NCBI GenBank assembly: GCA_947259395.1
Contig: CAMYMN010000020.1
Coordinates: forward strand, 1 to 36,609
Direction of reading: 5' to 3'
Length of the DNA stretch: 36,609 nt
Source: an uncultured Gammaproteobacteria bacterium
Lineage (GTDB): Bacteria > Pseudomonadota > Gammaproteobacteria > Arenicellales > JAANXG01
Position numbers and translations under genes: made by a program
Notes under the pieces: generated by a model
The model's input: only the letters and a program-made list of their open reading frames with translations
The model's database searches: none
Told to the model about the DNA's origin: nothing
Part shown: piece after piece, positions 1 to 36,609 of the stretch
How the letters are laid out: the number at the start of each line of letters is the position of its first letter
How positions within the stretch are numbered: the stretch's first letter is position 1

Positions 1-839
1 CCCGGGCCGGTTACGCGGTTGAGTTCACCGGGGGGAATGTCGTCACCCATGCCGTCGACCTGATTGTCGGTGAACCACAGTTCGCCGTTGGCCGGGTTGA
101 AGGCAAGGCCCACGGAGTTGCGAATGCCCTTGGCGTAGACTTCCCAATTTTTGCCGTTGCGGTCCATGCGCACGATGGCACCGATACCGGCACGGTCGTA
201 TTTCTCCATTTTCGCCGGCGCAAACACGTTGTACGGCTGCCCCTGGGCGACATAGAGCTTATTGTCCGGCCCGATGTCACACACCCGCGCCCCGTGGTTG
301 AATGATTCTTCATCCTTGGGGATCAGCTGCTCCTTGACCAGATGGACTGCCACGTCGGGCCCTTCGTAGAAGAACTCTGCAGCCGGGAATTCAAGTAGTC
401 GGTTATGCTCGACAACATAGAGAAAGCCGTCCTTGCTGAAGCACATGCCGTTGGGGACCTTGAAGTCGATGCTCGGCGCGAAAGGTTTGACCTCGTCAGC
501 GACGCGATCGCGGTCGCGATCGGTGACCGCCCATACAGCGGTCTTGCGCGTGCCCACGAATACGGTGCCGACGTTGTTGCCCACCGCCATATGCCGAGCA
601 TCGGGAACGATGGCGTAAAGCGCGATCTTGAATCCACTCGGCAGCTTTATGCGCTCGAGGATATTGTTGAGTGCCTCGGCCTGTGGGCCGGTTTGGGACA
701 CGGTCTTTAACTCCAGCGCGGTCCCGGTGGTCTTGAAGTCCTGCAGCTTTTTGAGATTCTGGACGGCGGCGCTGGTGGCACCGGCGCTCATCAGCGCAAC
801 GGTGCCGACACACACTAACTGTTTGGCAGTAAATGGCAT
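1..839 (-). CDS. Secreted sorbosone/glucose dehydrogenase-type beta-propeller protein (partial, runs off left edge)
   Basis: The frame stays open from the ATG at 839 to the window edge, giving about 279 residues with no stop, so the C-terminus lies outside. The N-terminus is a signal peptide (about residues 1-20, basic start, hydrophobic core ending in Ala-Thr-Ser-Ala), so the protein is probably periplasmic. The visible part has blade-like repeats: MAVGNNVGTVFVGTR, a GMCFSKDGFLYVVE segment, and near the edge RNSVGLAFNPANGELWFTDN followed by GDDIPPGELN. That last block is characteristic of the sorbosone/glucose dehydrogenase family of NHL/PQQ-type propellers, which oxidise sugars or aldehydes. 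Substrate and cofactor cannot be read from the sequence. A GA-rich segment in the TTTCTTTCCTCTC stretch just above 840 (read on the minus strand) supplies a plausible ribosome binding site. The family call is good; the exact activity is unknown. Confidence 0.85.
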   Translation of the reverse strand, partial: MPFTAKQLVCVGTVALMSAGATSAAVQNLKKLQDFKTTGTALELKTVSQTGPQAEALNNILERIKLPSGFKIALYAIVPDARHMAVGNNVGTVFVGTRKTAVWAVTDRDRDRVADEVKPFAPSIDFKVPNGMCFSKDGFLYVVEHNRLLEFPAAEFFYEGPDVAVHLVKEQLIPKDEESFNHGARVCDIGPDNKLYVAQGQPYNVFAPAKMEKYDRAGIGAIVRMDRNGKNWEVYAKGIRNSVGLAFNPANGELWFTDNQVDGMGDDIPPGELNRVTGP

Positions 840-1240
840 GATTTCCTCTCTTTCTTTGGTGTGTAGGCCAGGATTTAATTGCTGTTCGAAGACTACTGGC
901 GTAATCCTACCGCAAAACTGGGTGATTGGGGATCGATCGACCGCTGGGTGATACACCCGCGTTGGACGCGAGGTCGTAGATCCGGAGCGCACCAATAGCC
1001 ACGGCGAGGATAGGGGCTCCTGTTCGCTGCATCGCAACAATTCGGCCGCCTCAAGCGTTGGTCGGTGTCATCATGCCGACGTCGGCCGCGGGAATCGAAA
1101 CGGCGTGACCGCAGGTACGAGTTTAAGGCCTTAGCCCCTCGCCCGCATCGGCCCAATCCGCAACTAATTGATTTTCATCATGGAGTAAGGATCAATGGCA
1201 ACGCACACTGAACAACAACGAACTACTGCGAGATCAGTCG
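840..1240. other. Intergenic region between divergent genes
   Basis: About 400 bases separate the leftward propeller gene from the rightward Lon-like gene. It must hold both promoters, but I could not assign convincing -35/-10 pairs. A minus-strand open frame at 893-1156 is arginine-rich, resembles nothing I recognise and lacks a ribosome binding site, so I do not call it. The only structured element I noticed is the short leader frame at 1195-1254, listed separately. Confidence 0.6.
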
Positions 1241-1254
1241 ATGCCACGACCTGA
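1195..1254 (+). promoter_or_regulatory. Possible 19-codon leader frame overlapping the Lon-like start
   Basis: An ATG at 1195 is preceded by GGAGTAAGGA, a better Shine-Dalgarno than anything in front of the Lon-like ATG at 1241. The frame encodes 19 residues (MATHTEQQRTTARSVDATT) and stops at 1252-1254, about a dozen bases inside the next gene in another frame. This layout would allow translational coupling. There is no independent evidence that the peptide is made. Confidence 0.25.
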
Positions 1255-3652
1255 ACCGTTAACCATAGAAGCCCTGTACACCCCTTGTGACACAAGCCGT
1301 TTACCGTTCAAGGATTCCGCGGAGTTGGAGGAATTTGACGGCGTTATTGGTCAGCCACGTGCCTTGGGGGCTATCCACTTCGGTACCGGAATCGCACGGG
1401 ACGGGTTCAATATCTTTGCCATGGGCTCCTCGGGCACCGGCCGTTTCACCATTGTCAAGCGTATCCTCGAACAACAAGCCGCGAAGCGGGACGCGCCTTC
1501 GGACTGGTGTTACGTGTATAACTTCAAACGACCCCACAAGCCCAAAGCGTTGCGTTTACCCGCTGGACATGGAGTGACGCTGCGCGACGATATGGAACAA
1601 CTGATTGAAGATCTTGGATCAGCGATCCCCTCGGCATTTGAAACCGAGGAATATCACTCCCGCATTGAAAAACTGGAGCAGGAGTTGAACGAACGGCGTG
1701 ACAACGCGCTGAATGAATTGGGGACTGAAGCCGGGGAGCACAATGTTCGGTTTTTACATACTCCCGCCGGTTTTGCATTTGCGCCGCTGGATAAAAAAGG
1801 CGAAGTGATTCGACCGGAATCGTTTGAAAAGTTGTCGCAAGAGGAAAAACAACGCATCGAGAAGATAGTCGAGGATCTTCAGAAAAGGTTACAACGAATC
1901 ATCCGCCAGATTCCGATTTGGCAGAAAGAGACGCGGGAGAAGATCAAGGAACTGGATCGCGAAATTGGGCGTTATGCGGTCGATCATTTGATTGGCCTCA
2001 TCAAAGATCGTCACAAGAATCTGCCTGAAGTGATGACCTATCTGGATGATGTCGAACGCGACATTGTCGAACATGTGCGTGACTTTCGCGGTGAGTCTGA
2101 GTCCCAGGCAACTTTACTCGGTATTAGTCCCAAGCCTGACGCGCTGAATCGTTACAACGTGAACGTTATCATCGATCATGACCGCGAACAGGCCGCGCCG
2201 GTGGTATATCAGGATCTGCCTACGCACTCCAACATGGTGGGGCGTGTGGAGTACCGCGCTCAGATGGGGACCTTGGTCACCGACTTCATGTTGATCAAGT
2301 CCGGTGATCTGCATCAGGCAAACGGCGGTTACTTGATCTTGGACGCGATCCGCGTATTGACACAGCCTTTCGCGTGGGACAGCCTGAAGCGAGCGCTGCG
2401 TTCGCGGGAGATTCGCATCGAGCCGCTCGAGAAGGCTTTGGGTTTCATGAGCACGGTGTCGCTCGAACCGGAGCCGATTCCATTGGACGTGAAGGTGGTG
2501 TTGATCGGCGAGCGCCTGCTTTACTACCTGTTGTGCGAATATGACCCGGAATTCTCGGATCTGTTCAAAGTGGCCGCAGATTTTGACGAGCGCATGGATC
2601 GCGACCAAGACTCCGATCTTCAGTTTGCCCGATTAGTGGGTCGAATCGCCAGCCAGGAATCGTTATTGGCTCTCGACCAAAGCGCGGTGGCGCGCATCAT
2701 TGAACACAGCTCGCGCCTCGCGGAAGACACAGAAAAGTTGTCTATTCACATGCGAGAAATCGTGGATATCATCCAGGAGGCGGATTTTCGCGCGCGCCAG
2801 GATGAGCAACAGGTCATCTCCCGTCAACACGTGCAACAAGCCATCGACGACAAGATCTACAGGTTGGACCGCATTAGGGAACACATCTATGAATCGATTC
2901 GTCGTGGTACTTTGAAAATCGACACCAAGGACGCCAAGGTAGGCCAGATCAACGGTTTGTCGGTCATTGACTTGGGTGGATTTTCGTTTGGACAGCCAGC
3001 GAGGATCACCGCAACCACACGGTTGGGAACAGGGAAGGTCATCGACATTCAACGGGAGACCGAACTCGGTGGCAATGTTCACTCCAAAGGTGTGCTGATA
3101 TTGTCAAATTATTTGGCTTCCCACTATGCCAAAGGGCACCCGCTGTCGATGTCAGCGAGTTTGGTCTTCGAGCAATCCTACGGATTGGTTGAGGGAGATA
3201 GTGCATCCTTGGCGGAACTTTGCGCATTACTCTCGGCATTATCCGGTGTGGCGATCAAACAGTCGTTTGCGGTAACCGGTTCTATCAATCAACTCGGCGA
3301 GGTGCAGGCAATCGGTGGCGTAAATCAGAAAATCGAGGGATTCTTTGATATCTGCCGGGCCACGGAATTAACTCGCGAGCAGGCAGTGCTTATTCCACGG
3401 TCCAACGTGCCGCATCTGATGCTCCGTCAGGACGTGGTCGCGGCGGTGGAGCGCAGTGAATTCAGGGTCTACGCGGTGGACAATGTCGATGAGGCGATCA
3501 CTTTACTTACTGGTGTGCCGGCCGGAGCCCGGGACCAAAAAGGGGAATATCCTTCCGAGTCGGTAAACGGCAGAGTAGAAAAGGCACTCATTGATTTGGC
3601 AATACGGCGCAAGGAATACGCGCGTGAACACGAAGACCGCGAACAACAGTGA
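1241..3652 (+). CDS. Lon-family ATP-dependent protease (AAA_32-type, LonB-like)
   Basis: An 803-residue cytoplasmic protease of the Lon superfamily, which lacks the long N-terminal substrate domain of classical LonA. The N-terminal half carries an AAA+ module with a P-loop GSSGTGRFT at residues 62-70; Arg in place of the usual Lys is common in this subfamily. A charged helical insertion follows at about 120-280. The C-terminal proteolytic domain has catalytic Ser654 in EGDSAS and Lys697 in NQKIEGF. Their 43-residue spacing equals that of the Ser-Lys dyad in E. coli Lon. Length is typical for the family. ATG 1241 is the only ATG in the frame after the upstream TGA at 1169, but its own ribosome binding site is poor, which makes coupling to the short leader frame possible. 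Its stop overlaps the GTG of the next gene by 4 bases, implying co-transcription with the stress protein. Confidence 0.92.
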   Translation: MPRPEPLTIEALYTPCDTSRLPFKDSAELEEFDGVIGQPRALGAIHFGTGIARDGFNIFAMGSSGTGRFTIVKRILEQQAAKRDAPSDWCYVYNFKRPHKPKALRLPAGHGVTLRDDMEQLIEDLGSAIPSAFETEEYHSRIEKLEQELNERRDNALNELGTEAGEHNVRFLHTPAGFAFAPLDKKGEVIRPESFEKLSQEEKQRIEKIVEDLQKRLQRIIRQIPIWQKETREKIKELDREIGRYAVDHLIGLIKDRHKNLPEVMTYLDDVERDIVEHVRDFRGESESQATLLGISPKPDALNRYNVNVIIDHDREQAAPVVYQDLPTHSNMVGRVEYRAQMGTLVTDFMLIKSGDLHQANGGYLILDAIRVLTQPFAWDSLKRALRSREIRIEPLEKALGFMSTVSLEPEPIPLDVKVVLIGERLLYYLLCEYDPEFSDLFKVAADFDERMDRDQDSDLQFARLVGRIASQESLLALDQSAVARIIEHSSRLAEDTEKLSIHMREIVDIIQEADFRARQDEQQVISRQHVQQAIDDKIYRLDRIREHIYESIRRGTLKIDTKDAKVGQINGLSVIDLGGFSFGQPARITATTRLGTGKVIDIQRETELGGNVHSKGVLILSNYLASHYAKGHPLSMSASLVFEQSYGLVEGDSASLAELCALLSALSGVAIKQSFAVTGSINQLGEVQAIGGVNQKIEGFFDICRATELTREQAVLIPRSNVPHLMLRQDVVAAVERSEFRVYAVDNVDEAITLLTGVPAGARDQKGEYPSESVNGRVEKALIDLAIRRKEYAREHEDREQQ

Positions 3653-4452
3653 GCGACGCGAATAAAAAAACGGAGACTCGGGTTACGGTGGTGATCGATG
3701 CCTCGCGTGGAAGTCTCGACACCTTGAAGACGGCGGCGGACATTGCAGCGCGGGTCCAGGCGCATCTGATGGCGTTGTTCATTGAGGATATCAACCTGTT
3801 TTCTCTTGCCGAGTTGCCGTTCGCGCGGGAGCTCGACCGTACCAGCGGCGCTACTCGGCGTCTCGATCGCCATGCGGTCACCCGGGCGTTGCAGGCAGAC
3901 GCGAAGCGTATACGTCAGTTGCTACAGACTGAGTCCGAGCAACGTCAAATCACCACGTCAATGAAAGTAGTGCGGGGACATTACGTCAGCGCCGCGATGG
4001 AGGCGGCTGAGGAAACCGATATCGTAATCCTGAGTCACGTTACCGGGGTCCGATTACGGACGGTCAAAACACCTACGCGGAAACCACCGCACCCTGCGAT
4101 CCGCGCCGGTGGTCCCAGACCGGTATGGACGTTGTTTGATGGATCTCCGGCTGCCCACCGGGCGCTCGCGATTGCGAAGGATTTCAGCGAACAGCACGAC
4201 GCCGGATTGGTGGTATTGATCCCCAATGAGAAGGCGTTCAAACGATTGGTCGACGAGGCGAAGGGCCTGCTCGAAGGCACGTCGGCCAGATACCAGTCGA
4301 TCGCAGCACTGGAGCCACGGGAGATGTTGACGACAATGGTCGCGGAGGGATCGTGCATGGTCTTTCTTCCACGTGGAAAGTCTTCCATGTTTGACAAGCT
4401 GCCCGTTTTTTTGCTCGATGAGCTCGCGTGTCCACTGGTCATGGTTTCGTAA
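3649..4452 (+). CDS. Universal stress protein-like tandem-domain protein
   Basis: 267 residues starting at a GTG that overlaps the protease stop (GTGA, 3649-3652), so translation is probably coupled. The first half (about 10-130) begins with the strand VTVVIDASRGSLDTLKTAADIA and ends with a DIVILSHVTG strand, as in Usp domains. The second half (about 160-267) restarts with PVWTLFDGSPAAHRALAIAKD, a DGSxxAxxAL pattern typical of UspA, and ends in LACPLVMVS. The tandem arrangement resembles UspE-like proteins. The glycine-rich ATP-binding motif near the end of each domain is not clearly conserved, so nucleotide binding is uncertain. Its role is inferred: stress adaptation, perhaps alongside the protease. 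Confidence 0.75.
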   Translation: MSDANKKTETRVTVVIDASRGSLDTLKTAADIAARVQAHLMALFIEDINLFSLAELPFARELDRTSGATRRLDRHAVTRALQADAKRIRQLLQTESEQRQITTSMKVVRGHYVSAAMEAAEETDIVILSHVTGVRLRTVKTPTRKPPHPAIRAGGPRPVWTLFDGSPAAHRALAIAKDFSEQHDAGLVVLIPNEKAFKRLVDEAKGLLEGTSARYQSIAALEPREMLTTMVAEGSCMVFLPRGKSSMFDKLPVFLLDELACPLVMVS

Positions 4453-4472
4453 ACGGCAAGTGAGTGTGTCTG

Positions 4473-6293
4473 ATGATAATCACGGATCCTTTTGTCTGTG
4501 AAATCTCCGACCGGTTGTGGCGCACCAAGTATCAATACAAAGACGGCGACACTGTTTACGATCAGACCATCGATGATACCTGGCGACGGGTAGCCCGGGC
4601 CGCTGCCGTCGTTGAGGAGGATTCCGATCTTTGGTCGCGGTGTTTTCATCGCATCCTAATGGACTTTCGATTCCTTCCCGGGGGGCGGATCCTCGCGGGT
4701 GCCGGCACCGGCCGCAGGGTGACTTTATTCAACTGTTTCGTGATGAACGTCATCGAAGATTCGATCGATGGAATCTTCGATGCGCTCAAGGAAGGCGCGA
4801 TTACAATGCAACAAGGCGGTGGTGTCGGCTACGATTTTTCGACACTGCGACCGGCGGGTACCTACGCGCGCACGGTGGGAAACATCGCTTCAGGACCCAT
4901 ATCTTTTATGCGGATCTGGGACAAGATGTGCGCAACCATACTGTCCACTGGTGCCCGGCGCGGTGCGATGATGGCGACTTTGCGTTGTGATCATCCCGAC
5001 ATTGAACAATTTATTGATGCGAAACAGGACAAGCACGAGCTGCGTCATTTCAATCTATCGGTGCTGGTGAGCGACGCATTCATGGAAGCAGTACAAAGCG
5101 ATCGTGAATGGTCGTTGGTGTTTCCGGCCGACAGATTGGAAGATAGCGCTGAAGGTGACGAGACCATTGACACTGTGTGGTCTGGTTCAAATGCTTCGGT
5201 TGCGTGCCGCGTGATCAAGCGTGTTCGAGCGCGCGCACTTTGGGAGCGTTTGATGCGGGCGACCTATGATTACGCGGAACCCGGGGTATTGTTTTTGGAT
5301 CGCATCAACAGCAGCAACCCATTGTGGTATCGGGAGCGAATTGCGGCCACTAACCCGTGTGGCGAGGTACCCTTACCCCCATATGGCGCGTGTAATCTGG
5401 GATCGATTAATCTGACTCGTTTTGTTTTACATGCATTTCAAAAAGACGCCTGTATAGACTGGACGGCTCTGATTGAAACCACGAAGACTGCGACACGATT
5501 CTTGGACAACGTAATCGATATATCGCGGTATCCACTGGATGCGCAGCGTGATCAAGCACTGAGAACTCGGCGGATTGGATTAGGGATCACCGGTTTGGGT
5601 AATGCCTTGGCGATGCTCGGCCTGCGCTATGATTCAGATGGCGCGCGTGAGCAGGCACAGCGATGCGTTGCCAGCATATGCCACACGGCATACCGTACGT
5701 CTATCGAATTAGCGCACGTAAAGGGAAGTTTTCCGTCGATGGATCGGGATTCCCATCTCGGTGGCGCTTTCGTTCAATCGCTGCCGGACGACATACGCGA
5801 CGGGATTGCCGACAGCGGCCTGCGCAACAGCCATTTACTCGCCATTGCTCCCACGGGATCAATAAGCTTATTGGCCAACAATATATCGAGCGGTGTTGAG
5901 CCCATTTATGATTACGCATTCACGCGCCGCATTGTGGAGCCAAATGGCGAATACTCCTTGCACCCCGTCGATGATTTTGCCTGGCGATTGTGGTGTGCGG
6001 AGCATGGAAAGTCCAAACCCGCTGCTGGCTTCGTTACCGCGCGCGAGATCAGTCCGCAAGCCCATCTACAGATGCAGGCGGTGCTACAGCCCCATGTGGA
6101 CCAAGCAATATCCAAGACGATTAATGTCAGCGAGTCGGTGGCGTTCTCGGAGTTCAAGGAACTCTATCAACACGCCTATGAATTGGGGCTGAAGGGTTGC
6201 ACCACCTACCGTCCCAATCCGGTCACCGGTGAAGTACTGTCGCTGGATGAGGACAACATCCACTGTTGCGTTATCGAGCGGGAGGGAGACTGA
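4473..6293 (+). CDS. nrdJ: Adenosylcobalamin-dependent (class II) ribonucleotide reductase
   Basis: A 606-residue single-subunit reductase that converts ribonucleotides to deoxyribonucleotides using coenzyme B12 as radical source. Visible motifs are the first active-site cysteine Cys88 in LFNCFV, the QGGGVGYDFSTLRPAG loop, the catalytic triad Asn294-x-Cys296-x-Glu298 in NPCGE, and the APTGSISLLANNISSGVEP signature. The C-terminus holds GCTTYRPN and ends with a vicinal pair Cys598-Cys599, which could be the re-reducing thiols. No small-subunit (NrdB) gene is nearby, as expected for class II. ATG 4473 is preferred over an in-frame GTG at 4464. It starts 20 bases after the stress-protein stop, so the three genes probably form one transcript. 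The enzyme works with or without oxygen, which suits changing redox habitats. Confidence 0.92.
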   Translation: MIITDPFVCEISDRLWRTKYQYKDGDTVYDQTIDDTWRRVARAAAVVEEDSDLWSRCFHRILMDFRFLPGGRILAGAGTGRRVTLFNCFVMNVIEDSIDGIFDALKEGAITMQQGGGVGYDFSTLRPAGTYARTVGNIASGPISFMRIWDKMCATILSTGARRGAMMATLRCDHPDIEQFIDAKQDKHELRHFNLSVLVSDAFMEAVQSDREWSLVFPADRLEDSAEGDETIDTVWSGSNASVACRVIKRVRARALWERLMRATYDYAEPGVLFLDRINSSNPLWYRERIAATNPCGEVPLPPYGACNLGSINLTRFVLHAFQKDACIDWTALIETTKTATRFLDNVIDISRYPLDAQRDQALRTRRIGLGITGLGNALAMLGLRYDSDGAREQAQRCVASICHTAYRTSIELAHVKGSFPSMDRDSHLGGAFVQSLPDDIRDGIADSGLRNSHLLAIAPTGSISLLANNISSGVEPIYDYAFTRRIVEPNGEYSLHPVDDFAWRLWCAEHGKSKPAAGFVTAREISPQAHLQMQAVLQPHVDQAISKTINVSESVAFSEFKELYQHAYELGLKGCTTYRPNPVTGEVLSLDEDNIHCCVIEREGD

Positions 6294-6497
6294 ACGTTCT
6301 TGCCCCTGGTAACACCGATATCTCGCAACTATGCTTGCGCAACGACGTCCACTTGGAGAACGGGGGAGGGGAGAATGCGACGTAGAGAGTAGGGCAGTCG
6401 GATTCATTTTTGGGGTTTGTTCAAAGTCACAGACACAGATTGCAGGATGTGTAGAATATACCTTGTTGACATACTTATTTTGCTTGGAGATTGGCAC

Positions 6498-6965
6498 ATG
6501 GCGATAGAAGAAGGTAAAGCGGCGCCGACGTTTACATTAAAAGACAAGAACGGCGACAAGATCTCGTTACGGGACCTGCGGGGTAAGAATGTGGTCGTGT
6601 ATTTTTATCCGCGGGATGATACACCGGGTTGCACCAAGGAGGCCTGCGGGTTCCGCGACTTATGGAAGAAGATCCAAAAACTTGACACCGTCGTGCTGGG
6701 TATCTCGCCGGATAGCGAGGCATCGCATGAGAAATTCGCGACCAAGTACAAGTTGCCATTTACTCTGTTGTCTGATCCCGATCGGAAGGTGATGGCCAAG
6801 TATGGCGCCTACGGAGAAAAGATGATGTATGGCAAAACAACTATGGGGGTGATTCGATCTACGGTGTGGATTGGGCCGGACGGTAAAGTAAAAAAACATT
6901 GGAAGAGGGTGGCCAAGGCTGCGGATCATCCGGCGAAAGTCTTGGGGGCCCTGCAAGCGGAATAG
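6498..6965 (+). CDS. bcp: Thioredoxin-dependent peroxiredoxin, Bcp/PrxQ type
   Basis: A 155-residue cytoplasmic peroxidase that reduces hydrogen peroxide and organic hydroperoxides using thioredoxin. The peroxidatic Cys45 lies in DDTPGCTKEACGFRD and the resolving Cys50 five residues later, the same positions as in E. coli Bcp. Pro38 and Thr42 complete the Prx active site. Lengthening the frame to 6417 would add about 27 residues with no family counterpart. ATG 6498, with TTGGAGA about 8 bases upstream, is therefore chosen. It stands alone: 204 bases separate it from nrdJ and nothing follows closely. Confidence 0.95.
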   Translation: MAIEEGKAAPTFTLKDKNGDKISLRDLRGKNVVVYFYPRDDTPGCTKEACGFRDLWKKIQKLDTVVLGISPDSEASHEKFATKYKLPFTLLSDPDRKVMAKYGAYGEKMMYGKTTMGVIRSTVWIGPDGKVKKHWKRVAKAADHPAKVLGALQAE

Positions 6966-7253
6966 GAATGCACGCGAAGCAAATAAGATCTAATTATCCA
7001 GATTACAGGGCGTGGGGGTGATAAGATCCTCCTCGCCCATTACATCTATAAATTGTGTCCAGGTTACATGGGAGAAACTCGAAGAGTTGGTGCCAATCCT
7101 ATTCTTATCTCCAGCGAGGCTCCTGGTGCCGTGATCCTAATTATGCGGACTGTCAGATGGTGATTGAACGAACGATCCATTCAAGAAAATGTGTTTATGC
7201 GTGCCGTCGAGAGCGGATAGGTGGAGTCAGTTAGACAGCACACCATAAAGATC

Positions 7254-7673
7254 ATGTATCGGTTGGTCGTCAGCGTATTGTGTTGCTTGGGTTTCACCGT
7301 TACCGGGTGTGGTGGAAACAGCACCAGCAGCGGTGGGCCCACGCCCTTTGCCGGGGCCTACGATGGATCAGTGACCGTGGCGGGGATCGGATCGAGCGCG
7401 CTGACCATCGTCATCGCCGTTAACGGAGATATTACTTTTGACGTCGCCGGCGGTATTGTGTGTGCGGGTGATGTCCCCGAGGGTTTAGAACTAGATGGCG
7501 ATTCGTTTGACGCCTCCGACAGCGGGGAGTGTGTGGTCGGTGGCTTCCCATGCCCGACGACGACCGTGATCACCGGCGCGATCTCCGGGGGCGCTATCAC
7601 TGGATCGGGTCAGGTGTTGGTGGGGTGCCCGATGTCAGTCCGACCTTATGATTTTCGATTTGTCGCCAGGTAG
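7254..7673 (+). CDS. Small predicted lipoprotein of unknown function
   Basis: 139 residues from the ATG at 7254. The N-terminus MYRLVVSVLCCLGFTVTGC is a short basic-hydrophobic segment ending in a lipobox-like TVTGC, so Cys19 would be acylated. A Gly/Ser/Thr linker follows, then a beta-rich domain (SVTVAGIGSSALTIVIAVNG, GAISGGAITGSGQVLVG) with several cysteines that could pair in the periplasm. I do not recognise a named family. A GTG at 7221 would add 11 residues before the signal and is less likely. The gene has no close partner on the same strand. Confidence 0.6.
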   Translation: MYRLVVSVLCCLGFTVTGCGGNSTSSGGPTPFAGAYDGSVTVAGIGSSALTIVIAVNGDITFDVAGGIVCAGDVPEGLELDGDSFDASDSGECVVGGFPCPTTTVITGAISGGAITGSGQVLVGCPMSVRPYDFRFVAR

Positions 7674-7766
7674 TGTGCGCGTTACGCTGACCGACTCGCC
7701 ATTCAATGGTTGCCTTTTTACCGCGACGACATTACCGGTGAACGATGGTTGTTGATGAGTGAGGGG

Positions 7767-8600
7767 TCACGAGCAGTTCGTTGGGTGAACATGTAGTTCA
7801 CCGTCGTTGGTGTAGACCTTGCAGTAGCAGTCATGATCGAAAAAAGGACATAGATACAGTGGGATGCTTTGATACTTGGTTTGGATGAACTTATGTATGT
7901 GCCCGTTAAAAATGGCACTTATATGAGAACTATGCTTGTCAATGATTTCATATAAGCGGTCTCGTGGATCGATGGTCAAGTTAGATCCGTCGGCCCATTT
8001 ACCGTGTTCCAACGTAACAGAGGTTCGCAGCGGCACATGGAAGAGCAAGATGGCCTTGCGCGTGGACTGGAGTTCTTCTATCAACCACGTGTATTGATCC
8101 TCGGATAGGCTATTCCGGTATCCCCCATCACTCGGCCAAAAAGATGCGACGGGTATGGTGAACCATATAAGCCTGTGTTCGTTCCATGACATCGAGCCGT
8201 TGCGTGCGTCCAATTTCTCCGCCGCTAAATCGAGACTGACAGGACCTATGAAATCATGACCCGGCCCGAGACTTTGCCGAAACTCGGTTTCCGGCAGTAA
8301 GCGCTGCAAACGATGATAGAGCTCGGTTTCACCTGTCCAGTAATCTTTGTCGCCAGCCTTCACACTTCTGTCCGGCATGTATCGTGCATTGTCGACCATG
8401 TCCCCCACAACGAACAGTATTTGCGGCGGCGTTTTTTTCAGAGTACTCAAAAATGCCTCAAAGCGTTTAGTGGTAAACGGCCACCGGCCATTGGGGTTCG
8501 AGAGGTGAATGTCGCTGGTAATTACTAGATAGGATTGCGAATCGCCAGTACACGCGGCTAACATGAGCACCATTGCGGCAAGTAAGTACCACATTCTCAT
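7767..8600 (-). CDS. Calcineurin-like metallophosphoesterase lipoprotein
   Basis: 277 residues from the ATG at 8600. Residues 1-17 (MRMWYLLAAMVLMLAAC) form a lipoprotein signal, so the enzyme should be membrane-anchored outside the cytoplasm. Metal-site blocks appear in family order: Asp30-x-His32 in SDIHLS, GDMVDN, a degenerate GPGHDF where GNHD/E is expected, HVPLR, and NGHIHK as the GHxH motif. The substrate could be a phosphodiester or phosphomonoester and cannot be told. An in-frame ATG at 8651 would leave only 2 bases to the divergent gene at 8654 and put the hydrophobic segment internally, so 8600 is preferred. The shared divergent promoter region suggests a functional link to the two membrane proteins to its right. 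Confidence 0.75.
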   Translation of the reverse strand: MRMWYLLAAMVLMLAACTGDSQSYLVITSDIHLSNPNGRWPFTTKRFEAFLSTLKKTPPQILFVVGDMVDNARYMPDRSVKAGDKDYWTGETELYHRLQRLLPETEFRQSLGPGHDFIGPVSLDLAAEKLDARNGSMSWNEHRLIWFTIPVASFWPSDGGYRNSLSEDQYTWLIEELQSTRKAILLFHVPLRTSVTLEHGKWADGSNLTIDPRDRLYEIIDKHSSHISAIFNGHIHKFIQTKYQSIPLYLCPFFDHDCYCKVYTNDGELHVHPTNCS

Positions 8601-8653
8601 AAAATAGGGACCTGAGGCACAACAGCCAACACGGCGATTATAAAAATTCATTA

Positions 8654-10345
8654 ATGAGTAGTTTACTTAAAGAAACGCTTAGCTCCCACGCTGCCATTGT
8701 CTTTGTTCTTTTTCTTCATGGTGGATTGATCGTTGCGCTTGCCCGGCGTTATATTGCGATTTTCGAATCCGCGCTCGTATTACCGTTATTTTTGATTCTG
8801 GCCTTTGGTGTTTCGCTTACTGTCAACACCTTGGTGGGGATGACTTTTTCCCTTTTGTCTTTGCATTTTTCATACCTGCTGATAACGCTCGTAGCTTTGG
8901 ATATTGCGTTGATCGTTTCACTGTTTGCGCGACGGGCATGTTTAGCGGGATTGTGGCGAAGCTCTATTTTTTCTGGACACAGCGGTCTGCTCATAGTGAT
9001 TGTTGTGATGTTTATAATTATGATCCAGAACGGGGGGCTCATCGACATTCTAGCAGATTCATGGTGGCACATGACTCTGGCTAATAAGATCCAATTTCAT
9101 GGGACCGTTTTCTTGGATCGGCACCACTTGCTCGGCATTGAATTCACCGAAAACGACCTAGTCTATGAGCCGGCTTGGCATACAAATCTAGCATTACTGA
9201 TCGCAATCACTGGATTACCGGCGCCACTTTTGTGGCACTCACTTGCACCGTGGTGTGTGATGTTGAGTTTGTGTGGCTACTATCTGTTCGCCTTAGTTCT
9301 TTCCGGCAACAAATCAGTCGCGTTGTTTGCCGTAATCTTGTTTGCTGTGACACTTGGTGGTCTCAATGCGTATTTTCGTGTGTCACCGTGGCCAGGGAAC
9401 GTGGCTTATATCTTTTGGTATTTTTTGCTATTTCAAAGTTTTTGGATGCTTAGCGGATGGCGGCAAACCGAAAGGCCAACCGGATCAATTCTTGGAAGAC
9501 TGCCGACGATGGCATTTTTGGTCGATTCCTTCCGACGACAACGGGTCGCTCTTATAATACTTGCTGGCGCATTGGTGTTGATACTCGCATTACATCTTGC
9601 GGAACTTGTTTGGTATGTACTGGCATTCTTGTTTTATGGTGTTGTCTTAATCATTCTAAACACTTCTAGTAACCCAAATGAACACACCGCCGTTCTTGAG
9701 CATGACCGGCGGGTTATCGCACCGATTGCCGTACTGTTGCTGATATCTTCAGCCGTATGGACTTACATTCGACATCCGGATCGATATGTACTTATCTCCG
9801 TTGTCGTGGGTCTGACTACCCTGATCTTGCTCACGCGTGTTGTCCGGCGCGTGACAGCTAAAAACATCCGCCGTTTCGTGTCATTGGCGGTTTACACACT
9901 CATCATATTGGGTACGGCGGCGTTGATCGACTTTACTCATCTTCGCGAGCTATTTTTTCCAGGCGATGAAACGCTGAAATATGACTTCTATGCCTATTAC
10001 ATACCAAAATGGCAAATCGGGTTGTTGGGTGAAGTCACCTACCTTCCCTATTGGGAACATCAACTCAGAACGGCCCTGCTATTTTCTGGTGTGGTAGGAG
10101 TCGTTGCCTCGGTATTCTTGATCGTGCGCGAAAGAACTCGCGTATCCTTGTTCTTGTTCGCCAACTGCTGCATACCAATGCTGATTTTGATCACGCCATA
10201 TCTTTTCACTTACATCAGCCTATTTTTTCCCATCTACGGTGTGTATCGTGTGCAACTGTTGATCTTTCATCCCCTGGTCGTTGCTTACGTGTGTTTCCGC
10301 CTGTACAAAGACGCAATCCGTTCACTGAAACCACAAGCGGTGTGA
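8654..10345 (+). CDS. Polytopic membrane protein, possible GT-C-type glycosyltransferase
   Basis: 563 residues with roughly a dozen hydrophobic segments, for example around 10-35, 40-65, 70-95, 110-125, 165-225, 300-340, 350-430 and 490-550. The loop after the fourth hydrophobic stretch reads GLIDILADSWWHMTLANKIQ. An acidic residue followed by Trp-His in the first large outer loop is a pattern seen in GT-C fold transferases that use lipid-linked sugars, but the overall match is weak. No named family is recognised with confidence. It is followed after 7 bases by a second membrane protein and faces a metallophosphoesterase, so a cell-envelope polysaccharide or glycolipid role is inferred. The ATG at 8654 has no Shine-Dalgarno; a TATAAA at 8639-8644 lies so close that the transcript may be nearly leaderless. 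Confidence 0.75.
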   Translation: MSSLLKETLSSHAAIVFVLFLHGGLIVALARRYIAIFESALVLPLFLILAFGVSLTVNTLVGMTFSLLSLHFSYLLITLVALDIALIVSLFARRACLAGLWRSSIFSGHSGLLIVIVVMFIIMIQNGGLIDILADSWWHMTLANKIQFHGTVFLDRHHLLGIEFTENDLVYEPAWHTNLALLIAITGLPAPLLWHSLAPWCVMLSLCGYYLFALVLSGNKSVALFAVILFAVTLGGLNAYFRVSPWPGNVAYIFWYFLLFQSFWMLSGWRQTERPTGSILGRLPTMAFLVDSFRRQRVALIILAGALVLILALHLAELVWYVLAFLFYGVVLIILNTSSNPNEHTAVLEHDRRVIAPIAVLLLISSAVWTYIRHPDRYVLISVVVGLTTLILLTRVVRRVTAKNIRRFVSLAVYTLIILGTAALIDFTHLRELFFPGDETLKYDFYAYYIPKWQIGLLGEVTYLPYWEHQLRTALLFSGVVGVVASVFLIVRERTRVSLFLFANCCIPMLILITPYLFTYISLFFPIYGVYRVQLLIFHPLVVAYVCFRLYKDAIRSLKPQAV

Positions 10346-10352
10346 TCCATCC

Positions 10353-11729
10353 ATGGCAACACGCTACGTACACGTCCGGATTCTTGCTTTGACCGTGTTG
10401 ATTGGTTTAGTGACCGGTGCCATTCACTGGGTTATGGTCCACGATCGTGTCCAAGTCTGTTTCGACGTACGCGCGGAAGCCGGAGGTGTGGCAAGGGTAT
10501 ATTGGGATGTGGGTGTCGGCTACAAAGAAAGCCAAAGCGTTGGTCAAGGCATCCCTGCTGGAAAGTGGGTATCTCTATGCCTTACCCATCCGGACATGCG
10601 TAACATTACAGGAATTCGTGTCGACCCAGTTAACCAGCCCACTCGATTTGACCTCTCAGAACCACGATTGCAGCGCTTGGATTCACTAGTACCGGGATGG
10701 GGCTTACAACGTCTGGCCCTGCATGCACCGGAAATAGAAAACGATATCCAACGTTTGTCGCCGACAGGAACCGCTTATCGCGCGACCGGGATTGATCCTT
10801 ATTTCGGGTGGCCGTTGCCATCTGCAAACAGTCCTCGATGGTTGTTGCTGGCGACAAACATCGCGATCGTATTTGCATTTATGTGCATGAGTTATTACGT
10901 GGCTGCCTTATTTCGGGCGGATCACGGTGAGCATGCCGTTCACGAGTTTCTGCAGGGCTGCGCAATATATTTGTTATTCGCTTTTTTTGCCGGATTCGCA
11001 TACTTGGCAAGCGCCTATTTTGATCTGGCGGCAGCGTCTACGATAGCCCTATACGTCTGTCTTGCGGTAGGTGCGTTGTTTTGGTTAGCAGTATCTTCGA
11101 ATCGAATTCTAGTACGAGCCGGACTTCACGTCGCAAGCATTGGCGCGTTGTTGTTTGTAGTTTCTTTTGACATGGCATATCGCATTGGGATGTTCGATCG
11201 GCCGGTGTTCGCCCGGCTATTTTCTAATGACGTCTATCATTGGAGACTGACACGCAATTCGACGGATAATTTCTTGCATTCTTCGATTCCCTATATACAA
11301 GACTTACGGAAAATCAGAAACAAAATTTCCGCCGAGCAATTCTTTCTTTCCGATCTGGCTACCAGTTACTACGTGACGGCTACATTACCGCTGTATGCAA
11401 CGAATGTTCATCCTCATCACTTTACGATGTATAAGTATTATCGAGATGTACTTGATGCCTTATGTAGTCAGAATCCAGAAGAGGAGGGCTCGACTGCATT
11501 TGATTTGCTCATTGAGAAGGCACAGGCGTCGTTGGCTCAAGATCGTCTTCCTGTTCGTTATATATTTGTCAATAAGGATCAGTACAACAAGAACGTGAAA
11601 GTCAACTGCCTGACGAAAAATTTTGAAGCCGTCGAGCAAAAACTTAGAGTCTTCAGCAGGAATGTCTACACGGGCGAATACATTGATGTTTTCGAGATTC
11701 AATATCCGCACGCTTATTTTTCCAATTGA
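10353..11729 (+). CDS. Membrane protein with extracytoplasmic domains, partner of the preceding gene
   Basis: 458 residues. An N-terminal membrane segment (about 8-28) is followed by a soluble beta-rich domain (about 30-165) containing ITGIRVDPVNQPTRFDL, which resembles the sugar-binding-like sandwiches found beside membrane glycosyltransferases. Five further hydrophobic segments span about 175-285. The C-terminal 165 residues are soluble and carry a FLSDLATSYYVTATLPLYA segment, as in the outer domains of GT-C proteins. I do not recognise a named family. The start is 7 bases after the upstream stop, so the two genes are surely co-transcribed. Local base composition drops clearly in the last 500 bases (one 60-base line at 11221 is about 38% G+C), suggesting acquired DNA. 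Function is inferred only from company. Confidence 0.7.
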   Translation: MATRYVHVRILALTVLIGLVTGAIHWVMVHDRVQVCFDVRAEAGGVARVYWDVGVGYKESQSVGQGIPAGKWVSLCLTHPDMRNITGIRVDPVNQPTRFDLSEPRLQRLDSLVPGWGLQRLALHAPEIENDIQRLSPTGTAYRATGIDPYFGWPLPSANSPRWLLLATNIAIVFAFMCMSYYVAALFRADHGEHAVHEFLQGCAIYLLFAFFAGFAYLASAYFDLAAASTIALYVCLAVGALFWLAVSSNRILVRAGLHVASIGALLFVVSFDMAYRIGMFDRPVFARLFSNDVYHWRLTRNSTDNFLHSSIPYIQDLRKIRNKISAEQFFLSDLATSYYVTATLPLYATNVHPHHFTMYKYYRDVLDALCSQNPEEEGSTAFDLLIEKAQASLAQDRLPVRYIFVNKDQYNKNVKVNCLTKNFEAVEQKLRVFSRNVYTGEYIDVFEIQYPHAYFSN

Positions 11730-11944
11730 TAGCGACGACGGTTATCAATCGTTACCGCTACAACACCCATTTACAAGAAAGCGAATTTTTCTAATTATGA
11801 GGCAGTGAGTCCGTCGTGAACGCCTTGTAAGCGACCCGAATGGACGACCTCGGTATTAGAGAAGAGCAAACGTTGGGATAACGAGAACTGCTCTGCTGTG
11901 ATGAATCAATGAGTACTCGTAACGGCGGTGACGTATAGCTAAAA

Positions 11945-11961
11945 ATGTTACTATATAACAT
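11945..11961. promoter_or_regulatory. Candidate Zur operator upstream of znuA
   Basis: The 17 bases ATGTTACTATATAACAT form an inverted repeat, ATGTTA-N5-TAACAT, 43 bases before the znuA start. Known enterobacterial Zur boxes have the core ATGTTA-TANTA-TAACAT, so both 6-base arms match exactly and the spacing is identical; only the centre differs. A -10-like CATAAT (11959-11964) overlaps the right arm. Zn-loaded Zur bound here would block transcription of the importer. No zur gene is in the window. Confidence 0.7.
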
Positions 11962-12004
11962 AATCCGTTGAGCTTATGCATATCGTCACAAGCGATGTAG
12001 TTCG

Positions 12005-12871
12005 GTGTTAACGAAACAAACGATATTATGGATATTGGTCGCTTTGTGGACCCTGCCGGCGACGGCGTCACAATTATCCGTATTTGCCAGCGTGGCGCCG
12101 CAACGCTATTTCCTGGAACGGATTGGTGGGGAGCATGTTCGTGTATCGGTGCTGGTAAGACCGGGCCACAGTCCTATCACATACGAGCCGACGCCGAAAC
12201 AAATGATCGCCCTGGGGGTTGCTGATCTGTATGTACGCATCGGAGTACCGTTCGAAGATGCATGGATGGAGCGCATCGCAGCATCCAATCCGAACATGCT
12301 AGTCGTCGATGCACGGGACGGAGTGCCGCTGCGGAAAATGACCGCACATCAGGACGCCGAAGGAAAGCATGTGACTCATAGCGGAAGAATAGATCCACAT
12401 TTCTGGTTGAGCCCGCCATTGGCTGCAAAAATGGCCGCGCAGTTATTGGATAGATTGAGCGAGCTCGACCCCGGCCATCGAGTAGTATATGAAAAGAACC
12501 ACCGTCGCCTGGCAGCTGATCTAGCTCAGCTCGATCAGGATATCCGAACCTTGCTGGCGAATCTTAACAAGCGTAGTTTCATGGTATTTCATCCGGCCTG
12601 GGGCTATTTTGCCGATACCTACGGGCTGCAACAGATCGCCATCGAAGTCGAGGGGAAACAACCGGGCCCAAGATCCTTGGCGCGGCTGATCGATAGCGCC
12701 AAGGCACAGGGGGTGAATACCGTGTTCGTGGACAGCCGAATAAGTCACAAACACGCCAACACGGTGGCGGACGCCATCGGCGGACGAGTTATTATCATTG
12801 ATCCGCTGGCTGAAGACTATGTGCAGAACTTACGCCAGGTTGCCCGGATCTTGGCAGCGGTGAACCAATGA
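12005..12871 (+). CDS. znuA: Zinc ABC transporter periplasmic substrate-binding protein
   Basis: A 288-residue cluster A-I (TroA/ZnuA) binding protein that captures Zn(II), or less likely Mn(II), in the periplasm. The signal peptide is residues 1-22 (TILWILVALWTLPATAS). Probable metal ligands in family positions are His55 (RPGHSP), His134 (DPHFWLSP), His198 (FHPAWGYF) and Asp268 (IIIDPLAEDY). Three His plus an acidic ligand favours zinc. The flexible His-rich loop of E. coli ZnuA is nearly absent; only HQDAEGKHVTH at about 117-127 stands in its place. The start is a GTG at 12005, chosen because it begins directly before the signal peptide. The ATP-binding gene overlaps its stop by four bases, and a Zur-like operator lies upstream. 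Confidence 0.9.
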   Translation: MLTKQTILWILVALWTLPATASQLSVFASVAPQRYFLERIGGEHVRVSVLVRPGHSPITYEPTPKQMIALGVADLYVRIGVPFEDAWMERIAASNPNMLVVDARDGVPLRKMTAHQDAEGKHVTHSGRIDPHFWLSPPLAAKMAAQLLDRLSELDPGHRVVYEKNHRRLAADLAQLDQDIRTLLANLNKRSFMVFHPAWGYFADTYGLQQIAIEVEGKQPGPRSLARLIDSAKAQGVNTVFVDSRISHKHANTVADAIGGRVIIIDPLAEDYVQNLRQVARILAAVNQ

Positions 12872-13596
12872 CGGCGATGATAAGCGTTCGCGGCGTTACG
12901 TTTTCCTATGGCGGTCCGGTGGTACTGGAAGATGTATACCTCGATGTCGCGGACGGTGAATTTCTCGGTGTCGTCGGGCCCAACGCCGGGGGAAAAAGTA
13001 CGTTACTGCGACTCATGCTCGGGTTGCTGGAGCCGACAACGGGCAGCATTGAGGTGGATGACCGGGAGCCAAGCGAAGGATCTCGCGTGATCGGTTATGT
13101 TCCCCAATATCCGCCGTTCGCCCGTGATTTTCCGATCACAGTGGAACAAACCGTTCTGCTGGGGCGGTTAGGGACCGCGCGAGTGTTAGGCGGATACTCA
13201 CGACGGGATCACGGAATCGCCGAGCGGGTGATGGTGGAAACCGAAATCTTGAGTATTCGGGGCCGGCGTCTCAACACATTGTCCGGTGGGCAGTTACAAC
13301 GGGTGTTATTGGCCCGTGCCTTGGCCAGCGAGCCCAAGATATTAATGTTGGACGAGCCGACGGCAAATCTCGACGTACGTATGGAATCGGATATCTTTGG
13401 ATTGCTCAAAAAGCTCAATCAGCGGGCTACCATTATCGTGGTTTCGCACGACATTGGCTTCATCTCGCGCTATGTTGGGCGAGTTGCGTGCGTCAACCGG
13501 ACTTTGATTTGTCATTCAACGCTTGCCATAGATGGCAAGGTGATTCAAGAGCTGTATGGTGGAGACGTACATATGGTGGAACATTCGCACGGTTAA
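12868..13596 (+). CDS. znuC: Zinc ABC transporter ATP-binding protein
   Basis: A 242-residue ABC ATPase that powers metal import. Walker [10 protein letters not shown] is at residues 37-45, the ABC signature [15 protein letters not shown] at about 138-152, Walker B with catalytic Glu in [13 protein letters not shown], and the switch His in VVSHDIGF. The C-terminal extension has several His residues ([10 protein letters not shown]), seen in some ZnuC proteins. The start overlaps the znuA stop (ATGA, 12868-12871), indicating coupled translation, and znuB follows after 9 bases. Confidence 0.92.
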
Positions 13597-13605
13597 GGTG
13601 AGCTG

Positions 13606-14448
13606 ATGGAATTTCTCCAGTCGTTAACACAACACGTGTTTCTACAGCACGCACTACTGGCGGGGGTGCTGGCGAGTATTGGATGTGGTGTGATGGGCAG
13701 TTATGTGGTCGTAAAACGCATCGGTTTCTTGGCTGGCGGAATGGCACACGCGGTGTTAGGCGGTATGGGCGCTGCATTTTTCTTCGGCGCCGAACCCATG
13801 TACGGCGCTCTGATTGCGGCGATTATGGTGGCAGTGCTCATCGGCTGGGTCACCCTGGGCGGGCGGCAGCAGGAGGACACCTTGATTGGTGCGATGTGGG
13901 CGGTAGGAATGGCCGCCGGCATATTATTCATTTCCCAAACGCCGGGCTATCAGGTTGATCTGATGACTTATCTATTCGGTAACATTCTGTTAGTGACGTC
14001 GCAGGATTTATGGTTGATGATGGCACTGGATATTCTCCTGCTGCTGCTGGTGTTGCTGTACTTCCGTCAATTTCTAGCGGTCGCTTTCGATGAAGAATTC
14101 GCACGACTTCGAGGCGTACCGGTGGCATTGTTCTACATGATGTTGCTCTGTTTGGTCGCGGTGTCAGTGGTATTGCTAATTAAAATTGTGGGATTGATCT
14201 TGGTGATTGCCTTGCTCACATTGCCTGCAGCCATAGCATCACAATATGTCCACACCGTTGGCCGCATGATGATTGTTGCCACCGTTCTAGGAGCACTGTT
14301 TTGCGTTTTCGGACTCGCCGTTTCTTATCAACCGGATTTACCCGCCGGCGCTACGATCATTCTCGTGGCAGGGGTGGCTTATTTACTTTCCACACTTTTA
14401 ACTAGCTTTCGTCAACGATACAGAACTCAGGTAACAACGACACGATGA
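13606..14448 (+). CDS. znuB: Zinc ABC transporter membrane permease
   Basis: A 280-residue ABC-3 family permease with about eight hydrophobic segments. Family features include SYVVVKRIGFLAGGMAHAVLGG near residues 32-55, the DEEFARLRGVPV cytoplasmic coupling segment near 163-174, and the IVGLILVIALLTLPAAIA membrane stretch. It forms the channel of the importer with ZnuC on the inner face. AAGGTGAG lies upstream of the ATG at 13606. It ends the three-gene unit; no terminator with a clear T-run was seen after it. Confidence 0.92.
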   Translation: MEFLQSLTQHVFLQHALLAGVLASIGCGVMGSYVVVKRIGFLAGGMAHAVLGGMGAAFFFGAEPMYGALIAAIMVAVLIGWVTLGGRQQEDTLIGAMWAVGMAAGILFISQTPGYQVDLMTYLFGNILLVTSQDLWLMMALDILLLLLVLLYFRQFLAVAFDEEFARLRGVPVALFYMMLLCLVAVSVVLLIKIVGLILVIALLTLPAAIASQYVHTVGRMMIVATVLGALFCVFGLAVSYQPDLPAGATIILVAGVAYLLSTLLTSFRQRYRTQVTTTR

Positions 14449-14575
14449 ATACGTTGCATAAATTTCAAGTTAAATCTGTGACTATATGACCAAACCGCTA
14501 TTACCAATTCTCAATGTCGGTTACACTGATCAACGTACCGTACTATTTGCTCCCATCGAATTGTTTATTGTGACT

Positions 14576-15028
14576 ATGTCACCAAACAAGTTAACAGATC
14601 GACGTATCGATCCCGATCGACGTCAACGCCGCTTTCACGCTTTTTTATATCAATTTACACATCAACGACGCCGTAACGATCGGCGTTGTTCAGCAGCAGC
14701 TTGCTATGTTGATGTTCATGAACCACTGCTGTTGCTTATTACCTTGACTGCTCTGTTGTTGTGTATCATCGATAGTTACAACACGTTGTTGTTGTTAGAT
14801 TTGGGCGGCGTTGAGATCAATCCGCTCATGCGTGAATTGATCGATCGCGATGCCACTTTATTTTTTGGCGTCAAGTATGTCCTCACGGCGTTTTGCCTCA
14901 TGATCTTGGTGGTCCATAAGCGCTTTTTGTTGATGAAAATCGTGTCCGGATATCACATTATCATCGCGGTGATTTTTGGTTACACGATACTCATCGGTTA
15001 TCAGTATCGCCTGCTAGCTCTAATCTAG
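14576..15028 (+). CDS. DUF5658-like membrane protein
   Basis: 150 residues from the ATG at 14576; an in-frame ATG at 14486 would add 30 residues of less typical sequence. The N-terminal cytoplasmic part is rich in DRR repeats (TDRRIDPDRRQRRFHAF, then RRRNDRR). Three hydrophobic segments follow (about 58-75, 98-115, 125-145). The NPLMRELIDRDATLFFGVKY segment is characteristic of proteins annotated as DUF5658 in proteobacteria. Function is unknown. The last nine bases overlap the end of the convergent ankyrin gene. Confidence 0.7.
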   Translation: MSPNKLTDRRIDPDRRQRRFHAFLYQFTHQRRRNDRRCSAAACYVDVHEPLLLLITLTALLLCIIDSYNTLLLLDLGGVEINPLMRELIDRDATLFFGVKYVLTAFCLMILVVHKRFLLMKIVSGYHIIIAVIFGYTILIGYQYRLLALI

Positions 15029-15748
15029 CTGTTTCACACGGCTCTCCAAGATTCGCACGATGTCTTGGTGACCGCTGGCTTTGGCGAGATCCAGCGCGGT
15101 CGCTTTCCAACGGTTTTTGATGCCGGAGATGGCACCCTGCTCGAGCAGCAGCGCAACGACTTCGCGATGCCCGGCGAGGGCGGCTTCATGGAGTGGTGTC
15201 GAGTGGCCGACGCTAAAGGCATTGATGTCTGCGCCGGCATTCATCAACAACCGGACTATCCTAGTTCGTCCTCGTGCTGCCGCATGATGCAGCGGCGTGA
15301 GCCCGAAATTGTCATAGATATTGAGATTCGCCCCCTCTAGGACCAGCAGCTTTACTACATAGTAGTGATCGAACATCACGGCGCCGTTCAACGCTGTCAA
15401 ATGCTTGGGCCCGAGCAAATCCAGATCGGCGCCGGCCCGCACCAGAGTCTCTACTACTTGGTAGTGCCCACGAATGCTTGCTTGGGTCAGGGCAGTGCGG
15501 TGCGTATCGTCCTTGCTGTTTACGGCGACGCCTTGTTGAATCAGCCGCTGTACGGTATCCACGTCGCCGCGTGCTGCGGCATCAATGATCGGCGCGTTGT
15601 TCGTCGCCGGCGATGTGGGAGGTTGTGTTGCAGCCGTGGCAGCAACCGACCAGCCCATCAACAGTAGCATCCCGAATATGGCACCAAGGTGGCTAGAAGA
15701 AAGGCCAAAAATACTCTTGAAGAAAAGAATGCGATCGATGCCTGGCAT
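15020..15748 (-). CDS. Exported ankyrin-repeat protein
   Basis: 242 residues from the ATG at 15748. The frame is open further upstream into soxB, but that extension is only the shadow of soxB. Residues 1-40 hold a basic start and a hydrophobic segment (LGAIFGMLLLMGWSVAATAA), so the protein is probably periplasmic. Six or so 33-residue ankyrin repeats follow, with consensus pieces such as LTPLHHAAARGRTRIVRLLM, STPLHEAALAGHREVVALLL and ATALDLAKASGHQDIVRILE. Ankyrin repeats bind other proteins; the partner is unknown. It lies downstream of soxB on the same strand, but a hairpin at 15827-15867 probably separates the transcripts. Its 3' end overlaps the convergent membrane gene by nine bases. Confidence 0.85.
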   Translation of the reverse strand: MPGIDRILFFKSIFGLSSSHLGAIFGMLLLMGWSVAATAATQPPTSPATNNAPIIDAAARGDVDTVQRLIQQGVAVNSKDDTHRTALTQASIRGHYQVVETLVRAGADLDLLGPKHLTALNGAVMFDHYYVVKLLVLEGANLNIYDNFGLTPLHHAAARGRTRIVRLLMNAGADINAFSVGHSTPLHEAALAGHREVVALLLEQGAISGIKNRWKATALDLAKASGHQDIVRILESRVKQLD

Positions 15749-15826
15749 AACGCTTTGTGCCCGAGAATGCCTCCAGCCTGGTGTTGGCTCGGTGTCGAAC
15801 TCCTGAATGCGTGCTTCACGCAACGC

Positions 15827-15867
15827 AAAAAACGGGGCCGGAGTCACAGACTCTGACTCCCTTTTTT
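15827..15867 (-). terminator. Candidate bidirectional terminator after soxB
   Basis: A perfect 7-bp stem GGAGTCA/TGACTCC (15840-15846 and 15854-15860) with a 7-base loop is flanked by six A at 15827-15832 and six T at 15862-15867. It sits about 60 bases past the soxB stop. On the minus strand the T-run follows the stem after seven bases, so the fit is better for plus-strand transcription. Confidence 0.5.
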
Positions 15868-15927
15868 CATCCGTCCAGCCGTCCGATCCCTTCACCGCCA
15901 ACCGGGATCCTTGATGCCGTCTACGGG

Positions 15928-17682
15928 CTAGCTCAATGACATGCCTGGATTGCCTTCGATGCCCTTGACTACCGGAACGTTGGCGTTGACTTCCTTGATC
16001 ACCTTCTTGTCGCGCAGGTATTCGGCGACCACGTCCCACACCTCGGGCAGGCTGTCCGGCTGCGGATTGACGCTCGCCCAACCGGCCACCATATACGTCT
16101 TTGCAGCGTCCAATGGCTTACCGTTGAGTTCCAGATTGGACAAGCGCTGACCAATCTTCTGCGTCGGGTCAATGGTGTACTTGAGACCGCCGATGCGCAC
16201 CATGTCGCCGCCCATCTGATAGTAGGGGTCGGCGTTGAAAAGATTGTCGGCAATGTCTTCCAGGATATTCTTGATAAGCTCACCAGTCATCTCGTTTAGA
16301 GTCGACTTCGCGTAGGTGATGCCGGTTTGATCCATCAGCCGATCCATGGTGATGGTATCGCCGGGCAACAGACTGGTGCCCCAACGGAACCCTGGTGAGA
16401 ATGCGATGTCAGCGCCGCGTACGTCCATTAGTGCATCGACGATCAATTGATCAAACGTGCCGTTGAAATTACCTCGCCGGAAAAGGGTGGTTTCGGTGAC
16501 CGCCAGTTCTTCCGCCAGCTTGTCCTTGAAAGGTGCGCGCACCTTGTCGATATGCGCGGTCATTTCCTTATCGGCGGGCAGCAGATTAGCGAACACCGGC
16601 ATCATGTGGAAGCGGAAATCCTGCATCTTGCCGTTATTCACCTGCAGATCTAACACCGACAGAAACTTGGCATTGGAGCCCGAATTTATTACCAGGGTCT
16701 TGCCGCCTTTATTATTTACCAGTGTGGGTTTGGGCATGCCATCATGGGTGTGTCCGCCCAGGATCACATCGGCTCCCGTCACGCGACTCGCCATCTTGAG
16801 GTCCACGTCCATTCCATTATGGGACAGGATGACCACCAGTTGGGCGCCCTTACCGCGCACCTCGTCGACAAACTTTTGCACCTGCTCATCACGAATACCG
16901 AAACTCCAGTCTTCGACCATATAGCGTGGGTTAGCGAGTGTCGTGTACGGGAAGGCCTGCCCGATTATCGCGAGCTTGACGCCGTTGACCTCACGCATGG
17001 TGTAGGGCTTGAACACCTGGCCGCTCTCCAGGTCAAACGCAGGCTTTTCCTCGAATTGTGCGTCTTCGGTGAGCATCACATTTTGGGCAACAAATTCGAT
17101 GCTGTCCTTGAGCTGATTGTTAATGATGTCATGAACCCGGTCCATCCCATAGGTGAACTCCCAATGACCGGTCATGATGTCGACACCCAATAGTTTGCAC
17201 GCATCGATCATATCTTTGCCTTGGGTCCATAACGCCGTCGCCGATCCCTGCCACGTGTCTCCGCTGTCCAGCAACAGAGTGCGATTGGGGCGCTGGGCTC
17301 GAATCTGATCGATAAGCGTCTTCAAGTGCGCGAATCCACCGACCTTCCCATACTGGCGCGCGGCCTTTTCAAAATCCAAGTAGGTGAACGCATGTGACTC
17401 CAGGCTGCTTGGCGACACATTGAAATGCTTGAGAAACGCGTCACCCACCAGATGGGGAGGCTTGCCGGTTGCCTGTCCTACCCCGATGTTGTAGCTCGGT
17501 TCCCGGAAGTACACCGGTAAAAGCTGTGCATGACAGTCGGTAAAATGCATTAAGGTCAAATTACCGAAATCCGCTATGTCGTAGGGATTGGTTGACTTGC
17601 TCTGCGCTTGGGCGGTGAGGTCGAACCCGGCAGCCGCGGACACCGCCAAAATCTGTAAAAACTCACGACGGGTTAGACTCAT
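15928..17682 (-). CDS. soxB: Thiosulfohydrolase SoxB
   Basis: 584 residues. This periplasmic di-manganese enzyme hydrolyses the terminal sulfonate from SoxY-bound thiosulfate, releasing sulfate. A Tat signal (LTRREFLQ at residues 3-10) directs export of the folded protein. Metal-site motifs are Asp49-x-His51 (FTDCHAQ), LDSGDTWQGS, TGHWEFTYG (the SoxB form of the GNHE block), SHNG and GGHTHDG, as in the 5'-nucleotidase superfamily. Length is normal. The start has a strong GGAGGAGA ribosome binding site. It follows soxA but is cut off from it by a strong hairpin with T-run at 17744-17775, so its level is probably lower than, or independent of, soxXYZA. Confidence 0.97.
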   Translation of the reverse strand: MSLTRREFLQILAVSAAAGFDLTAQAQSKSTNPYDIADFGNLTLMHFTDCHAQLLPVYFREPSYNIGVGQATGKPPHLVGDAFLKHFNVSPSSLESHAFTYLDFEKAARQYGKVGGFAHLKTLIDQIRAQRPNRTLLLDSGDTWQGSATALWTQGKDMIDACKLLGVDIMTGHWEFTYGMDRVHDIINNQLKDSIEFVAQNVMLTEDAQFEEKPAFDLESGQVFKPYTMREVNGVKLAIIGQAFPYTTLANPRYMVEDWSFGIRDEQVQKFVDEVRGKGAQLVVILSHNGMDVDLKMASRVTGADVILGGHTHDGMPKPTLVNNKGGKTLVINSGSNAKFLSVLDLQVNNGKMQDFRFHMMPVFANLLPADKEMTAHIDKVRAPFKDKLAEELAVTETTLFRRGNFNGTFDQLIVDALMDVRGADIAFSPGFRWGTSLLPGDTITMDRLMDQTGITYAKSTLNEMTGELIKNILEDIADNLFNADPYYQMGGDMVRIGGLKYTIDPTQKIGQRLSNLELNGKPLDAAKTYMVAGWASVNPQPDSLPEVWDVVAEYLRDKKVIKEVNANVPVVKGIEGNPGMSLS

Positions 17683-17743
17683 CGGTCTCCTCCAGTGATG
17701 ATGTTACGATTCCGGACGCGCTGACAACAGCGTCTCAACACAG

Positions 17744-17775
17744 AAAAAAGCCTGGCCGCAGGGCCAGGCTTTTTT
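17744..17775 (-). terminator. Strong intrinsic terminator between soxA and soxB
   Basis: A perfect inverted repeat: AAAAAAGCCTGGCC, loop GCAG, GGCCAGGCTTTTTT. The GC-rich stem of eight pairs is bounded by A6/T6 and works in either direction. It begins 15 bases after the soxA stop. Either soxXYZA ends here and soxB is read through at low level, or soxB has its own promoter in the 60 bases between. Confidence 0.85.
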
Positions 17776-17790
17776 CCAGATGCCTTCAAT

Positions 17791-18645
17791 TTACTGGCGC
17801 TGGCTCGGCACTTTGAGCGGCACGCCGGTATTAATGGCAGCCTCATAGAACTCCAATGCCCGGTATTGGTCGCTCTGCGGTTTGAAAGGCTTGGCCCGGA
17901 CCTGCTTGTTGCAACCGCCGTAGCGGCGATGCACGGTTCCCCAGGGTTTGCCCTTGAGCGCCCACTTTGTACGATACACCGGAAAACCCGTGGTATGTCC
18001 AAGGCCGGCGCTCAGCACGTCACCGCGTAACTTATTACCCGCGCTGTGCACGTGACAGTTGGCGCAAGAGAAATTCAACTGACCGCGTTTGGTCCAGTAA
18101 AATTTTTTGCCCGCTTCATAGGCCGCCACCGCGCCGGGGCTGTCGATGTCGACATTCCACGGCTGACCGTTGTATTGCTCTCGGAACGCGGCAATCAGCA
18201 TCGCCATCTTGCCATGTTTGAGGTTCTTGATCGGTTCTTCCCCATTCTTCTTCAGGCAATCATTGAGGTCCAACTCGATGGTCCGAATCTCCTTGGTCTT
18301 ATCGTTGTAATAGGGATATTTCGTCGCCGGCCGATCGAAACAACTAGCCAGGGTCTTGCCGCTTTTCATCGGCTTTTGCCACAACGCGCGGGCCTTATCC
18401 ATATCCGTGTCATACGGTGGAAACTCCATGAGCAGTTCCCAGTTTGCACGCCGCTCCGCGTATTGCGGTAAGGCGTTGACGCCGTCGCTGTAATCAGAAA
18501 GGCTCACGGTTGGAAAACGCTTCTTGAAGTAGGCTTGGTACTCTGCAATTTCTTTTTTCACTTTGGGGTTCTGAGCCGCCCACACCATAGCTGAGGAACC
18601 GCACAGCAAGGCCAGTGCAGAGAGCATTAAAACAGTTTTTCGCAT
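17791..18645 (-). CDS. soxA: Sulfur oxidation c-type cytochrome SoxA
   Basis: 284 residues. With SoxX it forms the periplasmic SoxAX cytochrome, which oxidatively couples thiosulfate to the SoxY cysteine. Residues 1-23 are a Sec signal peptide. A single haem site C194-A-N-C197-H198 is present. The N-terminal haem position of dihaem SoxA is replaced by Cys102 and Cys130, which probably form the disulfide found in monohaem SoxA. Cys245 (YGGCNK) is the expected persulfide-modified haem ligand. The start at 18645 has a very strong GGGAGGAGA; an in-frame ATG at 18696 would put extra residues before the signal. Confidence 0.95.
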   Translation of the reverse strand: MRKTVLMLSALALLCGSSAMVWAAQNPKVKKEIAEYQAYFKKRFPTVSLSDYSDGVNALPQYAERRANWELLMEFPPYDTDMDKARALWQKPMKSGKTLASCFDRPATKYPYYNDKTKEIRTIELDLNDCLKKNGEEPIKNLKHGKMAMLIAAFREQYNGQPWNVDIDSPGAVAAYEAGKKFYWTKRGQLNFSCANCHVHSAGNKLRGDVLSAGLGHTTGFPVYRTKWALKGKPWGTVHRRYGGCNKQVRAKPFKPQSDQYRALEFYEAAINTGVPLKVPSQRQ

Positions 18646-18701
18646 TACATCTCCTCCCGTGTTGACGCCGGTCCACGATGACCGGCATTCAGACAAGTGG
18701 G

Positions 18702-19016
18702 TTATTTGACGGCGCTTTGAGCGCTGCCGTTTTCGCCTTTGTTATCGGACCAGCTCACGTCTACTTTATCACCCGCCTTGGCGTTCAATATCTCAATGCC
18801 GATGAGCGGGTTCTTCGACACGCCACTGGCCATATTGGCCTCGGCAACGACCTTTCCATTGTGTTTGAACTCCATGTTTTTGATGAAATGAGCAGGGACT
18901 AACTGACCGGTTTTGGAGTCTTTGCGACGTCCGGTCTCCATGGGATGGTTGACCAGCACGAGCACTTGATGCTTGTCGCCGGCCTTTTTGATTTTCATCT
19001 TGGTCAAACGAGCCAT
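18702..19016 (-). CDS. soxZ: Thiosulfate oxidation carrier complex protein SoxZ
   Basis: 104 residues, all-beta, with no signal peptide; it is exported bound to SoxY. Family segments include VNHPMETGRRKD near residues 23-34 and HFIKNMEFKHNGK near 43-55. SoxZ holds the swinging arm of SoxY in the sulfur-carrier complex. AGAGGAAAG precedes the ATG. It lies between soxY (32 bases) and soxA (56 bases) in the sox unit. Confidence 0.96.
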   Translation of the reverse strand: MARLTKMKIKKAGDKHQVLVLVNHPMETGRRKDSKTGQLVPAHFIKNMEFKHNGKVVAEANMASGVSKNPLIGIEILNAKAGDKVDVSWSDNKGENGSAQSAVK

Positions 19017-19048
19017 AATTCTTTCCTCTTCAGTTCAAACGAGCGCAA

Positions 19049-19513
19049 TTAACCACCACATCCACCGACGGTGACTTTAATTTGTTGCGTCGCCTTCATT
19101 AATTTGCCACCGGACTTCACCACCGCATGCACATCTGAGGATTGGCCCATCTTGATGCGAGCGCTGTAGAATCCACCGGCACCATTCAAGTTTACGAATG
19201 TGGTAAGGGGTGCCGGATTCTTAACCGCGACAATGGCGATGGCCTCGGCGGGTAGAGAAGTCTCTACCTTGATCGGGACTACCGCGCCGTTTTCCGCCTG
19301 TAGCGGCGCTTTGATTTTGATGTCTCCGCTATCACTCATGTCCGACGCGCCTAATGCGGCCTGCAACGCCTCTCCCGGCGAAATTTCTGTTTTGAATGCG
19401 GCTTCGGGATAAGCGGCCGCCAACACCTGGTTGGGTTTTAACAGCCCAGCACCCGCGGCGACTGCCAAAACACCGCTGGTCAACGAGCCTTTAAGGAACG
19501 TTCTGCGTTTCAT
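19049..19513 (-). CDS. soxY: Thiosulfate oxidation carrier protein SoxY
   Basis: 154 residues. SoxY carries the sulfur substrate covalently on a cysteine at the end of a flexible arm; here Cys152 in the C-terminal VGGCGG. A Tat signal (KRRTFLKG at residues 2-9) exports it together with SoxZ. Without SoxCD in this cluster, the sulfane sulfur left on SoxY must be passed to another acceptor or stored as sulfur globules. Confidence 0.97.
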   Translation of the reverse strand: MKRRTFLKGSLTSGVLAVAAGAGLLKPNQVLAAAYPEAAFKTEISPGEALQAALGASDMSDSGDIKIKAPLQAENGAVVPIKVETSLPAEAIAIVAVKNPAPLTTFVNLNGAGGFYSARIKMGQSSDVHAVVKSGGKLMKATQQIKVTVGGCGG

Positions 19514-19601
19514 GGAAAATTGCCCTCACTGCTGTGGGATTATAAAAAATCGTAACTAACAGAGCCTGAAATGTGGAGAAAGTTCAACCGCACTGATCCG
19601 A

Positions 19602-20030
19602 CTAGATGGTTTGCAACCACTCTATGATCAGATCGATTTCTTTTTCCGACAATAACTTATGCTTGCCAAACGGCGGCATCACGCTTTGCGGATTGGCTAC
19701 GGTGGCATCATAAATCTGGGCGCGCAGCTTGGCTTTATCGGGAAACCGCTGCTTCATGGCAACCAACGGCGGGCCCATGTTGCCGCCCGGGGGTAATGTC
19801 TCAGGCCAGCGCGCCTTGGTGGTCACGCCATGGCATGCCAGGCAGTTACCTTTCCGTCGCGTGATTGCAACGCACCATCCCTTGATGACGTTGTCGGCCG
19901 TCTTGGCGGCCTTCTTACATTGTTTCTCATCGGGCAGCGTGTCAGCTGACGCTAACGGTATGGTTACCAGCGAGCCGGCCAGTAACACCGCGGCGCCGAG
20001 CACGGCCGACGTGAATATCGTTTTACGCAT
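19602..20030 (-). CDS. soxX: Sulfur oxidation c-type cytochrome SoxX
   Basis: 142 residues, the small haem subunit of SoxAX. Signal peptide 1-29 ends in LASA. The haem site is C63-L-A-C66-H67 and the likely distal ligand is Met118 in SVMPPFG. Two extra cysteines (38 and 53) may form a disulfide. GAGGAGGA precedes the ATG. It is the first gene of the sox unit; a perfect palindrome and a TATAAA-like -10 lie just upstream. Confidence 0.94.
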   Translation of the reverse strand: MRKTIFTSAVLGAAVLLAGSLVTIPLASADTLPDEKQCKKAAKTADNVIKGWCVAITRRKGNCLACHGVTTKARWPETLPPGGNMGPPLVAMKQRFPDKAKLRAQIYDATVANPQSVMPPFGKHKLLSEKEIDLIIEWLQTI

Positions 20031-20077
20031 TAATCCTCCTCATCTAGTGGCTAACTTTGTGCGGGCGGAGGCCCGGT

Positions 20078-20115
20078 TAACGTGACACGGCGTCACGTTA
20101 TATCCACTATTTATA
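20078..20115 (-). promoter_or_regulatory. Candidate sox promoter and operator palindrome
   Basis: TAACGTGAC-N5-GTCACGTTA (20078-20100) is a perfect inverted repeat with 9-base arms, 48 bases before soxX. On the minus strand a -10-like TATAAA (complement of 20110-20115) lies just upstream, so the palindrome would fall at about +3 to +25 of the transcript, a usual place for a repressor. I could not find a good -35. The cognate regulator is not in the window; known sox repressors include ArsR-type SoxR. Confidence 0.55.
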
Positions 20116-20267
20116 TAGGGTTAAGTGAACCGGAACGGTGTTAGCCAAAGACTAAATCATAATCACATGGTGAATACAAGTAACCGTGACGAAATGGTCG
20201 GTTTTCGCGGATTGAAATTTTTGCCCACAGCGATAAGGGATATTAATTGTCTTTCAGGGCCTCTATT

Positions 20268-21809
20268 TCAGCGGTTCGGTTTCTCGGACTTGACCTTCTC
20301 ACCCGCTAAACGGAGTTGTTGCTCGATTTCAGTAACACGTGCATCGATACTCGCGCTAGCATAAAAGCTGTCCCCAGCGTAAGTTCGCGCAAGTTGCAAT
20401 TGGCGTAGCGCCTCCCTTGGGTTACCCATTAGATAGTGGTACTCCGCTAGTGCCTGATGTGCAGCGAGGGGATTTTTCAATTCGCCCTCAGCACGCGCCA
20501 GCATGGCGTATAATTTGGGCTCCGCCTGAGTTTTGAGCATCACACCTCGGATCGCCTGCTTGGCTTCTTGGTGGCGACCGGATTTCAGTAAAGCCGCCGC
20601 GATGTAGTGTTGAAAGACAGTCTGGTCGGCAAATTGGTGGCGTGCGGCGCGATAAAGTTCGAGGGCGCGGTCGTGGTTACCGGCACTCATCTCGATCTCG
20701 GCTTCCACGATCCGGTAACTGGAGTTTTGCGGTTGTAAGTTGACTAAACCCTTAATCTGTTCGCGGGCGCGATCGTATTGTGAGGACGCCATTAAAGCCA
20801 GGGCGTAACCATAACGATCTGCTCGAGCACTCGTGTTTTGCTTGTCTTCCAGGGCCGATGAAAAATATTTCACCGCACGCTCAGGTTCGTCGTTGTATAA
20901 AGCGCGTATCTTGGCGCGCATGTGAAGATACTGGTCTTCATTTGATCGCGTGGGCGAAGGATATCTTTCGGCTCGTGAGATCGATTCAGCAATACGGTCT
21001 GTTGTTAGGGGATGGGTGCGAAGAAACTCCGGCGCATTGGAATCTTGTACCCGCGCCCACTGCTGCATACGTTCGAAAAATTGCGGCATGGAGCGAGGAT
21101 CGAATTCGGAGCGTGCTAACGCGCGGATGCCGATCGCATCTGCCTCGCGTTCGAATTCACGGCTGTATTTGAGTTGACGCTCGATCATTGACGCGTTGGT
21201 TGCCGCCAGCGCCGCCTGTCCGACCTGCCCGCCGAGTAAAATGGCTGCGATGATCGCCGCGGTCATGGGAATAGTCTGGCTTTTAACGGCTGCCAGCATC
21301 CGCGGCAGATGGCGCTGAGTGATGTGCGCTACCTCATGGGCCAACACTGAGGCGAGTTCTGACTCGTGGCGTGTCGCCAGAATCAGGCCGGTGTGCACGG
21401 AGATGTAACCACCGGGCACGGCGAAGGCATTCAATGCCGGGTCCTTGACCAGGTAAAAAGAGAAATCCACACCGCCGCCATCGCTGTTTGCCGCCAGCCG
21501 CTGGCCGAGTTGGTTCAGGTAGTCGTGCAACTCCGGGTCTTCGATGAAGCTCAAACTGCGGCGCGCGTCGCGCATAAACTCGCGGCCAAGCTTCTGTTCT
21601 TCAGCGGATGAGATGATGCTGGTCGAGTAATCTCCCAGTTCCGGAAGTTGGTTCGAATCTTGCGCCGATGCGGCCGCGGCGGCGATGGCCACCCAGATCA
21701 TGAACGCGCGGCGTCGCCAGCGCCGCCAAACGTGCCCCCATGCTGGCGTCGCGCACACCGTAACACGGTGTGCGCAGGATCTTGATTTGGTAACCATGTG
21801 TAGCGCCAT
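20268..21809 (-). CDS. M48 family periplasmic metalloprotease with TPR repeats (BepA-like)
   Basis: 513 residues from the ATG at 21809. An Arg-rich stretch and a hydrophobic run (RRWRRRAFMIWVAIAAAAASA) form the signal, so the mature protein is periplasmic. The zinc site is HEVAHITQRH (HExxH), with the third ligand in the FEREADAIGIRAL block. Four or more TPRs fill the C-terminal half. BepA-type enzymes monitor assembly of outer-membrane beta-barrels such as LptD. The N-terminus is uncertain: the frame is open to 21950, ATGs occur at 21809 and 21797, and a perfect hairpin at 21751-21775 lies inside the proposed signal region. The 3' end leaves about 240 bases before the sox promoter region. 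Confidence 0.88.
   Translation of the reverse strand: MALHMVTKSRSCAHRVTVCATPAWGHVWRRWRRRAFMIWVAIAAAAASAQDSNQLPELGDYSTSIISSAEEQKLGREFMRDARRSLSFIEDPELHDYLNQLGQRLAANSDGGGVDFSFYLVKDPALNAFAVPGGYISVHTGLILATRHESELASVLAHEVAHITQRHLPRMLAAVKSQTIPMTAAIIAAILLGGQVGQAALAATNASMIERQLKYSREFEREADAIGIRALARSEFDPRSMPQFFERMQQWARVQDSNAPEFLRTHPLTTDRIAESISRAERYPSPTRSNEDQYLHMRAKIRALYNDEPERAVKYFSSALEDKQNTSARADRYGYALALMASSQYDRAREQIKGLVNLQPQNSSYRIVEAEIEMSAGNHDRALELYRAARHQFADQTVFQHYIAAALLKSGRHQEAKQAIRGVMLKTQAEPKLYAMLARAEGELKNPLAAHQALAEYHYLMGNPREALRQLQLARTYAGDSFYASASIDARVTEIEQQLRLAGEKVKSEKPNR
21751..21775 (-). repeat. Perfect hairpin at the 5' end of the M48 protease gene
   Basis: GCGCACACCG, loop TAACA, CGGTGTGCGC: ten uninterrupted GC-rich pairs. 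It falls 35-60 bases inside the predicted coding start. In mRNA it could hinder or pause translation, or mark that the true start is further downstream. There is no T-run, so it is not an intrinsic terminator. Confidence 0.5.
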
Positions 21810-22113
21810 TCGCGAAATTTGGACCGACCGGGATGCGCAGGGCGCGTGCCGACCGGACGGGTATTCCCGCCGCCCCTGCGCCGGCGGCGAATAATTCGTT
21901 CTCAACGGGTGACCTGCGATGAAGGATGACGTAGGGTGCGTGAACCCCATGTTTTACCGGTGATGAGATCAGATTTCAATATTTTTGTATTTTCTAATAC
22001 AATACTATTATTAAATTATGGTAATGCGCCTGCTCACTGACCCAACGGGGTGATGCCGAGCGGGACGTAATAAGCCTACAATAAACGACGCTACTGACAG
22101 AGGAGAGCTAAAC
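21810..22113. other. Intergenic region between divergent M48 protease and tusA genes
   Basis: About 300 bases with no gene. The part at 21970-22020 is sharply AT-rich in otherwise GC-balanced DNA and carries the palindrome described separately. Divergent promoters for the protease and for tusA are expected here. Confidence 0.6.
21985..22013 (+). promoter_or_regulatory. Candidate tusA promoter with overlapping palindrome
   Basis: TTGTATT-TTCT-AATACAA (21985-22002) is a perfect inverted repeat with 7-base arms. Its left arm contains TTGTAT, a fair -35, and TATTAT (22006-22011) or TATTAA (22009-22014) is a fair -10. An operator over the -35 would give repression. The start of tusA is about 100 bases downstream. 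Confidence 0.4.
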
Positions 22114-22347
22114 ATGGCTGATTTTGATCAAGAACTCGATGCGCGCGGTTTGAATTGCCCCCTACCCATCCTGCGTGCGAAAAAGGCGTTGAACGATCTG
22201 GGCGACGGGCAGGTGTTACGGATCATGGCGACCGACCCGGGCTCGGTCAAAGACTTTGAGGCGTTTGCACAACAGACCGGCAACACATTGTTGGATTCGA
22301 CTGAAAACAACGGCGAATTTCACTTTCTGCTGCGGAAGAACGGATAG
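22114..22347 (+). CDS. tusA: Sulfur carrier protein TusA
   Basis: 77 residues, a cytoplasmic persulfide carrier. The active cysteine lies in LNCPLPILRAKKAL (CPxP motif, Cys16). The remainder matches the family (VLRIMATDPGSVKDFEAFAQQTGN). AGAGGAGAG gives a strong ribosome binding site. In sulfur oxidisers TusA accepts sulfane sulfur and passes it to DsrE-type proteins and then to DsrC or the sHdr complex. Its neighbour is dsrE2 after 68 bases, the classic pairing in sulfur-oxidation gene sets, which supports a dissimilatory role rather than tRNA thiolation. Confidence 0.95.
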   Translation: MADFDQELDARGLNCPLPILRAKKALNDLGDGQVLRIMATDPGSVKDFEAFAQQTGNTLLDSTENNGEFHFLLRKNG

Positions 22348-22415
22348 CCACGACACGGTTATCAACCGCGGACAAATGTAACCACTGCGATTAACTTTTC
22401 AAGAGCGTATGAGTT

Positions 22416-22895
22416 ATGGCTGACAAGAAATTGGCGATTATCGCCACCAAGGGCACGTTGGATTGGGCCTATCCACCTTTCATCTTGGCATCGACAGCCT
22501 CGGCGTTGGGGTATCAGACTTGTATCTTCTTTACGTTTTACGGGCTACAGCTCATTAAGAAGAAGCTGGACCTCAAGGTGAGTCCACTCGGAAATCCGGG
22601 TATGCCGATGCCCATGGGTATGAACAAGTGGTTTCCGGTGCTTGGCACCACTATTCCGGGCATGGAGGGCATGATGACCACAATGATGAAACAAAAGATC
22701 AAGGCGAAGGGGGTAGCCTCTATCGAAGAACTCCGCGATCTGTGTGTCGAAGCCGAAGTCAGGCTGGTGGGTTGTCAGATGACGATAGATCTGTTTGATA
22801 TCAATCGCGATGAATTGATGGATAACATCGAGCTGGGCGGTGCGGCGACCTTCTTCGAATTTGCAGGTGACGCCGACGTTACGCTATTCATATAA
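22416..22895 (+). CDS. dsrE2: DsrE2-like sulfurtransferase
   Basis: 159 residues of the DsrE/DsrF/DrsH-like family. It starts with KLAIIATKGTLDWAYPPFIL and carries hydrophobic stretches and a Met/Pro-rich segment (GNPGMPMPMGMNKWFPVLG) at about 65-85, as in DsrE2 proteins thought to associate with the membrane. Candidate persulfide cysteines are those in YQTCIFF (about 36), DLCVEAE and LVGCQMTID. The latter two fit the usual positions. It probably exchanges sulfur with TusA, its upstream neighbour. No rhodanese gene is adjacent, unlike many rhd-tusA-dsrE2 sets. Confidence 0.88.
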   Translation: MADKKLAIIATKGTLDWAYPPFILASTASALGYQTCIFFTFYGLQLIKKKLDLKVSPLGNPGMPMPMGMNKWFPVLGTTIPGMEGMMTTMMKQKIKAKGVASIEELRDLCVEAEVRLVGCQMTIDLFDINRDELMDNIELGGAATFFEFAGDADVTLFI

Positions 22896-23027
22896 CTTTC
22901 GGGCACATCTTTACAAACAAAGATCGGGCGTTGGGTTGCTCCCGGTCGACGCAGTTTTGTGCCTGCAACTCTAAAAGTCCTGCACTCTCGCATCCGGTAT
23001 CCCGGAATTTGCCGTTGGGTCGTAAAC

Positions 23028-23327
23028 TCACTCGGGCTCTTTGTGTTTATGTTTGATTTCCCCAATTGGCACCGACACTGGGCCTGGCGATCTGGGTTCG
23101 TCGATGTAACGGGGGCGCGCACTGCTATCGCGCCCGGCGTCTTCGGCGAGTTCCTGTTTCCGCGTCGAGATCAACACCAGGCACTCGCGCATATCATTAA
23201 TACAGGCCTCGGAAAGCGGATGCTTGAGACCAGGTGGTGTGGCGGTTTCCTTGATAACCCGTGTCAGTACCTTTTGCATTGCCGATAGAATACGTTCTTC
23301 TTTGGACAAGGACTGGTTTTCATTCAT
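23028..23327 (-). CDS. Conserved-looking small protein of unknown function
   Basis: 99 residues from the ATG at 23327. A helical N-terminal half (SLSKEERILSAMQKVLTRVIKETA, then a stretch ending MRECLVLISTRKQELA) is followed by a low-complexity, Pro/Lys/His-rich tail ending HKHKEPE. No family is recognised. It is on the opposite strand to tusA-dsrE2 and is divergent, by 47 bases, from the 89-residue protein to its right. Start codon alternatives are the ATG at 23336 or further upstream; none has a strong ribosome binding site. Confidence 0.6.
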   Translation of the reverse strand: MNENQSLSKEERILSAMQKVLTRVIKETATPPGLKHPLSEACINDMRECLVLISTRKQELAEDAGRDSSARPRYIDEPRSPGPVSVPIGEIKHKHKEPE

Positions 23328-23374
23328 GATTAACATTCGTCGCGCGTCAAATCGCTGGAAAGTTGGAATTTGAG

Positions 23375-23644
23375 ATGTCAAAGCATTACATTGATCCACA
23401 AATACTAACCGATCAAAGGGTCTTAATGCCGTATTTTATCTATCGGATTTCGCCGCAACGATTTTTGACCTATATCAACGAATTCGCGCACTACCACGAA
23501 GCGCGTGACACGGCGAGACGGATGCGACAGGAGCAAGCCCCAGCCGATGTCGATACCATAAAGATTATTTTCGCTACGAATCGACGCGAGGCCGAAACAT
23601 TGTTGAAAACCCGCCGCGAGCGTCAACCGTCTGAAGACGATTGA
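23375..23644 (+). CDS. Small protein of unknown function
   Basis: 89 residues from the ATG at 23375 (a TTG at 23363 is also in frame). The sequence has a YFIYRISPQRFLTYINEF segment, then charged helix (ARDTARRMRQEQ) and IKIIFATNRREAETLL. There is no cysteine, signal or membrane segment. It starts a close series with the seven-cysteine protein (7 bases later) and the CbiX-like chelatase, so it is probably co-expressed with them. Function unknown. Confidence 0.6.
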   Translation: MSKHYIDPQILTDQRVLMPYFIYRISPQRFLTYINEFAHYHEARDTARRMRQEQAPADVDTIKIIFATNRREAETLLKTRRERQPSEDD

Positions 23645-23651
23645 TCAAGTC

Positions 23652-24134
23652 ATGGTCGATGAAGAGCAATATCGGCGTACGTACCAGGAGGTGATCACCG
23701 CTCCGTGTCCGTTTGAGAAAGCCATACTGCAACGGGTATGTGCCTGTCCGCGGGCAACCAAATGTAATATTGCCGAGCGCGAAGCGGTGAATTGCCAGTC
23801 CACGGACGCACAGGAGACATGCGTTGCGTTTTTGCACCACCTGAGGAAACGGGCAAATTTCGCGCTCGGGCTGAAACGTACGCCCGGGGCGTTGCCCCAT
23901 GCGAAGGCAATCAAGATCCAATGCGGCGGGTTGTTGGGTCTGCAAGACACACTGGATCCGTTTGCGCAGGAATCAAGAGTATCCGATGTACACGGATTGA
24001 TGAATCGTGCCTTGAAACGTTTTCAGGAAATGTCCAATGTTCCCTTCGATCAGATCGTGCGCGAAGTGAGCAAATACGAAGGCCGTCGGCGGCCGCGACG
24101 TGCCCGGAGTAGCAGGGCTCAGCAAGATGACTAA
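23652..24134 (+). CDS. Cysteine-rich protein, possible iron-sulfur protein
   Basis: 160 residues with seven cysteines: 19, 30, 32, 38, 48, 57 and 91. The first six are grouped in the order C-x10-C-x-C-x5-C-x9-C-x8-C (CPFEKAILQRVCACPRATKC, then VNCQ and ETC). The protein is otherwise soluble with a basic C-terminus (KYEGRRRPRRARSSRAQ). Such clustering in a cytoplasmic protein suggests a metal or iron-sulfur site, but it is not a standard ferredoxin pattern and I recognise no family. Its stop overlaps the start of the CbiX-type gene by eight bases, so the two are translationally coupled. Confidence 0.7.
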   Translation: MVDEEQYRRTYQEVITAPCPFEKAILQRVCACPRATKCNIAEREAVNCQSTDAQETCVAFLHHLRKRANFALGLKRTPGALPHAKAIKIQCGGLLGLQDTLDPFAQESRVSDVHGLMNRALKRFQEMSNVPFDQIVREVSKYEGRRRPRRARSSRAQQDD

Positions 24135-24507
24135 TCCGCAAGTGTTACTGCTCGTGGCGCACGGCAGCCGGGGACAAAAGGCCAACGATGAAGTCCGTCT
24201 ACTGACCACGAAGTTGTCGCAGAAATTCGAACCCGGGTCGGTACAGGTACAGTGTGCATTCTTGGAACTCGCCCATCCCTCGATAGCGTCGTCCATCGAC
24301 CAAGCGGCGACCCGGGGAGTACGTCGGATCACGGTGTTACCTTACTTTCTCGTTTCCGGACGTCATGTGACAGTGGATATTCCTGAGATCGTAGTGCAAA
24401 AAAGTAGTGAACATCCCACTGTCGATATCCGGCTAACCGAGTACCTTGGCGCCGCGGATTGTGTCGTAGACATGTTGTCCGATATGGCGAAACGCGCCAT
24501 CGCATAG
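24127..24507 (+). CDS. Short CbiX/SirB-type sirohydrochlorin chelatase
   Basis: 126 residues, the length of the short CbiX form. The metal-binding histidines are His12 in LLVAHGSRG and His80 in LPYFLVSGRHVTVDIPE. These enzymes insert cobalt (for cobalamin) or iron (for siroheme) into sirohydrochlorin. Either product would make sense: siroheme for a reverse sulfite reductase, or cobalamin for the class II reductase at 4473-6293. Metal preference cannot be told from sequence. The ATG at 24127 overlaps the cysteine-rich gene's stop. Confidence 0.85.
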   Translation: MTNPQVLLLVAHGSRGQKANDEVRLLTTKLSQKFEPGSVQVQCAFLELAHPSIASSIDQAATRGVRRITVLPYFLVSGRHVTVDIPEIVVQKSSEHPTVDIRLTEYLGAADCVVDMLSDMAKRAIA

Positions 24508-24564
24508 CAATGCGGCGGTGGCATAAATTTCTATCTTGAACCAACGAATTACTAGGCGCTGGCA

Positions 24565-24792
24565 GTGACCGACGACAAGAAGTTCGACGACAAAAGCCCC
24601 AAAGAATGGAGAATGCTGCGGGATAAAGTCAGCAAAATCGTATCAAATCAGGATGACGACATCGCCATACACATCTGCTCATTTTGCGGTCGCGACAAAT
24701 CCGAAGTGAATCACATGATCCAAGGGCCGGCGGTTAATATCTGTGACGCGTGTGTGGCCAAGTGCAATCAAATAATAATCGAAGACAATTAG
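24565..24792 (+). CDS. Free-standing ClpX-type zinc-finger protein
   Basis: 75 residues from a GTG at 24565. Residues 36-72 (CSFCGRDKSEVNHMIQGP, then VNICDACVAKCNQIII) match the N-terminal zinc-binding domain of ClpX closely, with zinc ligands Cys38, Cys41, Cys60 and Cys63. There is no AAA+ domain: the gene stops 12 bases after the motif and the next gene is on the other strand. In ClpX this domain dimerises and binds substrates and adaptors (SspB, lambda O). A solitary copy might act as an adaptor or competitor for ClpXP, but this is inference. It is not a degraded clpX, since the frame is neat with an acidic N-terminal extension. Confidence 0.8.
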   Translation: MTDDKKFDDKSPKEWRMLRDKVSKIVSNQDDDIAIHICSFCGRDKSEVNHMIQGPAVNICDACVAKCNQIIIEDN

Positions 24793-24884
24793 ATAGATCA
24801 GCCGGTATCCTGCACCGAGGCACCCCGCGTCTACACCGGAACGCCGCTGAATCCGCGCGCATCAAAAATCGATAGATTCGGATG

Positions 24885-25520
24885 TTACGCCTTTGGGGTT
24901 TGTTCGAGCTCCCCGTTAAAACATACCCATGTCGTCGCGATATATTTAACCCCTTGCTGCAGGATGACACCACGATGGGCATGGCTCCAAAACGGCGGAA
25001 ACAAGATTAGTTTGCCTGCCTCGGGATTGATTTTGACATCTTGAAAATAGAATTCGGTCTCGCCGCCGGGACCGTCGACGTCGTTGAGGTACCATATGGC
25101 GACTAACTGACGCTGGCTGAATTCGCCCGGACCGCTGTCGACGTGCCAGTGATAAAATTCTTCCTGTTGCGTGCGTTGCATGTTGTAACCCATGTCGCGG
25201 AACGAGTTTGACGCAAAAAACGGATGAATCTTGGCAATTTCATTTACTGCGGCGCTCAACGATAGGAACAGGCCCTCATCGACGGGTTTCCAATCTTTTC
25301 TGCCACTGATGCGCAGATCCGTGGAACGCTTGATGGAAGCCTCTTGATCGTGTTGCGGACCGACTCTGCCGGGATATTGTTGTTCCGGGTGCGCCTCGAA
25401 GCGGTGAATCATGTCGTCACAGACCTCACGCGTCAGGGCATGACGCACCTCGTAGATAAAGCTGTGGGGACACGCTTCGCGAAGTGTGTAGTTGAGCACA
25501 GATTCAGGTTTTGAGCTCAT
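24885..25520 (-). CDS. Prolyl-4-hydroxylase-like 2-oxoglutarate/Fe(II) oxygenase
   Basis: 211 residues. The double-stranded beta-helix core carries the iron ligands His126-x-Asp128 (YHWHVDSG), a distal His in FWSHAHRG (His180 or His182), and a probable 2-oxoglutarate-binding Lys192 in GVKYIATTW. GGETEFYF and KLILFPPFW are typical P4Hc strands. The substrate is unknown; bacterial relatives hydroxylate proteins (for example elongation factor Tu) or small molecules. It lies 18 bases after the 109-residue protein on the same strand and is probably co-transcribed. Confidence 0.85.
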   Translation of the reverse strand: MSSKPESVLNYTLREACPHSFIYEVRHALTREVCDDMIHRFEAHPEQQYPGRVGPQHDQEASIKRSTDLRISGRKDWKPVDEGLFLSLSAAVNEIAKIHPFFASNSFRDMGYNMQRTQQEEFYHWHVDSGPGEFSQRQLVAIWYLNDVDGPGGETEFYFQDVKINPEAGKLILFPPFWSHAHRGVILQQGVKYIATTWVCFNGELEQTPKA

Positions 25521-25538
25521 GAGTGGTTAGCGGTGCTC

Positions 25539-25868
25539 TTAGTTGTTGTGGAAGTGAAACCGTGTTTCATTCATGTTACCGGTGGTATCGATGTCAACCC
25601 CTTCTACGTTTGGCAGGCGTTTTATGATGTAGCCAGCCATGAGTAACAGCGATTGCTTGTGATCATTATGCATCGCTGTCAACAAGCGGTCGGCCGCAAT
25701 CTGGCACCGTTGTTCGACATTTGGGTTGGGCACGTACTCACGGCTCATCTGCCAACCCCGATCCATATCGTTATCCATCTTCTGAAAGAACGGTTCACCC
25801 TCATCGAGCACATCCTGTGGTACTTCGATACGGTAAGTTCTGTCCTCCACTGTTATATTCAATATCAT
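25539..25868 (-). CDS. Conserved-looking protein of unknown function
   Basis: 109 residues. It begins with a beta-like MILNITVEDRTYRIEVPQDVL, continues with an acidic helical part (EPFFQKMDNDMDRGWQMS), then CQIAADRLLTAMHNDHKQSLLLMAGYIIKRLP, and ends in a His/Asn-rich tail. No membrane segment is present; a single cysteine. I recognise no named family. It precedes the P4H-like oxygenase by 18 bases, so it may be its partner or substrate. Confidence 0.65.
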   Translation of the reverse strand: MILNITVEDRTYRIEVPQDVLDEGEPFFQKMDNDMDRGWQMSREYVPNPNVEQRCQIAADRLLTAMHNDHKQSLLLMAGYIIKRLPNVEGVDIDTTGNMNETRFHFHNN

Positions 25869-25977
25869 CGCTGGTTTACGGCTTGTGGGCGGCGGTCAGG
25901 ATACGCGAAGAGGAGGAAAACTGGTACATGAAAACCAAAACGCGGGCTCCGTACCAAGCAAGTGGAGACTGTGATTG

Positions 25978-26253
25978 ATGTCCAAGATACTGGTAGAACG
26001 AGACCCTTCACCGATGAAGCTCGAGGTGATGCATGTCGAACATTGGGACATATGGGAACAGGGGGTGTCCCGGTTTCCCTGGACCTATGATGCAACCGAG
26101 ACCTGTTTTGTCCTGGAAGGAGAGGCGGTGGTGACCCCCGACAACGGTGATCCGATCAATATCTCCGCAGGTGACCTGGTGGTGTTCATGGCGGGATTGT
26201 CGTGTGTCTGGGAGATCACCAAACCAATCCGTAAGCACTACAAGACAGGCTAA
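25978..26253 (+). CDS. Small cupin-domain protein
   Basis: 91 residues. A single cupin barrel similar to the EutQ/DUF861 group: WDIWEQGVSRFPWTYDATETCFVLEGEAVVTPD is followed by INISAGDLVVFMAGLSCVWEI. Classical metal-binding histidines are largely missing from cupin motif 1 (Tyr/Glu instead), so metal binding is doubtful. These small cupins bind small anions or act as isomerases in other contexts; the ligand here is unknown. It is divergent from the 109-residue gene by about 110 bases. Confidence 0.8.
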   Translation: MSKILVERDPSPMKLEVMHVEHWDIWEQGVSRFPWTYDATETCFVLEGEAVVTPDNGDPINISAGDLVVFMAGLSCVWEITKPIRKHYKTG

Positions 26254-26292
26254 CGGGTTTAAGCTCAACCTATAGCCGATTTGTAGTTAAAT

Positions 26293-27414
26293 TCACGGAG
26301 ATGACGATGATTTGCCCAGCAGTTGGGCAGTTGCTGCCAATACCGCATTGGTTACTGGCGCGATTTTCTTGCGCATCAGCGAACCGATGGCGTCAGTCCG
26401 TGCAAAGATTGGTCGCACCAGGGGTTCGCCGCTATGCGCCAACAACAGCATCGCCCTGAGGTCGGCTTTCGATTCCGGCAGCCGTTGGCATACCGTTGCA
26501 CACCGCGGATCATGGGCCTGAATCATGCCGTCTATGTATTGTTTTAACTCGTCGACGGTGCTGAACTCACGATCAACCGTTCGCAGCTGCCCAAAATAGA
26601 GATACACCGCATCGAGTAATTCCACGACTACGTCTTGATCAATGGGCTTATGTAAGACACGTTCGCACGTGGTCAAAAATGTCTGACCGGAGGCGGACAG
26701 CACCCGGGTCAGTTGCGCTGCCGCGGGATCATCGGTGAACATCTGTAACGCGCCCCTTACCGATCGATAATCCGCGCGTGCGGGTTGCGGGTCGGGCAGC
26801 TCATCTGGCATGGTCTGCAGGAAGCCCACGTAGTAGTGATTTTTCCGCGCGCCACGTTGCCATATCTCGCGACGCTGCGCATCAGTGACTAACCCCGGTT
26901 GCAGGATCAACCGCACGGTTTCGATCAAGGTGCCGGGCACCTCCTCAAACGGCAAGTAATCCGTTAGGTAATCGGCCAGCATTCGACCCATGGTGCCAGT
27001 GACGACGCGCGGGTGTTCGAGCATGTAACGGGCCACTTCCGCCGTCGGCAGCGCCCACCAGATTCGTGCCGCCAGTTCGTCGGTTAAGCCGGCAGCGCGG
27101 GCCACAGCAATCACTGCTTCATCCTCCGCCAACATCAGCAGCCGTTCCAGACGAGTATTTCGCATGTTCGCCATGCGCGTCCATCGCCGTAGATACACCG
27201 GGTAGCCACGGGGGGACCCAAATGCGTTCGTGGACAGCATCTCTCGCACCAAACGCAGATATTTTTCCGGCGTACAGTTGGGATTTAGCTCGACCTTGGC
27301 ATCGTCGCCATCGGTCATCCCATGTACGCACATGGTCTGCTCATTGATACGGATCGCGTGCGAGTTGGCGAGCAATACGTTGAGCTTCAAAGTGTCTTCA
27401 GCGCACAGTTCCAT
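26293..27414 (-). CDS. dsrS: DsrS-like sulfur metabolism protein
   Basis: 373 residues from the ATG at 27414, soluble. The overall sequence, including INEQTMCVHGM, KVELNPNC, the GSPRGYPVYLRRWTRM segment, WWALPTAEVARYMLEH and GARKNHYYVGFLQTMPDELP, matches my memory of proteins annotated DsrS in purple and chemotrophic sulfur bacteria. In Allochromatium vinosum DsrS is encoded at the end of the dsr cluster and influences dsr expression after transcription. Here it lies outside any dsrAB cluster, in company with tusA, dsrE2 and unknown proteins. The family call rests on recognition without a search. Confidence 0.7.
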   Translation of the reverse strand: MELCAEDTLKLNVLLANSHAIRINEQTMCVHGMTDGDDAKVELNPNCTPEKYLRLVREMLSTNAFGSPRGYPVYLRRWTRMANMRNTRLERLLMLAEDEAVIAVARAAGLTDELAARIWWALPTAEVARYMLEHPRVVTGTMGRMLADYLTDYLPFEEVPGTLIETVRLILQPGLVTDAQRREIWQRGARKNHYYVGFLQTMPDELPDPQPARADYRSVRGALQMFTDDPAAAQLTRVLSASGQTFLTTCERVLHKPIDQDVVVELLDAVYLYFGQLRTVDREFSTVDELKQYIDGMIQAHDPRCATVCQRLPESKADLRAMLLLAHSGEPLVRPIFARTDAIGSLMRKKIAPVTNAVLAATAQLLGKSSSSP

Positions 27415-27608
27415 CAATTGTCAGATTGCTATTAGTCTGGTTGGGTTAGGCACTTGTTGCCGGCTTTGAGCAAGATAGGAACTAGCTCTTTTTGGGTATC
27501 TGCGCACGTTTGAACATCTACCGATTTGGGGTGCTTGTGGCCGCCGCATGGATGCAATATATTGCGCGCCCTTGGTATCGGTCCACAAACTGCAGCAGAG
27601 AAAAATTG

Positions 27609-27803
27609 ATGGACAAAATGTATTACGAAACTATCGAAAAGTTAGAAAAGTTGGGCGTTGATCGCGAGTATATCCAAGGTTGGATCGGCGGTTATCTGGA
27701 AAATCCCAAGCGTGAAGAGCAGCGGATTACCGAGGCCTACGAGGCCGGCTACGAAGATGGAACCGCAAAACAGATCAACAGCGCTGAGCGATACAAACCC
27801 TAA
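27609..27803 (+). CDS. Small helical protein of unknown function
   Basis: 64 residues from the ATG at 27609, with AGAG about ten bases upstream. The sequence reads MYYETIEKLEKLGVDREYIQ, then WIGGYLENPKREEQRITEAY, and an acidic-basic tail. It is compact, charged, helical, and lacks Cys. The regular spacing and good codon use suggest a real gene; the frame is open upstream to 27492 but without a start of quality. It converges on the 202-residue protein (15 bases between stops). Function unknown. Confidence 0.65.
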   Translation: MDKMYYETIEKLEKLGVDREYIQGWIGGYLENPKREEQRITEAYEAGYEDGTAKQINSAERYKP

Positions 27804-27817
27804 CGACTCTCATTTTG

Positions 27818-28426
27818 CTAATCTGCGCCGATCACCGCGTCCTTTGACGCTGGTCGCGGATCGATGTTGGACGTGCCGAATAGATTGTCCATTGCGGTTT
27901 TTAGATGTTTCACTGCCTCCGGTGCGTCCAAGTCGATCACCTGCTGAATGACCCACTTATTTTTTTGGGTCATCCCCATTACCTCCTGGATTTTTTCCCC
28001 CAGAAAACGGCGGGTCTCATATCCTGGATTACCTTCAGTAAATGGGGTTTCAGCATATTCGGCAGCGCGCGCGTTTAATTTCTCAATGTAACCGGATCGA
28101 TAATCGCCGCGTCCCATTACGTCCACGACGTTGCGTTGATAATGGCGCGCGGTGTGTTGCGCTAATGCGGTGACGAATATATTACGGGACTGTTCGTCCA
28201 TCTGCTCAAACGCGACCCGATCAGCGGCGTGCACCAAGAAAATCAGATACTCTGCTATTACCGCAATGCGTTGCTCATCTGAATCGTAATCGAAATCCTC
28301 AACGTGCAGATTTTTTGCCGCCGCCAGGGCGATCTGCCAGATGCCGTAGGCAAGCGAGGTGGCGTTGTCCTCCAGTGAACCTTGCCGGTCCCTGTTACGC
28401 CACTTGTCACGGATGCGCATCTTCAT
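27818..28426 (-). CDS. Conserved-looking helical protein of unknown function
   Basis: 202 residues, soluble, largely alpha-helical. Segments include SLAYGIWQIALAAAKNLHVE, IAVIAEYLIFLVHAADRVAF and ALAQHTARHYQRNVVD. The ATG at 28426 has GAGG eight bases upstream; a second ATG two codons later is possible. There is no Cys, signal or recognised motif. It is divergent from the 347-residue protein, with about 320 bases between them. Confidence 0.7.
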   Translation of the reverse strand: MKMRIRDKWRNRDRQGSLEDNATSLAYGIWQIALAAAKNLHVEDFDYDSDEQRIAVIAEYLIFLVHAADRVAFEQMDEQSRNIFVTALAQHTARHYQRNVVDVMGRGDYRSGYIEKLNARAAEYAETPFTEGNPGYETRRFLGEKIQEVMGMTQKNKWVIQQVIDLDAPEAVKHLKTAMDNLFGTSNIDPRPASKDAVIGAD

Positions 28427-28744
28427 CGTGGTGCCTCGATGGGAGATCTGTGTCGACTGATTAAAACGCTGGTAATTAGCGGTCGCGGTTTCAAAAATCG
28501 GAACTGCAATGCGGTGAATACTAGCAGTGTGTCGGACTTAGGGAAAATCTACTGCGGCGGCGGGAAAGTCGGCCCACGTCGACGATTTGTCTCGTCAAAT
28601 TCCCCGCTTTTCGCCCCGAAAAAAGGTCAAACTGGTCCCGATTTCCCACCAGCCTCGTTACCATCACCCACGTCCGACAGACTGCTAGCCCGTCAGTGTG
28701 CTTCATGCTACTTTAAACCGTTATCGATCGGTCGTGTTTTAGCT
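28427..28744. other. Intergenic region between divergent unknown genes
   Basis: About 320 bases. A plus-strand frame is open across it in line with the 28745 gene, but the translated extension is of low quality (Pro/Ser-rich, NCNAVNTSSVSD) and overlaps the divergent gene's start, so I treat it as non-coding. No palindrome, terminator or clear promoter pair was seen. Confidence 0.55.
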
Positions 28745-29788
28745 ATGCAATCCAATCTTTGCAGTCTCGTCTCCGCGGTGCAGCGAAACTGCGACGTCTC
28801 CGATGCCCAATTTGCGGGGGACTATACCCTGTGCGTGTATCTGCTCAAGATGCGGGAGTATTACCGCTGGAGCAAGGGGCGGCCCCTCGGCGACAGTCTC
28901 AGCAGCGGTGAAGTGGGGCTATGGGTGGATCAGCGTGAGGCGTACTGGGAAGGCCTGCTGGACCAGGACTATTTGCCCGTCACCATCGATGGTGTCGATT
29001 ACCCACCTATGGAAAGCGAAGCCATCAATGCGCAGCTGTTGCCTCAAGGGTATGTATATGGCGGCGGACTCGGCCGTTTCGCCAAGCCCTACTTCTTTCT
29101 CGCCGAGTTGCTCAGCCAAGAACCCCTTCAGGGCTACACCGCATTGGTTGCGGGACGGGAGTACGCTCGTGAACTGGCAGCGCCTCCTGCTATGGCTCAG
29201 GGAACTAATATTTATATTCGCCGTGAGTCTCTACGCCGCATGCTATGGGAGAAAGTGGAGGAATGGCGCTGGCGAAAAAGGGAGAATGCCATGGCCCGCG
29301 CCGTCGGCTATTACAGTTTCGACCACGATCTGGAACAGGCGTTGGAATGTATGACCCAGAACGAACTAGAGACCGTCATCCTTCATGAGATCGGTGAGGT
29401 GGTGGCGGGTGAGTTGCTCGGCAATACTTGGAACGAGATGCTGTTAACGGTTTCCCGGACCAGCGCCGAGATGTTAGCACGGGCGGTACGTGATCTACTT
29501 GCCGACTGTCTATCCGCACTACCGGCGCTACTCGACGACGACAACCAGGCATCATTGCATTTTTACTTTGCCAATTTGAGTCCACTTCGAAAAGATCTAT
29601 TTCCTTCGTTGGAAGATGCGTACCAGACCTGGTTGAACAACAGCAACATGCAACGCCTAAAAACAGTGGTTAGAGATGGAAAGTCACATTGGCTGGCGGT
29701 GGCCGGGCAGATTGTCGATGCCTACGATCGTTATCGTGATCAAAGTGCCTCGGCGATTGAGAAGTTGGTCAACGAAAGTCGTTTTTAG
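28745..29788 (+). CDS. Large protein of unknown function with HEIGE motif
   Basis: 347 residues from the ATG at 28745. It begins MQSNLCSLVSAVQRNCDVSDAQFAGDYTLCVYLLKMREYYRW-like and continues through GGGLGRFAKPYFFLAEL, a basic helix RRMLWEKVEEWRWRKREN and H214-E215-I-G-E218 in the middle of the chain. The HE..E group could bind metal but is not a standard HExxH. It may belong to a family sometimes labelled Sfum_1244-type; that is a weak recollection. It precedes the PiuC-like oxygenase by 40 bases, so they may share a transcript. Confidence 0.75.
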   Translation: MQSNLCSLVSAVQRNCDVSDAQFAGDYTLCVYLLKMREYYRWSKGRPLGDSLSSGEVGLWVDQREAYWEGLLDQDYLPVTIDGVDYPPMESEAINAQLLPQGYVYGGGLGRFAKPYFFLAELLSQEPLQGYTALVAGREYARELAAPPAMAQGTNIYIRRESLRRMLWEKVEEWRWRKRENAMARAVGYYSFDHDLEQALECMTQNELETVILHEIGEVVAGELLGNTWNEMLLTVSRTSAEMLARAVRDLLADCLSALPALLDDDNQASLHFYFANLSPLRKDLFPSLEDAYQTWLNNSNMQRLKTVVRDGKSHWLAVAGQIVDAYDRYRDQSASAIEKLVNESRF

Positions 29789-29828
29789 CACCGGCCCGTA
29801 AACCGGCCATCCTCAGAGACTGTCCTGC

Positions 29829-30500
29829 ATGTTGATTAGGATTCCTGCGGTATTGAGTGTTGAACAACTCCGCGTGGTACATGGCTTATTGGTGCGTTCG
29901 GCATTTGTCGACGGTAGACTGTCAGCCGGTGTCATGGCGAGTCGAGTCAAACGTAATGAAGAGGTCAGCGTCGAGGCCGGCCAATTCGAGCAACTGAACA
30001 ATATAGTCATGGGAAGCCTGGTTCCGCACCCATTGTATAAGGCTGCCGCGTTGCCATATCGTGTCGCCCGCCCTTTATACGCGCGTTATGCGGAGGACAT
30101 GGAATACGGGCCGCATATCGACGACCCAGTGATGGGCGACGGACCACGCTATCGATCCGATATTGCGGTGACGGTGTTTTTGTCGGACCCCGAATCTTAT
30201 GTGGGTGGAGAGTTAGTGATCACTACTTCATTCGGGGAGCAATACATCAAATATCCTGCTGGTGATGCGGTGATGTATCCAGCATCGAGCCGCCACCATG
30301 TGGCAAAGGTTACAAAAGGGGAGCGTTTGGTTGCCGTGACCTGGATACAGTCTCTAGTGCGCGATGCCGCCAGGCGAGAGTTGTTGTATGAATTGCACCA
30401 GGCTCGCGAAAAGCTGTTGCGACAATTGCCCCACGCCGAGGAAACCCGGCACGTAGACACCGCGTACGTCAATTTAATACGCATGTGGGCAGAGGTGTGA
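29829..30500 (+). CDS. PiuC/YbiX-like Fe(II)/2-oxoglutarate dioxygenase
   Basis: 223 residues, full length for the PKHD-type hydroxylase family (PiuC, YbiX). The iron ligands are His96-x-Asp98 in YGPHIDDPVMG and a distal His in SSRHHVAKVTKGERLVAVTWIQS; the Arg in that block binds 2-oxoglutarate. Other family parts are RSDIAVTVFLSDPESYVGGELVI and KYPAGDAVMYPA. Members are often linked to iron uptake, though no siderophore receptor is visible nearby. This is the second of three 2-oxoglutarate oxygenases in the window. Confidence 0.9.
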   Translation: MLIRIPAVLSVEQLRVVHGLLVRSAFVDGRLSAGVMASRVKRNEEVSVEAGQFEQLNNIVMGSLVPHPLYKAAALPYRVARPLYARYAEDMEYGPHIDDPVMGDGPRYRSDIAVTVFLSDPESYVGGELVITTSFGEQYIKYPAGDAVMYPASSRHHVAKVTKGERLVAVTWIQSLVRDAARRELLYELHQAREKLLRQLPHAEETRHVDTAYVNLIRMWAEV

Positions 30501-30564
30501 GTCAGTCCCCGCTTCCACAAACTAGCGTTTACGTCACACTTTTAAAAAAGCGAGAAACACGACC

Positions 30565-31293
30565 ATGAGGAAACATGATCGCTCTGCGGAAAAGCTTCGG
30601 CTAAAACCCATCGACGATGTCCAATTATCACGGGAATCCTGGAAGGTGTTTCAAATCATGGCGGAGTTTGTCGAAGGCTTTGAACGGTTGTCGGCGATCC
30701 GCCCGTCGGTCAGCTTCTTCGGTTCTTCGCGAATGACGCCGGAGCACCCTCATTATCAATTGGCAGAACGCATCGCCCGGGCATTGTCAGACGCGGGATT
30801 TTCGGTGGTCAGCGGTGGTGGACCGGGAATTATGGAAGCCGCCAATAAGGGCGCCTTTGAGGGCAGGTCGCCGAGCATCGGTCTGAATATTCAGTTACCG
30901 CGGGAACAAACAGCCAACCAATATCAGGATATTTCTCTGGATTTTCATCACTTTTTCAGCCGCAAGGTGATGTTCGTGAAGTACGCCAGCGCGTATGTAG
31001 TATTGCCCGGTGGGTTTGGTACTCTCGACGAATTCGCCGAAATTCTCACTCTGGTGCAGACCGAAAAGACCCAGCGTATTCCCATAATTCTCGTCGGTGC
31101 GGAGTTCTGGCGTGGGTTATTGGACTGGTTCCAGACGAGCCTGGTAGGCTTGGGCGCGCTCAGTCCGAGTGACGTCGAGTTATTCCAAGTGCTGGACGAG
31201 CCGAACGCGATTGTCGAGGCGATCTTCGCGCACTACGATGGCCGCAGTTTTGAGCCGTCTGCCGAGGAGCGCGAACGACTGATGCGCTTATAG
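30565..31293 (+). CDS. LOG-family Rossmann protein (TIGR00730 type)
   Basis: 242 residues. It has the LOG signature: SGGGPGIMEAANKGA at about 83-97, Arg133-Lys134 in FFSRKVMFVKYA, and PGGFGTLDE at 148-156. Family members hydrolyse nucleoside 5'-monophosphates, some acting on cytokinin ribotides (once called lysine decarboxylases). In a sulfur bacterium this is more likely a nucleotide-salvage or nucleotide-pool hydrolase. ATG 30565 follows after 64 bases from the PiuC-like gene and may be transcribed with it. Confidence 0.88.
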   Translation: MRKHDRSAEKLRLKPIDDVQLSRESWKVFQIMAEFVEGFERLSAIRPSVSFFGSSRMTPEHPHYQLAERIARALSDAGFSVVSGGGPGIMEAANKGAFEGRSPSIGLNIQLPREQTANQYQDISLDFHHFFSRKVMFVKYASAYVVLPGGFGTLDEFAEILTLVQTEKTQRIPIILVGAEFWRGLLDWFQTSLVGLGALSPSDVELFQVLDEPNAIVEAIFAHYDGRSFEPSAEERERLMRL

Positions 31294-31325
31294 CGGGCAA
31301 AACGTGGAAATACTGTCAAGTCTCA

Positions 31326-31353
31326 TTGACAAACCGCAATATATTGACATAAT
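31326..31353 (+). promoter_or_regulatory. Sigma-70-type promoter of the transglycosylase gene
   Basis: TTGACA at 31326-31331, a 16-base spacer, and CATAAT at 31348-31353 make a near-consensus promoter 65 bases before the ATG at 31418. Transcription would start near 31360. This implies the transglycosylase is expressed independently of the LOG-family gene before it. Confidence 0.7.
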
Positions 31354-31417
31354 CAGCACCCAATTCGACGTTTAACCACTATATGTAGGTTTCATCCAAC
31401 CGCAAGGGGAGTACGGC

Positions 31418-32104
31418 ATGGTGGTGCAGTTCAGTAGGCGCTGGTCCGATTGGCTGGTCCCAACCCTTTGTCTGTGGGCATGGAGTGCGGCGACCATTTC
31501 CCTGGTGTCCCCCGTCGCACAGGAACTGGCATTTTTTAGCCGCCATTCCGGCGCCAGTCGGCCCGCCGACACCCCGGCTGCGAGTATTGACCGCCTCAGC
31601 GAAACACTTTACATAAAACCGCGCGTGCCGTACTACAATGGGCGGCTGTTCACGGTCAACTCCCGTTACCATCCGTTAATAGAAAAGGTTTCCGCCAGGC
31701 ACGATGTGGACGAAGCGTTGGTCAAGGCCGTGGTGCAAGCCGAATCGGCCTTTGATTCCGGCGCATTGTCCAGGGAGGGGGCACAGGGATTGATGCAAGT
31801 ATTGCCCACGACCGCGGCGCGGTACTCGATACAAAACCTCTCCGATCCGCATCAGAATCTACAAGCAGGAATTCGGCATCTCAAGCGCCTGTTAAAGATG
31901 TTCAAAGGCAATGTACCGTTGGCGCTTGCCGCCTATAACGCCGGTGAAAATGCTGTGAAACGCTTCGACGGTATTCCGCCTTATGAGGAAACCTTGGCCT
32001 ATGTTGGCAAGGTGTTGGGATTGTGGAAGTTGTATGCACGACAACTTTCCCTATATCCACCCAATACACTGTTATCCCAATCGCACGCGGGTATCCCCGG
32101 TTAG
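31418..32104 (+). CDS. Membrane-anchored lytic transglycosylase (SLT domain)
   Basis: 228 residues. One N-terminal hydrophobic segment (about 12-32, LVPTLCLWAWSAATISLV) anchors or exports it. The SLT domain covers about 83-215, with catalytic Glu109 in VVQAESAFDSGALSREGAQGLMQVLP and the AAYNAGENAV motif. It cleaves peptidoglycan strands, producing 1,6-anhydromuropeptides, for wall turnover or insertion of envelope complexes. AAGGGGAG precedes the ATG, and a good promoter lies upstream. The neighbouring genes give no hint of a specific secretion system. Confidence 0.9.
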   Translation: MVVQFSRRWSDWLVPTLCLWAWSAATISLVSPVAQELAFFSRHSGASRPADTPAASIDRLSETLYIKPRVPYYNGRLFTVNSRYHPLIEKVSARHDVDEALVKAVVQAESAFDSGALSREGAQGLMQVLPTTAARYSIQNLSDPHQNLQAGIRHLKRLLKMFKGNVPLALAAYNAGENAVKRFDGIPPYEETLAYVGKVLGLWKLYARQLSLYPPNTLLSQSHAGIPG

Positions 32105-32110
32105 ACGGCT

Positions 32111-32126
32111 AAGCGTTCGCTTTTTT
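32111..32126 (+). terminator. Weak intrinsic terminator after the transglycosylase
   Basis: AAGC-GTTC-GCTT followed by six T begins 7 bases after the stop. The stem is short (four pairs, or five with a tight loop), so termination may be partial. It abuts the end of the convergent CULT gene. Confidence 0.4.
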
Positions 32127-32514
32127 AAGTGCTCTGTTCCAAGCGCAGCTGATTGGTAATCAATCCGTGGAACGCGGTGCCTTCCAGTTTTTGATATACC
32201 CATCCAATGTGTATGCCACAGCCGGCGCATAACGCGATGCGCCAGGAGTAGCCGGGAAACCAGGTGAATTCATCGGTTGCCGCACCCAGGTAGCCACAAC
32301 CCGGCGCATCGCGAAAGCAACCGATTTGATAGGTGATCTGGTGGGGATTGGTGAATGTGTGTTGATGTGCACCGCCGATGGTGATGCATTCGCTCTCCGA
32401 AGTGATGGCGTGGCTGCATTCGCTGCACACCAAGCGTGACGTGCTTGGTGTATCCACGGCGTGCCGGGTTTGTTTCAATTTAACCGCTTCGAACTCGCTG
32501 GTGCCCTTGAACAT
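32125..32514 (-). CDS. Single-domain CULT (bacterial cereblon-like) protein
   Basis: 129 residues from the ATG at 32514 with GGGAGCAGCAGG upstream. It matches the CULT domain of cereblon: zinc-ligand pairs Cys30/Cys33 (LVCSECS) and Cys96/Cys99 (LCAGCG), the HQHTFTNPHQITYQIGCF strand, and FTWFPGYSWRIALC. Three tryptophans, Trp85, Trp91 and Trp105, make the aromatic cage that binds thalidomide, uracil-like or cyclic-imide ligands. Their 6 and 14 residue spacing equals that of the studied Magnetospirillum protein MsCI4 as I remember it, and the length is close. No ubiquitin pathway exists in bacteria, so the natural ligand is unknown; cyclised C-terminal Gln/Asn damage marks are one idea. The frame continues open upstream, but without family similarity. 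Confidence 0.88.
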   Translation of the reverse strand: MFKGTSEFEAVKLKQTRHAVDTPSTSRLVCSECSHAITSESECITIGGAHQHTFTNPHQITYQIGCFRDAPGCGYLGAATDEFTWFPGYSWRIALCAGCGIHIGWVYQKLEGTAFHGLITNQLRLEQST

Positions 32515-32783
32515 CCTGCTGCTCCCGTGGTGAAAGCCAAAAAAGATCGCGGTCGGGGCCGCTGACGTCAGTGCCGCTTGCTCAATGATCCCACAACGTC
32601 CGGCACAGCTGAAGCGTGGAGCCCGTAAATTGCCCCAAGGATCCCGGATCATGATGACGGGCTCGGGCGACCGGATGCCATGGTGCAAACTACGGGCTAG
32701 CAGTGGGTCACGCCCTTGATCTTTCCGTCAGGCAAGTATCCGGGCCCGATTCGGTTGTTCGATGGAGGCGGGACGGACCGGAT

Positions 32784-32813
32784 AAAAAAACCGGCGCAGG
32801 CGCCGGCTTTTTT
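32784..32813 (-). terminator. Intrinsic terminator after the four-gene Cas6-like/DsrC-like unit
   Basis: CCGGCG-CAGG-CGCCGG with seven A before it and six T after (32807-32813 region), 24 bases past the stop of the 71-residue protein. The six-pair GC stem is strong and symmetrical, so it should also stop transcription coming from the other direction. Confidence 0.8.
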
Positions 32814-32836
32814 AATTCATGGATTTGCGTAATCCG

Positions 32837-33052
32837 TTAGCGGCTGGATCCTTTTTCCTCATGAGCGAGATCCACCACCCGGGACGACATTTCCCCGTAC
32901 TTCTCTTTGTATTGAAAAAGGGGATGCCCTTCTTTCCCCGCCCAATACTCCTCGGGCTTGACGCCGTTTTGCTGTTCAAATTCAATAAACTTTTTCTGCA
33001 TCTCGAGCATCTGCTCGATCAGTTTGCGTTTCTCGGTAGCTGCATCGCTCAT
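32837..33052 (-). CDS. Small coiled helical protein, last gene of the unit
   Basis: 71 residues from the ATG at 33052, with GAGGG about ten bases upstream. The N-terminal part (AATEKRKLIEQMLEMQKKF, then IEFEQQNG) is a likely amphipathic or coiled helix; the second half reads GVKPEEYWAGKEGHPLFQYKEKY and ends KGSSR. There is no cysteine. No named family is recognised. It lies 107 bases after the DsrC-like gene and just before the terminator. A longer frame up to 33127 adds residues without support. Confidence 0.7.
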   Translation of the reverse strand: MSDAATEKRKLIEQMLEMQKKFIEFEQQNGVKPEEYWAGKEGHPLFQYKEKYGEMSSRVVDLAHEEKGSSR

Positions 33053-33159
33053 CTTAAAACCCTCAACGTCCAATACGTGATCTGAGAACAGACTAACACA
33101 GGCAAAAGACAAATCGGCATACGCCATAATGGATAGTCTAGTTCGCGCAGACGTTTGAA

Positions 33160-33498
33160 TTAATATCCACCTTTGCGGCGCGACTCCGGAAGGCCGGCGA
33201 TCTTGCCGCCTTGCTTGCTGGGCATCTGTGGAAATAGATCATACATTTCCTTGCTGCTGAGTTTTTTACTCCACAGTTTACCCACTGCTTTTAAAATCGT
33301 GCGTTCGTTGGGCTGATTTCCACCCTGGTTGTAATACTCGTCCCGTAGATAGTTGATAATATCCCAGTGTTGATCCGTAAGTTCGATCCCCTCCAGTGTC
33401 GCAATATGGCGAGCGAGATCTTCGCTCCAATCTTCCGCATTGACGAGATGACCGTTGTCGGTGGTCTCTATTGTTTTACCTTGGAACTCTAAGGCCAT
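33160..33498 (-). CDS. Cysteine-less DsrC/TusE-family protein (RspA-like)
   Basis: 112 residues with the DsrC fold: IELTDQHWDIINYLRDEYY, NQPNERTILKAVGKLW, and a C-terminal arm QGGKIAGLPESRRKGGY. In DsrC the arm reads KQGC..GLP..GC with two redox cysteines that form a trisulfide; in TusE one remains. Here the first is Gly98 and the last is replaced by Gly111, and the whole protein contains no cysteine. It cannot carry sulfur. Proteins of this kind have been grouped as RspA and are thought to be regulatory, since DsrC itself has a helix-turn-helix-like core. GGAG lies seven bases before the ATG. It follows the Cas6-like gene by 45 bases. Confidence 0.9.
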   Translation of the reverse strand: MALEFQGKTIETTDNGHLVNAEDWSEDLARHIATLEGIELTDQHWDIINYLRDEYYNQGGNQPNERTILKAVGKLWSKKLSSKEMYDLFPQMPSKQGGKIAGLPESRRKGGY

Positions 33499-33543
33499 GG
33501 TTGGTCTCCTTCACTTCTGAGGTGTTCACATGCTTTTGCTACT

Positions 33544-34233
33544 TTATTCATCATCGTCGGTGGTCACCGGCTTGATTCCCTTGTGGGGAATGAACAGCCC
33601 GCAGCCAATCTTACGGCCGGATCCAAGACCGCGCTGCTGCAATGACACGGATTCCTCGGGTTCCAGTTCCGCCAGCATCAGGCTGCGAACCAAGATGCGC
33701 TGCTCAGGAAATTCGAACGCCGATTGCCGGCCGCATAGCAACTTACGCACCTTGATTTCCATCCCCTGCAACTGCGCGACACAATGCTCTACGAATTCCG
33801 GCTCACTTTGCTCCGCCTCGACGATGACATGGCGGGAAAAAAGCGTCGTATGTGCGCTCAATGTCCTGGCGGTCGCGTCACCCACTATCATCTCGTATCC
33901 GCCGACGTCGAGATGACGACCGGTGAGGGCGCGGGCATCATCAAGGCGCGCCTTGGGCAGCCGCAACCGTAATCGGGTACGCCGTGACACCTGCAACAGC
34001 TCGCGCGCGGAATCGTCGGGCCGGTACCAGCCATTACCCGATTCGGCGACATGGATCAGATGGATCCCGGCATCGGGTTCGGAATCCAACCATGGCAGCA
34101 CGTCCGTGATGGCGCGCGACAACGCATAGGCATGATCGACCGGCAGACAGCGCGCCTGCATCCGGAACGCGAGATCCTGGATGTCGTCGGGAACGACGAA
34201 TTTCTCGGTGGCGGATTTTTCTTGCCAATACAT
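33544..34233 (-). CDS. Orphan Cas6/Cmx6-like RAMP protein
   Basis: 229 residues resembling the Cas6/Cmx6 family of the MYXAN type. Near the N-terminus is LPVDHAYALSRAITDVLPWL (about 30-49), followed by AGIHLIHV, a TRLRLRLPKARL strand and LTGRHLDVGGYEM. The C-terminal glycine-rich loop RGLGSGRKIGCGLFIP (201-216) is the RAMP hallmark. Cas6 enzymes cut CRISPR transcripts; catalytic histidine candidates are His34, His58 and His61, but I cannot assign one. No CRISPR repeats or other cas genes are in the window. It sits 3 bases after the helical protein gene (TAA-TCG-ATG) and before a DsrC-like gene, so a non-immune RNA-binding role is inferred. Confidence 0.8.
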   Translation of the reverse strand: MYWQEKSATEKFVVPDDIQDLAFRMQARCLPVDHAYALSRAITDVLPWLDSEPDAGIHLIHVAESGNGWYRPDDSARELLQVSRRTRLRLRLPKARLDDARALTGRHLDVGGYEMIVGDATARTLSAHTTLFSRHVIVEAEQSEPEFVEHCVAQLQGMEIKVRKLLCGRQSAFEFPEQRILVRSLMLAELEPEESVSLQQRGLGSGRKIGCGLFIPHKGIKPVTTDDDE

Positions 34234-34236
34234 CGA

Positions 34237-34923
34237 TTAATTAATCGGCAGCGTTGCCTGGATGTGGTCGCGATCGAACCACCACTCGTCCTGCACCATC
34301 ACATCGATGACGTTGCGCAGCCGGACCAGGAATTTGGCGGGATCGGTGAGTTCCAGCCGTTCCATCCAGCGGTCGAATTCATCCTGACTCGTTATATTGG
34401 CGTGACGGCGCGCGACGCTGCCCAGCAACTGCATGGCAAAGAAATGCAAGTCACTATATTGCTTTTCCTCGGCGCGAAGATCCACCACGTAGACTGCGGT
34501 GGCTGCGGCCACCGCCGCGCCGTCTGCGTCATCCGGTGTTTCATCCACGATGTGTTGCAACATGGCAACGGTCAATTCCGGATCCACCGGACCCTGACCC
34601 AGTGCGCTGAGTGAACCTTGTTGATCGGCGCGGAATAACACATCGCAGGCCTCTACCGCCTTTTCCCACAGCTGGGCGTCGATATAAACATCAATCGTCG
34701 GCCGGGCGGTAGCCCATGCCTCGTCGCCTTTATCCAGCGCGATCAACAGTGCAGCCCTTTCCTTTTCCAGGTCGGCGCGGTGCATCGGGTTGCCTACACT
34801 GTCTAGCTCCTGCAGCCGCTCTTGCAACGCGTGTAATCGCGACTCGATGGCAGCGGTAGATGCAGCCGCCTCGTCGCCGCTCTCGGCGCCGAGGTCAAAC
34901 TGATTCATATTCACGTATTTCAT
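34237..34923 (-). CDS. Helical, TPR-like protein, first gene of the unit
   Basis: 228 residues, acidic and nearly all helical. Residues about 22-60 (AIESRLHALQERLQELDSVG, then HRADLEKERAALLIAL) look like coiled coil; the next part (DKGDEAWATARPTIDVYIDA, then QLWEKAVEACDVLF) resembles TPR-type helix pairs. The C-terminal part contains FFAMQLLGSVARRHANIT and VQDEWWFDRDHIQ. No named family is certain. ATG alternatives are 34923 and 34908. It ends three bases before the Cas6-like start, which shows they are co-translated and probably interact. Confidence 0.75.
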   Translation of the reverse strand: MKYVNMNQFDLGAESGDEAAASTAAIESRLHALQERLQELDSVGNPMHRADLEKERAALLIALDKGDEAWATARPTIDVYIDAQLWEKAVEACDVLFRADQQGSLSALGQGPVDPELTVAMLQHIVDETPDDADGAAVAAATAVYVVDLRAEEKQYSDLHFFAMQLLGSVARRHANITSQDEFDRWMERLELTDPAKFLVRLRNVIDVMVQDEWWFDRDHIQATLPIN

Positions 34924-35132
34924 TGCTGTCTATGGGATCGCTGACCGGCGTATTACAACAAGGATCCCGGACGATGGCGGAGCGATGCGGGCTCGCCGAT
35001 TGACGCCGGGCCAGGGCCGGAATAGACGCATAGTCGGATACAAGGTGTCACATCGGGTATTGATCGAATTCATAATTCTAAACAACATTAGCTCTTTTGT
35101 TTGCCACCTTGGCGCGATATCCGGGTTAAACG

Positions 35133-35330
35133 CTATTGTTCATCCAGGGCAGCGGTGAATGCCGCTTCCAGGCGGTCTTCCCAATTCTCCGGTGTGTCCT
35201 TAAACGGCGGTTTGATATCCATGCGGAAAAATCGTTCGCCGTTTTGCGCGCCGCCCCTGACCAGCACAATCAACTCTTCAAACGAGTCGATATCCTGGTT
35301 TTGCAGCAGAATTTCACTCAGCCAGAGCAT
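35133..35330 (-). CDS. Small protein overlapping the TauD-type gene
   Basis: 65 residues from the ATG at 35330, which lies 17 bases inside the oxygenase gene in another frame. The sequence is MLWLSEILLQNQDIDSFEEL, then IVLVRGGAQNGERFFRMDIKP and a helical WEDRLEAAFTAALDEQ end. It has no cysteine or membrane segment. Overlap of starts and stops suggests translational coupling with the oxygenase. A longer frame up to 35453 is merely the shadow of the oxygenase end. Function unknown. Confidence 0.65.
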   Translation of the reverse strand: MLWLSEILLQNQDIDSFEELIVLVRGGAQNGERFFRMDIKPPFKDTPENWEDRLEAAFTAALDEQ

Positions 35331-36267
35331 GATCGGTTTCGCGCAAAAAACGATTCGTGTCTGTATCCTTGATTCGGTCATAGTAGCGGGCGCGATACAA
35401 CAATCGTCCATCACCCGCATCGTTGGAAAACGCAGACCGGTTATGCAGGACATTGTTGCACACCAGGCCTTGCCCAGGTTGTAAGCGGTGTCGGATTACA
35501 TATGGGGTCTGATGCGACAAGATCTCAACTAGACAACGCAACGCGTTCCGGGTGGCGGGATCATTGCGCCACTGAATCGACCGGGTGCGTGCGGTATAGC
35601 GCATGTGTAGCGCACCGGTGGCCTGTTCTACGGAGAATACCGGCCCGCTTTGGGCTCTGCGGATTGCCGTATCGCGGAGATTGGCGGGAATAGTCATCGC
35701 CTCGGGGTGCATGAGCGCGCGGATGTATTCGGGATTCTCGTCGCGTAGCAGGATGTACGCCAATTCCGGGTCTAGGAGTTGGTTGACACCCCCCTTTGAC
35801 GCATTGCGAATGCAGTGCAGGACAAAGGCGCGTATCCGCTGATCGGGGGGGTTGTAGTAGCCATCGGTATGCCAGTTCAGGGTGCGGTCGGTGTAGGGGA
35901 TGTAACCGGCGTGAATGCCACCGGCTCGCACCTCCAAGGAGCTAACGCTGTCGTTGTCCGCGCACAGGTTGTCATCCAAGTGGGTCAATCCGAGTTGGTC
36001 ACCAAGCCGGCGCACGGCAGGTTTATCCATGGGTACGGCGCACTGATAGATCACGAGGTTCGCGCTGCGGCACCGGCGCAGCAACGCGTCGCGCTCGGCA
36101 CCGGTCAACGTGTTCGGATCGCTGATCTTGACAATCAGGTCCTGCGCGCGGCGCGGTTGACGGGCGAGTTTCTTACTGCGCCACGCGGCATAGGCGTCGG
36201 TGTCACTGAGGGCGAAGGGGTCTCCCGACGCAGGGCGGGAACCGGAGCGAGTCGATGTCAGAGTCAT
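35314..36267 (-). CDS. TauD/TfdA-family dioxygenase
   Basis: 317 residues from the ATG at 36267 (an in-frame ATG at 36330 adds 21 residues). Fe(II) ligands are His133-x-Asp135 in LNWHTDGYYNP and His275 in NNVLHNRSAF; the 2-oxoglutarate-binding arginine is in RLLYRARYYDR. The family includes taurine and sulfonate dioxygenases that release sulfite, and enzymes for trimethyllysine, gamma-butyrobetaine and other substrates; HTDGYYNP resembles the latter broader group more than strict TauD. The substrate cannot be told. It is the third 2-oxoglutarate oxygenase in the window. Confidence 0.88.
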   Translation of the reverse strand: MTLTSTRSGSRPASGDPFALSDTDAYAAWRSKKLARQPRRAQDLIVKISDPNTLTGAERDALLRRCRSANLVIYQCAVPMDKPAVRRLGDQLGLTHLDDNLCADNDSVSSLEVRAGGIHAGYIPYTDRTLNWHTDGYYNPPDQRIRAFVLHCIRNASKGGVNQLLDPELAYILLRDENPEYIRALMHPEAMTIPANLRDTAIRRAQSGPVFSVEQATGALHMRYTARTRSIQWRNDPATRNALRCLVEILSHQTPYVIRHRLQPGQGLVCNNVLHNRSAFSNDAGDGRLLYRARYYDRIKDTDTNRFLRETDHALAE

Positions 36268-36609
36268 GCGCGTAATCGAACCGTATTCGGGAAAAGCAAG
36301 TTTCACACACAATGCAATAGGTTTGTTCACACCACTGTCGAAGGCCGCGGATTGTAATGAAGCTGTCTGCGGCCGTTAACCCGGTAAACGGGGTAGAGTG
36401 CTGCCCGCCCCGGTTGAACACCGGTAACCCGATTCAGGACCGCTTCACCGGGGCACATCGGTACACAATGTCTTTGTTTTCAGGGGTTTCAAGCGGTCCA
36501 CTATCCTTCATGCGGAGTATGCGGTAACGCGCCGGAAATGCGCCTATCTCTTAAGAGATACCGGGTAGTTGCGATTTCCTCCCATCAGGAGGGTGCGTCC
36601 ACCGGGAGA
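36268..36609. other. Right-edge region without an assignable gene
   Basis: About 340 bases. It contains a perfect 16-base palindrome TATCTCTTAAGAGATA (36545-36560) and a small CCTCC-CATCA-GGAGG hairpin just after it. A plus-strand frame from ATG 36538 is open to the edge (24 codons) and a minus-strand frame enters from the edge and stops at the palindrome after 21 codons. Either could be a gene end, but neither is long enough to judge. Confidence 0.4.

Follow-up and report, generated by a model that had tools for sequence, protein, structure and literature searches.

In sulfur-oxidising gammaproteobacteria, a Cas6 protein that stands outside immunity is a regular neighbour of the reverse sulfite reductase (dsr) genes, beside a cysteine-less DsrC homologue. 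Judged from sequence, this points to a possible RNA-handling step in microbial sulfur oxidation. The gene lies in the window, a stretch of 36,609 nucleotides from an uncultured gammaproteobacterium, within a compact unit on the minus strand. The initial annotation had described four minus-strand genes here, in the order TPR-like protein, Cas6-like protein, DsrC-fold protein and 71-residue protein, and both coordinates and strand agree with the window sequence. The four genes stand as claimed, but the unit is longer than proposed and begins upstream with a TauD-like gene and a small protein, F35. The features are:

35314..36330, minus strand: TauD/TfdA-family dioxygenase (PF02668, 2e-22), first gene of the unit, with a likely start near 36267
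35133..35330, minus strand: F35 (conserved family 35), a 65-amino acid protein that overlaps the TauD end
34237..34923, minus strand: TPR-like all-helical protein
33544..34233, minus strand: Cas6-like (RAMP) protein of 229 amino acids by profile and predicted fold, with H34 and a G202-x-G204...G210-C-G212 loop
33160..33498, minus strand: RspA-type DsrC paralogue (PF04358/TIGR03342 profile) with zero cysteines and the C-terminus KGGY
32837..33052, minus strand: H71, a 71-amino acid protein with a homologue at the same place in 45 of 90 class loci
32784..32815 (approximately), minus strand: GC-rich inverted repeat with a T-run, a likely terminator by its sequence
36331..36609, no strand: start of the divergent promoter region; the contig ends before dsrA, and 35133-36609 aligns with 7265-5736 of locus L121 at 82%

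The Cas6-like gene starts three bases after the TPR-like gene. The terminator that had been placed after the 71-residue protein fits the inverted repeat and T-run. The terminator scan listed this repeat on the plus strand only; it counted five such sites over the region, where 4.0 would be expected. The repeat is symmetric and therefore usable from both strands. All four genes are under purifying selection, with dN/dS values against the nearest relative, L121, of 0.07-0.17 (Cas6-like 0.14, rspA 0.07, TPR-like 0.15 and H71 0.17). The surroundings had been called a sulfur-oxidation region, and sox-type genes do occur in the same window: a SoxA/TsdA cytochrome domain at 17791-18696 and a 5′-nucleotidase C-terminal domain at 15928-17682, in a gene that we take to be SoxB. 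The TPR-like protein of the window (34237-34923) is without some nine residues (consensus IWLxVTFPI) that follow LGQG in most relatives.

Profile and predicted fold both identify the 229-amino acid protein as a genuine Cas6. The sequence matches PF09559 with an E-value of 9e-62 (208.9 bits, cut-off 26.7) and the NCBIfam model TIGR02807 with 120.5 bits (cut-off 98.85), and PADLOC also calls the gene Cas6. Structure prediction gave a Cas6/RAMP fold of two ferredoxin-like domains, as had been anticipated, and the glycines of the RAMP glycine-rich loop (G202, G204, G210 and G212) are present. In Cas6 proteins, a histidine and the glycine loop serve RNA cleavage and binding. H34, at the start of helix 1, is found in 99% of 88 dsr-linked proteins and in seven of seven proteins labelled I-MYXAN, and its position points to a catalytic role. 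The aligned residue is tyrosine in one of four distant dsr-linked proteins and asparagine in the CAST Cas6 8fcj, the closest solved relative. All dsr-linked proteins share R85, E144, G168 and K218, and the main dsr-linked group also conserves NGWxRP and K164; these are not shared with the CRISPR Cas6 proteins that were compared.

The Cas6-like gene is not a CRISPR gene. The absence of an array and of other cas genes, claimed at the outset, was upheld by an array script, which found no CRISPR-like array in the window, and by the window's own genome (86.6% complete), in which Cas1 was not found. The proposal that the unit does not serve immunity fared equally well, as the gene is not regularly found beside CRISPR loci. 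Eight Cas6 genes labelled type I-MYXAN, from cyanobacterial plasmids, served as controls, and cas genes adjoin seven of these. Nineteen proteins from the seven loci were used as queries; they recovered all seven control loci, whereas relatives of cas1/2/3/5/7/8 (E 1e-3) were found in none of 175 dsr-linked loci. The array script, which is crude, reported repeats in three of 170 loci (L087, L119 and L140), and these hits are unexamined. Elsewhere in the genomes, Cas1 occurs in 37 of the 80 carriers tested (of 91) and in none of the other 43; in G239 it shares a contig with the Cas6-like gene, about 22 kb away. In a tree of 42 sequences (30 of the 88 dsr-linked proteins, four divergent in-class sequences and the eight controls, which are cyanobacterial only), the dsr-linked and control Cas6 proteins are split on one branch with a support of 100/99.

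The eighth control, L211 on the Gloeobacter morelensis plasmid pGMOR1, is a Cas6 labelled I-MYXAN without annotated cas neighbours, and the control cas queries match nothing there. A nearby gene carries the annotation phosphoadenosine phosphosulfate reductase family.

The link of the Cas6-like gene to dsr is firm. A sample of 274 genomes of the class was searched with PF09559 and, for dsrA, with TIGR02064. PF09559 was found in 91 genomes and dsrA in 94, the latter count made up of 87 matches over the cut-off and seven genomes with fragments, with weaker matches to other reductases left out. Both were present in 87 genomes, the Cas6-like gene only in four, dsrA only in seven and neither in 176 (p 1.9e-57, uncorrected for kinship). 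The expected correlation with sox, dsr or sHdr genes thus held for dsr, as judged by dsrA: the gene is present in 87 of 94 dsrA genomes versus four of the 180 others.

The exceptions are compatible with assembly gaps, which is not proof of them. In the four genomes with the Cas6-like gene and without dsrA (G067, G093, G127 and G186), the contig ends 751-2234 bp upstream, before the expected dsrA. Among the reverse cases, the contigs of G070, G110 and G207 stop within 660 bp of dsrA on the side where the unit would lie, G123 has its unit cut by a contig end, and G079 and G238 show dsrA fragments. In G211 the flank is present and the unit absent.

A separate draw of 398 genomes from the phylum gave PF09559 in five and dsrA over the cut-off in 52. 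Of the 52, five belong to the class, and these five are the very genomes with PF09559, among them the window's genome, which is common to both draws. None of the 47 dsrA genomes outside the class has a PF09559 match, and in these samples the gene is therefore confined to dsr-bearing members of the class. Its apparent frequency depends on the draw, since it is 91/274 for the class and 5/398 for the phylum.

Gene order was compared in 90 class loci, taken from the flanks of 89 of the 91 carriers and from the window. Where the upstream flank reaches 4.5 kb or more (73 loci), a divergent dsrA lies within 6 kb in 59; in the other 14 of 73 the flank shows no dsrA, and the Cas6-like gene is apart from it. 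Of the 75 loci with 3 kb or more upstream, 62 have F35 and 54 have TauD on that side and in the same orientation. Where the downstream flank reaches 1.5 kb or more (84 loci), the following gene is of the RspA type and on the same strand in 62. The order suggested from the window alone is thus conserved among relatives. The TPR-like protein occurs in 35 of the 90 loci and H71 in 45, with both together in only two. A further carrier beyond the 90, G259, is cut by a contig end and shows Cas6-like, F35, TauD, dsrA and dsrB.

A second set, overlapping the first, comprised 80 named loci among at least 568 confirmed relatives; most of the 80 are labelled gammaproteobacteria or a group within (L138 is labelled an archaeon). 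Among the matches listed for these loci, dsrA is divergent in 47 of 55, RspA is next in 53 of 69, and the TPR-like protein and H71 occur in 37 of 80 each, together in six. The median spacer between unit and dsrA is 481 bp (123 loci). The dsrA gene is backed by TIGR02064, while the other dsr genes carry names that we presume from their sequences, with dsrB, dsrE, dsrC and dsrK traced by profiles built from named sequences. In the loci of the four divergent in-class sequences, labelled “beta-like” as a guess, the Cas6-like gene and then RspA stand directly divergent from dsrA. For some genomes in which the Cas6-like gene is apart from dsrA, the dsr loci were fetched (L226-L234); RspA can remain near dsr where the Cas6-like gene lies away (L229 and L234).

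The contig of the window ends at 36609, which is 279 bases past the TauD frame. This end aligns to position 5736 of L121 (82% over the last piece), and dsrA of L121 begins near 5595, split over two frames. Judged from L121, the nearest relative (90% identity), the contig would end approximately 140 bases before dsrA. The window's own genome has a single dsrA over the cut-off, on another contig; at 477.6 bits it scores below most, and it does not adjoin this unit. Because the contig ends and the genome's own dsrA is elsewhere, we infer the linkage in this genome from its relatives. Contig C17 of this genome (L206, 4928-7860) carries a divergent dsrAB pair; directly before it, in the same orientation, is a DsrC-like gene whose product does not end in the usual cysteine. 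Lone dsrAB pairs are also seen in L220-L223 and L225.

The companion of the Cas6-like protein had been described as a DsrC-fold protein without cysteines. This description is accurate: the window translation matches PF04358 with an E-value of 4.8e-33 and has no cysteine anywhere. Residues 3-105 or thereabouts match the DsrC/TusE family (PF04358, TIGR03342; DsrC 1yx3). We use the name RspA on the assumption that it denotes the cysteine-less DsrC homologues of sulfur oxidisers. The protein ends in KGGY in 67 of 68 rows, the exception (L032) being a 34-residue fragment. Where the last 30 residues were viewed, at least four relatives (L037, L040, L042 and L082) have a cysteine near the C-terminus. 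An RspA-level match was defined as one that reaches the last residue with more than 140 bits, our own threshold set at a gap in the scores, with G110, cut by a contig end, added. Such matches occur in 84 of the 274 class genomes, 80 of which have the Cas6-like gene and the other four dsrA; 11 of the 91 carriers have none. RspA-type KGGY proteins are also encoded on contigs classed as viral in IMG/VR (L259 3971-4312, L260 4001-4336 and L261 4001-4339), and a separate scan of viral contigs found no Cas6-like relative. On the 219,676-base contig L261, the RspA-type gene is preceded by a gene that is presumably TusA-like.

Outside the class, TauD and F35 stand divergent from dsrA in four of five full dsr operons (L255-L258), and PF09559 is in none of the five. 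In L256, L257 and L258, a long frame is next on the strand and looks to us like siroheme synthase. Given these out-of-class operons, TauD-F35 is probably the older companion of dsrA, with the Cas6-like gene and RspA added in the class. Mirror distances, a crude measure, were taken from 70 of 80 loci after removal of identical dsrA. The value was 0.77 for Cas6-TauD (0.16-0.57 for other pairs), 0.40 for Cas6-dsrA and 0.29 for Cas6-RspA; with a distance correlation of only 0.29, a special co-evolution of Cas6 and RspA is not supported.

A search for an RNA target was centred on the dsr operon. The mean folding z was -2.3 both in the dsrA-dsrB spacers (98 distinct) and in the 150 bases after dsrC (93). 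Stems of at least 10 pairs were found in 47% of 97 dsrA-dsrB spacers and 45% of 92 post-dsrC stretches, against 3-4% of shuffles, and in 50% of only 18 dsrB-dsrE spacers (at least 40 bases), against 5.6%. These spacer hairpins are long, GC-rich and mostly without a T-run, and occur in about half of the operons. Terminator-like stems (at least 8 pairs; loci not deduplicated) are rare, in four of 71 dsrA-dsrB and 16 of 89 post-dsrC stretches. Unlike the usual Cas6 substrates, the hairpins looked at have no common sequence. An out-of-class control, for which 20 of the 47 dsrA genomes were fetched, led to the rejection of the spacer hairpins as the Cas6-like target: dsrA-dsrB stems are also present in three of five full operons without the gene (L235-L239). 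Such stems occur in one of 15 dsrAB pairs for which the stretch revealed no further operon gene. The hairpins therefore go with the full operon and not with the Cas6-like gene.

Elsewhere, the mean z was -0.4 for cas6-rspA, -1.0 for rspA-h71, -0.4 before dsrA, -0.3 before the unit and -0.7 before dsrC, the 150 bases before dsrA and before the unit showing no unusual structure. The 150 bases after rspA gave -1.7, perhaps through terminators. An Rfam search over six sources returned one tRNA only. In passages of PMC11267869, A. vinosum has one dsr transcript whose change is very unequal per gene (dsrA -4.7, dsrC -1.2 log2). Such changes leave room for an RNA step, and need no nuclease, because passages of PMC11267869 and PMC3368242 give dsrC of this species its own promoter.

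The reading that we prefer, and to which we give even chances, is that Cas6 was exapted once in the ancestor of the dsr-bearing class members and is now an RNA-binding or RNA-processing accessory of the reverse Dsr system. The source would be a relative of the Cas6 proteins in type I-B/I-MYXAN CRISPR systems. The protein would still bind, and probably cleave, specific RNA from the sulfur-oxidation genes, be it the dsr transcript, the unit's own leader or a small RNA, and Dsr protein amounts would be set after transcription by this step. RspA, unable to carry sulfur on its arm, may dock to DsrAB or DsrEFH via the KGGY arm and would make the RNA step depend on the state of the relay. Interchangeable adaptors may be the role of the TPR-like or H71 proteins. 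RNA handling itself we infer from the Cas6 family and the kept residues (H34 and the glycine loop). That a Cas6 ribonuclease lineage and a sulfur-state-reading RspA act together as an RNA-level control dedicated to lithotrophic sulfur oxidation throughout the dsr-bearing gammaproteobacteria is a tentative extension, with the balance leaning against it.

Several results weigh against exaptation for RNA work. No RNA partner was found in the dsr spacers or the Rfam search; the best candidate, the dsrA-dsrB hairpin, is shared by three of five gene-less out-of-class operons and is without a common sequence; and out-of-class dsr operons exist without the gene. H34 is replaced in 8fcj and in one distant dsr-linked protein, the Cas6-RspA correlation is weak (0.29), and an RspA-level match is missing from 11 of 91 carriers. 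The negative RNA searches would sit well with a protein that has lost its RNA work and acts as a scaffold or maturation factor for DsrAB/DsrEFH through its ferredoxin-like fold and a new conserved surface. The residues specific to the subfamily (R85, E144, G168 and K218; NGWxRP and K164) and the frequent DsrC paralogue beside it argue the same way, but nearly all members retain H34 and the glycine loop, and we hold this alternative to be unlikely, if deserving of serious weight. Control at the DNA level is less probable again: here RspA would bind DNA at the shared dsrA promoter as a sulfur-state regulator, with the Cas6-like protein as an accessory of transcription control. The divergent arrangement with its median spacer of 481 bp in 123 loci speaks for it, as does the binding of A. 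vinosum DsrC to DNA upstream of the dsr cluster in passages of PMC5944118. It leaves a Cas6 fold with a kept H34 unexplained. The unremarkable folding of the 150 bases ahead of dsrA and of the unit has no bearing on DNA binding.

NCBIfam uses the name TusE, and DsrC/TusE and DsrEFH/TusBCD are homologous, so that sulfur might be diverted from the Dsr relay by the Cas6-like and RspA/TusE-like proteins to the thiolation of tRNA or other RNA. This is very improbable: the window RspA is without a cysteine to carry sulfur, its family ends in KGGY, and presence tracks dsrA, whereas tRNA thiolation is general. Largely refuted, and barely credible, is a CRISPR Cas6 that acts in trans on distant arrays and lies near dsr by chance. 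The gene does pass the CRISPR equivalog cut-off of TIGR02807, and Cas1 is somewhere in 37 of 80 carriers (in G239 on the same contig, at about 22 kb). This is set against the 43 carriers without Cas1, its absence among the matches of the window's own genome, the co-occurrence with dsr, the 175 loci free of I-MYXAN cas relatives, the separate clade, and the seven of eight cyanobacterial controls that do adjoin cas genes.

Databases label the gene a CRISPR protein, and annotations in which this Cas6 is treated as a defence gene would have to be revised. If RNA is handled by the exapted Cas6, this would be an unrecognised layer of control in sulfur oxidation, a life of Cas6 outside immunity, and a way to test, for the first time, the role of the cysteine-less DsrC homologues in sulfur oxidisers. 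Because the unit is compact and its proteins are small, the question lends itself to direct testing.

A Cas6-like gene tied to dsr is undescribed in the literature searched, which is not proof of absence, as the coverage is without most subscription papers and all preprints. No such tie appears in the passages of PMC10952691, PMC5944118, PMC6397845, PMC7540712, PMC5728499, PMC10504309, PMC7787665, PMC4287430, PMC6452270, PMC11267869 and PMC3368242 that were covered. The rDsr cluster dsrABEFHCMKLJOPNRS is the divergent neighbour of the Cas6-like unit, and the unit is absent from the dsr genes that these passages name for the cluster. DsrC homologues without the two C-terminal cysteines are described for the Solemya velum symbiont in passages of PMC4287430, and the passages on such homologues mention no link to a Cas6-like gene. 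DsrC/TusE proteins have C-terminal redox cysteines, whereas in the RspA arm these are replaced and the end is KGGY. The closest known Cas6 systems are the Cas6/Cmx6 of type I-MYXAN (I-B-like) and the Cas6 of the type I-B CAST (PDB 8fcj). The latter has an asparagine where the dsr-linked Cas6 has H34, and from both the dsr-linked Cas6 differs in its own clade, its different conserved residues and the dsr genes as its regular neighbours.
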